Positions 1 to 64,000 of a stretch of 64,000 nucleotides of DNA are shown here, one piece after another. Position 1 is the stretch's first letter. Each line of letters opens with the position of its first letter. The notes under the pieces were generated by a model. It ran no database searches, was not told where the DNA came from, and saw nothing but the letters and a program-made list of their open reading frames with translations. The stretch comes from Haladaptatus caseinilyticus (GTDB taxonomy: Archaea > Halobacteriota > Halobacteria > Halobacteriales > Haladaptataceae). The stretch is taken from contig NZ_CP111036.1 of assembly GCF_026248685.1 (NCBI RefSeq), forward strand, positions 1,550,001 to 1,614,000, given 5' to 3'. The translations under genes were made by a program, and so were the position numbers.

Positions 1-66
1 CGCCAGTAATACCCTGTAGTATCTCGTGATAGCCATTTCTCCCGCTGGCCAGAAAATCGTGCACAC

Positions 67-294
67 ATGGTAGACGTAAGCCAACACAAGATGGTTCCGG
101 AGCACTCCATCGTCGATGAGGGCGAACTCGACGAAGTGCTCGAGGAATACGAAATCAAGAGTACAGACTTGCCAAAAATCAAGCGAACGGACCCAGCGTT
201 GCCTGACGATGCTGAAATCGGCGACGTGATCAAAATCGTCCGTGACTCACGAACGACAGACAGAGCAGTCGTATACCGACTCGTGGTGGAATAA
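67..294 (+). CDS. rpoH: RNA polymerase subunit H (Rpb5-like)
   Basis: Subunit H of the archaeal RNA polymerase matches the C-terminal domain of eukaryotic Rpb5 and sits at the downstream-DNA jaw of the enzyme. The protein has 75 residues, the usual size, with the typical N-terminal HKMVPEHS, a central [11 protein letters not shown] and the C-terminal [13 protein letters not shown]. It is the first gene of the polymerase operon: its TAA overlaps the rpoB2 ATG by one base, so translation is probably coupled. Only 66 bases lie upstream in the window and no clear TATA box is visible there. Confidence 0.96.
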
Positions 295-1850
295 TGCAAC
301 GGGAAGACAGACGCGCACTATCGAGACAGTATTTCTCGAAAGAACGACTCGCAGAGCATCACTACCGCTCGTTTAACTCCTTCCTGACTCGCGGCATGCA
401 GGAAGTTGTGACCGAGAAGGGCACTATCGACACGGATATCGGCGACAAAGAGGGCGAAGAACCGGTCTTCGTGGAACTCGGCGACGTTCGCGTCGTCACT
501 CCGCGCGTGCGTGAAGCGGACGGGAGCGAGGAGCTCCTCTATCCGCAGGAGGCCCGCCTCCGTAACATCACGTACGCCGCACCGGTCTTCATGGAAATGA
601 CCATCGTCAAAGGCGAAGGCGACGACAAACGAGTCGTCGATACGACCGAGACGAAGGTCGGCCGGATGCCGATAATGGTCGGCTCCGAGAAATGTAATAT
701 CGCCAACTTTGACGAGGAGGACCTCGTCGAAATCGGTGAAGACCCAGCAGACCCCGGTGGCTACTTCATCGTCAACGGTTCCGAGCGGGTGCTGATGACG
801 TCGGAGGACCTCGCACCGAACAAGATTCTCGCCGAATACGATACAAAATACGGCGACGAGATTCAGGTCGCAAAGACGTTTAGCCAGCGCCGAGGATACC
901 GCGCGCTGGTGCTCGTCGAGCGAACCCGTGACGGTCTGCTCGAAGTGTCGTTCCCGTCGGTTTCGGGGAGCGTCAACTTCGTCACGCTGGTTCGTGCGTT
1001 GGGACTGGAGTCGGACGAGGAAATCGTCCACCGTGTTTCCGACGACCCGGAAATCGTGAAGTTCATGCTGGAAAACCTGGAGGCTGCCGAAGTCCAGACC
1101 CAAGAGGAGGCAATCGAGTCCCTCGGGAAACGAGTCGCCTCCGGACAGGGCAAAAACTACCAGCTAAAGCGAGCGAACTACGTCATCGACCGCTACCTTC
1201 TCCCGCACCTCCACGAGGACGGCGTCGAGGAGGAGGAAGTGCGTATCAACAAGGCGTACTACCTCGCACGAATGGCCGAAGCGTGTTTCGAACTCGCACT
1301 CGGACGGCGTGACTCGGACGACAAAGACCACTACGCCAACAAACGTCTAAAGGTGTCCGGCGACCTGATGAAGGACCTGTTCCGCACGGCACTGAACAAA
1401 CTGGCACGCGACGTGAAATACCAGCTCGAACGTGCGAACATGCGTAACCGTCAGCTGTCGGTGAACACCGTCGTTCGTTCCGACGTGCTCACCGAGCGAC
1501 TCGAACATCCGATTGCGACCGGAAATTGGGTCGGTGGCCGTTCCGGCGTCTCACAGTTGGTCGACCGCACGGACTTCATGGGTGTACTCTCACACCTTCG
1601 CCGTCTGCGTAGTCCGCTGTCGCGAAGCCAGCCCCACTTCGAGGCGCGAGACCTACACGCGACCCAGTGGGGTCGCATCTGTCCCTCCGAGACGCCGGAA
1701 GGACCGAACTGTGGCCTGGTGAAGAACTTCGCGCAGGCGATGGAGTTGAGCCAGAATATCGAGGACGAACAGGAACTCAAACAGGAACTCTCGTCGATGG
1801 GCGTCGAGGGTATCCCCGGAATCGAGAGCATCGAAGGGAGCGCGGACTAA
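294..1850 (+). CDS. rpoB2: RNA polymerase subunit B'' (N-terminal half of beta)
   Basis: This is the N-terminal half of the second-largest RNA polymerase subunit, carrying the protrusion and lobe regions. The 518 residues match the B'' fragment of archaea in which the B subunit is split. Recognisable stretches are GYFIVNGSERVLM near residue 160, GRRDSDDKDHYANKRLKVSG near residue 340 and the fork-like ICPSETPEGPNCGL near residue 460. The stop is followed after 3 bases by rpoB1. The two proteins together reconstitute one beta-like subunit. Confidence 0.97.
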   Translation: MQREDRRALSRQYFSKERLAEHHYRSFNSFLTRGMQEVVTEKGTIDTDIGDKEGEEPVFVELGDVRVVTPRVREADGSEELLYPQEARLRNITYAAPVFMEMTIVKGEGDDKRVVDTTETKVGRMPIMVGSEKCNIANFDEEDLVEIGEDPADPGGYFIVNGSERVLMTSEDLAPNKILAEYDTKYGDEIQVAKTFSQRRGYRALVLVERTRDGLLEVSFPSVSGSVNFVTLVRALGLESDEEIVHRVSDDPEIVKFMLENLEAAEVQTQEEAIESLGKRVASGQGKNYQLKRANYVIDRYLLPHLHEDGVEEEEVRINKAYYLARMAEACFELALGRRDSDDKDHYANKRLKVSGDLMKDLFRTALNKLARDVKYQLERANMRNRQLSVNTVVRSDVLTERLEHPIATGNWVGGRSGVSQLVDRTDFMGVLSHLRRLRSPLSRSQPHFEARDLHATQWGRICPSETPEGPNCGLVKNFAQAMELSQNIEDEQELKQELSSMGVEGIPGIESIEGSAD

Positions 1851-1853
1851 ATC

Positions 1854-3680
1854 ATGAGCCAGGGACGAGAAGCGAAAGTATACGTCAACGGGAGTTTGGT
1901 CGGGACACATCCCGACCCGGAACAGCTTGCAGATCAGGTACGGGAGGCACGCCGACGCGGCGATGTCAGCGAGATGGTGAACGTCTCGGTCAAGGACCGT
2001 ACTCGTGAAGTCATCATAAACGCCGACGCGGGACGTGCTCGCCGACCACTCCTCGTCATCGAAAACGGCGAACCGCTCCTCGACGAGGACGAAGTCGAGG
2101 CGGTCAAACAGGGCGACCTCACCTTCGACGAACTCGTCGAGCGGGGTAAAATAGAGTTCATCGACGCCGAGGAAGAGGAGGACATCTACGTCGCCGTCGA
2201 CGAAGATGACCTCAACGAGGATCACACGCACCTCGAAATCGACCCGCAGCTCATTTTCGGTATCGGTGCCGGAATGATTCCGTACCCTGAACACAACGCC
2301 AGCCCACGTATTACGATGGGGTCGGGGATGATGAAGCAGTCGCTCGGCCTGCCAGCGGCGAACTACCGGATTCGACCGGACACGCGCCAACACCTCTTCC
2401 ACTATCCACAGTTGTCGATGGTGAAGACGCAGACGACGGAACAGATCGGTTTCGACGACCGGCCTGCGGCACAGAACTTCACCGTCGCCGTCATGAGCTA
2501 CGAAGGGTTCAACATCGAGGACGCGCTCGTTCTCAACAGCGGTTCGGTTGACCGCGCCCTCGCACGCTCGCACTTCTTCCGCACGTACGAAGGTGAAGAA
2601 CGACGCTACCCCGGTGGTCAGGAAGACCGATTCGAGATCCCGAGCGACGACGTGCGTGGTGCTCGCGGTGAGGATGCGTACACGCATTTGGACGAGGACG
2701 GGTTGGTGAACCCCGAGACACGCGTCGACGAAAACAGCGTTCTGCTCGGTAAGACGAGCCCACCACGATTCCTCGAAGAGCCGGACGACATGGGCGGCCT
2801 GTCGCCACAGAAACGCCGCGAGACGAGCGTCACGATGCGCTCGGGCGAATCCGGCGTCGTCGACACCGTCACACTGATGGAGGGCGAGGACGGTTCGAAG
2901 CTCTCGAAAGTGTCCGTTCGTGACGAGCGAATCCCCGAACTCGGGGACAAGTTCGCATCGCGACACGGTCAGAAAGGCGTCGTCGGCCACATCGCGCCGC
3001 AGGAGGACATGCCCTTCACGCAGGAAGGTGTCGTCCCTGACCTCATCGTCAACCCGCACGCACTTCCGTCGCGCATGACGGTCGGGCACGTGTTGGAGAT
3101 GATCGGTGGCAAAGTCGGTGCGCTCGAAGGACGGCGCGTCGATGGGACCGCCTTCACCGGCGAAGACAAAGAGGAACTCCGTTCGGCCCTCGAAGCTCGT
3201 GGGTACAAATCCTCCGGCAAGGAGATAATGTACTCCGGTGTGACGGGTGAGAAAATCGAGGCGGAGATTTTCGTCGGCACTATTCTGTATCACAAGCTCT
3301 ACCACATGGTGTCGAACAAGCTCCACGCCCGGTCGCGCGGACCGGTCCAGGTGCTGACGCGCCAGCCGACCGAAGGTCGTGCCCGCGAGGGTGGCCTTCG
3401 TGTCGGGGAGATGGAGCGCGAAGTGCTCATCGGACACGGTGCGGCATTGGCGCTCAAGGAACGGCTTCTCGACTCTTCCGACCGCGAATGGATTTACGTC
3501 TGCGGTCAGTGTGGCATGAGCGCAGTCGAGAACATCGACCAGAACCGCGTGTACTGTCCGAACTGTGAGGAGGAGACGGATATCCACGAAATAGAGATGA
3601 GCTACGCGTTCAAGCTCCTCCTCGACGAAATGAAGGCGCTCGGAATCGCACCGCGACTCGAACTGGAGGACGCAGTCTAA
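1854..3680 (+). CDS. rpoB1: RNA polymerase subunit B' (C-terminal half of beta)
   Basis: This is the C-terminal half of the split second-largest RNA polymerase subunit (608 residues), forming the hybrid-binding and wall regions. Visible motifs are [12 protein letters not shown] near residues 363-375, one of the most conserved stretches of the family, and a C-terminal zinc ribbon with two CxxC pairs (CGQC and CPNC) near residues 549-572. The anchor-like stretch [17 protein letters not shown] precedes the zinc ribbon. The gene sits between rpoB2 and rpoA1, 1 base before the latter. Confidence 0.97.
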
Positions 3681-3681
3681 C

Positions 3682-6612
3682 ATGGCAACAAATCAAACTC
3701 CCAAGGAGATCGGCTCCATCAGCTTCGGCCTGATGGACCCGGAGGAGTACCGCGAGATGTCGGCGACGAAAATCATTACCGCCGACACGTACGACGACGA
3801 CGGGTTCCCCATCGATATGGGGCTCATGGACCCACGACTGGGCGTCATCGACCCCGGTCTGGAATGTAAGACCTGTGGGCAACACTCCGGGTCTTGTAAC
3901 GGCCACTTCGGTCACATCGAACTCGCTGCACCGGTCATCCACGTCGGCTTTACGAAACTCATCCGCAGACTGCTTCGTGGTACTTGCCGTGATTGCTCCC
4001 GACTCCTCCTCACTGAGGAAGAACAGGAAAAATACCACGATATGCTCACGCGGACGAAGGAACTCGGGAACGATATCACCGACGTGACGAAGGCCGCGAT
4101 TCGGGAGGCACGCAAGAAGGACCGCTGTCCGCACTGTGGCGAAGTCCAGTACGACATCAACCACGAAAAACCCACGACCTACTACGAGGTTCAGCAGGTT
4201 CTCACGAGCGAGTACTCGGAGCGCATCGCCTCGGCGATGCAAGGTCGGAACGAGGACGGTGAAGAGGACGAAGAGCGCGAACCAATCGCGCCGCCAGAAC
4301 TCGCAGAAGAGACGGGTATCGACCTCTCTCGCATCAACCAGATTATCTCGGGCGAGTTCCGTCCACGAGAGGAAGACCGCAAGGCCATCGAGAAAGCGCT
4401 GGACATCGACCTCACGACCGAGGACATGAACAAACTAATGCCCTCGGACATTCGCGACTGGTTCGAAGACATCCCGGACGAGGATATCGAAGCGCTCGGT
4501 ATTGACTCCGACCGCTCGCGCCCCGAATGGATGATTCTTACTGTCCTCCCTGTACCGCCAGTCACTGCTCGGCCGTCGATTACGCTGGACAACGGCCAGC
4601 GTTCCGAGGACGACTTGACGCACAAGTTGGTGGACATCATCCGCATCAACCAGCGGTTCATGGAGAACCGCGAGGCTGGTGCCCCACAGCTGATCATCGA
4701 GGACTTGTGGGAACTGCTTCAGTACCACGTTACGACGTTCATGGACAACGAGATTTCGGGCACGCCGCCTGCCCGTCATCGTTCCGGACGTCCGCTAAAG
4801 ACGCTCAGCCAGCGATTGAAGGGGAAGGAGGGCCGATTCCGTGGCTCGCTGTCCGGAAAGCGTGTGAACTTCTCCGCACGTACCGTCATCAGCCCGGACC
4901 CGACCCTCTCGCTGAACGAAGTCGGTGTCCCACGACGCGTCGCCCGTGAGATGACGCAGACGATGAACGTCACGCCGCGCAACATCGAGGAAGCGCAGCG
5001 CTACGTTCGAAACGGCCCGGAGGGGCATCCCGGCGCGAACTACGTCAAACGACCCGACGGACGGCGACTGAAGGTCACCGAAAAGAACTGCGAGGAACTG
5101 TCGGAGAAGGTGGAACCGGGCTGGGAAGTCAACCGCCATCTGGTGGACGGCGACATCGTCATCTTCAACCGACAGCCGTCCCTGCACCGGATGTCGATCA
5201 TGGCCCACGAAGTGGTCGTAATGCCGTACAAGACGTTCCGTCTGAACACTGTCGTCTGTCCGCCATACAACGCGGACTTCGACGGGGACGAGATGAACAT
5301 GCACGCCCTCCAAAACGAGGAAGCACGCGCGGAGGCGCGCGTGCTCATGCGCGTGCAGGAACAAATCCTGTCCCCGCGCTTCGGTGAGAACATCATCGGC
5401 GCGATTCAGGACCACATCTCGGGAACGTACCTCCTCACACACGAGAACCCGCACTTCAACGAGACGCAGGCGCTCGACCTGCTCCGTGCGACTCGAATCG
5501 ACGAACTGCCGGAACCCGACGGCGAGGAAGACGACGGCACGCCGTACTGGACCGGCCGGACGTTGTTCTCGGAACTGCTCCCCGACGGACTCGAACTGGA
5601 GTTCTCCAGTTCGGCTGGCGACACCGTCGTCATCGAAAACGGCCAACTCGTCAGCGGGACCATCGACGAGGATGCAGTCGGTGCGTTCGGCGGGGAAATC
5701 GTCGACACCATCTGCAAGGTGTACGGCGAAACCCGCGCGCGTCACTTCATCAACGAAGTCGCGACGCTGGCGATGCGTGCCATCATGCACTTCGGCTTCT
5801 CCATCGGTATCGACGACGAGACGATTCCGACGGCGGCCCAAGAGCAGATCGACGAGGCGATCGACAACGCATACGACCGCGTTCAAAACCTCATCACGAC
5901 GTACGAGAACGGCGAACTCGAATCCCTGCCGGGACGAACGGTGGACGAGACGCTCGAAATGAAGATCATGCAGACGCTCGGCAAGGCACGTGACTCCGCC
6001 GGTGACATCGCGGAGGACCACTTCGCCGACGAGAACCCGGCAGTGATCATGGCCGAATCGGGTGCTCGTGGGTCGCTCCTGAACCTGACCCAGATGGCCG
6101 GTTGTGTCGGTCAGCAGGCAGTTCGGGGCGAGCGAATTAATCGCGGGTACGAAGACCGTACCCTGAGCCACTTTCAGGCGGACGACCTGTCCGCTGACGC
6201 CCATGGATTCGTGGAACACTCCTACACCGGCGGCCTGAGTCCGCTCGAGTTCTTCTTCCACGCAATGGGTGGTCGAGAGGGGCTCGTGGACACGGCAGTC
6301 CGTACCTCCAAGTCCGGATACCTCCAGCGCCGTCTGATTAACGCGCTGTCCGAACTCGAAACGCAGTACGACGGAACGGTGCGCGATACCAGCGACACCA
6401 TCGTCCAGTTCGAGTTCGGCGAGGACGGCACCTCGCCGGTTCGGGTGTCCTCGGACGAGGAGAACCCGATCGACGTCGAAAGTATCGCAGACCGAATCAT
6501 AGATGAGGAGTTCGACAGCGAGAACCGCAAGCTCGAATTCCTCGGCGAGCGGCAACCGCCGACGAACCTCTCCGAACACGCCGACGCACGGCAGGTGGAA
6601 TCAGATGACTGA
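3682..6612 (+). CDS. rpoA1: RNA polymerase subunit A' (N-terminal part of beta')
   Basis: This is the catalytic large-subunit fragment of RNA polymerase (976 residues). The magnesium-binding motif [10 protein letters not shown] lies at residues 530-539, its three Asp being D532, D534 and D536. Clamp zinc sites are visible as CKTCG followed by C and H residues near 60-78, and as CRDC with CPHC near 100-150. Between the second zinc site and the clamp there is a halophile-type acidic insertion, about residues 168-250. It contains an XRE-like helix-turn-helix at 204-243. The 3' end overlaps the rpoA2 start by 8 bases. Confidence 0.97.
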
Positions 6613-7786
6613 AGTTACGGACGACATGGAGGCCATCGTGGAGGATACGGAACTCCCACGACGCCTCAAAGACGAAGTGTACGAGACCATCGAAACACGC
6701 GATGGTGTCACCGTCGAACAGACCGACGAAATCGCACGCGCGGTCGAAACTCGCTACTTCAATACGCGAGTCGACCCGCTCGACCCGGTCGGAACGGTGA
6801 GCGCCCAGTCCATCGGGGAACCGGGAACGCAGATGACGATGAACACGTTCCACTACGCGGGTGTGGCGGAAATCGACGTGACACAGGGTCTCCCACGACT
6901 CATCGAACTCGTGGACGCCCGAAAGACGCCGGACACGCCGATGATGACGGTGTTCTTGGAGGACGAATACGCCGACAATCGCGAACGCGCCCACGAAGTC
7001 GTCTGGCAGATCGAGGCGACGAAAATTTTGGCGCTGGGTGACATCTCGACCAACGTCGCCGACATGATCGTCTCCATCAACCTGAACGAGGATACGCTCA
7101 AAGAGCGGATGATAACGCCCGACGAAGTCGCGGGCATCATCGAGGATAGCCTCGGCGTCACGACGAACCAGCAGGGGACGGTCATCGAGTTCGGCCCCGA
7201 CCAGCCGAGTTACCGCAAGCTCCTCCAACTGGTCGAGGAACTCCGCGAAATCGTCTTCAAAGGTATCGAGGACATTACACGCGTCGTCATCCGAAAGGAG
7301 CAGACCGACGACGGTGAGGAGTTCGTCCTCTACACCGAAGGGTCGGCGTTCGGTGACGTCATCGAAATCGAGGGCGTGGACGCCTCACGCACCACGTCGA
7401 ACAACATCCACGAAATTTACCGCAACCTCGGCGTCGAGGCGGCCCGCGAGGCCATCATCGAGGAGACGATGGACACCCTCGAAGAACAGGGTCTCGACGA
7501 CGTGAACGTTCGTCACCTGATGCTCGTGTCGGACATCATGACCAACCGTGGGACGATCGAATCCATCGGTCGACACGGTATCTCCGGAAGCAAGGAATCC
7601 GTGCTCGCACGTGCGGCATTCGAGGTGACGGTGAATCACCTGCTCGATGCTGCAATCCACGGCGAAGTCGATGACCTGAACGGTGTCATCGAGAACGTCA
7701 TCGTCGGGAAGCCGATCAAACTCGGAACCGGTGACGTTGACCTCCGAATGGGTTCGGTCAGTCGCGGCGCGGAACCCTCCGACTGA
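6605..7786 (+). CDS. rpoA2: RNA polymerase subunit A'' (C-terminal part of beta')
   Basis: This is the C-terminal fragment of the largest RNA polymerase subunit (393 residues), holding the trigger loop and jaw. [18 protein letters not shown] near residues 71-90 is the classic trigger-loop sequence. The end carries a conserved [21 protein letters not shown] stretch in the cleft region. The frame is open further upstream, but the ATG at 6605 gives the family N-terminus and an 8-base overlap with rpoA1, which fits translational coupling. Confidence 0.97.
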
Positions 7787-8232
7787 TGACGGTCACGCTC
7801 TCGGATACGGCACGCCAGTACATCGCCCTCTTCGAGGACGAGACGGGGGCCACCGCCCACGACTGCGTCGTGCTCGGTGACGAGGACGACGAAGACGAGG
7901 CGGAGAAACGAGTCGTCTTCGTCGTCAAACCCGGCGAGATGGGCCAAGCCATCGGACCGGGTGGGAAGAACGTCCAAACCGTCGAAGAACATCTCGGCGC
8001 GGACGTGGAACTGGTCGAGGATGCGAACACGGCGGCGACGTTCGTCGCGAACGCGCTCGCACCGGCCGAAGTCCGTCACGTCACCATCAGCGAAAACGAC
8101 GACACGGTGGCCTATGCGGAGGTCGCACAGGCGGACACCGGTGTCGCCATCGGTTCCGGCGGTCGCAACATCGAAACCGCGAAGCTATTGGCCGAGCGCC
8201 ACTTCGACGTGACCGACATCCAGTTGACCTGA
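7786..8232 (+). CDS. nusA: NusA-like transcription factor with two KH domains
   Basis: Archaeal NusA consists only of the two KH RNA-binding domains, unlike the larger bacterial protein. The 148 residues show one KH loop at GPGGKN (near residue 57) and a second at GSGGRN (near residue 125). The start codon overlaps the rpoA2 stop as ATGA, and the gene always follows the A'' gene in archaea. It probably acts with the polymerase in elongation or termination, but its archaeal role is less well defined than in bacteria. Confidence 0.94.
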   Translation: MTVTLSDTARQYIALFEDETGATAHDCVVLGDEDDEDEAEKRVVFVVKPGEMGQAIGPGGKNVQTVEEHLGADVELVEDANTAATFVANALAPAEVRHVTISENDDTVAYAEVAQADTGVAIGSGGRNIETAKLLAERHFDVTDIQLT

Positions 8233-8451
8233 TTCGGTCGTCAGAATCGAACGGTTGAACCGACGTTCCCGGTCTTCTTTACGTTATATCGTTCAGCGTC
8301 GTTCGGTTTCGCCTTGTCATAGCTTATCGATCCGAGCGAAAATCGGCGAACGAACCCGTTGGCTCCGCTTAGAATCGATGAAACGCGCTCAAATCCCTTT
8401 ATCGACCCCTTTCGAGCGACCTGCAGGCGTTTCGCCGTTCGTAAAAGGGGA

Positions 8452-8485
8452 CGCTTAAGTAGCTCCATCGGATAGTCCACGTCAT
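8452..8485 (+). promoter_or_regulatory. Promoter of rps12-rps7
   Basis: A TATA-like CGCTTAAGTA at 8452-8461 lies about 30 nt before the rps12 ATG, giving a nearly leaderless transcript. Together with the 253-base gap after nusA this suggests that the ribosomal pair has its own promoter in addition to read-through from the polymerase genes. Confidence 0.6.
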
Positions 8486-8914
8486 ATGGCGAACGGTAAG
8501 TACGCGGCTCGGAAGCTGAAGAAAGACCGCCAGAACCACCGGTGGTCTGACTCCGATTACGCCCGACGAGAGCGTGGTCTCGGTGAGAAATCCGATCCTC
8601 TCGAAGGCGCGCCGCAAGGCCGAGGTATCGTGCTGGAGAAGGTGGGCATCGAAGCGAAACAGCCCAACTCCGCGATTCGAAAATGTGTCCGTGTCCAGCT
8701 TATCAAGAACGGTAAGCAGGTGACGGCGTTCTGTCCCGGCGACGGTGCGATCTCGTTCATCGACGAACACGACGAGGTTACCATCGCGGGTATCGGCGGT
8801 GCGAAAGGTCGCGCAATGGGTGACCTTTCCGGCGTCAACTACAAGGTAGAGAAAGTCAACGGCGTGAGCCTGGAAGAACTGGTTCGCGGAAACGCGGAGA
8901 AACCGGTGCGATAA
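8486..8914 (+). CDS. rps12: Small ribosomal subunit protein uS12
   Basis: uS12 sits at the decoding centre of the 30S subunit. The 142 residues have the archaeal/eukaryal form, with the decoding loop [15 protein letters not shown] near residues 55-72 and [14 protein letters not shown] after it. The start [16 protein letters not shown] is the normal archaeal N-terminus. The stop is 3 bases before rps7, so the two are co-translated. Confidence 0.97.
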
Positions 8915-8917
8915 ATC

Positions 8918-9535
8918 ATGAGTGCAGACGAAGAACAACCGGAACCCGACGCACACGTTGGTACGGAAGACGAAGGTGCCGCCGCGGAACTGTTCGGCAC
9001 GTGGGACGTGACGAACATCGAATTCTCCGACCCGAGCACGGAGCGCTACATCTCCGTCACGCCCGTCGCTCATACGATGGGTCGTCACGCTGGAAAGCAG
9101 TTCCAGAAGAGCGAGGTCAGCATCGTCGAACGACTCATCAACCGTCTCATGCAGACGGAGGAGAACACGGGCAAGAAACAGCAGACGATGAAGATCGTCC
9201 GCTCCGCGTTCGACATCATCCACGAGCGCACCGAGGAGAACCCGGTGCAGGTGCTCGTTCAAGCGGTCGAGAACGCCGCTCCACGTGAGGAGACCGTTCG
9301 CCTGAAATACGGTGGCATCTCCGTCCCGAAAGCGGTCGACGTCGCACCTCAGCGCCGTGTTGACCAGTCGCTCAAGTTCATCGCGGAAGGCACTCACGGG
9401 TCCTCGTTCAAGACCCCGACGGACGCCGAGGAAGCGCTGGCACAACAGCTCATCGGTGCCGCGGACTACGACGTCCAGACCTACGCTATCAACCAGAAAG
9501 AAGAGAAAGAGCGCGTCGCCGCTGCGGCACGCTAA
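8918..9535 (+). CDS. rps7: Small ribosomal subunit protein uS7
   Basis: uS7 organises the head of the 30S subunit near the E site. The 205 residues begin with an acidic halophilic extension (about 25 residues). The conserved core follows: HTMGRHAGKQF, ERLINRLMQTEENTGKK, a stretch around NPVQVLVQAVENAAPREE, and SLKFIAEG. The gene follows rps12 directly. A pyrimidine-rich tract with several T runs begins right after the stop (9536-9556) and may end the transcript. Confidence 0.97.
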   Translation: MSADEEQPEPDAHVGTEDEGAAAELFGTWDVTNIEFSDPSTERYISVTPVAHTMGRHAGKQFQKSEVSIVERLINRLMQTEENTGKKQQTMKIVRSAFDIIHERTEENPVQVLVQAVENAAPREETVRLKYGGISVPKAVDVAPQRRVDQSLKFIAEGTHGSSFKTPTDAEEALAQQLIGAADYDVQTYAINQKEEKERVAAAAR

Positions 9536-9764
9536 GTTTCTTCTCTCTCTTCTTGGATCCGGTTTTCCCTTGTTTTCGCTCTTTACAGCGACGGCGCTTG
9601 GATACGGGTCACTCCCTTAGCGGTGCAAAACCGACAGCCGGTTACTCAAACGGTTACAGAGCTATCGCTCGCTGGTGTCGACTCCAAATACGCCTCGCTA
9701 CCGCGCCGTACTCGTCGCGCCATCGTGATTTGTGTCGATGACTGGCTTCTTCGAAAATCCTTCT

Positions 9765-10520
9765 TCAGTCCGCGGCCTGCCCGCCATCGCCGCCGCCAAG
9801 GACGTACTCCCGTGCGGCATCGACGAGCGCCTTTCGGTACTCGCTCTCGTCGGGGTCGTCCGCGAGCGAGAGGAACCGATATTTGAACCCTTGTACGTCT
9901 ACGGTCGGGGCGTCGCGGGAGGCGGTGCGGGCGAGGTCGTAGAGTTGGTGGTCACGGGCGACCAGGTCGTGGCGTTCGACCAAGGCGAGGGCGAACGCGG
10001 CGTTCACCGCCGTCATCTCCGGGTCGGTGGTGGCGGTCATTCGCCTGCCACGGGAGTGTGTCGGGCGGTCCGCAATCGCGGCGGCTAGTTCCGATTCGAG
10101 AAACGCGACGAGTTTTTCGCTCGGGCCGACCCGGAGGGTGATGTCGTCGGCGTATATGTCCTTCATGTGGTTCGCAATCTGATAACAGTGGGTGAGCTTT
10201 CGACGCTCGACCGACCGCCCGGCGAAGGCGAGGAAAAGTACTTCCGCGGTCGATTGCGTATGCGATGGATGCGACTGTTCGTTGCGGGCCATGTGCGAAT
10301 ACTCGTGGAGTGCGAGTTCGCGGGCCATCGCACTGGTCGCGGCCTGTCGCGAGATGTTGAGGATGTGGTACTCTCCGGGATGGGAGGTCCACGTTCGCTC
10401 GTCAGGGTCGTCGCGAACACGGACGTGAACCGGTCTCTCGAGGTCGTGTTCGGTTTCGAAGAGGCTGGAGGCGCTGAGAAATGGGGTCGGGGGTGTAGAA
10501 CCGTGTACTCGAACATCCAT
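9765..10520 (-). CDS. Predicted HExxH metalloprotease, DUF5781-like
   Basis: The protein has 251 residues. HEYSH at residues 72-76 is a zincin motif (HExxH) preceded by a helix ARELAL, so a zinc-dependent peptidase is likely. Later glutamates such as the one in STAEVLF could be the third ligand. I recognise it as the haloarchaeal family called DUF5781, from memory. It has no signal peptide and should be cytoplasmic. The ATG at 10520 is preferred over a GTG at 10535 because MDVRVHG looks like the family start. It lies antisense between rps7 and EF-2, a position that suggests a link to translation. Its substrate is unknown. Confidence 0.8.
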   Translation of the reverse strand: MDVRVHGSTPPTPFLSASSLFETEHDLERPVHVRVRDDPDERTWTSHPGEYHILNISRQAATSAMARELALHEYSHMARNEQSHPSHTQSTAEVLFLAFAGRSVERRKLTHCYQIANHMKDIYADDITLRVGPSEKLVAFLESELAAAIADRPTHSRGRRMTATTDPEMTAVNAAFALALVERHDLVARDHQLYDLARTASRDAPTVDVQGFKYRFLSLADDPDESEYRKALVDAAREYVLGGGDGGQAAD

Positions 10521-10660
10521 GCATGTCGTTGACACGGCTTGAACGGGTATTACTCTTGTGCCGTATGTGACTGTTTGGCAGGGTAATGCGCCATTTCGGG
10601 GTGATATCCGGGCGGCAAAACACTACGCTTTTCAACCTCGTACAGGTAGGAATACCCAAT

Positions 10661-12847
10661 ATGGGCAGACGAAAGAAGATCGTCGAACAGTGCGAGCGGC
10701 TTATGGACAAACCGGAGCAGATCCGGAACATTGCGATTGCCGCCCACGTCGACCACGGTAAAACGACGCTTACGGATAACCTTCTCGCTGGTGCGGGCAT
10801 GATCGCCGACCAAGGCGAAGCCACCCAGTTGATGATGGACACGGAGGAGGACGAACAGGAACGCGGTATCACCATCGACGCGGCCAACGTCTCGATGACT
10901 CACGAGTACGAAGGTAAAGACCACCTCATCAATCTCATCGACACACCTGGTCACGTCGATTTCGGTGGCGACGTCACTCGTGCGATGCGTGCCGTCGACG
11001 GTGCGCTCGTCGTCGTGGACGCCGTCGAGGGCGCGATGCCACAGACGGAGACCGTCGTCCGACAGGCACTCCGCGAGGGCGTTAAGCCGACCCTGTTCAT
11101 CAACAAGGTGGATCGACTCATCTCGGAACTCCAAGAGGGTCCCGAGGAGATGCAACGCCGCCTGCTCAACGTCATCGACGACGTAAACGAGCTGATTCGC
11201 GGCATGACCGATGACATGGACGACGTGGACGATTGGACCGTCTCCGTCGAAGACGGAACCGTCGGGTTCGGGTCGGCACTCTACAAGTGGGGTGTCTCCA
11301 TGCCGTCGATGCAAGCGACGGGAATGGACTTCGGGGACATCATGGAGCTCGAACGCAACGACAACCGCCAAGAGCTGCACGAGAAGACGCCGCTGTCGGA
11401 CGTCATCCTCGACATGGTCTGTGAACACTTCCCGGACCCCATCGAGGCTCAACCCCGTCGTATCCCGCGTGTCTGGCGTGGTGACGATGATTCGGAACTT
11501 GCCGAACAGATGCGGCTCGTGGACCCGGACGGCGAAGTCGTCCTGATGGTCACCGACATCGGTATCGACCCGCACGCTGGCGAAATCTCCGCCGGTCGTG
11601 TCTTCTCCGGGACACTGGAGAAAGGACAAGACCTCTACATCTCGGGAACCGTCGGAACGAACCGCGTGCAGAGCGTCGGTATCTACATGGGTGGCGAACG
11701 CGAGGAAGTCGAGCGCGTTCCCGCCGGAAACATCGCCGCCGTCACCGGTCTGAAAGACGCTATCGCCGGTTCGACGGTGTCGAGCGTGGAGATGACGCCG
11801 TTCGAGTCCATCGAACACATCAGCGAACCCGTCATCACGAAATCCGTCGAGGCAAAGAACATGGACGACCTGCCGAAACTCATCGAGACGCTTCGACAGG
11901 TCTCCAAAGAGGATCCGACCATCCAAATCGACATCAACGAGGACACGGGGGAACACCTCATCAGCGGACAGGGTGAACTCCACCTCGAAGTCATCACCCA
12001 GCGTATCGAGCGCAACCAGGGTATTCCGGTGACGACTGGTGAGCCTATCGTCGTCTTCCGCGAGAAGGTCCAGGGTGCAACCACCGAAGTCGAAGGTATC
12101 TCCCCGAACCGCCACAACCGGTTCTACCTCACGGTCGAACCGCTGTCGGACGAAATCGTTGGGAAGCTGAAACTCGGTGACATCTCGATGGACATGCCCG
12201 AGCAGGAACGCCGTGAAGTGCTCCAAGAAGCCGGCATGGACAAGGATACCAGCCAGAACGTGGAACACATCCACGGAACGAACATTCTCATCGACAACAC
12301 GAAAGGTATCCAGCACCTGAACGAGACGATGGAACTCGTCATCGAGGGCCTCTCGGAGGCGCTTGACGACGGTCCGCTCGCTGGCGAACCCGTCGAAGGG
12401 ACGCTCATCAAACTCAACGACGCGCGTCTCCACGAGGACACCATCCACCGTGGTCCGGCACAGGTCATCCCGGCGGTCCGCCAAGCAGTGCACAACGCAC
12501 TCATTCACGGTCACGTGAAGCTCCTCGAACCGATCCAGAACGTGCGCATCGACGTGCCGAACGAGCACATGGGTGCTGCGTCCGGCGAGATTCAGGGCCG
12601 CCGTGGCCGCGTGGACGACATGTACCAAGAAGGGGACCTGATGGTCGTCGAAGGGATCGCGCCCGTCGACGAGATGATCGGGTTCTCCTCGGACATCCGC
12701 AGTGCGACGGAAGGTCGTGCGTCGTGGAACACGGAGAACGCCGGGTTCCGTGTCATGGCGGACAACCTCCAACCCGAGACCATCATGGAAATCCGAGAAC
12801 GCAAAGGTATGAAGCAGGAACTGCCCCAGGCTATCGATTACTTCTAA
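10661..12847 (+). CDS. fusA: Translation elongation factor 2 (EF-2)
   Basis: This GTPase drives ribosomal translocation. The 728 residues contain G1 AHVDHGKTT near residues 25-33, the G3 sequence DTPGH, G4 NKVD, the EF-2 middle domains, and the domain IV loop [12 protein letters not shown]. The second histidine of that loop is the expected diphthamide site. The frame is open upstream to 10586, but the ATG at 10661 ([11 protein letters not shown]) is the usual archaeal start. A T-run at 12874-12878 follows the stop and may terminate transcription. Confidence 0.97.
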
Positions 12848-13090
12848 CCGATAGCCACCGTTTTACCGGCGTATTTTTCATCAGTTCTGCTACCGGGAGT
12901 GCCGACTTTCGCGGTCGTGTGCGTACTACGGAGGCCCCTCCGACGAACGGTGGCGTCGTCCCACTGCATCCAGCAGGTGTTCGAATACAGAGCGGAGCAG
13001 TTGGATGATCAACACCGATCGATATCTTCCTTTATTTACCGAGTATAACCGTGCAAAATTGAGTCGAAGCTCGCCGGTGGTTGTACTATA
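12848..13090. other. Intergenic, no gene seen
   Basis: After the possible EF-2 terminator (GTATTTTTC around 12871-12879) I see no convincing coding frame, RNA gene or repeat. A weak AT-rich stretch at 13028-13055 stands between the EF-2 end and the convergent zinc-ribbon gene. Confidence 0.5.
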
Positions 13091-13234
13091 TTACCGCTCT
13101 CCTCGGTGCACGATTTCCGCGTCGCACACCGGGCAGATTTGGTTACGGCTGTCGAAGGCCGTCTGGCAAAACGCACAGACGTGGTCCTTTGCTATACTGT
13201 CACTGTTTGCGCCAACTGCATCCGTGAATCGCAT
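13091..13234 (-). CDS. 47-residue zinc-ribbon microprotein
   Basis: The reverse strand reads a 47-residue protein starting MRFTDAVGANSDS and ending IVHRGER. Two CxxC pairs, CAFC and CPVC, are separated by QTAFDSRNQI, which is a complete four-cysteine zinc ribbon. Small proteins of this kind are common in haloarchaea, and some regulate transcription or growth. The function here is unknown. A GGTGAT element lies 8 nt before the ATG, and an AT-rich box near 13266-13276 could be its TATA. A perfect 12-bp palindrome (13282-13293) lies just upstream. Confidence 0.75.
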   Translation of the reverse strand: MRFTDAVGANSDSIAKDHVCAFCQTAFDSRNQICPVCDAEIVHRGER

Positions 13235-13281
13235 CGTCTATCACCAGTTTCTCGTTCAGTCCCAAGGGATATTACTACGAG

Positions 13282-13293
13282 CTCGTTAACGAG
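13282..13293. promoter_or_regulatory. 12-bp perfect palindrome upstream of the zinc-ribbon gene
   Basis: CTCGTTAACGAG reads the same on both strands. It lies about 50 nt upstream of the zinc-ribbon start, next to its AT-rich box, and about 130 nt before the ACT-domain gene on the other strand. It could be an operator, but a chance palindrome of this length cannot be excluded. Confidence 0.35.
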
Positions 13294-13422
13294 TAGCATA
13301 GGTGATGACTAATTCTGGTTGCAAACCGTTTTGGGTCCGTTTCATCCCGTTGCAGTCCCCGTATTGGAGAATTTTGTGACCGTGTGAAGGTTTATTGCCC
13401 CCCACGCCCCAATCCTGCTATC

Positions 13423-13959
13423 ATGGCTGACCACGACGGGCACGTGCAGGCATACACGGTTCGGTTGGAACTCGCCGACGAACCGGGTGAACTGCTTCAT
13501 GCCCTCGAACCGATTGCCGAATATGGCGGTAACTTACTCAGTGTGTTCCACGAACGCGGATCGCTCACACCGCGTGGCCACATTCCGGTCGAAGTGGACT
13601 TAGAATGCCCTCCTGACCGGTTCGACACCATCGTTTCCGCACTGCGAGAAGCGAGCGTGAACGTCATCCGTGCAGGCGCGGAGCGATACGACGAAGAGAT
13701 AACCGTCGTTCTCACCGGTCACATCATCGATACGGACGTTTCCGACACCCTCTCTCGGATTACCAGCGAGTCGAACACGTCCGTAGTCGATATCTCGCTC
13801 TCGGCTCCGGAAGGAACCAGTGACGTTTCGAGCGCACGGCTTCGACTCGCCACCGACGCTACCGAGACGGCCGACGTTCTCGACACGGTAACGGCCGTCG
13901 CTGAGGAAAAGGAATTGCGGGTCATTGCACCCCTGACCGAGGGGGAGGGTATCGCATGA
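13423..13959 (+). CDS. ACT-domain amino-acid-binding protein
   Basis: The 178 residues contain an N-terminal ACT domain (YTVRLELADEPGELLHAL, residues 9-26, then GGNLLSVFHERG). The second half is compatible with another regulatory ACT-like domain. ACT domains bind amino acids and control biosynthetic enzymes. The 3' end overlaps the homoserine dehydrogenase start by ATGA, so it probably acts as a separate regulatory subunit of that enzyme, which in many bacteria carries a fused ACT domain. An in-frame GTG exists at 13384, but the ATG fits the domain start better. Confidence 0.88.
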   Translation: MADHDGHVQAYTVRLELADEPGELLHALEPIAEYGGNLLSVFHERGSLTPRGHIPVEVDLECPPDRFDTIVSALREASVNVIRAGAERYDEEITVVLTGHIIDTDVSDTLSRITSESNTSVVDISLSAPEGTSDVSSARLRLATDATETADVLDTVTAVAEEKELRVIAPLTEGEGIA

Positions 13960-14906
13960 GACTCGCGGTGCTCGGTGCGGGCGCAGTCGGCCGGTCGGTC
14001 GTGGAACTCGCAGGTGAGTACGGGCACACCGTAACGGCACTCGCGGATTCCAGCAGTGCTATCGTCGATGAAGATGGTATCGACGTAGATGCCGTCTTGG
14101 CGCGAAAAACCGACGATGAAACGATTGGAACGTTTTCCCATGATGCGGTTTTCGACAGCGAGTACGACGTGCTGGTGGAAGCGACCCCGACCACCCTTGG
14201 CGACGCACAACCGGGATTCGGCCATGCGCGCGCCGCACTCGAATCCGACCATCATGTCGTACTGGCGAACAAAGGGCCGGTCGCCGAGCGATACGAGGAA
14301 CTACAGGCACTGGAAGCGCGGAGCGAGGGTCGCGTGCTGTTCGAAGCGACGGTCGGCGGCGCTATTCCAGTTCTCTCAACGATTTCTGATGTCGGCGCAA
14401 CGAACGTCACAGCTGTCCGCGGCGTATTGAACGGAACCGCGAACTTCGTCCTTTCACGAATGGCCGCCGAGGGGTTGAGCTACGAACACGTGCTCGCGGA
14501 AGCACAAGACCTGGGTGTGGCGGAGGCTGACCCCTCGTTCGACGTCGACGGCACCGATGCGGCACTGAAATGCGTTATCCTGGCGAACGTGCTCTTCGAC
14601 GGTAACTACTCCATCGACGACGCGGTGGTCGCCGGTATCCGTGATTTGCCGGGGAGTGCGCTCGAACTGGCCAGTGAAGACGGCTGGACGATTCGACTCG
14701 TGGGCGAAGTCGCGCGCGATGGCGTTCGCGTCGGCCCGCGTCTCGTCCCTGAACACGGAACGTTGGCGGTGTCCGGCACGCGCAACATCGTTCAGTTCGA
14801 GACAAAGCACGCGGGGCAGCTCAATATCAGTGGTCGAGGGGCGGGAGGACCTGAGACTGCTTCCGCAGTGTTGTCGGATGTAACGACGCTCGAGCGGGAA
14901 GAATAA
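13956..14906 (+). CDS. hom: Homoserine dehydrogenase
   Basis: This enzyme reduces aspartate semialdehyde to homoserine on the path to threonine and methionine. The 316 residues start with the dinucleotide-binding GAGAVGRS (residues 7-14). ANKGPVA near residue 108 and the conserved stretch EATVGGAIPVLSTI, RGVLNGTANF and AEADPSFDVDG follow. The short length shows that it lacks the C-terminal ACT domain, which the upstream gene may provide in trans. The start overlaps that gene by 4 bases. Confidence 0.93.
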   Translation: MRLAVLGAGAVGRSVVELAGEYGHTVTALADSSSAIVDEDGIDVDAVLARKTDDETIGTFSHDAVFDSEYDVLVEATPTTLGDAQPGFGHARAALESDHHVVLANKGPVAERYEELQALEARSEGRVLFEATVGGAIPVLSTISDVGATNVTAVRGVLNGTANFVLSRMAAEGLSYEHVLAEAQDLGVAEADPSFDVDGTDAALKCVILANVLFDGNYSIDDAVVAGIRDLPGSALELASEDGWTIRLVGEVARDGVRVGPRLVPEHGTLAVSGTRNIVQFETKHAGQLNISGRGAGGPETASAVLSDVTTLEREE

Positions 14907-15002
14907 ATCCGAATGGTCTGATTCCTTTCATACGTTCTCTGTGTCAATTGTTCTCACTAACCGCCAGACGGCGGCCAGATGCCCCGCACGACGTATCGAA
15001 AT

Positions 15003-15060
15003 GGTTTTAACCGCTTCTGCCAAATAATTCCTCCAGAGCGCATCTGCGCGTGAGATACCA
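15003..15060 (+). promoter_or_regulatory. Promoter and short leader of EF-1 alpha
   Basis: The TATA-like GGTTTTAACC at 15003-15012 predicts a start near 15033 and a leader of about 28 nt. The leader holds a small hairpin, GCGC-ATCT-GCGC (15038-15049), shortly before the ATG. The 154-base gap after homoserine dehydrogenase contains nothing else that I recognise. Confidence 0.55.
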
Positions 15061-16326
15061 ATGAGTGACAAACCACACCAGAACTTGGCCGTCATCGGCC
15101 ACGTCGACCACGGTAAGAGTACGATGGTCGGGCGACTCCTCTTCGAGACAGGGAGCGTCCCGGAGCACGTAATCGAACAGCACCGCGAAGAAGCGGAAGA
15201 GAAGGGTAAAGGCGGCTTCGAGTTCGCCTACGTGATGGACAACCTCGCGGAGGAGCGAGAACGTGGTGTCACGATCGACATCGCCCACCAGGAATTCGAC
15301 ACCGACGAATACTACTTCACTATCGTCGACTGTCCGGGCCACCGCGACTTCGTGAAGAACATGATCACGGGCGCATCGCAGGCGGACAACGCAGTGCTCG
15401 TCGTCGCCGCTGACGACGGTGTCGCGCCCCAGACCCAGGAGCACGTCTTCCTCTCGAAGACGCTGGGTATCAACGAACTCATCATCGCCGTCAACAAGAT
15501 GGACGTCGTTGACTACGATGAGGGCAAGTACAAGGAAGTCAAGGACGAAGTTTCGAAGCTCCTGAAGCAGGTCAACTTCAAGTCCGACGACGCGACGTTC
15601 GTCCCGACCTCGGCGTTCGAGGGTGACAACGTCTCCGAGCAGTCGGACAACACGGCCTGGTACGACGGCCCGACGCTGCTCGAGGCGCTCAACAACCTCG
15701 AGGCACCGGAGCCACCAACGGACGCAGACCTCCGTCTGCCGATTCAGGACGTCTACACGATTTCCGGCATCGGTACGGTGCCTGTCGGACGTATCGAAAC
15801 GGGGACGCTCAACACGGGCGACAACGTTTCGTTCCAGCCGAGCGACGTCGGCGGCGAAGTCAAGACCGTCGAGATGCACCACGAAGAGGTGCCAAAGGCA
15901 GAACCCGGCGACAACGTCGGTTTCAACGTGCGCGGTATCGGTAAGGACGACATCCGTCGCGGTGACGTGTGTGGTCCCGCCGACAACCCACCGAAGGTGG
16001 CCGACACGTTCACGGCCCGTATCGTCGTGATGCAGCACCCGAGCGTCATCACGGCAGGTTACACGCCGGTCTTCCACGCCCACACGGCACAGGTCGCATG
16101 TACCATCGAGTCCATCGATGCGAAGATCAACCCATCCACCGGTGAAGTCGCTGAGGAGAACCCGGACTTCATCAAATCCGGCGATGCGGCAAAGGTCACG
16201 GTTCGACCACAAAAGCCACTCAGCATCGAGCCAGCTGGCGAAATTCCAGAACTCGGTTCCTTCGCCATCCGTGACATGGGCCAGACCGTTGCGGCCGGTC
16301 AAGTCCTCGAAGTCAACGAGAAATAA
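15061..16326 (+). CDS. tuf: Translation elongation factor 1 alpha
   Basis: This GTPase delivers aminoacyl-tRNA to the ribosome. The 421 residues contain G1 GHVDHGKST (residues 13-21), the switch region RGVTID, G3 DCPGH and G4 NKMD. The two beta-barrel domains follow, with [13 protein letters not shown] at the start of domain 2. The length and the archaeal [15 protein letters not shown] start fit the family. rps10 follows 3 bases after the stop, the classic archaeal pairing. Confidence 0.98.
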
Positions 16327-16329
16327 ACG

Positions 16330-16638
16330 ATGCAACAGGCACGAGTCCGACTCGCAGGAGCCAACCCCTCGGACCTCGACGACATCTGCGACGATGTCCG
16401 TGAGATTGCCGAGAAAACCGGCGTCTCCCTGAGCGGTCCGATTCCACTCCCGACGAAGACGCTGGAGATCCCCACCCGCAAGTCCCCTGACGGAGAGGGA
16501 ACCGCGACATGGGAACACTGGGAAATGCGCGTCCACAAGCGTCTCATCGACCTCGACGCCGATGAACGCGCGCTGCGACAGTTGATGCGCATCCAGGTTC
16601 CAAACGACGTTAGCATCGAAATCGTCCTCGAGGACTAA
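16330..16638 (+). CDS. rps10: Small ribosomal subunit protein uS10
   Basis: uS10 is part of the 30S head. The 102 residues match the archaeal/eukaryal type: [17 protein letters not shown] at the N-terminus, [18 protein letters not shown] near residues 38-55, [18 protein letters not shown] and a C-terminal VSIEIVLED. It is cotranscribed with EF-1 alpha. Confidence 0.97.
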
Positions 16639-16725
16639 TCCTCGACCCAAACTTCTTCATTTCTCACACTGCCCAGCGGTAGCGCCGGGGATTCGTTTTT
16701 GTAGTTCGAGTGACCACTGTACGGT

Positions 16726-17340
16726 ATGCGACTCGCGCGCTCCCCGACGGTGCAGACGCTCGTCGTTTTCTGTGTCGTGTTCGCCCTCCAGTCGGTGATC
16801 CGACTCGTCAGTCTGCCGTTGGCGGCGAGCCTGTTCACGCTGGCGCCGCCGGTGGCGCTTCGGCCGTGGGCCCTTCCGCTCAGCGTCTACGCACATGCCA
16901 ATCTACCGCATCTCGTGTCCAACGCGATCGCTCTCTTGTTCGCGGGGTTGCTGATCGAGCGTGTGACGACGACGTTCCGATTTCACGCCTATTTTCTCGC
17001 GGTCGGTATCCTCGCGGGCGTTTCGCAGGTATGGGTAGACGGCCTCGTGGGTCCTGCGCATCCCGTCCTTGGCGCAAGCGGCGCGGTGTTCGGCCTGTTC
17101 GGGTACCTGCTCGCCGGTAACCCGATGGCCGACGCGGTGCTCGGTAAACTCCGTCTTTCGCGCAGAGCACAGATCGTGGCAATGCTTGCTCTCGCGTTTC
17201 TCGCCACCCTGACGACTGCCACCCCCGGTGTCGCCTTGATCGCTCATTTCACCGGGTTCGCAGTCGGGTTGGTTGCGGGACGGCTTCACATCCTCCGCAC
17301 CGAAACACAAGCTACAAGTAACGACCGAGCGGTACAATAG
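16726..17340 (+). CDS. Rhomboid-family intramembrane serine protease
   Basis: The protein has 204 residues and about six hydrophobic segments. The rhomboid signature is complete: HLVSN (residues 61-65, an HxxxN on the second membrane helix), VLGASGAVFG with the catalytic serine, and AHFTGF with the catalytic histidine near the last helix. It should cleave membrane-bound substrates within the lipid bilayer. Its stop codon lies only 5 bases before the tRNA-Ala gene on the same strand, so the two may share a transcript. The natural substrate cannot be inferred. Confidence 0.9.
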   Translation: MRLARSPTVQTLVVFCVVFALQSVIRLVSLPLAASLFTLAPPVALRPWALPLSVYAHANLPHLVSNAIALLFAGLLIERVTTTFRFHAYFLAVGILAGVSQVWVDGLVGPAHPVLGASGAVFGLFGYLLAGNPMADAVLGKLRLSRRAQIVAMLALAFLATLTTATPGVALIAHFTGFAVGLVAGRLHILRTETQATSNDRAVQ

Positions 17341-17345
17341 TTCGA

Positions 17346-17417
17346 GGGCTCGTAGATCAGTGGCAGATCGCTTCCTTCGCAAGGAAGAGGCCCCGGGTTC
17401 AAATCCCGGCGAGTCCA
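17346..17417 (+). tRNA. tRNA-Ala (anticodon CGC)
   Basis: The acceptor stem GGGCTCG (17346-17352) pairs with CGAGTCC (17410-17416), with one G-T wobble. A discriminator A stands at 17417. The anticodon stem is CTTCC/GGAAG with loop TTCGCAA, so the anticodon is CGC (alanine). The T-arm is CCGGG-TTCAAAT-CCCGG. There is no intron, and CCA is not encoded (the next bases are TTT). Confidence 0.95.
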
Positions 17418-17486
17418 TTTCTTTCGTTTCACTTCATTTCAGGATCAGTGAACTTGCAGACCTTCGCGAACATCCCGCATTCTCAG

Positions 17487-17504
17487 TCCCGGCGAGTTCA
17501 CTTC
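17487..17504 (+). repeat. Attachment-site-like copy of the tRNA-Ala 3' end
   Basis: Eighteen bases match the tRNA 3' end and its flank (17404-17421) at 16 of 18 positions, in direct orientation, 66 bases downstream. Partial copies of a tRNA 3' end are the usual trace of integration by tyrosine recombinases. No integrase gene is visible between the copies or nearby, so this would be a decayed or excised site. Confidence 0.4.
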
Positions 17505-17514
17505 CATCGAGATT

Positions 17515-17988
17515 TCATGTGGTCGGTTCGAGGCTCGAAACCGGAAACTCCACGCCACAGGTAACGAACCCGAGCTCAGGGATGAACTGATAGACGTGAC
17601 ACTCGACACCGGGATTGATCGACAGGTGGAGATACGCTTCCCGTTGGCTGAACTCGTAATCCTCGATGAGCCACTTCATCATCCCGATAAAGCAGTTCTC
17701 TAGCGTGTTTTGGAGGGTACCAGCGTCGTTCATCGCATCGACCTGCACGAGTTTGTCTGGCGTTTCGATGCGAAGCACACTGGGAACCCTGTCCTTCGCT
17801 ACGATTTCGACGCTGAGCGTCACCTCGGCCGAGGTTTCATTCGCGATCATCGTCAGTTTCGAGTCCCCCTGTGACCCATGGACGTCGCCGAGAAAGAGCA
17901 GCCCTCCTTCGTGAAACGAATTCAGAAAGACGGTACTGCCCGCTCTCACGTGACAAGCCGGTCGTCCCCGGACGGGGGAACCGGTCAA
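17515..17988 (-). pseudogene. Acetamidase/formamidase, C-terminal half only
   Basis: The frame translates to 157 residues that match the C-terminal half of the FmdA/AmdA amidase family. Visible features are RAGSTVFL, then HEGGLLFLGDVHGSQGDS, the conserved glycine-histidine-glutamine region, and a C-terminal GMMKWLIEDYEFS helix. Family members are about 300 residues. The N-terminal half, with further active-site residues, is missing, and an in-frame TGA closes the frame just upstream of a weak TTG start. I therefore call it a truncated remnant. It lies right beside the tRNA-derived repeat, which supports loss through recombination. Confidence 0.75.
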
Positions 17989-18401
17989 CGCGCATCGTAA
18001 TCAATCCGAACATGCGTGGGCGAGCGGGTAACGAGTATGGTTGCTTTCTACTCGCCTTCACGACAACCGTTTCACGGGTAATTCCCTCATTACAGCCCTT
18101 GAAAACGCTGATATCTCCAGTGTGGTTATCATGGTTTTTCCTATCGTTTCATTCAGTTCTTCTACAGCTTCCGAGTCTTATCCGGGATATAATGAAGGGG
18201 GTAGCGGTCTACGTATGAAATACGCCCGGAGCCCGGGTGTGACGGACCCGGCAAGTGTTCGACGGTGCCGGAGGCTCTGGTGGCGAGCTGGCCTCTCGCC
18301 GTGTTTCGGCCATGCCTCCCACGAAAGTTTGTCATCTCGAACGCATGCCGACTTTTTCAAGAACCACAAACAGAGAATGACGATTTCAGTAATCACCAAC
18401 A
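17989..18401. other. 413-base gap with AT-rich part and GC-rich hairpins
   Basis: No convincing protein gene is present. Bases 18040-18210 are AT-rich for this genome, and bases 18230-18320 are GC-rich and highly self-complementary. A TATA-like GATATAATG at 18185-18193 lies 25-45 bases before the hairpins, as for a transcript starting near 18215. Confidence 0.5.
18232..18319 (+). ncRNA. Candidate structured RNA upstream of the Lrp/AsnC gene
   Basis: Three perfect stems lie within 88 bases. Stem 1 pairs CCGGGT (18233-18238) with ACCCGG (18246-18251). Stem 2 pairs CCGGCA (18248-18253) with TGCCGG (18266-18271). Stem 3 pairs GGAGGC (18270-18275) with GCCTCC (18314-18319) and encloses GGCGAG/CTCGCC (18282-18287 with 18295-18300). 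Stems 1 and 2 share CCGG at 18248-18251 and cannot form fully together, which is typical of a switching leader. It could also be an independent small RNA. No known RNA family was recognised. Confidence 0.35.
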
Positions 18402-18878
18402 ATGAGCGACGAACCACTCGATAACGTTGACCGCGGAATCCTGCACCTGTTACAGGAGGACGCGCGTAACACGACCACGACGGAGATGGGTAACGCAGTC
18501 GGCGTCTCAGCCAGCACAGTCGGCAATCGGCTACAACGACTCGAAGAGGAGGACATCATCAAGGGATATCATCCGCAAATCGACTACCACAACGCGGAGT
18601 TCCCGCTTCGTGTCCTCTTCATCTGTACCGCGCCGATACCGGTCCGGGATGAACTCGCGGAACGAGCCCTCGAAGCGGATGGCGTGATCAACGTAAAGGA
18701 GATCATGGCTGGCGTCGAAAACGTTCACGTCGAGGCAGTTGCACCGAGCCGAGACGGCGTGACCGAGATCGGAAAGTCGCTCGACGAACTCGGGTTGGAC
18801 GTGGTGGAGGAAGTACTCGTGAAAAGCGAGCATGTTCAACCGTTCGATCATTTCGGCCAGGACGAAGTCAACAAGTAA
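18402..18878 (+). CDS. Lrp/AsnC family transcription regulator
   Basis: The 158 residues start with an AsnC-type winged helix (LDNVDRGILHLLQEDARN, then VGVSASTVGNRLQRLEEEDIIKGY, residues 6-56). A ligand-sensing domain follows, with DGVINVKEIMAGVENVHVEAV. Such proteins respond to amino acids and form octamers. The C-terminus ends in an unusual HVQPFDHFGQDEVNK tail. The 5' region (17989-18401) contains strong hairpins that may regulate it. Confidence 0.9.
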   Translation: MSDEPLDNVDRGILHLLQEDARNTTTTEMGNAVGVSASTVGNRLQRLEEEDIIKGYHPQIDYHNAEFPLRVLFICTAPIPVRDELAERALEADGVINVKEIMAGVENVHVEAVAPSRDGVTEIGKSLDELGLDVVEEVLVKSEHVQPFDHFGQDEVNK

Positions 18879-18987
18879 TAGTTGGCAAATATCTTCGAAA
18901 GTGGCAGGATTTTGTGCTTCAAATCCGATTCGAACAGATTCATCCGTCATACTTATCTGCTGACGAATCGTTCCTACTACTACCGGA

Positions 18988-19293
18988 ATGGAGCGAACTT
19001 CATACCGATTGGAGGACGGTGAACGTCCGAGCACCGCCGTCATCACCGCGATTGCGGAATACGAAGGTTCGTCACCGGACGAAATTCGGCCGCAACTGTA
19101 CGACGCTGTCGATCCAGACGCACTGGACTCGCTCTTCCAACCGCGAGTTGATGGTACGTTTCGACGCGGTGGTAGTGCTGTCTTCACGTATCGTGGCTAT
19201 CGAATCACCTACGAAAGTGATGGTTGGATCCACGTAAACGACGATCAGAGCACCGCTTCGGGGGCGTCCGAACACACTCCCGCTGACGAGTAA
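18988..19293 (+). CDS. HalOD1 output-domain protein
   Basis: The 101 residues match the halobacterial output domain 1: STAVITAIAEYEGSSPDEIRPQLYD at the start, VDPDALDSLF, and a C-terminal RGYRITYESDGWIHV. The family is common in haloarchaea, often beside or fused to signal-transduction domains, and its function is unknown. A TATA-like CATACTTATC at 18948-18957 precedes the ATG by about 31-40 bases. Its stop codon abuts the stop of the convergent UDG gene with no spacer. Confidence 0.85.
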   Translation: MERTSYRLEDGERPSTAVITAIAEYEGSSPDEIRPQLYDAVDPDALDSLFQPRVDGTFRRGGSAVFTYRGYRITYESDGWIHVNDDQSTASGASEHTPADE

Positions 19294-19920
19294 TCAGCTG
19301 TGCAATGCGAGTAGATCATCGATGGCGCTGACGTACTCCGTTCGATCGTATCCTAGTCGACTGAGCCAGATGTTGTCGTAAGACGGGTGTAGCAGTGGTA
19401 ACGCCGTCACACCGAGACGATCGCATTCGACGGGTGACAGCACACGGTCGAGGAAGCTGTCGACCGCGATGGATTCGAACTCGAACAGGATTTTCGTGGC
19501 GTGCTTGCCCGTTGGCACGACAACTGCGGGATCCACCTGTTGCATCTCCGCTTTCAGGTGAGCGAAACAGTTCTCGAGTTCGTCGTGATGTGGTTCGCGG
19601 TTCGAACCATCGTCCCCCTCGGGGAAGCATTTCACTGCGTTCGTAAAGTAGGCGTCGTACCCGAGGTCCGAAAACAGCGAGCGGACCTTCCGTCCCGAGT
19701 GACGCGTCGTATACGCCATTCCCGTCCAGTTACCACCCTGCCACCGCTCTGCATTGGGGTTTCCGTAGCCGGGTGCTTCCCCGATGACCATCACGTCCGC
19801 ATCGAGCGGCCCGGTCCCCCACGAGATGCGATTTCGACACGAAACGAGTTGGGGACAACGTGAACAGTTCGGCGAGCGGACGTTGCGCGAGTCGGGGAAC
19901 ATGGACATCTGTTCGAACAC
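19294..19920 (-). CDS. Uracil-DNA glycosylase family protein with iron-sulfur site
   Basis: The 208 residues belong to the uracil-DNA glycosylase superfamily, which removes uracil from DNA. GEAPGYGNP (residues 48-56) is motif 1 and LLHPS near residue 175 is motif 2. Cysteines C19, C22, C98 and C118 are spaced like the 4Fe-4S ligands of family 4 and 5 enzymes. The GTG at 19920 directly follows the TGA of the exoribonuclease gene, and an ATG five codons in is the alternative start. It is the last gene of a four-gene operon. Confidence 0.88.
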   Translation of the reverse strand: MFEQMSMFPDSRNVRSPNCSRCPQLVSCRNRISWGTGPLDADVMVIGEAPGYGNPNAERWQGGNWTGMAYTTRHSGRKVRSLFSDLGYDAYFTNAVKCFPEGDDGSNREPHHDELENCFAHLKAEMQQVDPAVVVPTGKHATKILFEFESIAVDSFLDRVLSPVECDRLGVTALPLLHPSYDNIWLSRLGYDRTEYVSAIDDLLALHS

Positions 19921-21204
19921 TCAGTCGTCTTCTTCGACGACTTGGATACCGCGGTTGTTGACCGCGTTCGGGTTCAGTCCGACCTCTTCCAGATACTGTT
20001 TGTACTCCCGCTCACAGGCTTCTGCGTCGGCCTGCTTGTCGCTGGCTCGATCACACAGTGCGACAAGGTCTTCCGGCACGTCGTTCGTGTAGACGATCCA
20101 GTGATTGATGAGGTCGGAGAGGCGGCGAATCGGACTGGTGAAGTGCCCGTAGATCTCGAAGTTCAGTGCGTGGTGACCGCCGAACGGGTCACTCATGTAT
20201 CGTGCACGTGGCATTACTTTCATCACTGCCCACTGAATCTTGTCGAGCTGTCGAGCCGGTGCTTCTTCGAGCGTGGCGTTGACCGCCTTTCGTGGATCGT
20301 CCCACGTGCTTCCCGGAATCGAGACCCCGTCCAAGTTCTGAATCTCCTGGAGCGCTTTGCTCCACTCGTCAGGCGTTGGTTGTGGGTGAACGCGGTACAT
20401 CGCCTCCACGCCACGGCCCCACATCAGCTCGTGCGTGACCGCTTTGTTGGCTTTCAGCATCGATTCCTCGATGAGTGTGTGTGCGCGGTCTCGTCGCGGG
20501 TTGAGGACGAGACTCCCGTCTTCCTTTCGCTGCTCGTGCATCTGGTCTGCGAGCTCGAACGACAGTTTACATTCCTCGTGGAGCGGCGCGTCCTCGTCGT
20601 CGATTCGATCCTCCGCTTGTGCGTAGGTCAACCGCTCGTCGCTCCGGATGACGGATTTGTAAATCTCGATGGTTTCGTAGGAGAGGTTCTCCTTATCGAG
20701 GTGCATCTCGACGGTGTGTGCGAGACGGTCCTCGTTGGGCACCAAAGAACAGACCGTCTCCGCCAGCATCGGCGGAAGCATGTGTATCGTATAGGACGGT
20801 AGATAGACCGTGTTCCCCCGTTTGACTGCTTCCTCCCACATGTTCGTCTCCGGATTGACGTAGTGCGTCACGTCGGCGATGTGGACCCAGAGAACGTACT
20901 CGTCCTCGCGCTCTTCGACGGAGATCGCGTCGTCGAAGTCCTGTGCGTCGATCGGGTCGGTCGTCCACGTCGTCATGTCACGCAGGTCTTTGCGCTCTTC
21001 GACTTCGTCCTGAATCTCCTGCTGAATTCCCTCGGTTCGTTTCTCTGCCTCGGTCATCACGGCCTTTGGGAACTCGTCTCGGATCTCGAACTTCTCGAAC
21101 AGTTCCTTTCGCCTCGTATCGAGTCGCTCGGCGAGTTCCGGCGAAATTTCGACCGGCCCCTGTCCCTCGGCAGTTCCTGCCTCAGCCTGCGCGTCGCTCG
21201 TCAT
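19921..21204 (-). CDS. rnr: RNB-domain exoribonuclease (RNase II/R family)
   Basis: The 427 residues are almost only the RNB catalytic domain. DPIDAQDFDDAISVE near residues 83-97 carries the metal-binding aspartates, followed by HIADVTHYV and SYTIHMLPPMLAETVCSL. The C-terminal HFTSPIRRLSDLINHW completes the active site. Bacterial RNase R has added cold-shock and S1 domains (700-800 residues); these are absent here. It should degrade RNA from the 3' end. It lies between a zinc-binding protein and a UDG in one operon. Confidence 0.92.
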   Translation of the reverse strand: MTSDAQAEAGTAEGQGPVEISPELAERLDTRRKELFEKFEIRDEFPKAVMTEAEKRTEGIQQEIQDEVEERKDLRDMTTWTTDPIDAQDFDDAISVEEREDEYVLWVHIADVTHYVNPETNMWEEAVKRGNTVYLPSYTIHMLPPMLAETVCSLVPNEDRLAHTVEMHLDKENLSYETIEIYKSVIRSDERLTYAQAEDRIDDEDAPLHEECKLSFELADQMHEQRKEDGSLVLNPRRDRAHTLIEESMLKANKAVTHELMWGRGVEAMYRVHPQPTPDEWSKALQEIQNLDGVSIPGSTWDDPRKAVNATLEEAPARQLDKIQWAVMKVMPRARYMSDPFGGHHALNFEIYGHFTSPIRRLSDLINHWIVYTNDVPEDLVALCDRASDKQADAEACEREYKQYLEEVGLNPNAVNNRGIQVVEEDD

Positions 21205-21246
21205 GGCCGCTTCTAAGGGAGTCGGGAAGTTAGTCGTATCGACTGG

Positions 21247-21549
21247 TCAGCCGTCTCGCTCTTCCAATGGCCCGTAGCGGTTTCGAATAGCGGTTTCGTA
21301 TCGAGTGAAAAACTCCATCTGTTCGACAGTGCCAGCATCGATTTCGATGAGGAGTGCTTCCAGTTCGTCTCGCGGTTGATGACAGAGTTCACCGTGGCAC
21401 GCCTTACAGAGGTGCTCGAACGATTTTCCGCTTCGGTCCCAGCGATTCCCCTCCTTGTCGTATTCGCGAGCCGCATTACGGAGGACGGCATCGCCACAGG
21501 CAATACAGACGACTGACTTTTTCTCCCGGTTCCGCCGGGAACCCCACAT
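21247..21549 (-). CDS. Small zinc-binding protein, DUF7562-like
   Basis: The 100 residues contain two CxxC pairs, CIAC (near residue 15) and CKAC (near residue 50), with HGELCHQPRDELEALL after them. I recognise the haloarchaeal family DUF7562 from memory. The frame is open much further upstream, but the extension overlaps the PUA gene. The ATG at 21549 (MWGSRRNREKK) gives the family start. Its role is unknown. The operon context (PUA protein, exoribonuclease) suggests nucleic-acid work. Confidence 0.82.
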   Translation of the reverse strand: MWGSRRNREKKSVVCIACGDAVLRNAAREYDKEGNRWDRSGKSFEHLCKACHGELCHQPRDELEALLIEIDAGTVEQMEFFTRYETAIRNRYGPLEERDG

Positions 21550-21586
21550 ACGATATTCTTCGTCGCGCTCCCACTTCGCCTTTTTG

Positions 21587-22093
21587 TCAGATAGTGAACT
21601 CGAAGAGATCGTCGCCGACGTAATGAACCGACTCGACGACCTTTCCGGAGTCCCCGACCATATCGTCACCTGCCGTTTTGGCACGTCCGATGGCGAGCAC
21701 TTTGCCATGGGTTTCTTCGACGATAGCGACGAGATCGCCCGGTTCAATGTCGTCGTCCGCTTCGACGATTCCGGGGCGCATCACGTCCGCGCCGTCGCTG
21801 ACGAACGACACGGCGCCAGCATCTACCGTGACGATTTGGCTCGTCGGCGGATAGTCGTTTGCACCCTGTACCGTCAGGAACGGTTCATCGCCGACGTAGA
21901 CGACGGTGGGGTTACCGTCGACGAGGACGAGGTCGAACTCCGTCCCTTCCAGTTCCACGAGTTCGTAGGCGTCCGCATCGAGTTCGACGCCGACCGTATT
22001 TGCGAGCGCTTCCTCTATTTCTCGGACCTCGTCGCTTCGAAGGTGATGACGAGATTTGACCTGCATACCCGCAGGTGCGTCGCTTTCAGCCAT
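21587..22093 (-). CDS. PUA-domain RNA-binding protein
   Basis: The 168 residues have an N-terminal region MQVKSRHHLRSDEVREIEEAL. A C-terminal PUA fold then carries SQIVTVDAGAVSFVSDGADVM, RPGIVEADDDIEPGDLV and KVLAIGRAKTAG, ending in a typical PUA strand GKVVESVHYVGDDLFEF. PUA domains bind structured RNA. The start is the ATG at 22093, although the internal ATG nine codons later (MQVKS) may be used. It is the first gene of an operon with DUF7562-like, RNB and UDG genes. Confidence 0.86.
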   Translation of the reverse strand: MAESDAPAGMQVKSRHHLRSDEVREIEEALANTVGVELDADAYELVELEGTEFDLVLVDGNPTVVYVGDEPFLTVQGANDYPPTSQIVTVDAGAVSFVSDGADVMRPGIVEADDDIEPGDLVAIVEETHGKVLAIGRAKTAGDDMVGDSGKVVESVHYVGDDLFEFTI

Positions 22094-22181
22094 AAACCCA
22101 CCCGTTTGTCTCGACGAACCTAGATGGTGTTGTGGACCGTTTCCCGAACAGTTACAAAAGAAATGACCGTCGATTTCGCGT

Positions 22182-22631
22182 TCAGAAGCTGAACTGTCGT
22201 GCGGGCGCTTCCGTCTTTCCGTAGGCATTGGTGAGAACGGCACGGTATTCGTACGTAACACCGCTCTGTTCCCCCACTGGATGTCCAGTGAAGGTTTCGT
22301 AGGCATCGACCCGGCGGAGTTCGGTGTCGTGCGGGAATCCATCTCCGACTTCCCCCCATTCGAACCACGCATCGCCACCGTCTTCGTTCGTCCACCCGTC
22401 TAACTCCACTTCGCCGTTGTTGACGGTGTAGTGTCCCGTTCTCGGTGCCGCCGGTGGGCTTCCAGTGCCACCACCACCGCCACCGCTGCCACCGCCGCTA
22501 CCGTCACAGTCGTAGCACGGAACGTCCGCGTTTGCGCTTCCCATCAGTGAAACTCCACTCATCGCCGCGAGTGCCGTTCCGGAGAGTTTGAGTATGTCTC
22601 GTCGTGACGTACGGTTGTTTTTCTCTGCCAT
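22182..22631 (-). CDS. Tat-exported protein with glycine-rich linker and beta domain
   Basis: The 149 residues start with a Tat signal: SRRDILKL followed by a hydrophobic stretch and SANA as the probable cleavage site (about residue 34). A CYDC pair and a glycine-rich linker follow. The C-terminal 80 residues resemble a fibronectin-type or similar beta-sandwich seen in secreted haloarchaeal proteins (GEVELDGWTNEDGGDAWFEW, then GVTYEYRAVLTNAYGK). Its function is unknown. The region upstream is extremely AT-rich. Confidence 0.8.
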   Translation of the reverse strand: MAEKNNRTSRRDILKLSGTALAAMSGVSLMGSANADVPCYDCDGSGGGSGGGGGGTGSPPAAPRTGHYTVNNGEVELDGWTNEDGGDAWFEWGEVGDGFPHDTELRRVDAYETFTGHPVGEQSGVTYEYRAVLTNAYGKTEAPARQFSF

Positions 22632-22700
22632 ACTACGAATACTATTTTCTCATATAATATATAATTTTCTATAAAAATAGATTGAGCTAAAACTGTGTCG
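22632..22700 (-). promoter_or_regulatory. AT-rich promoter island of the Tat-exported protein
   Basis: About 70 bases just upstream of the start consist mostly of A and T, with several overlapping TATA-like stretches (TATAATATATA around 22654-22664). This is far from the base composition of the surrounding genes. A similar stretch precedes the transglycosylase gene near 43.9 kb. Confidence 0.5.
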
Positions 22701-22877
22701 GCTCCTTTTTTATGCCCCTTCGTTAGGACACTACTCATAGAATACTGGAAAAAAGACTTCCACACCCGAAATACGGTCGTAACTTCCACAATATCCATTC
22801 TACCTGTACGACAGTCGGTTTTCGGCGGTGATGATCCGTCCATCGTCGGACACGCCGCTCACGGCGTCTGACGTAAG

Positions 22878-22908
22878 AACTATACTCGTTCGCTTGCCCC
22901 ATCATGCT
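22878..22908 (+). promoter_or_regulatory. Promoter of sepF
   Basis: AACTATACTC at 22878-22887 lies 26 nt before the ATG, predicting a leaderless transcript. An imperfect inverted repeat (22847-22876) sits just upstream of it. Confidence 0.55.
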
Positions 22909-23268
22909 ATGGGATTCATGGATAAGATTCTCGGTGAAGGTCCGTCAGGAAGCACTGGGGATTACATCGAACTCGATTTGGATGATTTCGAAGCCGCACC
23001 CGACGAAACACGCGTCAGCGTTCATATCGCTGAGATTGGGGACCAACAGGACGTCATTTCGATCAAGGATGCGGTCTACGACGGTGACATCGTTATCGCC
23101 GATATCACCCGCCTCCGAACCGGTGATACCACTGTCGAGCGAATTACGGACGAACTCCAGCAGGTCGCTCGTGAGGTCAACGGCGATATCGTCCAGAAAG
23201 GTGACGACCAACTTATCGTGACGCCAACGGGCGTCAGTATCAGTCGGACAAAACTCGGGCGTAATTAG
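22909..23268 (+). CDS. sepF: Cell division protein SepF
   Basis: SepF anchors FtsZ to the membrane at the division site in archaea. The 119 residues begin with a short amphipathic helix, MGFMDKILG, the membrane-targeting sequence. The SepF core DTRVSVHIAEIGDQQDVISIKDAVYDGDIVI... follows, ending ITRLRTGDTTVERITDEL and DGDIVQKGDDQLIVTPTGVSIS-like strands. The ATG at 22909 is chosen because it starts the targeting helix and fits the promoter. The 3' end overlaps the convergent DUF5611 gene by 4 bases. Confidence 0.9.
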   Translation: MGFMDKILGEGPSGSTGDYIELDLDDFEAAPDETRVSVHIAEIGDQQDVISIKDAVYDGDIVIADITRLRTGDTTVERITDELQQVAREVNGDIVQKGDDQLIVTPTGVSISRTKLGRN

Positions 23269-23657
23269 ACGTTATCCGGCGTATCTGCTTTGTCTTCGAC
23301 AGTGCGCTTCAGCGAGTCGCGACGTGCTTTGGCGTCTCGCCCGGTTGCTTCGAGGAGGAACTCGTTTTTCTTGCTGACTGCGTCGGCGGCGGCGTCTGCG
23401 TTCCCCTCCGCGATGACGTCCTCGGCAGGGCGTTCCTGGAAGTCGACCGCCAGTTTGTCTTTCTTGCCACTGTACGATGCCGCGCCTGCGATGATACGCT
23501 CGAACACCGGGTTGTCGGGTTCTTCGACCACGTAGAGTTCGTGCCCGTTGAACTCGTCGGTTCCCGTGACCGGTCCGAAGTAGTCTTCGATACTCGCTTT
23601 CAGGTCGGGCATTCGGTCTTCGAGGTGCTCACCGCGTCGCATTTTGTATTCTTTCAT
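23265..23657 (-). CDS. DUF5611 family protein
   Basis: The 130 residues are recognised as the haloarchaeal family DUF5611 (MKEYKMRRGEHLEDRMPDL at the start, then ELYVVEEPDNPVFERIIAGAASYSG). It has no signal peptide or membrane segment and an acidic, soluble composition. Its function is unknown. It converges with sepF with a 4-base overlap. Confidence 0.82.
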   Translation of the reverse strand: MKEYKMRRGEHLEDRMPDLKASIEDYFGPVTGTDEFNGHELYVVEEPDNPVFERIIAGAASYSGKKDKLAVDFQERPAEDVIAEGNADAAADAVSKKNEFLLEATGRDAKARRDSLKRTVEDKADTPDNV

Positions 23658-23707
23658 GGGTTGCTCCCTGATTGGGTGGGTGGATGTTTACTCTTTTCGC
23701 GTCACGT

Positions 23708-24574
23708 TTACTCTTGTTCACTTAGATATCCCCGCCGACACTCGGGGCAGATGTCCCCTGCACGGAGCGACGACCCAGTCGCTGCTCCCCCGAACTCCCC
23801 ACATTCGGGACAGATGAGGTCAGCATCGGGATCCGAGTCCGAGGCTTGATCCGGTTTCGGGGCCTCGCGCGCACGAGTGAATCCCGTTTCCGTCTGCGGA
23901 TCGGGTCGCGTGGTTCTGACGAAGCCGGTCTCCTCACGCGGTTCGGCCTCCACGACTTCCGCTCCGTCGTCCGCTTTTGGCGCGCTTTCGGGCGTCAGTC
24001 CGCCGCCGAAGTTCACCTCGGTGCGACCACTGTCTCCAGGTTCGGCGCTGAAGCCTTCGTCTTCCATTCCCGTGTCGGGCCAGTTCGTCGCTCCATTCCC
24101 TGCAGTATCGACGTTCGTGTCTTCCGGATCCGGCCACTCGCCGTGGCTACGACCCGTTTCTTCGTCGTTGTCGTCGTCATCGTCGTCGTCGAGAATGACT
24201 CCGTCGTCTTCTTCCGCACTCCGTGGCGGTTCGAAGTCGTCGTCGTTGAAGCTGACGGGTTCCGGTGTCGATTCTACACCGGCGGACGATGGTGTGCCCA
24301 CCGGTTCGACCACTGCTCCCGCGCCGGTGTGTTCCGGATCCGAGGCCGGTTCCGAATTGGACCGTTCTCGACTCGCTATCGGTTCCGGTGTCGGTTCCGG
24401 TTCCTCGATTGCCGTCACCTCCTTGTTCTCGCTGACGACCTGCTGATCGCCACACCGATTACATTCTTGAAACTCTCGGACCGTTACTACCACTTCGTTG
24501 CCTTGTTCTTCTCGCTCGCGCTCGATTTCGGACTCGCCGTAATCGTGCCCCAGCAGCGAACACCTGAGACCCAT
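23708..24574 (-). CDS. Acidic zinc-finger protein, DUF7093-like
   Basis: The 288 residues have an N-terminal 50-residue domain with a CNRCG zinc pair (MGLRCSLLGHDYGE, then EFQECNRCGD). A long, low-complexity acidic middle rich in D, E, P and S covers residues 55-245. A C-terminal zinc finger carries CPEC near residue 253 and CPEC near residue 277. It is probably DUF7093 in current naming (from memory). The disordered acidic centre linking two zinc modules suggests an adaptor, but the function is unknown. Confidence 0.8.
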   Translation of the reverse strand: MGLRCSLLGHDYGESEIEREREEQGNEVVVTVREFQECNRCGDQQVVSENKEVTAIEEPEPTPEPIASRERSNSEPASDPEHTGAGAVVEPVGTPSSAGVESTPEPVSFNDDDFEPPRSAEEDDGVILDDDDDDDNDEETGRSHGEWPDPEDTNVDTAGNGATNWPDTGMEDEGFSAEPGDSGRTEVNFGGGLTPESAPKADDGAEVVEAEPREETGFVRTTRPDPQTETGFTRAREAPKPDQASDSDPDADLICPECGEFGGAATGSSLRAGDICPECRRGYLSEQE

Positions 24575-24624
24575 TGGTGTGGGTTATTTTCACGGCGTAA
24601 TAAAAGGGTGGTGCTTTCCCCGAT

Positions 24625-25260
24625 TCAGCCGAAATTCTCGCTTTTCGTATCGGCCGGATCGTGCCCCGCTGCCTGCAACGCTTCGTTTGCGTCCTCGATA
24701 AAATCGTCAAACCCGTAGACGAACACTTGACCCTCTGCTGTCGAGAGGACGTCCTTTACGTCCTCGTCTCTCAGCGCGTCGTCAGTTATGAGCACCGTCG
24801 CTCCCGTGGTTTCGAGTTCCCGAAGACGGTCTTCGTGTGCCGGCTCGTCGTCCTGATAGACGACGATGGCGGAACCGCCGTCGGCAATCGCACGTTCCGC
24901 GATGCCGACAGCGGGGCCGACACCCGGACCTCCGGCGAGCACGACGACGCTGGGTTCGCCTTCATAGTACGATCGTCCATACGGTCCCGCGATTTCGACC
25001 GTCTCACCCGAATCCAGTTCGGCGAGCCATGGACTCAAATCCCCATCGGGGTCGATACCGACCGTGATTTCGAACGTTTCGTCGGTGTCGGGTGATGAAA
25101 GCGTATAGTGGCGCGTGACCTCGTCGCCGTCGACCTCACCGCGAACCTGCACGAACTGTCCCGGTTGCGCGTCGAACCCCGGTGGCGACTTCAGTTCGAG
25201 AGCAATCGTGTTTTTGCCGACAGTTTGTACCGACCGCACCGTGATTTCGGTGCCATCCAT
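24625..25260 (-). CDS. FAD-dependent oxidoreductase of the ferredoxin-NADP reductase type
   Basis: The 211 residues have an FAD-binding beta-barrel (RHYTLSSP near residue 50, the flavin-phosphate motif) and a C-terminal pyridine-nucleotide domain with VVVLAGGPGVGPAVGIAERA near residues 104-123. Such proteins pass electrons between NAD(P)H and ferredoxin or other carriers. It is divergent from korAB across 94 bases, which fits a link to ferredoxin redox balance, but the partner is not known. Confidence 0.87.
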   Translation of the reverse strand: MDGTEITVRSVQTVGKNTIALELKSPPGFDAQPGQFVQVRGEVDGDEVTRHYTLSSPDTDETFEITVGIDPDGDLSPWLAELDSGETVEIAGPYGRSYYEGEPSVVVLAGGPGVGPAVGIAERAIADGGSAIVVYQDDEPAHEDRLRELETTGATVLITDDALRDEDVKDVLSTAEGQVFVYGFDDFIEDANEALQAAGHDPADTKSENFG

Positions 25261-25354
25261 GTATTATCGTTTGACGCTTACGGCCAAATTCTTTCCCTTC
25301 CCGCTGGGTCTTCTTCAGAAGGCTTTTGATTTGCCACCGGGTAGCGTAGCAGTG

Positions 25355-27109
25355 ATGCAAGACCTGAACTGGGCCATCGGCGGCGAAGCCGGCGATGGAA
25401 TCGATTCGACCGGGAAAATCTTTGCGCAGGCTCTCTCCCGCGCGGGACGACACGTCTTCACGTCGAAGGACTTCGCCTCCCGCATCCGAGGAGGGTACAC
25501 CGCGTACAAAATCCGGTCGTCTACGGACCAAGTCGAGAGCGTCGTGGACCGATTGGACATCCTCGTGGCGCTCACCCAGCGGACGATAGACGAGAACCTC
25601 GACGAACTGCACGAGGACAGCGTCATCATCTACGACGGGGAGCGCACCGAAATGGAAGACGTGGATATCCCCGGCGAGATGATCGGGCTGTCCGTGCCAC
25701 TCAAACGCCTCGCCGAAGATGCTGGCGGTGCCATCATGCAGAACACCGTCGCTCTCGGTGCGGCCTGCGAAGTGGCACAGTTCCCGATCGAGAATCTCGA
25801 CAGCGCACTGGACAAGAAGTTCGGTGCCAAGGGTGAGGCCATCGTCGAGAACAACAAGGAAGCCGCCCGTCTCGGACAGGAGAACGTCCAGGAGGAGTAC
25901 GACCACGACTTCGCCTACGATATCGAGACGACGGACAACGACTACGTCCTCCTCAACGGGGACGAAGCGATCGGTATGGGCGCAATCGCCGCCGGATGCC
26001 GGTTCTACTCCGGTTACCCCATCACCCCTGCGACCAACGTGATGGAGTATCTGATGGGCCGTATCCAGCACTTCGGTGGGACCGTGGTGCAGGCAGAGGA
26101 CGAACTGTCCGCCATCAACATGGCGCTCGGCGCGGCACGCGCGGGTGCACGGTCGATGACGGCCACGTCCGGTCCGGGTATCGACCTGATGACCGAGACG
26201 TTCGGCCTCGTCGCACAGAGCGAAACGCCGCTCGTCATCGTGGACGTGATGCGATCCGGTCCATCGACCGGGATGCCGACCAAACAGGAGCAGGGCGACC
26301 TGAACATGACGCTGTACGGTGGACACGGTGAGATTCCACGGTTCGTCGTCGCGCCGACGACCGTTTCGGAATGTTTCCAGAAGACCGTCGAAGCGTTCAA
26401 CTTCGCCGAGAAGTACCAGACGCCGGTCTTCCTGCTGGCCGACCTCGCGATGGCGGTGACGGAACAGACGTTCTCCCCTGAGGAGTTCGACATGGACGAA
26501 GTCGAAATCGACCGCGGCAAGATCGTGGACGAAAACGACATCGACGCATGGACGGACGAACAGGACCGTTTCCAACCGCACTTCCCGACCGCGGACGGTA
26601 TCAGCCCGCGCGCACTCCCCGGCACGACCGGCGGCGCGCACATGTCCACCGGTCTCGAACACAACTCGCTCGGTCGTCGTACGGAGGACACCGACACGCG
26701 TGTCGAGCAGGTAGACAAGCGAAACCGTAAGGTAGAGACGGCACAGGAGGAAGAAGACTGGAGTCCACGCGAGTTCGGCGACTCGGACTCGGACACGCTC
26801 GTCATCTCGTGGGGGTCGAACGAAGGGCCGATGCGCGAAGCGCTCGACTTCCTCGAAGAGGACGACGTGAGCGTTCGATTCCTCTCGGTTCCGTACATCT
26901 TCCCACGTCCCGACCTGACCGAGGACATCGAAGCAGCGGACAAGGTCATCGTGGTCGAGTGTAACGAGACGGGACAGTTCGCGAACGTCATCGAACACGA
27001 CACGCTCACCCGCGTCGATCGAATCAACAAATACAACGGAATCCGGTTCAAGGCGGACGAACTGGCTGACGAAATCAAAGCAAAACTCGGACAGGAGGTA
27101 GAAGCATGA
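25355..27109 (+). CDS. korA: 2-oxoacid:ferredoxin oxidoreductase alpha (gamma-alpha fusion)
   Basis: This subunit belongs to a 2-oxoacid dehydrogenase that transfers electrons to ferredoxin and forms an acyl-CoA. The 584 residues carry an N-terminal gamma domain with GGEAGDGIDSTGK, followed from about residue 190 by the alpha domain. The alpha domain has GYPITPATNVMEYLM, TSGPGIDLMTETFGL and DRGKIVDENDI. The sequence is closer to the KorA than the PorA type, so 2-oxoglutarate is the likely substrate, but this is not certain. The ATG at 25355 fits the family start; an in-frame GTG directly precedes it. Confidence 0.88.
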   Translation: MQDLNWAIGGEAGDGIDSTGKIFAQALSRAGRHVFTSKDFASRIRGGYTAYKIRSSTDQVESVVDRLDILVALTQRTIDENLDELHEDSVIIYDGERTEMEDVDIPGEMIGLSVPLKRLAEDAGGAIMQNTVALGAACEVAQFPIENLDSALDKKFGAKGEAIVENNKEAARLGQENVQEEYDHDFAYDIETTDNDYVLLNGDEAIGMGAIAAGCRFYSGYPITPATNVMEYLMGRIQHFGGTVVQAEDELSAINMALGAARAGARSMTATSGPGIDLMTETFGLVAQSETPLVIVDVMRSGPSTGMPTKQEQGDLNMTLYGGHGEIPRFVVAPTTVSECFQKTVEAFNFAEKYQTPVFLLADLAMAVTEQTFSPEEFDMDEVEIDRGKIVDENDIDAWTDEQDRFQPHFPTADGISPRALPGTTGGAHMSTGLEHNSLGRRTEDTDTRVEQVDKRNRKVETAQEEEDWSPREFGDSDSDTLVISWGSNEGPMREALDFLEEDDVSVRFLSVPYIFPRPDLTEDIEAADKVIVVECNETGQFANVIEHDTLTRVDRINKYNGIRFKADELADEIKAKLGQEVEA

Positions 27110-27969
27110 GCTCGGACGTTCGATTCACTGACTTCAAGTCGGACAAGCAACCCACGTGGTGCCCCGGTTGTGGGGACTTCGGGACGATGAACGGGATGAT
27201 GAAGGCACTCGCCGAAACCGGTAACGACCCGGACAACACGTTCGTGGTCGCCGGTATCGGCTGTTCCGGTAAGATCGGGACGTTCATGCACTCCTACGCC
27301 ATTCACGGCGTTCACGGACGTGCGCTTCCCGTTGGAACGGGCGTCAAACTCGCCAACCCGGACCTCGAAGTGATGGTCGCGGGTGGCGACGGTGATGGTT
27401 ACTCCATCGGTGCTGGACACTTCATCCACGCGGTTCGCCGCAACGTGGACATGTCCTACGTGGTCATGGACAACCGTATTTACGGCCTGACGAAGGGGCA
27501 AGCCTCGCCGACCAGCCGCGAGGACTTCGAGACGAGCACGACGCCGGAAGGACCGAAACAGCCGCCGGTCAACCCGCTCGCCCTCGCGCTCTCGGCAGGT
27601 GCAACGTTCATCGCACAGTCGTTCTCGACCGACGCGCGTCGCCACGCGGAAATCGTTCAGAAGGCCATCGAGCACGACGGTTTCGGCTTCGTGAACGTCT
27701 TCTCGCCGTGTGTCACGTTCAACGACGTGGACACCTACGACTACTTCCGCGATGCGATCGTGGACCTCGCCGACGAGGACCACGACTCGTCGAACTACGA
27801 CGCGGCCAAAGAGAAGATCCTCGACGCCGACAAGGAGTACCAGGGCGTCATCTATCAGGACGAGAACAGCGTTCCGTACAGCGAACTGCACGGCATCGAG
27901 GGCAACATGTCCGAGATTCCGGACGGCGCACCCGAGGACGCAATGGACCTCGTGCGCGAGTTCTACTGA
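27106..27969 (+). CDS. korB: 2-oxoacid:ferredoxin oxidoreductase beta
   Basis: The 287 residues form the thiamine-diphosphate subunit. WCPGCGDFG near residues 18-26 and IGCSGKIG give iron-sulfur and binding residues. GGDGDGYSIGAGH near residues 90-102 followed by MDNRIYGLTKGQ is the thiamine-diphosphate motif. The start overlaps the korA stop by ATGA. The subunit works as a tetramer with KorA. Confidence 0.93.
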   Translation: MSSDVRFTDFKSDKQPTWCPGCGDFGTMNGMMKALAETGNDPDNTFVVAGIGCSGKIGTFMHSYAIHGVHGRALPVGTGVKLANPDLEVMVAGGDGDGYSIGAGHFIHAVRRNVDMSYVVMDNRIYGLTKGQASPTSREDFETSTTPEGPKQPPVNPLALALSAGATFIAQSFSTDARRHAEIVQKAIEHDGFGFVNVFSPCVTFNDVDTYDYFRDAIVDLADEDHDSSNYDAAKEKILDADKEYQGVIYQDENSVPYSELHGIEGNMSEIPDGAPEDAMDLVREFY

Positions 27970-27989
27970 CCGGCGGAACCTGACGTTCG

Positions 27990-28004
27990 ATTTCGCTTTT
28001 TTCG
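27990..28004 (+). terminator. T-rich terminator after korAB
   Basis: Six T residues at 27997-28002 follow the korB stop by about 28 bases. Archaeal termination relies mainly on T runs, so this is the probable transcript end. Confidence 0.55.
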
Positions 28005-28144
28005 TCCCGACGCATCGTCACCCTCGTGGTTTGCGAAACAGTTCCGTCGCGTTTCCGACGACGAACGACGAACCAGAAAACGAGGGCGTTTTCTGTCCCT
28101 CCGGCTCCGACTGATTCCCTCGTTCTCGCGGCGTTTGTGCCTGT

Positions 28145-28177
28145 TTTTTATGAGATGGCCAGTAACACCGTGTAAAG
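28145..28177 (+). promoter_or_regulatory. Promoter of the 66-residue ORF and geranylgeranyl reductase
   Basis: TTTTTATGA at 28145-28153 lies about 29 nt before the ATG at 28178. The spacing suggests that the transcript starts at or next to that codon, so the small ORF would be translated leaderlessly. Confidence 0.5.
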
Positions 28178-28378
28178 ATGACTGCGGAAACATGCGACAA
28201 TGCCGTCGGTGGGGTGGGATGCCAGTTCACCTCGGCGACCGTTTTCACTGCGCCCTCCGACATCGACCGAGTTCGTGTGACGACCCCCCGCGATTCGGTC
28301 GGTTTTGATGTGCCGATTCGAACGTTCGAACCCGAAAAGGAAACGACATATCTCTCCGTCACCGAGGCGATTGTATGA
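28178..28378 (+). CDS. Small hypothetical protein coupled to geranylgeranyl reductase
   Basis: A 66-residue frame starts right where the promoter predicts transcription and ends in a TGA that overlaps the reductase ATG (ATGA at 28375-28378). Codon choice is typical of this genome (many third-position C and G). It holds two cysteines and a repetitive T/V/D-rich sequence and no recognised domain. It may be a real microprotein or a leader ORF that controls translation of the reductase. Confidence 0.55.
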   Translation: MTAETCDNAVGGVGCQFTSATVFTAPSDIDRVRVTTPRDSVGFDVPIRTFEPEKETTYLSVTEAIV

Positions 28379-29607
28379 CTGAGCATTTCGACGTCATCGT
28401 TGCCGGTGCCGGTCCCGCCGGGGCACAGTGTGCGCGGGATTTGGCTCAACGGGGACACGACGTGGTCGTCCTCGAAGTCGAGGGGGAAGACGAGTTCCCG
28501 AAACAGAGCAATAAATCCACGGCGGGGACGTTTTCCTCGATGATGGCCGCGTTCGGAATTCCGGACGACGTGGTCATGAACTACACAGACAACGTCGTTC
28601 TCGAATCACCGAACGAGCATTTCGTTCAGGAACAGCCCGGCGCAGTTCTCGAATTCGCGGATTTCAAGCGGTTTTTGGTCGAGGATGGCCGCGAGGAAGG
28701 TGCGGAATACTGGTTCGAGTCGCGTGTTTCGAAGCCCATCATGGAAGGAAACGAGATCGTGGGCGTTCGCCACAGCGGGAATCAGGAAGTGTACGGCGAC
28801 ATCATCGTCGATGCAACCGGACCGAGCGCCCCTCTCGCGAAGAGTCTCGGTGTGAGCAATCTCAAGCGGGAAAACCAGGCCATCGGCGTCGAGTACGAAC
28901 TGGACGGCGTCGATATGGATTGCGATGGGTACGCAGACCTCACCGACGCGATGATGCTCCGACTCGACCACGAACTCGCACCGGGTGGCTATTCGTGGAT
29001 TTTCCACACCGGTGAAGATACTGCGAAGGTGGGCCTCTGTTATATCCAGAACGAGAGCCATCACGATTACGCGAAGGATGGGATGGGTATCGACGATTAC
29101 ATGCAGTATTGGCTCGACAACGACCCACGATTCGAGAGCGCAGAACGAATCCCCGGAAAGCAGCATCGCGGGTCGGCTCACATCCAGATGCCGGGAAGCC
29201 TCAGCACGGACAACTTCATGGCAGTTGGGGATACCGTTCCGACCATCGACCCGCTTTGGGGAGAGGGTATTCACACCGGGATGAAATCCGGTCGCGCCGC
29301 GGCGATAACTGCTGACCGATGCTTCATGACTGGCGAGTCCGACACGTCTGCCGACAAGATGTCCATCTACAACAAACTCTGGCACGGCGATGTCGCTCCA
29401 CAGATGCGGACTCGACTGCTCATGACCCAACTACTGTACCTCGCCGAAAACGAGCGCTACGACACATTGGTGCGGGACCTGAAACGAATCGGCAGTGACG
29501 TACGAAGCAACGCGAACGCCGGAAAGATTCGAGGTATTCTGGAACTCCTCCACTGGGAGGACATACCGCTGCTGAAGCGGTTCGCCAAGGAACAACTGCC
29601 ACTCTGA
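28375..29607 (+). CDS. Geranylgeranyl reductase family FAD oxidoreductase
   Basis: This enzyme reduces double bonds of geranylgeranyl chains, as in the saturation of archaeal ether lipids. The 410 residues start with the FAD motif DVIVAGAGPAGAQCA (residues 6-20). They contain KSTAGTFSSMM, the GYSWIF stretch common to this family and a C-terminal GIHTGMKSGRAAA flavin-contact motif. Haloarchaeal relatives are annotated as digeranylgeranylglycerophospholipid reductase. I infer a role in lipid synthesis, together with GGGP synthase near 36 kb. The start is coupled to the small ORF. Confidence 0.88.
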   Translation: MTEHFDVIVAGAGPAGAQCARDLAQRGHDVVVLEVEGEDEFPKQSNKSTAGTFSSMMAAFGIPDDVVMNYTDNVVLESPNEHFVQEQPGAVLEFADFKRFLVEDGREEGAEYWFESRVSKPIMEGNEIVGVRHSGNQEVYGDIIVDATGPSAPLAKSLGVSNLKRENQAIGVEYELDGVDMDCDGYADLTDAMMLRLDHELAPGGYSWIFHTGEDTAKVGLCYIQNESHHDYAKDGMGIDDYMQYWLDNDPRFESAERIPGKQHRGSAHIQMPGSLSTDNFMAVGDTVPTIDPLWGEGIHTGMKSGRAAAITADRCFMTGESDTSADKMSIYNKLWHGDVAPQMRTRLLMTQLLYLAENERYDTLVRDLKRIGSDVRSNANAGKIRGILELLHWEDIPLLKRFAKEQLPL

Positions 29608-29823
29608 AGTGGTTCCTGTTTTGGAAAGTCGATTCGCTACGGAACACCTCTCGTTTGATTCGAATATCGAGACCGGACTGCCGTAGTCGCAGTCGGTAAG
29701 CGCATTATGCGTAACGACTGTAGCGTTCACCGTCTCAACATCGACCTCGTTGCCTGCAACCGCTTCACTACCATCGTCTTCGAAATCGACGTCTATTCCG
29801 CTCCCTCGACGATCCTCCCGTCG

Positions 29824-30567
29824 TTACAGATCCCGGATAGCGCTTTCAGCGTCGTCCAGCGCTTCTTGCCGATCAAACTCGTTAACGATGGTTTCTAGTT
29901 CCTCACGGGACACATCGGCCAAGGCGCGTGCGTGGGCGGTCATGTTCGGCACTGCTCGGATGATGTTGTCGATAATCGGAACCGCGGCGGTTCGCGGGGA
30001 CCGCGAGAGCGGATTGAGGTCGATGACGAGTTCCGTCTTTCCCATCTCGGCGAGCGCTTCCGCTCGGTCGCCGTCCTCCAGCGGAACGAGCACCACGTCC
30101 GCGGTGAAAATTCCGTCTTCGTCTACCTTCGCGCGTTCGTGTTCCAATCCGGGAATTCGGGCATCCGCGGTGAGTCCCTTCACATCCTCGGCACCATGTT
30201 CGTGCAGGTGATCGGCGATGGCTTGCATTCGTTCGTCCGTGCGGTTGAACAGGTTGACCTCGATGTCCGCACCGGTCGAATCGGCGAGGTCCACGATTTC
30301 GCCGGGAACGAGCGCTGCGACGTTTCCGTTGACCGAGAGGACGGCGTGCTCAGCGAGAAGTAACTGTGCGGCCGCGGCCCGCTCTGCTTCGTCCGCGCTC
30401 GGGAGCGTTTCCTCCCCGAGCAGATAATCGAAGGACTCCCCTCGACCCTCCGCGATGAGACCTTGCCTGCTCGTGATACCCTTTTCGACGCCCGCTTCGA
30501 TGCGGTGGCGCGTGAGAAGTGATTGGTAACGGGGATGGTCCTCGGGAATCTCCACCTCGTCGGTCAT
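29824..30567 (-). CDS. 4-phosphopantoate--beta-alanine ligase (phosphopantothenate synthetase)
   Basis: The 247 residues match the archaeal phosphopantothenate synthetase (HPRYQSLLTRHRIEAGV at the N-terminus, NGNVAALVPGEIV near residue 80, EVNLFNRTDERM, LVIDLNPLSRS). It joins 4-phosphopantoate to beta-alanine, replacing the bacterial pantothenate route. It lies downstream of pantoate kinase on the same strand, with about 116 bases between them, so the pair is likely an operon. Confidence 0.93.
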   Translation of the reverse strand: MTDEVEIPEDHPRYQSLLTRHRIEAGVEKGITSRQGLIAEGRGESFDYLLGEETLPSADEAERAAAAQLLLAEHAVLSVNGNVAALVPGEIVDLADSTGADIEVNLFNRTDERMQAIADHLHEHGAEDVKGLTADARIPGLEHERAKVDEDGIFTADVVLVPLEDGDRAEALAEMGKTELVIDLNPLSRSPRTAAVPIIDNIIRAVPNMTAHARALADVSREELETIVNEFDRQEALDDAESAIRDL

Positions 30568-30683
30568 GGTCGTTTTCCGCAGTGAGACCGAAAAAACAGT
30601 TCGCTTTTCGATGACTCGCTACCAGCGGCAGTTCCGAGATGGCGCTTTGGAGCGGGGTTGTCTGTCGGTTCGGACAAGGCGGA

Positions 30684-31517
30684 TTATTCGAGCAGTGTTG
30701 CTCCAGCGTGATGCGTTTCGCACGCCATAGCGTCGTAACCGGCGTCGGAGAGACCGGTATCGAGTGCGAATACGGTTTCACCCAGCATGGCCATCGAGGC
30801 CTGTCCACCGACATCGTGAACATCCTCGATTACCGCTCGGACCTCGTCGGTGAGTAAGCCGGTTTCCTCGGCGAACGCACGGGATTGACGCATGAACGAA
30901 TCGAGCGTCGGTTCGTTCACCAGCGCGACGAGTGCATCGACACCCGCCCGAGAGAGTCGGTCGGTGCTTCCCGAGAGCACTTCCGCAGTTGAGAGTTCGC
31001 CGAGTGACGCGTATTCGATGCGTGCTCGTGTCGGGATTCCGTCGAGGCGATTGTACTCCGGCGCGCCGGGTTCGAGGCGGATGGGGACGCCACCGCGTGC
31101 TTGGGCTACCACGTCTCCGAGACCGGTTCCTGCTTTGACCTCCGCGCTGTGGGCGAGCGTCACCAGTTCGTTTTCCGACCGTCCCCGGTCGAACGCATCG
31201 TTGGCGGCGAACGCCGTCCCGAGTGCGAGTGCGCCCGAAACGCCGAATCCTGCACCGAGTGGAAGGTCGGTTTCGGCGGACACCTGTGCTGTAACGTCCA
31301 ATTCGTCGAGGACGCGTCTCCCGGCCTCGACTGCGGCGAACTCACCGTTCAACTCGATACTCGCCTCCGCTGCGGGTTCGACGGTCACAGTCACGCCCTC
31401 CGAAAGCGTCAGCCCTGCCCCACGCGACCCGGCTTGTTTGGGGTCGTCCGCCTCGTGGATGCTGAAAAACCCCGTGACGTGTCCGGGAACGAACGCACGA
31501 CCTGCCTCGTCGCTCAT
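30684..31517 (-). CDS. Pantoate kinase (GHMP family)
   Basis: Pantoate kinase phosphorylates pantoate for coenzyme A synthesis in archaea. The 277 residues contain a glycine-rich ATP loop LPLGAGFGVSGALALGTAFAA near residues 90-110. The C-terminal substrate region is present too. The ATG at 31517 is chosen because the TATA-like GGGTTATA (rc of 31541-31548) lies about 27 nt upstream; the longer GTG-started frame would overlap the promoter. Confidence 0.9.
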   Translation of the reverse strand: MSDEAGRAFVPGHVTGFFSIHEADDPKQAGSRGAGLTLSEGVTVTVEPAAEASIELNGEFAAVEAGRRVLDELDVTAQVSAETDLPLGAGFGVSGALALGTAFAANDAFDRGRSENELVTLAHSAEVKAGTGLGDVVAQARGGVPIRLEPGAPEYNRLDGIPTRARIEYASLGELSTAEVLSGSTDRLSRAGVDALVALVNEPTLDSFMRQSRAFAEETGLLTDEVRAVIEDVHDVGGQASMAMLGETVFALDTGLSDAGYDAMACETHHAGATLLE

Positions 31518-31540
31518 ACCGTCGTTTTCGGGCGACAGCG

Positions 31541-31548
31541 TATAACCC
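31541..31548 (-). promoter_or_regulatory. TATA box of pantoate kinase
   Basis: The reverse strand reads GGGTTATA, flanked by TTTTAA, 27 nt before the ATG. This predicts leaderless translation and excludes the longer open frame. Confidence 0.55.
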
Positions 31549-31635
31549 TTAAAATTCGTCGTCGTCACTCGGCAGTGGTGTGGTCGGTTGGTCGAATGCG
31601 GAAAAAAGCCGATATCGCGCGGAACGCGGATTTAT

Positions 31636-32934
31636 CTACGGACTCAATCGCTGTCGGTCTCGTGGGAACAACACGGCCTCGCGGATGTTGTCCAGTCCGA
31701 GCATCGTCATGATGAGACGCTCGCCACCGAGACCCCAACCGGCGTGTGGCGGCATGCCGTATTTGAACATCTTCGTGTAGTAATCGAAGGCCTCGGGGTC
31801 GAGACCTTGCTGTTCGAAGCCGTCCACGAGTTTCTCGTAGCGGTGTTCACGTTGCCCACCCGAGACGAGTTCCATGCGTGGATGCATCATGTCGAACCCG
31901 GTCGAGAGCTCCTCGTCGTCGTCGTGGTCCTTGATGTAGAACGGTTTGATCTCGCTCGGCCAGTCGGTGATGAAGTAGTGCGTTCCGACATCTTCGCCGA
32001 GTGCCTTCTCACCCTCGGTCGGTAGGTCGTCGCCCCAGACGAGCATCTCGTCCAGTTCACCGGTCGCGTTGATTCGTTCGATTGCCTCCTCGTAGGTCAG
32101 CCGTGGGAAGTCGCCGTCCGGTACTTCGAAATCGACATCGAGTGCGTCGAGTTCGTCCTGGCAGTTCTCGGCGACGGCCTCATATGCCGCTTTGACGACC
32201 GATTCACACGCGTCCATCGCTTCTTCGTGGTTGTAGAACGCGCTCTCGAAGTCGATGCTGGTCGCTTCGTTCAGGTGGCGCGGCGTGTTGTGCTCTTCTG
32301 CACGGAAGATCGGACCGATTTCGAACACGCGTTCCAATCCGCTGCCGACCATCAGCTGTTTGAACAGCTGTGGGGACTGGTTCATGAACGCCTCCTCGCC
32401 GAAGTAGGTGATGGGGAACAGTTCCGTTCCACCTTCCGTCCCGGTTGCCACTATTTTTGGCGTGTTGATTTCGCTGCATCCGAGTTCTCGGAACTGCTCG
32501 CGGACGGCGCGAAGCACTTCGCCGCGAATCTTGAACACGGCTTCCACGTCGCCTTTTCGTGCGTCGAGGGTCCGGTTGTCGAGTCGGGTCGAGAGGTCGG
32601 CATCGACCTTTCCACTGGGGTCGAGCGGCAGTTCGGGTTCCGCGGACGCGATGACCTCCACGTCCGTCGGGACGATTTCGACGTCCGTCGGAGCGCGGGG
32701 TTCCTCTTTCACGTCGCCCGTTATCTGAACGACGCTCTCTCGGTTGACGCCGAGTCCGGTTTCGACGAGGTCGTCGTCCATCTCGTCCTTCTCGAACTTG
32801 ACCTGAATCTTGCCCGTCGTGTCGCGGACGATGATGAATGCGATTCCACCGAGGTCACGGATTTCGTGTACCCAGCCGGCCACCGTGACGGTGTCACCGG
32901 GTTCGGCATCCGCAGTGTAGGTTCGGTTCTGCAT
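31636..32934 (-). CDS. aspS: Aspartyl-tRNA synthetase
   Basis: This class II enzyme charges tRNA with aspartate. The 432 residues have an N-terminal OB fold (residues 1-100). The catalytic domain then carries motif 2 [17 protein letters not shown] near residue 215 and motif 3 GLGGERLIM near residue 405. Archaeal AspRS may or may not discriminate between tRNA-Asp and tRNA-Asn; the sequence alone does not tell me which. GatB at 44-45.7 kb can amidate misacylated products. Confidence 0.96.
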
Positions 32935-33005
32935 ACGCCGCAGTTCTTCCGGGGCGGCCTTAAACGCGTTCGTTTCACTCCGTCCGTCGTGTCAACTCGG
33001 ATGTG

Positions 33006-33617
33006 TCAGTCCTGGCGCGTCAATCCCGCAGCGATGGTCTCGATGAGCATGTCGCGGACGGCGGGATAGTACTCCTCACCGAACTGTTCACGATACGGCG
33101 GGATGAACTTCACCGCGCCCATCGTGCCGGCGATGGCGACGGGGTCGCCATCGCGAACGTCCCCTTCCGCTTGCCACTTCTCGATGTACGGCACTACGTA
33201 CGCCAACGAGTCAGCACGCCGTATCTCCATTTCCCCCTCCGGAACGTCGTCCATCGCGCGCATCATCCCCTCCAATTCGTCGCCCGCCAACAACTGCCGA
33301 AACAGCTGGTTTTCCTCCATCGTCTCCACCAACCCACCGAGGAATTTCCGAATCGCTCGTTCCGGATCCGCCTCCGCCCCGAGCGAGTTTGCGACCAACT
33401 CGTCCGCGACTTCGTGACCTTCCGCTTGGATGACTTCGAAATACAGTGACTCCTTCGAGTCGAAAAACTGGTAAAACGTCCCGTTTGCGATACCGACAGC
33501 ATCCGTGAGGTCGGCAATCGTCGTTTTCCGGAGGCCGTACTGAGCGAACAGATCACGACCCGCTTCGATCAGCTCGTGACGGATCCGTTCGCGCTCCTCT
33601 TCGTCGAACCCTCTCAT
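33006..33617 (-). CDS. TetR family regulator of the ABC exporter operon
   Basis: The 203 residues start with a TetR helix-turn-helix (IRHELIEAGRDLFAQYGLRKTT and IADLTDAVGIANGTFYQFFDSK, residues 12-55) and carry an all-helical ligand domain. The ATG at 33617 overlaps the permease stop by ATGA, so it is the third gene of the ABC operon. TetR proteins usually repress their own operon. The double 16-bp palindrome at 35307-35345 is the likely binding site. Confidence 0.9.
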   Translation of the reverse strand: MRGFDEEERERIRHELIEAGRDLFAQYGLRKTTIADLTDAVGIANGTFYQFFDSKESLYFEVIQAEGHEVADELVANSLGAEADPERAIRKFLGGLVETMEENQLFRQLLAGDELEGMMRAMDDVPEGEMEIRRADSLAYVVPYIEKWQAEGDVRDGDPVAIAGTMGAVKFIPPYREQFGEEYYPAVRDMLIETIAAGLTRQD

Positions 33618-34405
33618 CGGACGTCCCTCCGTTGGAAAAGGTACACGCTCACTGACACGAGTATCACAGTTCCGATGAGTAACACGGCTACGCCGGTCCA
33701 ATCGTATTCACCGCTCACGAGGATCGCAGTCGGGTCGTAGTATTGGGTCGGACTCAGTCCGCCGACCCAATCCATCCCCGCCGACTCGCCGATCGAGTCG
33801 AGTAAGAACAGACCGAACACCGCACCGAGTCCACCACGCTGTGCGAGGTCCGTTTTTCCTGCGACGACGGATAGAAGGAGTCCGATCGCACCGCAGGCAA
33901 GTAGGTACGGAATCGACAGCAGATGGACCATCACCAAGTCGGTCACGTCGATCGATTCGCCGACCAGTACGACGCCGAGGAAGACGGCGACCGGTACGGC
34001 GACGTTCACCACCAGTATCGGCGTGCCGAGCGAGCAGAACTTCTCGATGACCACGGTCGTTCGGCTGATTGGTGTGGCGAGGAGGATGTCCATCCGGCCG
34101 CGCTCCTCGTCCCCCGCGATGAGTGCTCCCGCGACGTAGGCGACGTAGACGCCGAGAAGCAGGAGCCAGAAAAACTGATACATTTCGATCGCCAGAAAAC
34201 CCTCTATCGTCGTCAGCGAGGCCTCCCCGAACGTCGCCTGTAGTGCAGGTGGCATACTCTCGAGATAGGCGTCCAAATCGACGCCGGAGTTCGTCACCGA
34301 GGGGAAAAATCCGATAAACAGGAGCGACATCAGGGCGAGCAGTCCGCCAAGCGCCAGCGACCCTCGAACACGCCTTTTCCCCTCGTATCGAGCGATTTCA
34401 AACAT
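33614..34405 (-). CDS. ABC-2 type permease
   Basis: The 263 residues have about six hydrophobic segments, starting with GSLALGGLLALMSLLF near residue 16, and match the ABC-2 permease form. A periplasm-facing acidic loop follows the first segment. It overlaps the ATPase gene by 8 bases and the TetR gene by 4 bases, so all three are co-translated. The exported compound is not known. Confidence 0.87.
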   Translation of the reverse strand: MFEIARYEGKRRVRGSLALGGLLALMSLLFIGFFPSVTNSGVDLDAYLESMPPALQATFGEASLTTIEGFLAIEMYQFFWLLLLGVYVAYVAGALIAGDEERGRMDILLATPISRTTVVIEKFCSLGTPILVVNVAVPVAVFLGVVLVGESIDVTDLVMVHLLSIPYLLACGAIGLLLSVVAGKTDLAQRGGLGAVFGLFLLDSIGESAGMDWVGGLSPTQYYDPTAILVSGEYDWTGVAVLLIGTVILVSVSVYLFQRRDVR

Positions 34406-35282
34406 GCGCTTCCTCGCCGTAGAACCGCATGAACACTTCGTCGAGCGGCGCTTCTTCCACGTCTAGATCTATTAACTGATACTGGTCGAGCTGGTCGATG
34501 AGCGTGTCGTACTCCCCGGTAAAGGTGAATCGAACCTCGCCGTCCACGCTGAGGTCGTGAACTCCCGCAAAGTCGAAGTCGCTCGGTTCGACAGGTTTCG
34601 CTGTTCGCACTCTGACGCGCTTGCCACTTCTATCGAGCAGCGTCTCCACGTCTTCGGTCGTGACGAGTCGTCCGTCGCGGATGATGCCGACCCTGTCACA
34701 TACCTTGCGGACTTCGCTCAGGATGTGACTGGAGAAGAAAACCGTCGTTCCCGTCCCCTGCTCTGCCTGGACGAAATCGTAGAACCGGTCCTGCATCAGC
34801 GGGTCGAGTCCCGACGTCGGTTCGTCCATGATCACGAGGTCGGGGTCGTGCATGAACGCCGAGATGATGGCGAGTTTCTGCTTGTTTCCGCGCGAGTACT
34901 CCTCGATCTTTCGGTCGATGGGGGGGTCGAACAGTTCGAGCAGTTCGGCGCGTCGCTCGTCACCCTTCAACGACGCCTGATAGTCCAGAAACCGTTCTCC
35001 GGTCGTTCCCTCGTCGAACCCGGGATCGCTAGGGAGGTAACCGATTCGACGTTTGGCTTCGATGAGGTCGGTTTCGCTCGCGACATCTCGGCCGAGAATC
35101 GTCGCATCACCTTCAGTGGGAGCGATGAACCCCAGTAGTGTCCGAATCGTCGTCGTCTTTCCGGCCCCGTTCGGGCCGAGGAAACCGAAGACTTCGCCCA
35201 CCTCGACGGTGAGGTCTAGGTGTTCGATACCTCGCGTCTCACCGTAGTACTTCGTGAGTCTGTTTGTTTCGAGTGCCGACAT
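34398..35282 (-). CDS. ABC transporter ATP-binding protein
   Basis: The 294 residues show Walker A GPNGAGKTT near residues 35-43, signature EYSRGNKQKLAI near residue 130 and Walker B LVIMDEPTSGLDP near residue 151. A C-terminal extension of about 80 residues with beta strands follows, as in exporters of the drug or polyketide type. It is the first gene of the ABC-TetR operon. The promoter lies between and beside two palindromes. Confidence 0.93.
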   Translation of the reverse strand: MSALETNRLTKYYGETRGIEHLDLTVEVGEVFGFLGPNGAGKTTTIRTLLGFIAPTEGDATILGRDVASETDLIEAKRRIGYLPSDPGFDEGTTGERFLDYQASLKGDERRAELLELFDPPIDRKIEEYSRGNKQKLAIISAFMHDPDLVIMDEPTSGLDPLMQDRFYDFVQAEQGTGTTVFFSSHILSEVRKVCDRVGIIRDGRLVTTEDVETLLDRSGKRVRVRTAKPVEPSDFDFAGVHDLSVDGEVRFTFTGEYDTLIDQLDQYQLIDLDVEEAPLDEVFMRFYGEEAHV

Positions 35283-35306
35283 ATGCTTTTCCGTATGGAT
35301 ACTCGT

Positions 35307-35322
35307 TTCATGAATTCATGAA
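35307..35322. promoter_or_regulatory. Operator 1 of the ABC-TetR operon
   Basis: TTCATGAATTCATGAA is a perfect 16-bp palindrome in the promoter region of the ABC operon, with an A/T-rich TATA-like element (rc AAATATTC near 35318-35327) at its edge. TetR repressors commonly bind palindromes of this size. Confidence 0.6.
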
Positions 35323-35329
35323 TATTTCG

Positions 35330-35345
35330 TTCATGTATTCTTGAA
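35330..35345. promoter_or_regulatory. Operator 2 of the ABC-TetR operon
   Basis: TTCATGTATTCTTGAA matches operator 1 at 14 of 16 positions and keeps both half-sites. The centres of the two sites are 23 bp apart, close to two turns of the helix, so dimers could bind on one face. Confidence 0.6.
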
Positions 35346-35455
35346 CGTCGTAGGGGATTCCGTCGGCTATCGCTCCCGAAATAGCAGTCATCACCGACGC
35401 TGTCGCTCACGTTCGTCGACACAGATGACCGAAAACTCAGCGATCGCTTCGGAGG

Positions 35456-36178
35456 TTACGCCGATTCTAGATGCGCCTTCTTCGCGTCTCTCGCCCCTTC
35501 GACCGTCTCACGAACGGCTTCGACCCCCTCGTCGTGGACGAGGTCCCCGACGATGATGGTGTCCGCGTGCTGGGCCATCGTGTGCGCAGACTCGTAATCG
35601 TGAATGCCACCGCCGTAGAACAGTGTCGCCTCGTCCAGTTTTTCCTGTGCCGCGGCGACGACTTTCGGGTCGCCGAAGGTTCCGGAGTACTCGATGTAGA
35701 CGATCTCCTGGCCGTACATCTGCTCGGCGATTTCGGCATATGCCGCGACGTCTTCGGCCGACTGGTCACAGTCAGCGTCGGTGAGTTCGGCGACGCTCGC
35801 TTCCGGATTCATGACGATGTACGCTTCCGTCGTCGTCGTTTCCCAATCGACGTCGCTCGTCTTCACCCACTCCTTGTGGAAGCCGGTCATCCACGCGATA
35901 TCCCCCGCATTGAGCACGATCGGAACGAGATAGCCATCGAGCGCGTCATCGTCCACGACGACCGCTGGATTGCTCGGTTCCTGATAGAGCGCGACGTCGT
36001 ATTTCGCGCAGGCGTCGATGACCGATTGCATCTTTTCCCGCGTCATGTCGAGCGTCCCGCCGATTTCGATGGCGTCCGTGCCGGTCTCACAGACGTCCTC
36101 GAAGGTATCGTCACCCGCGAGGCTCTTGTCCGGGTCGAGTTTGATGATGTGGTTCCAGTCGTCCCAAGGCGCAGTCAT
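35456..36178 (-). CDS. Geranylgeranylglyceryl phosphate synthase
   Basis: This enzyme makes the first ether bond of archaeal membrane lipids from geranylgeranyl diphosphate and glycerol-1-phosphate. The 240 residues match the PcrB/GGGPS TIM barrel ([10 protein letters not shown] at the start, [11 protein letters not shown] near residue 34, [11 protein letters not shown] near residue 155, [11 protein letters not shown] near residue 184, [11 protein letters not shown] near residue 205). The ATG at 36178 follows a good ribosome-binding site (AAAGGAAGG); a TTG at 36193 is in frame but less likely. Confidence 0.92.
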
Positions 36179-36248
36179 TAGCCTTCCTTTCAAAACTGTC
36201 GGCTAAAACTGCTTCGGAACGCACTACCACCTTTTGCTTCAGTCGAGG

Positions 36249-36283
36249 GCAGAGGCCAGCATCATCATGACGCTGGCCTCTGC
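36249..36283. repeat. Perfect 12-bp inverted repeat with 11-base loop
   Basis: GCAGAGGCCAGC at 36249-36260 pairs exactly with GCTGGCCTCTGC at 36272-36283. As RNA it would be a very stable hairpin. It lies about 70 bases upstream of the GGGP synthase start and 290 bases beyond the topA stop, so it could be a leader structure, a terminator or a repeat end. Confidence 0.55.
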
Positions 36284-36478
36284 TGGTCTCCCGGCAAAAG
36301 CTGGACTAAAAGCACTCCTCCCTCACTTCGCGTCGCTCCGCTCGGTTGTCGGCCCGCTCGCTCGTCGCTTGCTCCTCGCTCGTGGTGAGCGACCTGGCTC
36401 GCTCCGGTCGTGTCGATGGCTGATTTCTGGTGGCCGTGTCGGTTGCCGATTCTCGGCGGTTGTGTCACCGGCCGATCC

Positions 36479-36511
36479 CGAACGAGGAAATATATTGCGT
36501 CTCCTCGTTCG
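36479..36511. repeat. Perfect 10-bp inverted repeat around a TATA-like loop
   Basis: CGAACGAGGA (36479-36488) and TCCTCGTTCG (36502-36511) are exact inverse copies. They flank AATATATTGCGTC, whose AATATATT is itself a palindrome and TATA-like. This could be an operator around a promoter or a hairpin after topA, whose stop is 65 bases away. Confidence 0.45.
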
Positions 36512-36575
36512 CGACCGGATGCTCTTCTCGGGTTCTGCTCGTTACCAACAAAAACCCGGAGATCGAGGTCGTTCC

Positions 36576-39062
36576 TCAATCCGCCTTCGCCTGCCACCCG
36601 CGCAGTCTGTCTTCGCTCACTCCGTTGACTTGGTCCGCGACGGACTCGACTTCGGCGTTTTTCAAATCCTCGATGTTCTCGATGCCGATTTCGGCGAGCT
36701 TTTCGGCGGTTTTCGCGCCGATGCCGTCGATGACTTCGAGGCCGCTCTTTTCCTCGCTTTGTTTGAACTCCTCGTAATTGCAGATCGGACAGCCGAGTTC
36801 CCACGGTTCGTCGCCGTTGTCCACGACGAGTTCCGGCAGGTCGTGTTCGTCACAGGTCTCGTCGGTCACCTCGATGTCGCCACGTCGCGGCAGCGGGAGC
36901 GAATATTCACACTCCGGATAGCGCGTACAACCGACGAGGCGAGAGCCGGTTTGGAGTTGCTTGATGGCAAGCTCTCCACCGTGTTCCTCGCCACAGTCCG
37001 GGCAGTCACCGATAACTCGGTCCTCGGCTTCTTCGGCCGCCTCCGCCTTGCACAGCGGACAGCCGTGGACGAAGGTTCCCCGTCCGGCGAGTATCTTCAC
37101 CTCTCGGAGGTCGTGGTCGTCGCATGTCTCCTCCAGGATGAGCGGTTTGCCCTTGTTCGGGAGCGGAAGCGTGTAGGTGCAGTCCGGATAGCCGTCACAG
37201 CCGACGAAGTGTGACCCTCTGCGACTCTGCCGCACGAGGAGGTCCTCGCCACAGTCCGGGCACGGCCCGAGGGTTTTGTCCGCCTTCAGCGACTGCTTCA
37301 ACTGTTTCCCGATTTCCTCGCGCGATTCTTCTAGCTCGTCGAACACGGTCGCGAGGATTTCGCGGGAGGAGTCCGCCACGTCGTCCAATTCCGCTTCGCC
37401 TTCGGCGATGGCGGTCATGTCCTGTTCCAACTCACGGGTCATACTCTCGCTCACGACGAGGTCGGCGTAATCCTCCGCGGCCGACACGACCGACTGTGCG
37501 AGGCGCGTCGGTCGTGGCGGGTCGCTTTCGAGATAACCACGGTCGTACAGTTTCTGAATCGTGTTGTGGCGGGTCGATTTCGTCCCGATCCCCATCTTCT
37601 CCATCTTCTCGATGAGTCGTGACTGACCGTACCGTCGCGGTGGTTGGGTTTCCTTGTCCTCGATTCGTGTGTCCGTCACGTCCACGTGTTCGCCTTCTTC
37701 GACGTTCGGTACGTAGTTCTCGCTGGTGTTGAAGTACGGATAAACCGCGTGGTATCCCTCTTCGAGCAACCGTTTTCCGTTTGCCTTGAGCGACAGTTCC
37801 GACACCATGGCGACCACCTTGAGGTGTTCCCATCTCGCACTCTCGGCGACGGTGGCGAAAAAGCGCCGAACGACGAGTTCGTAGATCTCCCACTCGTCGT
37901 CGCTCAGTTCGCCTTTCGTTGGAACGTCCTCGGTCGGGTGAATTGGCGGGTGGTCGGTGGTTTCTTCGTCACCTTCGGTCGGTTCGATGTCGTCCTCCCG
38001 GTCCAGCAAACGCTCCGCATCGTCGCTGAAATGGTAGTTCCCGACGAACGTATCGAGCAGCTCCTCGGGATCCAAATCGTCCGGATAAACCGTGTTGTCG
38101 GTACGCGGGTAGGTGATATATCCGGCCGTGTAGAGGTCCTCCGCGATGCTCATCGCGCGTTGGGCCGAATGACCCAAACTGCCTGCCGCGCGGATGAACT
38201 GCGTCGTGTTGAATGGCGCCGGCGGATCGTCGGTTCGCGTCCGCCGTGAGACGCGCTCAACCGTCGCTTGGGTCGCCTCACGAAGCGTTTCGTACGCTTC
38301 TTTCGCCGCCTCTTCGTCCCATACTCGCTCGGCTTCGTTGCCGTCCTCGTCGCGGTAGAAGTATTGGGCTTCGAACTCCTCTTCGGCCTTCTTGAGGTCG
38401 GCGAACAGTTCCCAGTAATCCTCCGGGTCGAACGCTTGGATCTCCCGTTCTCGGTCCACGATGAGCTTCAGCGTCGGACTCTGTACCCGACCCACGCTGA
38501 TGAAATCGTTGCCGAGTTGTCGGGACGAAAGCGAGAGGAAACGGGTCAGCGCGGCACCCCAGATGAGGTCGATTATCTGCCGTGCTTCGCCTGCCGCCGC
38601 GAGGTCGAAGTCGAGTTCGTCGGGATTTTCGAAGGCTGAGGTGACTTCGTTTTGCGTAATGGAGGAGAATCGAACCCTGTTGACGGGCACGTCCTCGTTC
38701 ACTTCGCGAACGAGCTCCCACGCTTCTTTCCCGATGAGCTCGCCCTCGCGGTCGTAGTCTGTCGCAATCGTCACGCGGTCTGCGTCGCGTGCCAATAGGC
38801 GTAGCGTTCGAACGATGTTCTCCTTGGTCGGCTGTTTCTCGATGTCAGCATCGATGAGTTCGACCGGTTCCACGTCACGCCAGTCGTTGTACTCCGGGGG
38901 AAAATCAACCCCGACGACGTGACCTGACAGGCCGATACATCGTTTGCCGCCCCATTTGTAGACGTTGACGCCGTTTTGTCGGTCGGCGTCGGCACTCTCG
39001 CCGGATAGAATGTCGGCGATTCGGCGCGCCGCGTTGTCCTTCTCGGTGATTATGAGTTCCAC
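36576..39062 (-). CDS. topA: DNA topoisomerase I (type IA)
   Basis: Type IA topoisomerase relaxes supercoiled DNA through a phosphotyrosine intermediate. The 828 residues contain an N-terminal TOPRIM domain (MELIITEKDNAARRI, DYDREGELIG) and the active-site YPRTDN with Tyr318. The C-terminal part holds two four-cysteine zinc fingers, each followed by a CxxC-containing segment. A helix-hairpin-helix-like stretch (IDGIGAKTAEKLAEIGIENIEDL) ends the protein. The extra zinc and HhH modules probably help bind DNA. Confidence 0.95.
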   Translation of the reverse strand: MELIITEKDNAARRIADILSGESADADRQNGVNVYKWGGKRCIGLSGHVVGVDFPPEYNDWRDVEPVELIDADIEKQPTKENIVRTLRLLARDADRVTIATDYDREGELIGKEAWELVREVNEDVPVNRVRFSSITQNEVTSAFENPDELDFDLAAAGEARQIIDLIWGAALTRFLSLSSRQLGNDFISVGRVQSPTLKLIVDREREIQAFDPEDYWELFADLKKAEEEFEAQYFYRDEDGNEAERVWDEEAAKEAYETLREATQATVERVSRRTRTDDPPAPFNTTQFIRAAGSLGHSAQRAMSIAEDLYTAGYITYPRTDNTVYPDDLDPEELLDTFVGNYHFSDDAERLLDREDDIEPTEGDEETTDHPPIHPTEDVPTKGELSDDEWEIYELVVRRFFATVAESARWEHLKVVAMVSELSLKANGKRLLEEGYHAVYPYFNTSENYVPNVEEGEHVDVTDTRIEDKETQPPRRYGQSRLIEKMEKMGIGTKSTRHNTIQKLYDRGYLESDPPRPTRLAQSVVSAAEDYADLVVSESMTRELEQDMTAIAEGEAELDDVADSSREILATVFDELEESREEIGKQLKQSLKADKTLGPCPDCGEDLLVRQSRRGSHFVGCDGYPDCTYTLPLPNKGKPLILEETCDDHDLREVKILAGRGTFVHGCPLCKAEAAEEAEDRVIGDCPDCGEEHGGELAIKQLQTGSRLVGCTRYPECEYSLPLPRRGDIEVTDETCDEHDLPELVVDNGDEPWELGCPICNYEEFKQSEEKSGLEVIDGIGAKTAEKLAEIGIENIEDLKNAEVESVADQVNGVSEDRLRGWQAKAD

Positions 39063-39250
39063 TCACACACCACCCCGGTTCGCGTCGGTCATCGCCCTCG
39101 GCTACGGGTATCGTGCTGGTAAACGTTTCGCCGAGCGGAAACCATCCCCACGGACGGGGGTTTTGAGCGCCGTCGCGTTTCGATTATCTATGGTGATAAT
39201 GAAAGAAATGGCTATGTAATGGTGACTCGTACGGACACACACCCTGCGCT

Positions 39251-41527
39251 ATGTTTGGTCCCTTCACACCTGCGGGCGGTATCGTACTCTGTGGGACGAC
39301 CGTCGGTGGCGCCGTCAGTTTTGTGCTCGCGCGACACGGGTGGTCGAACCGGGACGTCCCGGGTTCCGCATCGTTTGCGTCGCTCATGCTCGTTATTTCC
39401 GGCTGGTGTTTTCTCTCCCTGCTCTTTTTTACGGCTTCGGCACGCTCACAGGCCATTCTCTGGGGTTCGTTGATCGGGATCTGTGCGTCAACAGTTCCCA
39501 TCCTGTGGCTGAGTTTCACACTGGAGTACACCGGTCGGGACGATTGGTTGACTCCGGCCACGATGCCACTTATTTGGGCGGAACCAGTGATGTACACCGC
39601 CGTGTCGCTCCTCACCCCCGAACACGGGTTTGTCAACGAGAGCGCGACACTGGTATCGATTGGCGGCCTGACGACCCTATCAGTTTCCCATGGACCGACG
39701 TTCTACTTCCATCTCGCCTATCTGTTCGTGGTCATCGTCTCCGGATTCACGTTCCTCATCGTATTCCTCGCACAAGCGGATCGACTGTATCGAAGACAAA
39801 CGGTCGTGGTCGTCCTCGCGGGCCTGTTTCCGCTCGTCGGAACCGGCGCGTCGATGTTTGTCGCTTCAAACGCGGTTCTCGATTTGACCCCCATCTTTTT
39901 CGCTGGCGGCGGCATGTTCATCGCCCTCGCGCTTTTCAGATACGACTTTCTCGACGTAACACCGCTGGCCTCGGAAGTCGTGCTGTCGGAGATGGAAGAT
40001 CCAGTTATCGTCGTTTCTGACGGTCAAATCGTCGAATACAACCCGATGGCAGTGGCGCTGTTTGATTCACAGAACGCCATCGGGGAGGACGTCGAGTCCG
40101 TCCTTCCTGGCCTGCTCGATGCCGTTTGGATGGGGAAATCCTTCTCACCGTCACGACCCCAAGCGGATGGCGGCACGACTAACCGGGCTGTCGATGGTTC
40201 CGATGACGTCACGTCCAGTGGTTTCGTTGACGACCCTGTCGCGGAAACCGCGGTGTACGACCCGCGCTTGACTCCGATATACGACCATCACGGTATTCGA
40301 CGTGGCGACATCCTCGTTCTTCGAGAAATAACCGATCGAAAGCACCGCGAAGAGACGCTCCGCGCCCTCCAGTCGGCAACGCGTCGATTGATGGACTCCA
40401 AACACGAGGAAGAAATCGCACAGATCGCAGTCGAAACTGCGGACGAGGTATTGGATCATCCCTACTCGGCTATCGTTTTCCCCGACGAAAGCGAGACAAT
40501 TCTCCAAACCGTCGCCATGACGGGTGTGCTTGCCGACAGCACCGATGGTGAGATAACTTTTCATCGAGCGGATGACTCCATGTGGGACGTATTCGAGTCC
40601 GGTGTTCCGGGCGTCCACGAATCCCCAACTGAACTCTCTGAAACGTGGTACAATCGTTTTTCAGTCGGGTGTTTGCTGTTGTTCCCGCTCGGAGAACATG
40701 GCGTCCTCGGTGTCGGAAGCGACCCGAAAAAGCGGGCGTTCACCGATAACGACCGACGGTTTGCCGAGATTCTGGCGACGACGACTGAATCAGCACTGGA
40801 CCGTGCGCGGCGAGAGACGGAACTACGCGAAAGTCAAGCGATGGTCGAGAAGCGAAACGAGCAAATCGAGTTCTTCAACGGTGTCCTCCGTCACGATATT
40901 TTGAACGGAATCACGGTCATTAACGGTAATCTCGAACTGCTCGACGAACACGTGGGGACGGATGGCAAGCCGCATCTCGAAACCGTACGTGAATGGAGCG
41001 AGGATATCGGGAAGTTGACACAGAAAGTGCGGTCGGCCAGTCGGACGATTACGGATGCGGAGTCAATGCCGCTGACGACGCTTTCGCTCTCGGAAACCCT
41101 GTCCCGAAAAGCGACGAAGATACGGACGACGTATCCAAACGTCGAAGTCGAGGCTGATATCGAACACGACTTGTTCATATCGGGTAACGAACTCCTCGGT
41201 GAAGTACTGGAAAACGTCCTCCTGAACGCGGTCGAGCACAACGACCAGTCGTTTCCAACGCTCACTGTTCGGGCGTGGGGATCGGATGAAATCGTCCGAG
41301 TCGAGATCGAAGACGATGGCCCGGGTATTCCCGATGGGATGAAATCGGAGGTGTTCGACCGAAACGTCACGTCGGCGTCATCCGGCTCTATCGGTTTCGG
41401 TCTCTACTTCGTCCGTGTGATGATGGACCGATACGATGGCGATGTTTGGTTCGAGGATGCGAACGACGGCGGAACTGTCGCTGTTCTTACGTTCCCTGTC
41501 GAACCCCCCGACGCTCCGTTCATATAG
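39251..41527 (+). CDS. Membrane histidine kinase with 7TM, PAS and GAF domains
   Basis: The 758 residues start with a seven-helix membrane sensor (residues 1-225). A PAS-like region (about 240-365), a GAF-like region (about 385-530), a dimerisation helix with RHDILNGI near residue 548 (the phosphorylated histidine) and an ATPase domain (NVLLNAVEHN, DDGPGIPD, GFGLYFVRVMMDRYDG) follow. Haloarchaea use many kinases of this architecture. No response regulator is adjacent, so the partner is elsewhere. The signal is unknown. Confidence 0.92.
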   Translation: MFGPFTPAGGIVLCGTTVGGAVSFVLARHGWSNRDVPGSASFASLMLVISGWCFLSLLFFTASARSQAILWGSLIGICASTVPILWLSFTLEYTGRDDWLTPATMPLIWAEPVMYTAVSLLTPEHGFVNESATLVSIGGLTTLSVSHGPTFYFHLAYLFVVIVSGFTFLIVFLAQADRLYRRQTVVVVLAGLFPLVGTGASMFVASNAVLDLTPIFFAGGGMFIALALFRYDFLDVTPLASEVVLSEMEDPVIVVSDGQIVEYNPMAVALFDSQNAIGEDVESVLPGLLDAVWMGKSFSPSRPQADGGTTNRAVDGSDDVTSSGFVDDPVAETAVYDPRLTPIYDHHGIRRGDILVLREITDRKHREETLRALQSATRRLMDSKHEEEIAQIAVETADEVLDHPYSAIVFPDESETILQTVAMTGVLADSTDGEITFHRADDSMWDVFESGVPGVHESPTELSETWYNRFSVGCLLLFPLGEHGVLGVGSDPKKRAFTDNDRRFAEILATTTESALDRARRETELRESQAMVEKRNEQIEFFNGVLRHDILNGITVINGNLELLDEHVGTDGKPHLETVREWSEDIGKLTQKVRSASRTITDAESMPLTTLSLSETLSRKATKIRTTYPNVEVEADIEHDLFISGNELLGEVLENVLLNAVEHNDQSFPTLTVRAWGSDEIVRVEIEDDGPGIPDGMKSEVFDRNVTSASSGSIGFGLYFVRVMMDRYDGDVWFEDANDGGTVAVLTFPVEPPDAPFI

Positions 41528-41691
41528 TTCACCATATCCCCTCCGCGAAATCCGGCGAGGGCGGGATGCTTCCAGACCATCCAATTCGCTTCGAATTTCG
41601 GAATCGGACCGGATAACGTGGCCATCGCTGGGCGTGTCGAAAGCTCGACACCCCGTCGCAAAACCCGGCAGAGATCGGGCGTAACACGTGC

Positions 41692-41717
41692 GTTTAAGAG
41701 TTCATTCGACTAATGTG
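41692..41717 (+). promoter_or_regulatory. Promoter of the MATE transporter
   Basis: GTTTAAGAG at 41692-41700 lies 18-26 nt upstream of the ATG at 41718, fitting a leaderless start and arguing against the longer frame at 41688. Confidence 0.45.
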
Positions 41718-43154
41718 ATGAAACACGTGTCCCGACAAACCGAGAGTCGCGTCGATATGACCACCGGGTCCGTTTCGCCGAAACTGGCGAGTCTGGCGTG
41801 GCCGCTCGTTGTCGGGAATCTCCTCCAAACGTTCTACAATCTCGCGGATATGTTCTGGGTCGGTCGCGTCGGCACCGCCGCCGTCGCCGCGGTCTCGCTC
41901 ATGTTTCCGACCTCGTGGCTGTTCGTCTCGCTCGCGATGGGACTGACTGCCGGTTCCGTCGCCCTCGTCTCGCAACATATCGGCGCTGGCGACGACCGGG
42001 CCGCGGACAACGTCGTGGCACAGACGACGCTCCTCACGGTAATCGTCGGTATCGCCCTTTCGTCCGTCGGGTACGCCTTTCGTCACCCACTGCTCACACT
42101 CGTCGGTGCGGAGGGAGCGGTCTACGTTCAGGCGTTGCAGTACATCGAAGTGCTGTTTTTTTCTATCCCATTCACGTTCCTCTTTTTCGTCTTTCGCGCC
42201 GTGCTCCGCGGGGCGGGCGATACCCGAACCGCGATGTGGTTGATGGTTCTCTCGGCGGGACTGAACGTGGTTTTGGACCCGATTCTCATTCTCGGATTTG
42301 GACCGATTGACGGTATGGGAACGCAGGGGGCGGCGGTCGCCACACTCATAGCCCGCGTGTTTGCGGCCATCGTCGGCGTGTACGTGCTTCTCAGAGGTAA
42401 TTGGGGGATTCAGCTCCGTCCCGAGGACCTCACACCCGATTGGCCGGTATTGAAACGCCTCATCAGTATCGGCTATCCCGCGACTATCGACGGTGCCGCC
42501 CGTAGTTTTGCCGCCGTGGCGATGGCGGCCCTTGTCGCCAGATTTGGTCCAGTGCCGACCGCCGCGTACGGCGTCGGCGTTCGACTGATGTCCGTTTCTT
42601 GGACGATTTCGGGCGCGGTCGGACAGGCCACCGCGACGGGCGTTGGACAAAATCTCGGCGCGAAATCGCCCGACAGGGCCGCCGAAGTAACGTGGAAAGC
42701 GACCGTCGGAACGTTGGGTATCCTCTTTGCCGCGGGTGGGTTGATGGTCGCCTTCCCTGGTATCGCTATGCGCGTGTTCACGAACGACCCTGCGGTGGTC
42801 GAAGAAGGAATCAGCTTCCTTCGGATTATCGGACCGTTTCTGTCGTTCTTTGGCGGGCTGATGGTAATTCAGGGTGGATTCCGCGGTGCTGGGGATACCC
42901 GTGTCGCGATGGCGCTTTCGTTCCTCTCGCGATGGGTGCTCAGGATACCTGTCGCGCTGTTGCTCGCTTACGGGTGGACGCTCCAGTTCGGTCCGATAGC
43001 CCTTTCGGGGATGACGTGGGGAGTCGGTGGTCTGTGGTGGGCGTGGTCGATTTCGGCTCTCGGGTCGTTCGTCGTGGGTGTCCTCTGGTTCAGCCTCGGC
43101 CACTGGCGACAGGGCGTGTTGGAAGAAGAACAAAGGCAGGCAACTGCGGACTGA
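41718..43154 (+). CDS. MATE family efflux transporter
   Basis: The 478 residues contain about 12 hydrophobic helices in two similar halves, typical of multidrug and toxin extrusion transporters that use ion gradients. NLLQTFYNLADMFWVGR near residue 35 and RAVLRGAGDTRTAM near residue 165, with the matching GGFRGAGDTRVAMAL near residue 385, are family signatures. The ATG at 41718 fits the promoter. The substrate is unknown. Confidence 0.92.
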   Translation: MKHVSRQTESRVDMTTGSVSPKLASLAWPLVVGNLLQTFYNLADMFWVGRVGTAAVAAVSLMFPTSWLFVSLAMGLTAGSVALVSQHIGAGDDRAADNVVAQTTLLTVIVGIALSSVGYAFRHPLLTLVGAEGAVYVQALQYIEVLFFSIPFTFLFFVFRAVLRGAGDTRTAMWLMVLSAGLNVVLDPILILGFGPIDGMGTQGAAVATLIARVFAAIVGVYVLLRGNWGIQLRPEDLTPDWPVLKRLISIGYPATIDGAARSFAAVAMAALVARFGPVPTAAYGVGVRLMSVSWTISGAVGQATATGVGQNLGAKSPDRAAEVTWKATVGTLGILFAAGGLMVAFPGIAMRVFTNDPAVVEEGISFLRIIGPFLSFFGGLMVIQGGFRGAGDTRVAMALSFLSRWVLRIPVALLLAYGWTLQFGPIALSGMTWGVGGLWWAWSISALGSFVVGVLWFSLGHWRQGVLEEEQRQATAD

Positions 43155-43204
43155 CTGCGAAACGGCGAGTCTCGACGCGTAAAACAGTACGGTAAGCCGG
43201 TCGT

Positions 43205-43912
43205 CTATGCGTTGGTGAGGTACCGTTCGACCGACCAGCCCCACACGTTTCGATCGAGCCAGTGGACGCCCCACCACGTGTATCCGTCTTTGTCCGTCGG
43301 CCCGTTCATGATTTCGCCGACCTCTCCGGGCGAAATCGTGGCCACGATGGGTTGGTCGGTACCGGGTTGTTCGCGCGTGTTCAGATTGGCCGTTGGCGTG
43401 ACTCGGTCACCGTCGACGAACCCACCACCGCCGCCACCGCCGTACTGGCTGCGATAGTCCGCAGCAGCAGCCTTCACGTCGTTGACGTACGACCAGCTAT
43501 GGTTGTACGCGTACAGTGCGTCGTCCCAATCCTCGGGTGCGCCGTTGTCGGTGAGATAGTAGGCTGCGGCCGGAATCGCGTCCTGATAGTCACAGATGTT
43601 CGCATAGCCGTCACCGTCGCCGTCGAGGCCGTAATAATCCCACGTCGAGGGCATGAACTGCATCGGGCCGCGTGCGCCTGCCGACGATTCGTCACATCCC
43701 GGTTCGTACTGACCGTGCTGGGTTTCTATCCAGCCGACGCCCGCGAGATACGTCCAGTCAATACCGTAGTTGGCCCCGGTCGCCTGATACTGGTCGAGGT
43801 AATGTGACGGGATGGCACCCGCGGCGGCGGCGGAGCCCGATAGTCCGGAGGCGACAATCGCTGTCGTTCCTGTTGCACCGAGTTTTTTGAGCATGTCTCG
43901 TCTTGATGGCAT
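43205..43912 (-). CDS. Tat-exported lytic transglycosylase with SH3b domain
   Basis: The 235 residues start with a Tat signal (SRRDMLKKLG, then a hydrophobic stretch and SAAAAG). Next comes a transglycosylase domain of the GH23/SLT type: GWIETQHG with catalytic E63, AGARGPMQFMPSTW near residues 78-91, then YNHSWSYVNDV. After a glycine-rich linker, residues 165-235 resemble a bacterial SH3 domain (LNTREQPGTDQPIVATI, GYTWWGVHW). Such enzymes cleave murein, which haloarchaea are not expected to have. The product is therefore probably aimed at bacteria or an unusual polymer. An AT-rich promoter precedes it. Confidence 0.85.
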   Translation of the reverse strand: MPSRRDMLKKLGATGTTAIVASGLSGSAAAAGAIPSHYLDQYQATGANYGIDWTYLAGVGWIETQHGQYEPGCDESSAGARGPMQFMPSTWDYYGLDGDGDGYANICDYQDAIPAAAYYLTDNGAPEDWDDALYAYNHSWSYVNDVKAAAADYRSQYGGGGGGGFVDGDRVTPTANLNTREQPGTDQPIVATISPGEVGEIMNGPTDKDGYTWWGVHWLDRNVWGWSVERYLTNA

Positions 43913-43975
43913 GGTACATCTGTTCCACTAATTTATTAGTTAATATATCTTTTCTAGAACTGTAGTAATATCTCG
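43913..43975 (-). promoter_or_regulatory. AT-rich promoter of the transglycosylase gene
   Basis: The 60 bases before the start are mostly A and T. They hold an inverted repeat ACTAAT-TT-ATTAGT (43927-43940) and TATA-like TATATTAA on the gene strand. The same AT-rich character is seen before the Tat-exported gene near 22.6 kb. Confidence 0.5.
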
Positions 43976-44155
43976 GTCACGACCACTGACGGTTCAATGT
44001 CTGTCAAAAACTCGAATGTACTCCTCATGAGTGGAAAACCATCATTTCTGCGTCTATCGGTCGGGATCGCAATCAGATGCGAGCGCGAAACAGAAACATC
44101 ACGATTTCTCGATCGGTTCGTAGTGCGGGGTACCGTCCTCCTCAGGCAACGCTGA

Positions 44156-45673
<1,518 letters not shown>

Positions 45674-45733
45674 TGCTCACTGGTTGGTTCGGTACGTGTT
45701 AAAATCCTACGGGATGGGTCGAAGCGCGGCGGT

Positions 45734-46246
45734 TCAGTGGCCGCTCGTTCCCCACCGGATGGTGTCCGCGGACATGATAACCGCCGAAATCGCGTGGATG
45801 TCGTGACTGCTCTTGATCGTGAACGCTTTCGTCGTCCTCGCTCCGTCTCGTATCGAGACGCTGATTTCGTACGACACGGACCCCTCGTTCGGAACGGCCA
45901 GCGCATCCTCGAACGTGACTGCGTCGTTGACGGGGACGGTGACGGTTTCGTCCAGCACGGGCGAATCTCCATTCGTCACCGTAATCGTCGCCGTTTGATC
46001 GCTGCTCGCATAGCTGCTGATCGCCAGCAAAACCGGGTGTGTGTCGGACGACCCCGCCGGTTTTTCCGCTTTCGTTGCAGGACTACTTTCCGTCGTTTTC
46101 GTCGCTGTCCCACTCGTCGTCGTGGCCGATTCGTTGCCCGGTGTGCTTCTCGAGTCGCGCTGCCCCGACACACACCCACCGAGTCCGGCGATTCCTAAAC
46201 CGCAGTACCGAAGGGTCGAACGACGTGTCCAGTCGTCTCTCTCCAT
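45734..46246 (-). CDS. Tat-type lipoprotein with beta domain
   Basis: The protein has 170 residues. It begins with a Tat-like signal (TRRSTLRY) and a lipobox ending in GLGGC, so C25 would be lipidated. A Thr/Ser-rich linker follows, and the C-terminal part reads as beta strands in a repeat typical of immunoglobulin-like domains. The ATG at 46246 is preferred because it starts the signal. The frame stays open about 345 bases further upstream (see separate entry). Its role is unknown. Confidence 0.7.
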   Translation of the reverse strand: MERDDWTRRSTLRYCGLGIAGLGGCVSGQRDSRSTPGNESATTTSGTATKTTESSPATKAEKPAGSSDTHPVLLAISSYASSDQTATITVTNGDSPVLDETVTVPVNDAVTFEDALAVPNEGSVSYEISVSIRDGARTTKAFTIKSSHDIHAISAVIMSADTIRWGTSGH

Positions 46247-46591
46247 CTCTCGTTCGTTTCGAATCGTCAGTGATAATATGTTTTGTGTATCTGTTTTCAG
46301 TGTTAATTCGAGTCCTGAATCCCGAACTCGAACTCGCTTCGGATTCGAATCTCGTCGGTCGATCCCAACAATCTCCTGGTCTTCAGCCTGTGGTTCGTTG
46401 ATGTCCGGCGTCGTCAGTTCCCCGTTCCAGAAGTCGATATCGAAGCGGGCGTCGTACCAGTCCAAAACGAGTGTCAGGAGGTTGCCGTAGGTACCGGCGA
46501 CGGCCGATTCGTCGCCGTGACGTTCTATGGTTCGCATCTCGCTTCCCGCGTCCCAGAAGGTGGACGCCCGACTTCGTGGTTCGAAATCCAC
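46247..46591 (-). other. Open frame upstream of the lipoprotein, gene relic or N-terminal extension
   Basis: The frame stays open without a stop and begins MDFEPRSRASTFW, then holds a stretch (about 46380-46540) with strong C and G at third codon positions, reading EMRTIERHGDESAVAGTYG and DWYDARFDIDFWNG. This looks like coding sequence, but it lacks a natural start near a promoter and would place the lipobox inside the protein. It could be the 5' part of a decayed gene fused to the lipoprotein. I do not recognise the family. Confidence 0.35.
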
Positions 46592-46721
46592 GGAGCGTGA
46601 GAGTACTGGATGAAATGGATTGACGTCACGTCTTTTTCATCTCTTCCCTTCCGTCGGTAACTGTTGATATTTGGCACATTTCGTCCGGTATCGACTCGCC
46701 GTCTGCCGCATGTCTGACGCA

Positions 46722-46753
46722 CATTTATGGGGAAACCGTAACGCATACGTGAT
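46722..46753 (+). promoter_or_regulatory. Promoter of the coiled-coil gene and smc
   Basis: CATTTATGG at 46722-46730 lies about 28 nt before the ATG at 46754. It would drive the coiled-coil protein, smc and scpA together. No other gene is seen between 46592 and this promoter. Confidence 0.5.
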
Positions 46754-46987
46754 ATGACTAGCCAGCGCGACCGAATCGCCAACCTGGAGTCGCGGGTGGA
46801 AGAACTCGACGCGACGATTCGTGGACTGACCGAGGAGCTCGTGGACGCCAATCAGCGACTCCGCGAATTGGAGGCCGAACAGGAATCGAACGAGGTCGAA
46901 GAGGCTAAAACCGAGGAGTCTAAGGACGAAACAGACGATACCGACGAGGGTACGTCCGAACTGGGCGACGACATCATCGTGGCGTAG
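46754..46987 (+). CDS. Short acidic coiled-coil protein, DUF7518-like
   Basis: The 77 residues consist of a coiled-coil half (heptads RIANLESRVEELDATIRGL, residues 6-45) and an acidic tail. It lies 26 bases upstream of smc on the same strand and seems to be a fixed partner in haloarchaea. The name DUF7518 is from memory. A role in condensin assembly is an inference from the position. Confidence 0.8.
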   Translation: MTSQRDRIANLESRVEELDATIRGLTEELVDANQRLRELEAEQESNEVEEAKTEESKDETDDTDEGTSELGDDIIVA

Positions 46988-47013
46988 GGAGTACCCTCTT
47001 CCACGAGCAACCC

Positions 47014-50000
47014 ATGCACATCAAAAAGCTCGTCCTCGACAAATTCAAGAGCTTCGGCCGGAAGACCGAAATCCCGTTTTACGAGGATTTCACCGTGGTT
47101 ACCGGCCCGAACGGGTCCGGAAAGAGCAACATCATCGACAGCATCCTTTTCGCGCTCGGACTCGCCAGAACGAGAGGCATCCGTGCCGAGAAACTCACCG
47201 ATCTGATTTACAATCCCGGCTACGACGAGGGCGAGGGCACGAAAAACGGCCCGCTCGAAGCCTCCGTCGAGGTCGTTCTGGACAATTCGGACGGAACCCT
47301 CGACCGAACACAGGTCGTCAACGCCGCCGGGACGGACAATGTCGGTGACACCAACGAAATCACCATCAAGCGCAGGGTAAAACAGACCGAGGACAACTAC
47401 TACTCGTACTACTACCTGAACGGACGGTCGGTCAACCTCTCCGACATTCAGGACCTGCTCGCACAGGCCGGTGTGACGCCGGAAGGATACAACGTCGTCA
47501 TGCAAGGCGATGTAACTGGCATCATCAACATGACGCCGTTCGAGCGCCGCGAAATCATCGACGAAATCGCCGGTGTCGCGGAGTTCGACGCGAAAAAGGA
47601 CGCCGCGTTGGAGGAACTCGAGGTCGTCAAGGACCGCGTCGAGGAGGCCGAACTCAGAATCGAGGAGAAAGAAGACCGACTCGATCAACTGCGTGACGAA
47701 CGCGAAACGGCACTCGAATACAAAGGCCTCCGCGAGGAAAAAGAGGAGTACGAGGGCTACCTGAAAGCCGCGGAACTCGAGGAGAAACGGGCGGACCTCG
47801 ATGCGACTCGCGACGATATCGAGGACCGCAAGGAGGAGCTTGTCTCCCTCCAGCGCGAACTGGACGAGAGAGAGGGCAAAGTCGTCCGACTCGAAGATCA
47901 GTTAGAGGAACTCAATACGGAAATCGAGCGCAAAGGCGAGGACGAACAACTCGCCATCAAAAGCGAAATCGAGGAGGTCAAGGGCGAGATTTCGCGGCTC
48001 GAAGACAAGATCGAATCCGCCGAGGAGAAGATTCAGGACGCCGAAAACAATCGGCGACAGGCGTTCGTCGAAATCGACCGCAAGCAAGAGACGGTGGACG
48101 ATTTGGACGGCGACATCCGCGACATCAAAATCGAGAAAGCCTCGGTGAAAGGCGAAATCGGCACGAAGGAAGCGAAACTCGCCGAAATCGAGGAAGAAAT
48201 CGAGAACGTCGATACCGAGTACGACGAGGTGAAATCCGACCTCGCCGAGAAGAAGGACGCCCTCGAGGACGAAAGGAGTGAGAAAAACGAACTCCAGCGC
48301 GAGAAAGACCGGCTGTTGGACGAGGCTCGGCGGCGCTCCGATGCGGTAAATCAAAAACAGAACGAACTCGATTCGTCCCGCGAACGAATCCCGCAGATCG
48401 AAACCGAACTGGACGATCTCGCCGACGAACTGCTGAAAGCCGAACGGAACGCCGAGCAAATCGGCGACGTGGTCGCCGATTTGAAGGCCGAAAAACGTGA
48501 ACTCCAATCCGACCTCGACTCGGTCGAAAACGAGTTACAGTCGAAACAGCAAGACTACGCCAAACTCGACGCCCGCGCCGAAGAAAGCGGCGACTCCTCG
48601 TACGGACGTGCCGTTTCGACCATCCTGAACGGTGGTCTCGACGGTGTTCACGGGACGATTGCCCAACTCGGAAGCGTCGGACAGCAGTATGCCACCGCCT
48701 GTGAGACTGCGGCCGGTGGCCGGATGTCGCAGGTCGTCGTGGACGATGACGGCGTCGGTCAGCGCTGTATCGAATACTTGAAGAACCGAAACGCGGGCCG
48801 TGCGACGTTCCTCCCGATTACGAAGATGCGTGACCGACGACTGCCGTCGGTTCCCGACATGCCCGGTGTGGTCGATTTCGCGTACAACCTCATCGACTTC
48901 GATTCGGAGTATTCCGGCGTGTTCTCCTACGTCGTCGGCGACACCTTGGTCGTGGAGGACATGGAAACCGCCCGCGAACTGATGGGCGACTTCCGCCTCG
49001 TCACGCTGTCGGGTGAACTGGTCGAAAAGAGCGGCGCGATGACCGGTGGTTCGACCAGTGGCTCGCGCTATTCGTTTTCCGCGTCCGGAAAGGGTCAACT
49101 GGAACGCGTCGCCCGCCAAATCAACGAGCTGGAAGAAGAACGCCAGTCGATTCGAGAGTCCATCCACGGCGTCGAAGACAGGCTGGACGACGCTCGCGAC
49201 CGACAGACCGACGCGACCGACCAAGTCCGCGCTATCGAGACCGACATCGAACGAAAGGAGGACGAACTCGAATCCATCGAGGAGACCATCGAGTCGCTCC
49301 AGGACGAAATCGAAGACGTACAGGAAGAACGCGAGTCGGTGAACGACCGGATGCAGGAACTCGAAGGAGAGATCTCGTCCCACGAGGGGACGATTGCGGA
49401 CATCGAGGACGACATCGCGGACCTCGAATCCGAACTCGCGGACTCGAAGATACCCGAATTGTCGAGCAAGGCCGACGAAATCGAGGCCGAAATCGACGAG
49501 CTAACGGATCGAATGGACTCCTTGGATGGCAGATTGAACGAACTGCAACTGGAAAAGCAGTACGCCGAAGACGCCATCGACGACCTGCACGACGATATCG
49601 AATCCGCACAGAATCGCAAGGCTGAACAGGAAGAGCGCATCGAGGAGTTCGAATCGAACATCGAGGACCGCGAGGAGACGCTCGAAGCGAAGCGAGCGGC
49701 GGTCTCCGAACTCGAAGATGAACTCGCCGAACTCAAGGAGGAACGTTCCGACCTGAAGGAGGAACTCGGCCAAGCGAAACGGAAACGGGACGAACAACAA
49801 TCGCAGGTCGAAGCGGTCGAGAATCGGCTCGGAAGCCTCAAGCGAAGCGCGAATCGTCTCGAAGAGGACGTGGCCGAACTCCGTGAGGAGGTCGGCGAGT
49901 ACGACCCCGAGGACGTTCCCGACCACGACGAAGTCCGAACCAACATCGACCGTCTCGAACGCCAAATGGAGGCGCTCGAACCAGTCAACATGCTCGCCAT

Positions 50001-50592
50001 CGACGAGTACGACGAGGTCGAAAACGAGCTGGACGACTTGAAGGAACGCAAGGCGACGCTCGTCGAGGAACGAGATGGCATCCGCGAACGAATCGATTCC
50101 TACGAATCACAGAAGAAGGAGACGTTCATGGAGGCGTTCGATGCCATCGACTCCCAGTTCCGAGATATCTTCACCCGCCTCTCGGCCGGGTCGGGTGAAC
50201 TGTTTCTCGAAAACGAGGACGACCCGTTCGATGGCGGCCTGACGATGAAGGCCCAACCCGGCGACAAGCCGGTGCAGCGACTCGACGCGATGAGCGGCGG
50301 CGAGAAGTCGCTCACCGCGCTCGCGTTTATCTTTGCCATCCAGCGATACAATCCCGCACCGTTCTACGCGCTGGACGAGGTTGACGCCTTCCTCGACGCT
50401 GTCAACGCCGAGCGCGTCGGCGAGATGGTCGACGAACTCGCGGGGGATGCCCAGTTCGTCGTCGTCTCGCATCGCTCCGCGATGCTCGAACGGTCCGAGC
50501 GCGCGATCGGCGTGACGATGCAGGGCAACAACGTGAGTAGTGTCACCGGTATCCGACTGGACGGTGAACAGGAGGTGCCCGCCGATGACTGA
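47014..50592 (+). CDS. smc: Chromosome segregation ATPase SMC
   Basis: SMC proteins are the ATPase arms of condensin, which organises the chromosome. The 1192 residues show Walker A GPNGSGKSN (residues 31-39), a long coiled coil, and a hinge (about residues 535-680, GRMSQVVVDDD, GRATFLPITKM). A second coiled coil and the C-terminal head with signature MSGGEKSLTALAF (near 1093-1105) and Walker B FYALDEVDAFLD follow. The length is normal. scpA overlaps its 3' end by 8 bases. Confidence 0.97.
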   Translation: MHIKKLVLDKFKSFGRKTEIPFYEDFTVVTGPNGSGKSNIIDSILFALGLARTRGIRAEKLTDLIYNPGYDEGEGTKNGPLEASVEVVLDNSDGTLDRTQVVNAAGTDNVGDTNEITIKRRVKQTEDNYYSYYYLNGRSVNLSDIQDLLAQAGVTPEGYNVVMQGDVTGIINMTPFERREIIDEIAGVAEFDAKKDAALEELEVVKDRVEEAELRIEEKEDRLDQLRDERETALEYKGLREEKEEYEGYLKAAELEEKRADLDATRDDIEDRKEELVSLQRELDEREGKVVRLEDQLEELNTEIERKGEDEQLAIKSEIEEVKGEISRLEDKIESAEEKIQDAENNRRQAFVEIDRKQETVDDLDGDIRDIKIEKASVKGEIGTKEAKLAEIEEEIENVDTEYDEVKSDLAEKKDALEDERSEKNELQREKDRLLDEARRRSDAVNQKQNELDSSRERIPQIETELDDLADELLKAERNAEQIGDVVADLKAEKRELQSDLDSVENELQSKQQDYAKLDARAEESGDSSYGRAVSTILNGGLDGVHGTIAQLGSVGQQYATACETAAGGRMSQVVVDDDGVGQRCIEYLKNRNAGRATFLPITKMRDRRLPSVPDMPGVVDFAYNLIDFDSEYSGVFSYVVGDTLVVEDMETARELMGDFRLVTLSGELVEKSGAMTGGSTSGSRYSFSASGKGQLERVARQINELEEERQSIRESIHGVEDRLDDARDRQTDATDQVRAIETDIERKEDELESIEETIESLQDEIEDVQEERESVNDRMQELEGEISSHEGTIADIEDDIADLESELADSKIPELSSKADEIEAEIDELTDRMDSLDGRLNELQLEKQYAEDAIDDLHDDIESAQNRKAEQEERIEEFESNIEDREETLEAKRAAVSELEDELAELKEERSDLKEELGQAKRKRDEQQSQVEAVENRLGSLKRSANRLEEDVAELREEVGEYDPEDVPDHDEVRTNIDRLERQMEALEPVNMLAIDEYDEVENELDDLKERKATLVEERDGIRERIDSYESQKKETFMEAFDAIDSQFRDIFTRLSAGSGELFLENEDDPFDGGLTMKAQPGDKPVQRLDAMSGGEKSLTALAFIFAIQRYNPAPFYALDEVDAFLDAVNAERVGEMVDELAGDAQFVVVSHRSAMLERSERAIGVTMQGNNVSSVTGIRLDGEQEVPADD

Positions 50593-51496
50593 CGGCGACA
50601 TTCCCCTCGATATCGCGGGTCACGACGAACGCAAGCGTGGGCGAGCGAGCGACGGTCGAGAGGACGTGGATGCACTTGTCCCCGACGAACACACGGCGGA
50701 CGACGACGAAGACGAACCCGTCGAACTGCTCGTTCAGCTCGCCGAGGACGGCGAAATCGAACCGTGGGACATCGACATCGTTGACGTAACGGACAAGTTC
50801 CTCGCACGCCTGGACGAGGCCGACCTTCGAACGTCGGGGCGGGCGCTCTTTTACGCCAGCGTTCTCCTCCGGATGAAAAGCGACGCATTGCTCGCCGACG
50901 ACGAACCCGAGGAGGAGGAACTCGACCCGTGGGAAGCACCCATGGCGATGGACGCCTCCATGGACGACGGCGGGTTCGACCCCGTCGCGTCGCTCGAAGA
51001 CGAGATGGAACGCCGACTCGACCGGAAACACGCTCGTGGTAATCCCGAAACGTTGGACGAACTCGTCCGTGACCTGCGTGAACGCGAGCGCGGGTCGTGG
51101 TGGAAGGAATCGCGAACCTACGACACCAGCGACTCCCCGCAGGGGTTCCGCCGGGGAACACAAACCTTGGACTACCACTCGGGTGACGACATGCGATTCG
51201 ACGACGAACCGACCGAATCGGAGGTGACCGGCACGACTCACGACGAAGACATCGAGGCGGTCATCGACGACGTGCAATCGGCACTCGTTACACAGTATGA
51301 AGCAGGGAGAACGGAAGTGCTCTACGCCGAAATCGAGGGTGTCGGCCCCAGCAGGGTCGAAACCTATCTCGCACTGCTGTTTCTCGCTCATCGCAGTTTT
51401 CTCACGCTCGACCAGGACGACCTCTTCGGTGACCTCTGGGTGCAGGACGCTCGCGATGCGGAAGAAGAGCAACCGCCGGAACTGCTCGCGGATTGA
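50585..51496 (+). CDS. scpA: Kleisin subunit ScpA of condensin
   Basis: ScpA bridges the two SMC heads. The 303 residues start with an acidic halophilic segment and the typical PVELLVQLAEDGEIEPWDIDIVDVTDKFLARL (residues 44-75). The C-terminal end carries a winged-helix-like stretch with EGVGPSRVETYLALLFLAHRSFL. The start overlaps smc by 8 bases. A separate ScpB is not visible nearby. Confidence 0.94.
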   Translation: MTDGDIPLDIAGHDERKRGRASDGREDVDALVPDEHTADDDEDEPVELLVQLAEDGEIEPWDIDIVDVTDKFLARLDEADLRTSGRALFYASVLLRMKSDALLADDEPEEEELDPWEAPMAMDASMDDGGFDPVASLEDEMERRLDRKHARGNPETLDELVRDLRERERGSWWKESRTYDTSDSPQGFRRGTQTLDYHSGDDMRFDDEPTESEVTGTTHDEDIEAVIDDVQSALVTQYEAGRTEVLYAEIEGVGPSRVETYLALLFLAHRSFLTLDQDDLFGDLWVQDARDAEEEQPPELLAD

Positions 51497-51515
51497 CCGC
51501 GTAGTCGAATATCGG

Positions 51516-52586
51516 TTACCCGAGCGCCGATTCGAGCGCGTCCATCGTTCTTTCGACCCGCGACTCCCGAGCGTTGTAGCCCATGTGCCCGACGCGAAGA
51601 ATGTCGTCCGCCATCTCGCCGAGTCCAGTCGCGACGAGAACGTCGTGGTCGTCTTGAAGTCGTCGTTGGAGTGTCGTTGCACTCCCTTCGATTTCGAAGG
51701 CAGTGACCGTCGGTGAGCAGAGCGACTCGGTTTCGGGGAACGAGCCCAGTCCCAACTCGTTCCCTCGCCTGCGACAGAATTCCGCGGCGTCCTCGTGGCG
51801 AGCGAAAACCGACGTCAGCCCCTCGTCCAGAATTCGGTCAATCGAGGCCTCCAACGCGTACAAATTCGAGACGAGGTGGGTGTATGGGAGAAAGGAGAAA
51901 TCGGGGTCGTGCCACGGTTCGAGGCTGGTGTAAAACGAGTGCTGTTCGGTGGTCTCGACTTTCTCCCACGCCGAGTCGCTCACCGAGATGGTCGTCAGGC
52001 CGGGCGGCGAACTGAAACATTTCTGGGACCCACCGAGACAGACGTCGATGTGTTCGACTGGAACCGACGTTCCGCCGAGCGACGACACCGCGTCCACGAT
52101 AGTCAGGACGCCCGCCTCCTGTAACGTCGGCAAAATCCCGTCGAAATCGTTCAGCAGTCCAGTCGGTGTCTCACAGTGAACCATCGTTGCGGCGGTGAAC
52201 TCGTTTTTGGCGACAAGTGATGCGATTTCGTCGGGGTCGAACCCGTCGGTGTAGTCGATGCTGTGCGAAACCGGATTTCCGCCCGCCATCTCCACGAAGT
52301 CCGAGAATCCGTCGCCGTACAGTCCGTTTCCGAGGCAAAGCACGTCGTCACCGGGAGCGACCAGCGAGGTGACGGCGGCCTCCAGTCCCAAAATTCCCTC
52401 GCCACCGAGAACGACCATCTCGTCGTCGGTTTCGTATATCCTCGCCAGCTTATCCAATAGGGTTTCGTAGTACGATGCGAAATCAGGGTCCACGTCCGGG
52501 TTCATCGGTGGGCGCGCCATCGCCTCCCGAACGTCGTCCGGAACCGCGGTCGGTCCCGGCGTCATCGTCAACGTTCCGTCGTTCAT
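51516..52586 (-). CDS. Class V pyridoxal-phosphate aminotransferase
   Basis: The 356 residues resemble alanine-glyoxylate or serine-pyruvate aminotransferases (TPGPTAVPDDVREAM at the N-terminus, EGILGLEAAVTSL, VDAVSSLGGT and GGSQKCF with Lys189 as the cofactor-binding residue). It needs pyridoxal phosphate. The ATG at 52586 is used; the frame is open upstream into the neighbouring promoter region. The natural substrate cannot be told from the sequence. Confidence 0.9.
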   Translation of the reverse strand: MNDGTLTMTPGPTAVPDDVREAMARPPMNPDVDPDFASYYETLLDKLARIYETDDEMVVLGGEGILGLEAAVTSLVAPGDDVLCLGNGLYGDGFSDFVEMAGGNPVSHSIDYTDGFDPDEIASLVAKNEFTAATMVHCETPTGLLNDFDGILPTLQEAGVLTIVDAVSSLGGTSVPVEHIDVCLGGSQKCFSSPPGLTTISVSDSAWEKVETTEQHSFYTSLEPWHDPDFSFLPYTHLVSNLYALEASIDRILDEGLTSVFARHEDAAEFCRRRGNELGLGSFPETESLCSPTVTAFEIEGSATTLQRRLQDDHDVLVATGLGEMADDILRVGHMGYNARESRVERTMDALESALG

Positions 52587-52746
52587 GGTTGTTCTTGGTC
52601 GGACTTCGGCTAAAAATCCCCCTGTGGTGGATTCGATGCTATGGAGGCTTCGTACCGTGCGTGTTTGCCACGGCTTCGAACCACACCATCTAAAATCGAC
52701 CTGCCCGGGATTTGTTTGGAGTATTCTATAATAATAGTCGATATTA

Positions 52747-54216
52747 ATGGGTTTGAACCGAAGGAATGTTGCGTTTGGTCGTGTTGAATCTAGTCCGGAG
52801 GCTATACAGTTGGAAACTAGCACGGATTCGAACACGAATACGAACCGGTTCGTCTACATCACCGCCACTATCGCCGCATTGAACGGGTTGTTGTTCGGCT
52901 TCGATACGGGCGTCATCTCGGGAGCGCTCTTGTACATCAAACGCACTTTCGAGCTCTCACCGGCCATGCAGGAAGTCGTCGTCAGCGCGACGCTCGTCGG
53001 CGCGATTCTGGGGGCTGCGGTCGGTGGCCGACTCGCCGACAGATTGGGTCGCAGACGACTCATGATTACCGGTGCGGGCGTTTTCTTCGTCGGATCATTA
53101 CTGATGGGTCTCGCACCGAATGTCCCGTGGCTCGTCGCGGGAAGATTCGTCGTCGGCGTGGCGATCGGCGTCGCGTCGATGGCTGGCCCGCTGTACATCT
53201 CGGAGATCGCGCCGCCGAAGATTCGCGGCTCGCTCGTCTCTCTCAACCAACTCGCCGTAACGACCGGCATCCTGCTCGCGTACCTCGTCAACTACGCTTT
53301 CGCGGGACCGGGCGGGTGGCGGTGGATGCTCGGTGCGGGCGTCGTTCCGGCGATGGTCCTCGGCGTCGGTATGCTGTTTATGCCGGAAAGTCCGCGCTGG
53401 CTCATCGAACGGGGGAGAAACGAAGACGCGCGCTCCGTGCTCTCGCGAACGCGAACGGACGAACAAATCGAACGCGAACTCCGTGACATTCGCCGTACCG
53501 AAGAGGTCGAGGAGGACGGCCTTTCGACCCTTCTTCAGTCGTGGGTTCGTCCCGCGCTCGTGGTTGGTGTCGGACTCGCTGTCCTTCAACAGATTACGGG
53601 TATCAACACCGTCATCTACTACGCGCCCACGATTTTCGAATCGACCGGTTTCGAAGCTTCGGCGTCGATTCTGGCTACGGTCGGCGTCGGTCTGGTCAAC
53701 GTCACGATGACCATCGTGGCAGTTCTACTCATCGACAGGGTTGGACGACGACCGCTCCTCCTCGTCGGCCTGACCGGGATGACGCTCGCACTCACCGGCC
53801 TCGCGGCGGCGTTCGTCCTTCCCGGCCTCTCCGGACTCGTCGGTTGGGTCGCGGTCGGGAGTTTGATGCTCTACGTCGGCTTTTTCGCCATCGGGATGGG
53901 ACCGGTGTTCTGGTTGCTCATCTCCGAAATTTACCCCTTGCAGGTCCGTGGCTCGGCGATGGGCGTCGTCACTGTGGCGAACTGGGCGTCGAATCTCGCC
54001 GTTTCCTTCACGTTCCTTTCGCTCGTCGGTGCAGTCGGCCAGTCGGGAACGTTCGGCCTCTACGCCGGACTGAGCGTCCTCGCGTTGCTGTTCGTCTACA
54101 CGAAAGTACCGGAGACGAAGGGTCGCTCGCTCGAAGCCATCGAGGCGGACCTCCGCGACGGATCGAGCGGCGCGTATTCCGATGCGACTGCGGAAACGGT
54201 CGAAGACGCGAACTGA
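52747..54216 (+). CDS. Sugar porter family MFS transporter
   Basis: The 489 residues have 12 hydrophobic helices. The sugar porter motifs GGRLADRLGRRRL (after helix 2), PESPRWLIERGR (after helix 6) and DRVGRRPLLL (second half) are clear. It probably takes up a monosaccharide or similar compound with ions. The N-terminus has a hydrophilic extension (residues 1-34). It converges with the methylthioadenosine phosphorylase gene. Confidence 0.93.
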   Translation: MGLNRRNVAFGRVESSPEAIQLETSTDSNTNTNRFVYITATIAALNGLLFGFDTGVISGALLYIKRTFELSPAMQEVVVSATLVGAILGAAVGGRLADRLGRRRLMITGAGVFFVGSLLMGLAPNVPWLVAGRFVVGVAIGVASMAGPLYISEIAPPKIRGSLVSLNQLAVTTGILLAYLVNYAFAGPGGWRWMLGAGVVPAMVLGVGMLFMPESPRWLIERGRNEDARSVLSRTRTDEQIERELRDIRRTEEVEEDGLSTLLQSWVRPALVVGVGLAVLQQITGINTVIYYAPTIFESTGFEASASILATVGVGLVNVTMTIVAVLLIDRVGRRPLLLVGLTGMTLALTGLAAAFVLPGLSGLVGWVAVGSLMLYVGFFAIGMGPVFWLLISEIYPLQVRGSAMGVVTVANWASNLAVSFTFLSLVGAVGQSGTFGLYAGLSVLALLFVYTKVPETKGRSLEAIEADLRDGSSGAYSDATAETVEDAN

Positions 54217-54225
54217 CGCGTTGGT

Positions 54226-55077
54226 TCAGTCGAGGTACTGTCCGGCGAGCAGTTCGACTTCCTCACGCTTCTCTTCCGGAATCGCTTCCGTCGGGGTGTT
54301 GATGGTGCCTTCCAGAGCGTTGCCACAGTCACAGTCGCGCTCGTCCGGTAGCTCCCGAATCGCGTGCTCGACGACTTCCTTGATGGCATCCTCGTTCTCC
54401 GCGGCGTTTTCGAGCACTTCCTCCAACGTGACTTCGCTGTCCGATTTCCACACGTCGTAGTCGGTGACGCCAGCCACCGTTGCGTAGCACATCTCCGCTT
54501 CGCGGGCGAGTTTTGCCTCCGGAATCGCCGTCATACCGATGATCTCGAAGCCTTGGTCGCGGTAGAACTCGCTCTCCGCACGCGTCGAGTACTGGGGTCC
54601 CTCGATGCAGACGTAGGTTCCACCCGAGTGGTGGTCCGCATCGGTCGCTTCGTCGCTCGATTCCGAGAGGTGTTCGACCATGTGTGGGCAGTACGGGTCC
54701 GCGAAGGGCATGTGAACGACCATCCCGCTGCCGAAGAACGTCGGCGTCCGGTGTTTCGTCCGGTCGAAAATCTGATCGGGAATCACGAGGGTCTGTGGCG
54801 GCAGTTCCTCGCGCAGGCTGCCGACTGCGTTGCTGGCCAGGATCCGTTCAACGCCGAGTTCTTTCAAGGCGTAGATGTTCGCCCGATACGGTGCTTCCGT
54901 GGGCGTTCGCTGGTGTTTCGGGCCGTGCCGGGGCAGAAACGCGACTTCCTTTCCGGCGATTTCGCCGATAGTGACCGGCGCGCTCGGTTCGCCGAACGGC
55001 GTCGTTACTTCTTTTTCGCGGGTATTTTCGAGTGGGAGTGCTTCGTAGATGCCGCTTCCGCCGATGAAACCGATCAT
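54226..55077 (-). CDS. mtnP: S-methyl-5'-thioadenosine phosphorylase
   Basis: This enzyme cleaves methylthioadenosine in methionine salvage and polyamine-related recycling. The 283 residues start MIGFIGGSGIYEALP, typical of the family. PRHGPKHQRTPTEAPYRANI near residue 53 and GPQYSTRAESEFYRDQGFEIIGMT near residue 160 are conserved substrate-binding stretches. A CDCGNA motif near residue 250 is typical of the archaeal enzymes. A role as purine nucleoside phosphorylase cannot be excluded. Confidence 0.92.
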   Translation of the reverse strand: MIGFIGGSGIYEALPLENTREKEVTTPFGEPSAPVTIGEIAGKEVAFLPRHGPKHQRTPTEAPYRANIYALKELGVERILASNAVGSLREELPPQTLVIPDQIFDRTKHRTPTFFGSGMVVHMPFADPYCPHMVEHLSESSDEATDADHHSGGTYVCIEGPQYSTRAESEFYRDQGFEIIGMTAIPEAKLAREAEMCYATVAGVTDYDVWKSDSEVTLEEVLENAAENEDAIKEVVEHAIRELPDERDCDCGNALEGTINTPTEAIPEEKREEVELLAGQYLD

Positions 55078-55138
55078 ACGAAAAAATCGATTCGGGAGTC
55101 ACCTAAACGATGCGGGTTCGTCCCGTCGTTCGAACCAT

Positions 55139-55849
55139 CTACTGTCCGCCAGTCGCTTTCTCCAGCAGTCGCCATTCGCCGTCTTTGCGCGACAGCAGAC
55201 CGCGCCGAACCATCTCCGTGAGCACCTCGTCCAGTCGATCAGGCTGCGCGATTTCCATCTGGATACGTTCGACGTCGTGGTATTCGCTGAGGTAGTGGCG
55301 AACGTCGTCCTTCGAGAACACGTCCTCGTCCGCCCTGTCCAGCGCACCGCTGGTGATGTCTATCATGTCCTCGATGAAGTTCCACGGATAGACGATCCAG
55401 GCCCACTCTTCGAGCTGCTCGCCGACGTAATCTGGTTCGAACTCGCTGGTCTGTAGCAGTTGTAGCGTTGCCGTCCTGACTTCACCGGCGTCCCGGTCAG
55501 TCACGTACTCCTCGGCGTGTTTGATGGAACCTCCGGTGTCCGCGATGTCGTCGATGATGAGCACGTCTTTGCCCTCGACGCTTCCTTCCGGCATCGGATA
55601 GCGGACTTCGGGCTCCCCCGTTTTCTGGGCCGTCCCGACGTAATGTTCCATCTTGAGGCTCGTCAGGTCGTCCAGGCCGAGGAAGTCACAGATGCACCGT
55701 CCGGCGAACCAACCGCCGCGGGCGAGCGCGACGATAACGTCCGGTTCGAAGTCGGAGACTTTCACCTGCTCGCTCACGTCGCGACAGAGACCGTAGATGT
55801 AGTCCCAGTTGGTAATCGTGCATTTGAAGTCGTCCGGCAGGTCGCTCAT
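55139..55849 (-). CDS. Phosphoribosyltransferase with C-terminal winged-helix-like region
   Basis: The 236 residues have the PRPP-binding motif VLIIDDIADTGGS near residues 95-107 and RGGWFAGRCICDFLGL near residue 45. The substrate hood is of the purine or xanthine type (hypoxanthine-like). The C-terminal 80 residues (DDVRHYLSEYHDVERIQMEI, then TEMVRRGLLSRKDGEWRLLEK) look like a winged helix. The phosphoribosyl acceptor is not clear. Confidence 0.88.
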   Translation of the reverse strand: MSDLPDDFKCTITNWDYIYGLCRDVSEQVKVSDFEPDVIVALARGGWFAGRCICDFLGLDDLTSLKMEHYVGTAQKTGEPEVRYPMPEGSVEGKDVLIIDDIADTGGSIKHAEEYVTDRDAGEVRTATLQLLQTSEFEPDYVGEQLEEWAWIVYPWNFIEDMIDITSGALDRADEDVFSKDDVRHYLSEYHDVERIQMEIAQPDRLDEVLTEMVRRGLLSRKDGEWRLLEKATGGQ

Positions 55850-56006
55850 TCTACCCGAGAGTCGCGGCGCGTGCCACTTAACGGTTTACAGGTGCGTTTC
55901 AACCGCTTCGAAACTGCCTCCTGCCGATGCTGGCCACCAACGCTATTACCGCTCTCGTATTATTATTACTGTATCGGACCGTGAAACAACACCCCCTCTG
56001 ACTGCC

Positions 56007-57350
56007 ATGACTCATACTGAAGACTTCGAAGACCTTCTCGATTGCAAAAACGTCCTTGGCGTCGAATACGACGACGAGACGAACACACTCACCGTTTTCG
56101 TCTCCCAAAAGCTTCCGGACAGCGAACTCGCCGACGAGGACAACGTAAAAAAGCGCGTCACCGACGTCAACCTCGAGGTCGAAGACGCGGGGTTCGACGA
56201 GGAGCGCGACGGGTTCGACGCGCTCTCGCACGCCGAACCCGTCCCCGAAGCACAGGCGAACCGTCACGACCGGCACCGTCCGGTGGTCGCTGGTGTCAGC
56301 GAAATAAACGCGAAGGAGACGGCGGCCACCGCCGGACCGTATCCGGCCCGCGTGACGGACACGAAAACGGCGAACTGGAGCGCCGACGTTTCCGAGGGCG
56401 ACCTCGTTCGGCTCTCGAACAACCACGTTTACGCTCGAATCAACGACGCCGAGTTCGGCGAACCGATCGTCCAACCGTCCCCGCGAGACGGCGGGGGCCT
56501 CCCGGACGACAAGACCGGCGAACTGCTCGGCTACGTCACCGTCGAGGACGGCGCGGTGGTTGACGTGTCGGCCCGGTCGGCCGACCCGGAACAGGACTCG
56601 GCGGAGTACCACGAACTGGACGATTCGTGGCCCACGACCGTTCGACGCGAGGACTATCGCTCGATGAAGGGAAAGACGGTCGCGAAAACCGGACGAACGA
56701 CCGGGGTCACACGGAGTCAGGTCAAGGCGACCAGTGCGAGCGTCCGGGTGAAGTTCGGCGACGCCGGGACGCTGACGCTCCGCGACCAGTGCATCGCGGG
56801 TGCGATGTCGAAAGGCGGCGATAGCGGGTCGCCCGTCTTCCTCGATTCGTCCGGTGAACTCGTCGGTCTGCTCTTTGCAGGGTCGTCGCGCCAGACGATC
56901 TTCAACAAGATCGCCAACGTCGAATCGGAGTTGGGCGTCGAACTGCTGGCCGAGGAGTCGGGCGAAGGCGGAGACGGTGGAAGCGGTGGAGACGACGGAG
57001 ATAGGGACGATGACGACGGCGGAGAAGATGGTTCGTTCACCTATCGTGAGACGCTATCCGAAACCGTTTCCGTCGCGGTGGGCAGTCCACAGCTCTCGCT
57101 GGTGTCGTTTTCCGTGGCCGGGTCGCCCACGTCGGGGCAGCAGGCATCGGCGACCGCACGGGTGTCCGGGAGCGCCAAGGGAACTGCGTGGCTCGCAGTG
57201 GACGGTGACCGGACGACGTTCGAACTGAGCGAAACACACGTCCGCGGAAATCGGTTCGTCCGAAACGTGCGCGTGACGGTTACGATTCCCGAATCGGTCG
57301 GTGATTCCTTCGATGTAAACGTCGAAGGTGGATACGTTCTGAACGAGTAA
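56007..57350 (+). CDS. Trypsin-like serine protease with C-terminal beta domain
   Basis: The 447 residues contain a trypsin-like fold with LSNNHV (probable catalytic His), VDVSARSADP (probable Asp region) and GDSGSPVF (the nucleophile serine, near residue 272). After a G/D/E-rich linker (residues 320-345) a 90-residue beta domain of immunoglobulin type follows. No signal peptide or membrane segment is visible, so the protein may act inside the cell or use an unknown route. The frame is open upstream, but the ATG at 56007 is the likely start. Confidence 0.8.
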   Translation: MTHTEDFEDLLDCKNVLGVEYDDETNTLTVFVSQKLPDSELADEDNVKKRVTDVNLEVEDAGFDEERDGFDALSHAEPVPEAQANRHDRHRPVVAGVSEINAKETAATAGPYPARVTDTKTANWSADVSEGDLVRLSNNHVYARINDAEFGEPIVQPSPRDGGGLPDDKTGELLGYVTVEDGAVVDVSARSADPEQDSAEYHELDDSWPTTVRREDYRSMKGKTVAKTGRTTGVTRSQVKATSASVRVKFGDAGTLTLRDQCIAGAMSKGGDSGSPVFLDSSGELVGLLFAGSSRQTIFNKIANVESELGVELLAEESGEGGDGGSGGDDGDRDDDDGGEDGSFTYRETLSETVSVAVGSPQLSLVSFSVAGSPTSGQQASATARVSGSAKGTAWLAVDGDRTTFELSETHVRGNRFVRNVRVTVTIPESVGDSFDVNVEGGYVLNE

Positions 57351-57538
57351 TCGGTGAGATTCTGGTTTTTCAGTTCGCGGCGTGATTCGATACGATTCGA
57401 AATGGGTCGCTGAAACGCGGCGTTCGAGGTTGGATGATGAAACACGGCGCTGGGTCGCAAGAATCACCACATCGCCATCGACCGATCCCGCGCGCTTCGA
57501 CCCGGGAGTTAAACCCGACCGCGAGAAACGAACCCGGT

Positions 57539-58441
57539 ATGCAAACGCTTCGAACCCTCCTCGTGGATGCGTTCACCGACGAACCGCTGGCCGGTAACGC
57601 GGCGGGAGTCGTCCCGGACGCCGACGGCCTGACCGACGACCAGATGCAAGCTATCGCCCGCGAACTCTCCGTCAGCGAGACGGCGTTTTTCTCCGAGAGC
57701 GACGACGCGGACCGCAAGGTTCGGTACTTTACCCCGACGACGGAGGTGGACCTCTGTGGGCACGCGACCATCGCCTCGCACGTCCATCTGTTCGATGACG
57801 GGGTCATCTCGCCCGGAACGCATACCCTCGAAACGAACGTCGGCGTACTGGATATCGACGTGGAGGACGACGGCACCGTCTGGATGACCCAAGATGACCT
57901 GGAAATCGAGACGGTCGAGCTGGAGTACGACCGGCTGGGCGATGTGCTGGGGATCGACCCGGCTGCCCTGCAGGATGTCGGTGCGGATATTCCGATGGCG
58001 GTGGCTTCGACCGGACTCCCCTTCCTGATGGTACCCATCAACTTCCTCGAACACGTGAGCGCGGCGGCACCGGAGATGTCCGCAGTCGAAACCCTGTGTG
58101 AAGAAGTCGGTGCGGTCGGACTCTACGCCTTCACGTTCGACGCAATCGGTCTCGAAACGACACTCCACGGACGGATGTTCGCCCCGCTGGCGGGGATTCC
58201 GGAAGATCCCGTCACCGGAACCGCCAGCGGGGCGGTCGGTGCGTATCTGCGTGAGACGGACGCGTTCGACGAATTTCCCGAGGAACTCAGACTCGAACAG
58301 GGCCATTTCGTTGACCGGCCGGGCCTCGTCCGCGTGCGTGTAAGCGAAAACGGTGTACGGGTCGGTGGCCGGGCAACGACGGCATTCGACGGTCGGTTGG
58401 TCGTCCCCGAAGCGGCGGACGACGGTATCATCGAACTGTAA
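57539..58441 (+). CDS. PhzF family isomerase/epimerase
   Basis: The 300 residues match the PhzF family (DAFTDEPLAGNAAGVVPDA at the N-terminus, ELSVSETAFF with the catalytic glutamate near residue 45, DLCGHATIAS near residue 73, DPVTGTASGAVGAYL near the C-terminus). The members are isomerases or related enzymes, named after phenazine synthesis, and most have unknown substrates. The ATG at 57539 is chosen over the longer frame. No phenazine genes are nearby. Confidence 0.9.
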   Translation: MQTLRTLLVDAFTDEPLAGNAAGVVPDADGLTDDQMQAIARELSVSETAFFSESDDADRKVRYFTPTTEVDLCGHATIASHVHLFDDGVISPGTHTLETNVGVLDIDVEDDGTVWMTQDDLEIETVELEYDRLGDVLGIDPAALQDVGADIPMAVASTGLPFLMVPINFLEHVSAAAPEMSAVETLCEEVGAVGLYAFTFDAIGLETTLHGRMFAPLAGIPEDPVTGTASGAVGAYLRETDAFDEFPEELRLEQGHFVDRPGLVRVRVSENGVRVGGRATTAFDGRLVVPEAADDGIIEL

Positions 58442-58573
58442 CGTACCCTTCGATGATCGAAGCGGGATCGGCTTTTGCGACCGTTCGAAAGAATATTCCA
58501 TCTCTGAGTTACTATTCCACGAGGAACTGGTCGGAACATTCTTTATGTGTGTGCTTGTCTCCACCCATACGCA

Positions 58574-60874
58574 ATGGTTGTACTCTGGCTGGATGAAATC
58601 AGTGCAGACGACCTCGAACTGGTCGGTGGCAAAGGTGCGTCGCTCGGTGAGCTTACCGGGGCGGACCTGCCTGTCCCGCCGGGATTCGTCGTGACTGCCG
58701 GGACCTACCGGAAGTTCATCGAGGAGACCGGCATCGCGGACGAGTTGTTCAAGGCTGTCGATGTCGATACCGAGGATTCTGCAGCACTGGCAGAAGCGGA
58801 ATCGCGAGCGGAAGAACTCATTCTCGGAACGGAGATTCCCGACGACATCCGACAGGGAATCCTCGATGCATACGACGATCTCGACGACGGAAAGGCGTTC
58901 GTTGCCGTTCGTTCCTCCGCGACGGCCGAAGACCTTCCCGACGCGTCGTTCGCTGGGCAGCAGGAAACGTTTCTCAACATTACTCGCGACGACCTCGTCG
59001 ATCGCGTGAAACAGTGTTGGGCGTCGCTGTTCACCCAGCGGGCGATCTACTATCGGCAGGAGAAAGGGTTCGACCACGAAATCGTGGATATCGCGGTCGT
59101 GGTGCAGCGCATGGTGGACGCCGAAAAGAGTGGCGTCATGTTCACGAGCCATCCCTCGACCGGCGATAAGAAAATCATCATCGAGGCCGCATGGGGACTC
59201 GGTGAAGCCGTCGTGTCGGGGTCTGTTTCCCCGGACAACTACGTCGTCGACCGCGCGTCGAACGCGACGGAGGACGTCACGATCGCCGACAAGAAGATAA
59301 TGCACACGAAGGACGCGGAGACCGGCGAAACGGTCGAACGCGACGTTTCCGACGACAAACGGAACGCACGTGTGCTCTCGGAGAACGACATCGACCGACT
59401 CGTGGAACTCGGTGAGGAAGTCGAGTCCCACTACGGTACCCCACAGGACGTCGAATGGGCGATCGTCGGTACCGACGTTTTCATGCTGCAATCGCGTCCC
59501 ATCACGACCATCGACGACAACGGATCCATCGAATCGGATACCGCCGAGGGTGTTGCCGACGGAAGCGGCGCGATACAGACCGAGAAGGGCAGCAGCCGTG
59601 AAATCATCGTGAACGGACTGGGTGCAAGCCCTGGTATCGCAAGCGGCCCGGCACGAATCGTCACGAAACTCGACCAACTCGACAAGGTCGGCGACGGCGA
59701 CATCATCGTCACGGAAATGACGACGCCCGACATGGTGCCCGCGATGAAACGCGCCGCAGGAATCATCACGGACGAAGGCGGGATGACCAGCCACGCCGCC
59801 ATCGTCTCGCGGGAACTCGGTGTTCCCGCCGTCGTCGGTTCCAGCAACGCAACCGAGCGACTCGAAGACGGCCAAGTCGTCACGCTCGACGGCGACAAAG
59901 GGACAGTCCGCGAGGGCAAACCCGAGAAGGAACAAGGGCAAGAGCGCGAGCCTATCGAGGACGCTCGTCCGAAGACGCCCGTCAAACCGATGACGGCGAC
60001 GGAAGTCAAAGTCAACGTCTCCATTCCGGAAGCCGCGGAACGCGCCGCCGCGACCGGTGCCGACGGTGTCGGCCTGCTCCGAATGGAGCACATGATCCTA
60101 TCGACCAACAAGACGCCCGCGAAATACATCGAAGACCACGGCGTCGATGCCTACGTCGAGGAAATCGTGGAGGGCATCCGCGGCGTCGCGGAGGAGTTCT
60201 ATCCGCGACCGGTTCGCGTCCGAACGCTCGACGCACCGACCGACGAGTTCCGCCAACTGCAAGGTGGCGATAACGAACCGAAGGAGCACAACCCGATGCT
60301 CGGATGGCGGGGCATCCGCAGAAGCCTCGACAAACCGGACGTGTTCCAGCACGAACTCGACGCCTTCCGCGAACTGTACGAGATGGGCTACGACAACGTC
60401 GAACTCATGCTCCCCCTCGTCAACGACGCGGAGGACGTGCTTCGTGCCAAGGGGTTGATGGCAGAGTCGGGAATCGACCCCGACAAACGCACGTGGGGTG
60501 TGATGATCGAGACTCCTGCCAGCGCGCTTCAAATCGACGAGATGGCTAACGCGGGCATCGACTTCGCCAGTTTCGGCACGAACGACCTCACCCAGTACAC
60601 GCTCGCCGTTGACCGCAACAACGAGAACGTCGCGGGGCGATTCGACGAACTCCACCCCGCCGTTCTCGAACTCATCGGCCAGACCATCGACTGCTGTCGT
60701 GACCACGACATCAACACCAGCATCTGCGGCCAGGCCGGATCGAAACCGGAGATGGTTCGATTCCTGGTCAACCGCGGCGTCTCGTCCATTTCGGCGAACA
60801 TCGACGCGGTACGTGACGTGCAACACGAAGTAAAGCGCGTCGAGCAAAAACTCATGCTCGATTCGGTTCGATAA
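58574..60874 (+). CDS. ppsA: Phosphoenolpyruvate synthase
   Basis: This enzyme converts pyruvate and ATP to phosphoenolpyruvate in gluconeogenesis. The 766 residues have the N-terminal ATP-binding domain (ELVGGKGASLGEL near residue 16, AVRSSATAEDLPDASFAGQQETFLN), the swivelling domain with the phosphohistidine motif GGMTSHAAIVSRELG (His near residue 407) and the C-terminal PEP/pyruvate barrel (FGTNDLTQYTLAVDRNN near residue 672). The ATG at 58574 starts MVVLWLDEI. A T run follows the stop. Confidence 0.96.
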   Translation: MVVLWLDEISADDLELVGGKGASLGELTGADLPVPPGFVVTAGTYRKFIEETGIADELFKAVDVDTEDSAALAEAESRAEELILGTEIPDDIRQGILDAYDDLDDGKAFVAVRSSATAEDLPDASFAGQQETFLNITRDDLVDRVKQCWASLFTQRAIYYRQEKGFDHEIVDIAVVVQRMVDAEKSGVMFTSHPSTGDKKIIIEAAWGLGEAVVSGSVSPDNYVVDRASNATEDVTIADKKIMHTKDAETGETVERDVSDDKRNARVLSENDIDRLVELGEEVESHYGTPQDVEWAIVGTDVFMLQSRPITTIDDNGSIESDTAEGVADGSGAIQTEKGSSREIIVNGLGASPGIASGPARIVTKLDQLDKVGDGDIIVTEMTTPDMVPAMKRAAGIITDEGGMTSHAAIVSRELGVPAVVGSSNATERLEDGQVVTLDGDKGTVREGKPEKEQGQEREPIEDARPKTPVKPMTATEVKVNVSIPEAAERAAATGADGVGLLRMEHMILSTNKTPAKYIEDHGVDAYVEEIVEGIRGVAEEFYPRPVRVRTLDAPTDEFRQLQGGDNEPKEHNPMLGWRGIRRSLDKPDVFQHELDAFRELYEMGYDNVELMLPLVNDAEDVLRAKGLMAESGIDPDKRTWGVMIETPASALQIDEMANAGIDFASFGTNDLTQYTLAVDRNNENVAGRFDELHPAVLELIGQTIDCCRDHDINTSICGQAGSKPEMVRFLVNRGVSSISANIDAVRDVQHEVKRVEQKLMLDSVR

Positions 60875-60889
60875 CCGCTTCGGCTTCCG

Positions 60890-60896
60890 TTTTTTT
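60890..60896 (+). terminator. T run after ppsA
   Basis: Seven T residues start 16 bases after the stop codon, consistent with an archaeal intrinsic terminator. Confidence 0.6.
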
Positions 60897-60949
60897 GCTG
60901 TTTCTACCCTCCGTTATCGTCAGACCGATGTACCCCGATGGTACGTAAA

Positions 60950-60981
60950 TTTATAAATAATATCTGATAAAAGATGTGTGT
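60950..60981 (+). promoter_or_regulatory. Promoter of the lipoprotein gene
   Basis: TTTATAAATA at 60950-60959 is a consensus TATA box, 27 nt before the ATG at 60982. Transcription would start at or near that codon. Confidence 0.7.
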
Positions 60982-62130
60982 ATGAGTCCCCGACCAGCTT
61001 TTGTCCTTCTCACCGCGATGCTCCTCGTCGCAGGGTGCGTTGGGAGTCCGGTCGAAAATACCGGCACTTCATCACCGGCGACGGGAACGACCGAATTCGG
61101 AACGCCATTGACCGAAACTACGACGCAACAAGAATCTACCTTGCCGTCCGGTATCTCCGACGACGGACAGATCAATTCGAGCAATCTCCTCTTCGCTCAC
61201 GAACCAGCGTTGTCGAAGACTGGGTACGAGTTCGAGTACCGGAGTGTCTCCGAAACTGACGGTGAGAAAGCCACCGTTGTGAGCCAGTGGGGTACCGTCG
61301 CCGAGGGTCGAACGTCCTTCGAGAGATACGCCGAATACGCGAGCGATTCATCGCAGAAACGGTATCAAGCACATCTCTGGGCGAACGACACGGTCTTACT
61401 CACGAAACAGGATACCGATGAACAGGTCCGGTACACCGAGCGAATGCAAACCGAACCGCTTCGTCACGAACTTGCCTCGGTCGGAACGTTGACACGGATA
61501 CTCGAGGCGATATTGGGTTCGGGTGAATTCGAAGTCGTGAACACGGACCGTTCCGATGGTCAGTCGCTCGTCACCCTCAGTGCGACTGAACCCACGGATG
61601 AGACACAGTTCGAGAACGTGACTAACTTCGATGCGACGCTCGTTGTCGATTCTTCCGGTCGCGTTCGCGAGTTCCATCGAACGGTCGAAACCGACCGGAT
61701 GCGTCTCGAACAGGACTTCGAACTAACGCTCACCGCAGTTACTTCCGTCGAACGTCCGGAGTGGGCTGAGAAAGCGCGTGCCGCTACCGCTGCGAACATC
61801 GAGGTCGAAACCACAAAGCACGCCATCGAACTCGAACATGCTGGCGGGGAGACGCTCTCCGCCGGTTCGACGGTACGGATCGAACACGACGGCAAAACGC
61901 ACGTTCGCGAATTCGACCGGCCCTTTAAACCGGGAGAACGGTTGTACATATACTACCCAGCCGACGGTAGCGCTCCCGTCCTCGCCGCCGAACCGGCTGC
62001 TGTAGCCGTCGAACGTATCGACGGGTCGTATTCGATGGCCGTTCTCGATTCGAACGGAAACACCGTTACTGCGATGGGTTTGGGTGTCGGTCACAGCGAC
62101 GGAACCGACAGCAGCTCGGAGTCGTCGTAG
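60982..62130 (+). CDS. Sec-type lipoprotein, DUF7537-like
   Basis: The 382 residues start with a Sec signal ending in the lipobox VAGC (C19). A Thr/Ser-rich linker to about residue 65 and a globular part follow. The globular part alternates beta strands in a manner resembling LolA/LppX-like half barrels (YEFEYRSVSETDGEKATVVSQ, LTKQDTDEQVRY). I associate it with haloarchaeal family DUF7537 from memory. It should face the outside of the membrane, with unknown function. The consensus promoter supports the ATG at 60982 rather than the GTG at 60976. Confidence 0.8.
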   Translation: MSPRPAFVLLTAMLLVAGCVGSPVENTGTSSPATGTTEFGTPLTETTTQQESTLPSGISDDGQINSSNLLFAHEPALSKTGYEFEYRSVSETDGEKATVVSQWGTVAEGRTSFERYAEYASDSSQKRYQAHLWANDTVLLTKQDTDEQVRYTERMQTEPLRHELASVGTLTRILEAILGSGEFEVVNTDRSDGQSLVTLSATEPTDETQFENVTNFDATLVVDSSGRVREFHRTVETDRMRLEQDFELTLTAVTSVERPEWAEKARAATAANIEVETTKHAIELEHAGGETLSAGSTVRIEHDGKTHVREFDRPFKPGERLYIYYPADGSAPVLAAEPAAVAVERIDGSYSMAVLDSNGNTVTAMGLGVGHSDGTDSSSESS

Positions 62131-62168
62131 AACGGAACGGATAAACCCGGCGCATCGAATTTTCGGAC

Positions 62169-63221
62169 ATGCAGGTGGCTGCGCCCCAATCATTCCGCCG
62201 GGTCCTTTCCTCGATGTGTACCGAACCCCATCCGGCGGCACGTGACGCCGCGGAACGATTTCTGGCGTCGAATCCGGGCGATCCGACGACATATCCGGCC
62301 GTTTCCGCGCTGGAAGACGAAGCAGTCGGGATGCTGGGCGAGATGACCGGATTGGAAAATCCACACGGCTACATCGCCAGCGGTGGCACCGAAGCCAACA
62401 TTCAGGCGGTTCGGTCAGCGCGAAATCTTGCGACAACGGACACACCGAACGTCGTCGCGCCGAAAAGCGCGCATTTCAGCTTTCAGAAGGCGGCGGACGT
62501 GCTCGGGGTTGAACTGCGACTCGCCGAGGTAGATGCAAACCGGCGGGCGAACCCGGATTCGGTAACCGGAATGGTGGACGAGGACACGGTGCTGGTCGTC
62601 GGAATTGCGGGGACGACCGAATACGGACGAGTCGACCCGATTCCGGCCTTGGCCGATATCGCCCACGATGCAGGCGCATTGCTTCACGTAGACGCAGCGT
62701 GGGGTGGGTTCGTGCTTCCGTTCACCGACTACGAGTGGAACTTCGGCCACGCGGAGGTGGATACGATGGGCATCGATCCGCACAAAATGGGACAGGCGGC
62801 GGTTCCGGCAGGTGGTTTTTTGGCCCGCGAAAAGCGCGTCCTGGACGCGCTGGCGGTCGAAACACCGTATCTCGAATCGACCTCGCAGGCGACGTTGACG
62901 GGCACCCGCAGCGGCGCAGGTGTTGCGAGTGCATGGGCCGCGATGGACGAACTCTGGCCTGCGGGCTACCGCAAGCAGTACGAACGTTCGCAGGCCAACG
63001 CCGAATGGATTGCCGATGCTTTCGAATCCTGCGGCTACGATGTGGTCGACCCCGTTTTGCCGTTGGTCGCGGCCGACGTTCCTCGGGAAACGGTCGAAGC
63101 CCTCCAGTCCCGAGGGTGGCGCGTCTCACCGACCGGGTCGGGCGAACTTAGAATCGTCTGCATGCCACACGTTACTCGTTCGATGCTGGAGTCGTTCGCT
63201 GACGACCTCGAATCGATTTGA
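62169..63221 (+). CDS. mfnA: Aspartate 1-decarboxylase / tyrosine decarboxylase (MfnA)
   Basis: The 350 residues form a PLP-dependent group II decarboxylase. [20 protein letters not shown] near residues 58-77, [13 protein letters not shown] near residues 176-188 and [12 protein letters not shown] with the cofactor lysine K206 are conserved. In archaea the family makes beta-alanine from aspartate or tyramine from tyrosine; haloarchaea lack the methanofuran need, so beta-alanine for coenzyme A is the likelier product. Pantoate kinase and phosphopantothenate synthetase (near 30-31.5 kb) use that product. Confidence 0.92.
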
Positions 63222-63812
63222 TTATTCTTCCGTCTCTTCGACGGGTGCGCCCAGCGCGTTTCGCTTGACGCTTTCGATTCCTTTCTTCGCGGCCTGTTTC
63301 GAGGAGTAGCCCTCGCCACTATCGGCGATGATGTTCCCGTTTCGATGGACGAGTCGCCAGCGCCATTCTCCCGCGTGGTCTTCATACAGTTCGAACGATG
63401 CTTGTGTGGGGGGTCTGAGCGCTTCGACGACGGACCCATCATCCTGCGTGACCGCGATTGGCCACGACTCGGGTTCCGCGGGTTCGGTCGAACCGCTTGG
63501 CAGGTCGGTGAAACGACGTGCGAACTTCGTGAGGGTCGTTCCGTACCGTTCGAGCAGTTCGATCGAAATCTCCTGTTCCAGCAGTGGTGTCCCGTCGCGG
63601 GTTATCGTCAGGCGTTGCCCCGAGCGTTCGCTATCGTGTTCCGATTCTTCCCACTCCCCGTCGCGTCGATACTTCACGGTGAAAGTCACGGCCGCATGGT
63701 CGGCCGTGTATGCGACTTCCATCTGCAGGTTCGGATGGATTCCCACGCGATATTCTCTGTCCGATTGCACACCTTCTTTTTCGAGTCGATTCGGTATGAG
63801 TCTATTTGCCAA
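63222..63812 (-). CDS. DUF1508-domain (YegP-like) protein
   Basis: The 196 residues end with a DUF1508 domain (ASFELYEDHAGEWRWRL, then NGNIIADSGEGYSSKQAAKKGI, residues 136-185). Its role is not established; it may bind or sense small molecules. The N-terminal 130 residues form an acidic domain of unknown type. The start is uncertain: TTG at 63812 or GTG at 63770. It converges with mfnA directly. Confidence 0.75.
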   Translation of the reverse strand: MANRLIPNRLEKEGVQSDREYRVGIHPNLQMEVAYTADHAAVTFTVKYRRDGEWEESEHDSERSGQRLTITRDGTPLLEQEISIELLERYGTTLTKFARRFTDLPSGSTEPAEPESWPIAVTQDDGSVVEALRPPTQASFELYEDHAGEWRWRLVHRNGNIIADSGEGYSSKQAAKKGIESVKRNALGAPVEETEE

Positions 63813-63880
63813 TAGTAATTTCCGTAGACAGATTCGCGATGTTAAAGTTTACATCGGTCGATTACCGAGTGTTTCGTGTG

Positions 63881-64000
63881 CTAGGGAGTCTCGTTTCGTT
63901 CGCCGACCCAATCGCGAATGCTGTCGTCCTCGGGTCGTTCGGATGGTTGGAGGATGCCGTCCAACATGCCACCGGTTGGGCCGGATTGGCACTCATCGCC
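63881..64000 (-). CDS. C-terminus of a gene cut by the window end
   Basis: On the reverse strand the final 39 residues (GDECQSGPTGGMLDGILQPS near the start, ending RNETP, stop TAG at 63881-63883) are in a frame with typical C/G third positions. A cysteine is present near the fragment start. The rest of the gene lies beyond the window, so the family cannot be assigned. Confidence 0.5.
   Translation of the reverse strand, partial: GDECQSGPTGGMLDGILQPSERPEDDSIRDWVGERNETP

Follow-up and report, generated by a model that had tools for sequence, protein, structure and literature searches.

The question at this locus is whether the palindromic DNA in front of an ABC exporter operon is the operator of the TetR-family regulator encoded within that operon and, if so, how such an operator is built. 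The window, by which we mean the whole 64-kb stretch of DNA that was analysed, contains the operon and its neighbours as follows.

31636-32934, downstream of the operon: putative asparaginyl-tRNA synthetase gene, taken by eye
33006-33617, minus strand: TetR-family regulator of 203 aa with an N-terminal TetR_N helix-turn-helix (PF00440, 47.9 bits; cut-off 24); its start overlaps the permease stop
33614-34405, minus strand: ABC-2 type permease (PF12679, 73.4 bits; cut-off 27.2)
34398-35282, minus strand: ABC transporter ATPase (PF00005, 93.3 bits; cut-off 25)
35456-36193, upstream of the site: geranylgeranylglyceryl phosphate synthase gene (TIGR04147, 430.8 bits; cut-off 300)

The three minus-strand genes downstream of the site overlap at their ends (the permease/TetR junction is ATGA), in line with the ATPase-permease-TetR operon with its own regulator described in the first-pass annotation. 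An ABC_tran ATPase adjoins an ABC2_membrane permease, both above the Pfam cut-off, as in an ABC-2 type exporter. The operon resembles DrrA-type ABC exporters in that the best NCBIfam match of the ATPase is TIGR01188 (DrrA-type, E 3e-56) and the permease is of ABC-2 type; the ATPase differs in scoring 190.9 bits against a cut-off of 312.45, and by that rule it is not a member of the DrrA subfamily. By Pfam and predicted fold the regulator is a typical TetR protein. The predicted model (pLDDT 92.1, pTM 0.85) is all-helical with two domains, similar to solved TetR proteins; the best 50 Foldseek matches are TetR-family or similarly annotated regulators (e.g. 5wm9_A, TMq 0.75), and helix-turn-helix residues are invariant among 42 aligned TetR sequences. 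Autoregulated TetR-exporter operons are already a familiar kind, and this operon, its TetR and its operator are not described in the titles and abstract openings, mainly of open literature, among the matches listed. Elsewhere in the window, positions 39251-41527 of the plus strand hold a 758-aa frame that by eye resembles a membrane-bound sensor histidine kinase.

There are two palindromes in front of the ATPase gene; the half-sites H1 to H4 that they hold are listed further below.

35307-35322, no strand assigned: perfect 16-bp palindrome TTCATGAATTCATGAA, holding H3, H4 and a non-conserved end
35330-35345, no strand assigned: imperfect 16-bp palindrome TTCATGTATTCTTGAA, holding H1, H2 and a partly conserved end

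TTCATGTATTCTTGAA equals TTCATGAATTCATGAA at 14/16 positions and its own reverse complement at 12/16, and the two start 23 bp apart, exactly as had been claimed. The first is the sole perfect 16-bp palindrome in the window, which is unremarkable by itself because 100 first-order Markov simulations gave a mean of 2.03 per window. None of the 100 simulated windows combined a perfect 16-bp palindrome with a second copy, matching at 14/16 or better, no more than 40 bp away; the pair is real, beyond chance. A search of the genome for the 16-bp site had been proposed as a check; TTCATGNATTCNTGAA without mismatch is found at this place only in the whole 4.82 Mb. With up to 3 mismatches the shared 16-mer pattern is not significantly enriched in the window (5 matches against 3.2 expected; 23/100 shuffles reach 5).

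Alignment of the upstream regions gives a different unit, however. The conserved pattern is TGAA-N4-TGAA-N7-TTCA-N4-TTCA, and the conserved unit, judged from the aligned sequences, is one 31-bp dyad built from the inner parts of both 16-mers. Its elements, together with the core promoter elements that it covers, are these.

35311-35341, minus strand: conserved 31-bp dyad AGAATACATGAACGAAATATTCATGAATTCA, proposed TetR operator, with 11-bp arms matching at 10/11 and 7 bp between them
35338-35341, minus strand: H1, outer left half-site; AGAA in the window, degenerate; TGAA in the long register
35330-35333, minus strand: H2, inner left half-site; TGAA; short register
35319-35322, minus strand: H3, inner right half-site; TTCA; the first letters of the TATA-like box
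35311-35314, minus strand: H4, outer right half-site; TTCA
35325-35329, minus strand: CGAAA, inferred BRE, in the dyad centre; matches the quoted haloarchaeal BRE motif
35315-35322, minus strand: TTCATGAA, inferred TATA box, its centre 36 nt before the ATG; the quoted TTWT motif is not matched exactly

The dyad lies over the BRE/TATA region, with both putative boxes called from the sequence. The haloarchaeal motifs are given as CGAAA for the BRE and TTWT for the TATA box in the part of PMC4983044 available, so the TTCAT of the window is only TATA-like. A sigma-70 promoter scan found nothing; that is a bacterial-type model and not informative for archaea. At the position of the box, L068, L072, L076 and L083 have TTTAT. 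The box centre lies 25-27 nt before the ATG, the spacing expected for a leaderless transcript, in 17/40 loci with a TetR match (4/19 in the family and 13/21 in other families); from the 36 nt in the window a leader of about 10 nt is predicted. In Haloferax volcanii 72% of protein-coding transcripts are leaderless, according to the portion of the source available.

We propose, with a probability of about 0.8, that the TetR encoded in the operon uses the 31-bp dyad as its operator and represses the operon by blocking TBP/TFB until a ligand relieves repression. The motif is very probably the landing site of the repressor because it lies on the promoter, is found again in distantly related organisms and tends to be degraded when the repressor gene is missing. 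A single TetR dimer would occupy the inner pair of half-sites, spaced 11 bp, or a pair of dimers would cover all four. As the operator lies over the core promoter, the simplest mechanism would be that bound TetR keeps TBP and TFB off, repressing exporter and regulator together. Repression would be relieved when the dimer is opened by a ligand, most likely the compound that the exporter removes, and newly made exporter and TetR would then return the operon to the off state.

Known TetR-family systems offer partial parallels. In the accessible text of PMC4150764, the proteins QacR, CgmR, Ms6564 and CprB bind as dimers of dimers to operators of 28, 32, 31 and 22 bp, compared with 31 bp in the window, and the recognition helices of QacR and CprB are 37-38 A apart, a distance close to the 11-bp spacing of the inner half-sites in the window. 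An exporter, in its case a multidrug exporter, is also under the control of QacR, and the dyad in the window is clearly longer than 15-17 bp, as a QacR-type operator is. In contrast with these four systems, the operator in the window sits on an archaeal BRE/TATA region and the regulator is encoded inside the exporter operon. Among the literature found, a native archaeal TetR operator is described only in the paper on FadRSa of Sulfolobus acidocaldarius (PMC6449355). FadRSa is likewise an archaeal TetR-family regulator with semi-palindromic sites, and the part of that paper available reports two stoichiometric binding modes that depend on the operator; the FadRSa-DNA complex 6en8_A is among the listed Foldseek matches of the window TetR (TMq 0.64). 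The same source describes repression of a 23-gene lipase/beta-oxidation cluster from four genomic sites, whereas the system in the window is an exporter operon with apparently one site per genome.

FadRSa also provides the precedent for a different mode of action, in which TetR binds without excluding TBP/TFB and either interferes with initiation further on or acts as an activator. At its own gene FadRSa binds on the downstream side of the start site, promotes the binding of TBP/TFB and exerts its repression at a later step (PMC6449355). The site in the window, unlike that one, overlaps the BRE/TATA region itself, and we consider such a mode unlikely here.

The reading of the dyad as an operator that excludes TBP/TFB draws on comparison with relatives. 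There is a TetR match in 117/293 genomes of the order, and 60 regions were fetched, 42 of them with an ATPase that is 50% or more identical. L069, L094 and L095 were left out of scoring, the ATPase start not being located, which gives 19 family rows (18 plus the window) and 21 rows from other families. Orthologues of ATPase, permease and TetR stand in the same order in 18/18 fetched family operons with TetR, with a pcrB match near 17/18 and a synthetase match near 17/18. The dyad of the 19 family operons with TetR scores 12-15 of 16 half-site letters; in 17/19 the score was unreached by 500 simulated sequences each, and L044 and L051 have p 0.004, all p-values being for a pattern derived from the same family rows. 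The other families are for that reason the more independent test, and here the dyad recurs before related operons in several families of the order, 13/21 dyads being unreached by any of 500 simulations. L056, L057, L060 and L067 score no better than chance among these 21 despite a nearby TetR.

In an alignment of 34 operons the half-site letters of the right arm carry 1.48-2.00 bits per column and the 17 outermost upstream columns at most 0.40 bits, values that are favourable because rows with a poor score or a distant TetR (L056, L057, L060, L067, L086, L092) were left out and L051 and L091 were anchored by hand. Part of the conservation of the right arm may be promoter, since the arm overlaps the TATA box. 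Just downstream of the operator, at about 35302-35305 of the minus strand in the window, a CGAA-like stretch is also conserved (columns 37-40, 0.71-1.36 bits).

The same alignment bears on the geometry that the first-pass annotation had drawn, namely two separate 16-bp palindromic operators, 23 bp apart, each taken by one TetR dimer. Both 16-mers in the window are palindromic, one perfectly, and TetR, SimR and DesT are known to place one dimer on a site of 15-17 bp (PMC4150764). The conservation of the pair in relatives, suggested as a check, was not found, however: the 16-mers are not kept as units, and the outer end at 35307-35310 (columns 32-35) carries 0.05-0.61 bits in contrast with the right-arm half-sites. 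At the other outer end, 35342-35345, two letters (TC) are kept in 23/34 and 28/34 rows, which leaves this geometry some room, but we regard it as distinctly improbable. The proposal that TetR binds and autorepresses at this promoter is itself favoured by comparison (conservation, near-exclusive occurrence and loss of half-sites without TetR); it is the drawing as two 16-mers that gives way to the conserved 31-bp dyad.

The right arm of the dyad hardly varies, and its strong left half-site occurs in either of two registers 8 bp apart. An exact TGAA stands 19 nt upstream of the right arm in 9/19 family loci and 7/21 loci of other families, and 11 nt upstream in 7/19 and 7/21, compared with 8 and 9 occurrences at all 84 remaining offsets summed. 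Both registers are present together in one locus, and the operator in the window is of the short register. This might mark a group of haloarchaeal TetR repressors with a two-register operator, in which the TATA-fused right arm is fixed and the strong left half-site jumps 8 bp between lineages, although we hold this tentatively and would sooner doubt it than rely on it. If it were true, the repressor would read the TATA box as half of its site, and a switch between one dimer and two overlapping dimers would be easy, with the helix-turn-helix little changed. The fusion of a two-register operator with the TATA box is the feature of this system that deserves the attention of specialists.

Operons that lack a complete TetR provide a further comparison. 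Among 28 family genomes, six have no TetR match and in G066 only residues 1-67 are matched, the frame ending at about 70 residues; no close orthologue of the permease is present in G017, G114 and G142, and G171, a genome 62% complete in which the ATPase start is missing, was not placed in the TetR-less group. Five operons without a complete TetR were scored. Three exact half-sites are present in 16/19 operons with TetR (missing in 3/19) and in 1/5 where TetR is absent or incomplete (one-sided Fisher p 0.014); the plain dyad score differs weakly (Mann-Whitney p 0.09), and these p-values are only a guide because the operons are related by descent and many forks of the permease tree are weak. The dyad is decayed in G136 (11/16), G058 (10/16) and G156 (8/16), with simulation p-values of 0.006, 0.12 and 0.83, and in the TetR remnant operon of G066 it scores 14/16 with H3 changed. 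The TetR-less operons stand apart within one genus of the permease tree, where many forks are weakly supported, and this suggests that TetR was lost several times. Such natural variants (two registers, TetR losses, remnants) would show how a repressor site decays after loss of its repressor.

A site kept without the regulator had been named as evidence against the operator, and one such case exists: G176 keeps a dyad of 15/16 with no TetR match in its genome. Weaker cases are G035, with a remnant of TetR and the site kept, and G066, with a remnant and the site slightly altered. The G176 site (L109, G176:C4:97218-97248) lies before an exporter pair near which neither pcrB nor the synthetase gene was matched, so the locus seems to have moved. 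In L223 (G035:C1:671000-678000) an exporter pair with an intact short-register site is followed by what by eye is only the start of a TetR gene, and no TetR match was found in the G035 genome. G176 could be taken to mean that some regulator other than the operon's TetR binds the site. We think this very unlikely, since 4/5 operons without a complete TetR have lost half-sites and sites of this kind stand in front of further operons linked to a TetR, among them the hydrolase-TetR pair of L058 and L063.

Within the family, the site is hardly found away from this promoter. A search of the 28 family genomes for exact three-half-site patterns gave 19 places, 17 of them at this promoter: 7 of the 8 short-register matches and 10 of the 11 long-register matches, the latter including TetR-less G176. 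The two remaining places are G082:C3:9292 and G190:C3:154059. In the 293 genomes of the order the short pattern has 23 matches (9 within 4.5 kb of a TetR match, one in G035, followed by orthologues of the exporter pair and a remnant of TetR, and 13 elsewhere) and the long pattern also has 23 (16 within 4.5 kb of a TetR match, one in G176 and 6 elsewhere). That the dyad is the core promoter only, its AT-rich letters palindromic by chance, is scarcely credible: the right arm is indeed a TATA-like box and a BRE-like motif lies in the dyad centre, but H1/H2 and H4 lie outside BRE and TATA and are conserved at fixed offsets, and each family genome has the pattern almost nowhere else. The dyad as TetR operator offers a precise candidate on a haloarchaeal promoter that is open to testing, and it could become a regulated promoter part in haloarchaeal genetics.

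With mismatches allowed, the own genome has 16 forward and 17 reverse matches to the 16-bp pattern (2 mismatches; 10 and 7 for the reversed control) and 15 and 15 to the 31-bp pattern (3 mismatches; 6 and 6 for the control), a symmetric pattern counting each place twice. We viewed C5:72752, C7:115486, C2:16619 and C6:395035 as candidates for a wider regulon, and none adjoins an ATPase-permease-TetR set; going by these four places no wider regulon is proposed, and the last three are not called targets. The first (G000:C5:72752-72782, L199:1501-1531) matches the 31-bp pattern except at two positions and lies about 140 bp ahead of a frame that by eye is an MFS-like transporter; it may be a chance match or a second target. 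No such dyad was visible by eye before the ATPases of nine permease paralogues (39-47% identity), 7/9 of which have no nearby TetR match; L114 and L116 have one of 32-33%.

Finally, 18 fetched loci have TetR but no ATPase of at least 50% identity. In six of these (L053, L058, L063, L078, L082, L087) the 1500 bp upstream contain a dyad that scores 13-15 of 16, a value unreached by 60 simulations per strand in a post hoc comparison, and the remaining 12 have 9-12 of 16. On the strength of these six, a related operator may be used more widely in this TetR group. In L066 (4495-7091) and L071, related TetR genes overlap a long gene with a PPDK_N domain, the frame cut by the locus end, that resembles PEP synthase and rifamycin phosphotransferase models below their cut-offs; no operator of the 31-bp dyad kind was found at these two loci. 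At L058:3482-3512 (G270) and the matching place in L063 (G197) there is a long-register dyad about 1 kb before TetR, an exact long-pattern match among the 16 near TetR. It precedes an alpha/beta hydrolase gene that overlaps tetR and has a weak NCBIfam match, below the cut-off, to RcgR putative lactone hydrolases, and the two loci may represent the same operator with other cargo.

Follow-up and report, generated by a model that had tools for sequence, protein, structure and literature searches.

Haloarchaea have no murein, and antibacterial peptidoglycan hydrolases have recently been reported for archaea (Strock et al. 2025, PLoS Biol 2025, PMC12352652), as a first-pass annotation of the DNA studied here had noted. 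According to that report, Woldo and Danwoldo of Halogranum salarium B-1 are exported proteins (by the Tat pathway for Woldo) of bacterial origin, which combine catalytic and wall-binding modules and have murein as their presumed or shown target. The same report leaves open whether competition, predation or scavenging is served, and its only hint of uptake is an association with an Opp/Mpp-type peptide transporter. Another archaeon, Aciduliprofundum boonei, has a GH25 lysozyme, an antibacterial wall-cutting enzyme acquired from bacteria (Metcalf et al. 2014, PMC4241558).

We analysed a stretch of 64,000 nucleotides from Haladaptatus caseinilyticus (the window; NZ_CP111036.1, positions 1,550,001 to 1,614,000 of the forward strand), in which a gene on the minus strand (43205..43912) encodes a 235-aa exported lytic transglycosylase with an SH3-like module. 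The gene had first been delimited as 43205-43975, a span that includes its promoter. Besides its open reading frame and profile matches, it is supported by orthologues in six named genomes, with 84-88% identity in Haladaptatus litoreus, H. halobius, H. pallidirubidus, H. salinisoli and Haladaptatus sp. DYF46, and 77% in Halorussus aquaticus. Its computed GC3 resembles that of the neighbouring genes, and with a calculated pI of 4.05 the mature protein is strongly acidic, as expected for the salt-adapted exported enzyme that had been proposed. Some 30 bases before the start codon lies a TATA-box-like element, AGATATATTA (43941..43950, minus strand), of a kind ordinary for haloarchaea. An AT-rich element stands at the same place in the orthologues, and other exported hydrolases of the genome likewise have AT-rich promoters, so that the promoter does not set the gene apart, as had been claimed. 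A perfect inverted repeat, ACTAAT-AA-ATTAGT (window positions 43927-43940), was observed after the TATA-like element and before the start codon; it was not seen in the orthologues.

The catalytic domain (residues 33-157; 43442..43816, minus strand) scored above the Pfam gathering thresholds for SLT_2 (E=2.3e-11, 43.9 bits versus 24.3) and SLT (E=2.1e-7, 31 bits versus 21.3), and profile searches matched it to Slt35/MltB and SltB1 with E values in the 1e-17 range (3e-17 for the family profile against Slt35/MltB). The catalytic glutamate is retained in the alignment: Glu63 (codon at 43724..43726, minus strand) stands in a nearly invariant column of 37 rows including bacterial lytic transglycosylases and is aligned with the Glu of E. 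coli Slt35/MltB. The motif MQFMPSTW (residues 84-91; 43640..43663, minus strand) likewise scarcely varies among bacterial homologues. The AlphaFold model (mean pLDDT 75.8, about 90 across most of the catalytic domain) gave a predicted fold that Foldseek matched with a probability of 1.00 to Slt35/SltB and Slt70, the order of matches being Slt35/SltB, Slt70, MltF and g-type (goose-type) lysozyme. The complete transglycosylase domain of the first-pass annotation was thus recovered, and its assignment to GH23 rather than GH103 is less certain: SLT_2 (MltB-like, GH103) scores slightly above SLT, the protein misses the NCBIfam MltB equivalog cut-off by far (33.9 versus 281 bits) and contains an AYN motif, which we take to be typical of Slt70-type GH23 enzymes. 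Its domain, catalytic residue, fold and phylogeny (see below) make it very probable that the exported enzyme is real and that it acts on murein, and they also support a bacterial origin.

The N-terminus of the protein, MPSRRDMLKKLGATGTTAIVASGLSGSAAAA, is of the twin-arginine type (signal region, residues 1-31; 43820..43912, minus strand). Its RRDML motif lies in SRRDML...ATGTTAIVASGLSGSAAAA, with the twin arginine followed by a hydrophobic stretch and an AAAA end, and the twin arginine and signal features are kept in the orthologues. The proposed Tat signal is therefore plain as a conserved motif, but the signal models remained below threshold, clearly for TAT_signal of Pfam (10.3 bits versus 22.7) and only just for TAT_signal_seq of NCBIfam (14.1 versus 16.7). 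Because the signal has no lipobox cysteine, the enzyme is probably released from the cell. A glycine-rich linker (43421..43441, minus strand; low pLDDT at residues 159-163) leads to the C-terminal module (residues 165-235; 43208..43420, minus strand). The bacterial-type SH3 domain announced there was borne out by the fold, this part of the predicted model matching SH3 domains, and by recurrence in paralogues of the same genome at 73-91% identity (91% with the module of an amidase), but not by the Pfam SH3_3 score, which was 14.6 bits versus a gathering threshold of 27 in the window protein and reached 39.7 bits in another paralogue. The module is presumably wall-binding.

Family searches of the same genome returned 12 Tat-type murein hydrolases: the transglycosylase, five amidases (Amidase_2, with SH3-like repeats in three) and six M23 peptidases, of which four are SH3-M23 proteins and two, encoded by adjacent genes, carry paired PG_binding_1 domains, the architecture of Woldo. 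By these counts, which are not a full annotation and may miss further paralogues, this is the highest number in 391 haloarchaeal genomes, the next being 7. The full transglycosylase-SH3 gene was found in 8 of these 391 genomes; high-scoring M23 proteins were present in all eight versus 17 of the 383 others (p=9e-11, to be read knowing that the genomes are not independent), and Amidase_2 in seven of the eight. One and the same SH3 module accompanies transglycosylase, amidase and M23 domains and, in a relative, a glucosaminidase domain. In genome G277 (L118:6619-9027), consecutive exported genes for a transglycosylase, an M23 peptidase and an amidase have nearly identical modules, and on a plasmid of Halocatena salina the transglycosylase adjoins an M23 gene. 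Genome G322 (L124:5958-7196) encodes a single polypeptide with a Tat-type signal, a transglycosylase domain, SH3 and M23, apparently a fusion of two murein-cutting activities. We also noted an 871-aa exported protein (L132:6699-9314) made of an alpha/beta-hydrolase-like N-terminal part, Amidase_2 and several SH3-like repeats. In each of the Halocatena-type genomes G277, G338 and G361, different enzymes have modules closer to one another than to those of the other genomes, the nearest SH3 module lying in the same genome, and this suggests exchange or conversion of modules. Recent gene conversion of the module was not supported for H. caseinilyticus, in which the nearest modules are those of orthologous transglycosylases. 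The strongest computational argument on substrate comes from the set as a whole: murein is the only material that offers all the bonds that its members cut.

Lytic transglycosylases leave 1,6-anhydro-MurNAc ends, and AnmK is the kinase for that sugar; therefore, we looked for AnmK. It was found at G000:C5:23713-24855 (336 bits with Pfam; 463 bits versus an NCBIfam equivalog cut-off of 387), and NamZ (NamZ_N 264 bits, NamZ_C 161 bits) and NagZ (233 bits versus a cut-off of 207) were found in the genome as well. All three belong to a cluster on a 607-kb contig, separate from the contig of the transglycosylase gene. Around AnmK (L155, L156) are genes for an Opp-type peptide ABC transporter, a Tat lipoprotein-like binding protein, a GNAT protein, a HAD phosphatase, a PBP4B-like serine hydrolase, the exo-N-acetylmuramidase NamZ, NagZ, a Tat GH18 enzyme and an IclR regulator. 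The same region (G000:C5:~8000-34500) also holds RidA, an alcohol dehydrogenase, a DgaE-like lyase, an LmbE-like deacetylase, an enolase-superfamily enzyme and a creatininase. The enolase-superfamily gene was left unassigned and not taken for an L-Ala-D/L-Glu epimerase, as it matched many subfamilies, all below their cut-offs. NamZ and NagZ should be cytoplasmic, since they have no obvious signal. Because the best solved relative of AnmK is levoglucosan kinase, its substrate is uncertain.

No canonical MurQ (MurNAc-6-phosphate etherase) scored above the cut-off in the 19 genomes searched, in which only SIS-domain proteins of about 600 aa matched. The pathway thus appears either incomplete or dependent on an unrecognised step for the lactyl ether. 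A conserved gene between those of the serine hydrolase and NamZ (L176:12343-14157; also L155:19207-20001 into L156), which has no Pfam match and a glycoside-hydrolase-like look, is a candidate for a missing step. A search for a promoter motif common to the exported hydrolases and the catabolic cluster gave nothing above shuffled controls, and for this reason we do not claim a shared regulon.

The NamZ/AnmK gene set recurs in many haloarchaea. NamZ was present in 12 of the 56 genomes with exported hydrolases versus 5 of the 335 without (p=9e-8, subject to the same non-independence); by genus, the figures were 8 of 24 versus 4 of 62 (p=0.003). Among the eight transglycosylase genomes of the class sample, only four had NamZ. 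In named genomes, the transglycosylase and a plasmid NamZ gene occur together in Haladaptatus halobius, H. salinisoli, H. pallidirubidus and Halorussus aquaticus. Physical linkage was seen on the Halorussus vallis plasmid NZ_CP100002.1, with the order AnmK, HAD, amidase (exported), serine hydrolase, NamZ and NagZ, in genome G073, where an exported amidase inside the cluster is next to AnmK, and in G277, where the NamZ cluster is flanked by the gene of an exported glucosaminidase that carries this SH3 module. Overall, an exported hydrolase lies in or beside a NamZ cluster in 3 genomes, versus about 0.25 expected with random placement.

We consider it rather probable that the gene belongs to a system that degrades murein, probably to eat it, and that may also kill bacteria. 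Its product would be a Tat-exported, salt-adapted lytic transglycosylase, with a catalytic domain from Actinobacteria and an SH3-like module joined to it within haloarchaea. Outside the cell, this enzyme would cleave bacterial murein at the MurNAc-GlcNAc bond and generate the 1,6-anhydro-MurNAc ends expected from its class, while co-encoded Tat-exported amidases would cut the MurNAc-L-Ala bond and Tat-exported M23 peptidases the cross-links, several of these partners carrying the same module. The peptide ABC transporter would probably take up the fragments, which cytoplasmic NamZ, NagZ and AnmK would then process. Dead or dying bacteria would thus serve as food (carbon and nitrogen), most likely the chief advantage to the archaeon, and susceptible bacteria might also be killed. 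The wider proposition that some haloarchaea have a full murein-eating system derived from bacteria seems to us evenly balanced; it would consist of an exported set (transglycosylase, amidases, M23 peptidases and glucosaminidase, several sharing a targeting module that can be exchanged) coupled to a cytoplasmic pathway (transporter, NamZ, NagZ and AnmK) that functions without MurQ.

The first-pass annotation had instead suggested a simple one-gene weapon. An enzyme secreted mainly to kill competing bacteria, with or without companions, would require no immunity in a cell devoid of murein, and the part of this proposal that concerns killing is plausible: according to PMC12352652, Halalkalibacterium halodurans is killed by two murein hydrolases of haloarchaea that are built differently. 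The exported, redundant and modular nature of the set and the two adjacent Woldo-like M23 genes agree with such a use. The one-gene form of the proposal was not supported, however, as the enzyme is one of 12 exported hydrolases in a genome with a dedicated cluster for the utilisation of MurNAc and anhydro-MurNAc. That this pathway is dedicated, co-occurs with exported hydrolases and is sometimes physically linked to them also argues against a role mainly as a weapon. Because of the 12-enzyme set and the utilisation cluster, feeding on bacterial walls is at least as well indicated.

The location of the gene points in the same direction. It lies between gatB (44156..45673, minus strand), its conserved upstream neighbour, and a convergent MATE-family transporter gene (41688..43154, plus strand), near topA and smc, in all six named genomes and three further ones; both neighbours are mentioned for their synteny, gatB not being part of the system. 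This gatB/MATE/topA setting was the same in every Haladaptatus and Halorussus locus examined, so that the transglycosylase gene is a settled, fixed chromosomal gene of Haladaptatus and not a recent island. A mobile element at the locus was rejected, the neighbouring topA, histidine kinase, MATE and gatB genes being conserved across species. The distribution is patchy across the class, with a plasmid-borne copy in Halocatena salina, but within Haladaptatus it is fixed and syntenic, which agrees less well with the patchy, plasmid-biased pattern described for weapon-like enzymes. The neighbours also include no toxin-like or contact-delivery genes. We therefore favour membership of a set of enzymes that degrade murein for use of the products over a one-gene weapon, and regard secretion mainly as a weapon, alone or with companions, as possible but rather unlikely, killing and eating being compatible roles.

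Transfer from bacteria was supported by the tree that had been suggested as a check. Among 53 catalytic domains, the 14 haloarchaeal sequences formed one clade (100/100), to which Rubrobacteraceae are sister (94/91); the larger group that contains both (97/96) is otherwise actinobacterial. Since a single haloarchaeal clade sits beside Rubrobacteraceae, the tree fits one transfer of the catalytic domain from Actinobacteria, the midpoint root and long stem narrowing the donor to that group only.

Degradation of chitin or another amino-sugar polymer, by a domain akin to the GH23-fold chitinases and an SH3 module binding a glycan other than murein, is improbable. The catalytic domain of a Ralstonia chitinase, which has the same fold, is among the structural matches and GH18 enzymes occur within the NamZ cluster, so that chitin-type sugars could be the main food of that cluster. 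However, murein transglycosylases match best both by sequence and by fold, one of the nearest actinobacterial relatives is annotated as a lytic murein transglycosylase, NamZ is named for its exo-N-acetylmuramidase activity, and chitin contains none of the peptide parts on which the Amidase_2 and M23 partners bearing this module act. House-keeping of the cell's own surface, or descent from a viral lysin, with no role against bacteria is very improbable, for although the genus keeps the gene at one locus, its full copy in only 8 of 391 haloarchaeal genomes shows that the archaeal surface does not generally need it, haloarchaea have no murein (PMC12352652), and the absence of any match among 50,697 phage records or in a viral contig collection speaks against a viral lysin.

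In the open-access literature, to which our search was mostly confined, we found no report of a haloarchaeal anhydro-MurNAc kinase pathway or of murein as a carbon source for archaea, and the hydrolase set, the shared module and the catabolic link appear to be new. Where an exported amidase or glucosaminidase lies within a NamZ-NagZ-AnmK cluster or next to it, the question of competition, predation or scavenging becomes testable in culturable organisms, and such clusters carry further the Opp/Mpp uptake link described in PMC12352652. If the wider proposition of a full murein-eating system is true, these would be archaea that prey on, or live off, bacterial cell walls. Confirmation of the clusters' role would add Archaea to the organisms that use murein, with an etherase step still to be found, and would provide a source of salt-active wall-cutting enzymes.

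Compared with actinobacterial lytic transglycosylases (of Rubrobacteraceae and others), the window protein has 50-57% identity over the catalytic domain and the same Glu and motifs, but the actinobacterial enzymes, which presumably remodel their own wall, differ in their N-terminal regions and lack a matching SH3 module. Its closest solved relatives by profile and fold are the GH103-type E. coli Slt35/MltB and Pseudomonas SltB1, from which it differs by its shorter length, its AYN motif and its low MltB equivalog score. The A. boonei lysozyme shares the passage from bacteria to an archaeon, but has another fold and family and belongs to another archaeal lineage. To our knowledge, no such hydrolase set or catabolic cluster has been reported in A. 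boonei. Bacterial MurNAc operons (the murQ-namZ-nagZ region of B. subtilis and murQP-yfeW of E. coli) comprise NamZ, NagZ, a PBP4B/AmpC-like serine hydrolase and a regulator. The archaeal cluster groups the same functions, with AnmK to handle the transglycosylase product, and differs by the lack of a recognised MurQ, its IclR regulator and its peptide ABC transporter. By the definition of modular hydrolases in PMC12352652 (at least one Pfam catalytic and at least one Pfam wall-binding domain), the window protein has the catalytic domain and a binding domain below the Pfam gathering threshold; it resembles the archaeal modular peptidoglycan hydrolases without falling under the strict definition, which may miss it for this reason. 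It shares with Woldo and Danwoldo haloarchaeal export, the joining of catalytic and wall-binding modules, bacterial origin and murein as presumed or shown target, and is distinguished from them by a catalytic domain that is a lytic transglycosylase rather than M23 or glucosaminidase and by its place in a 12-enzyme set tied to a catabolic cluster.
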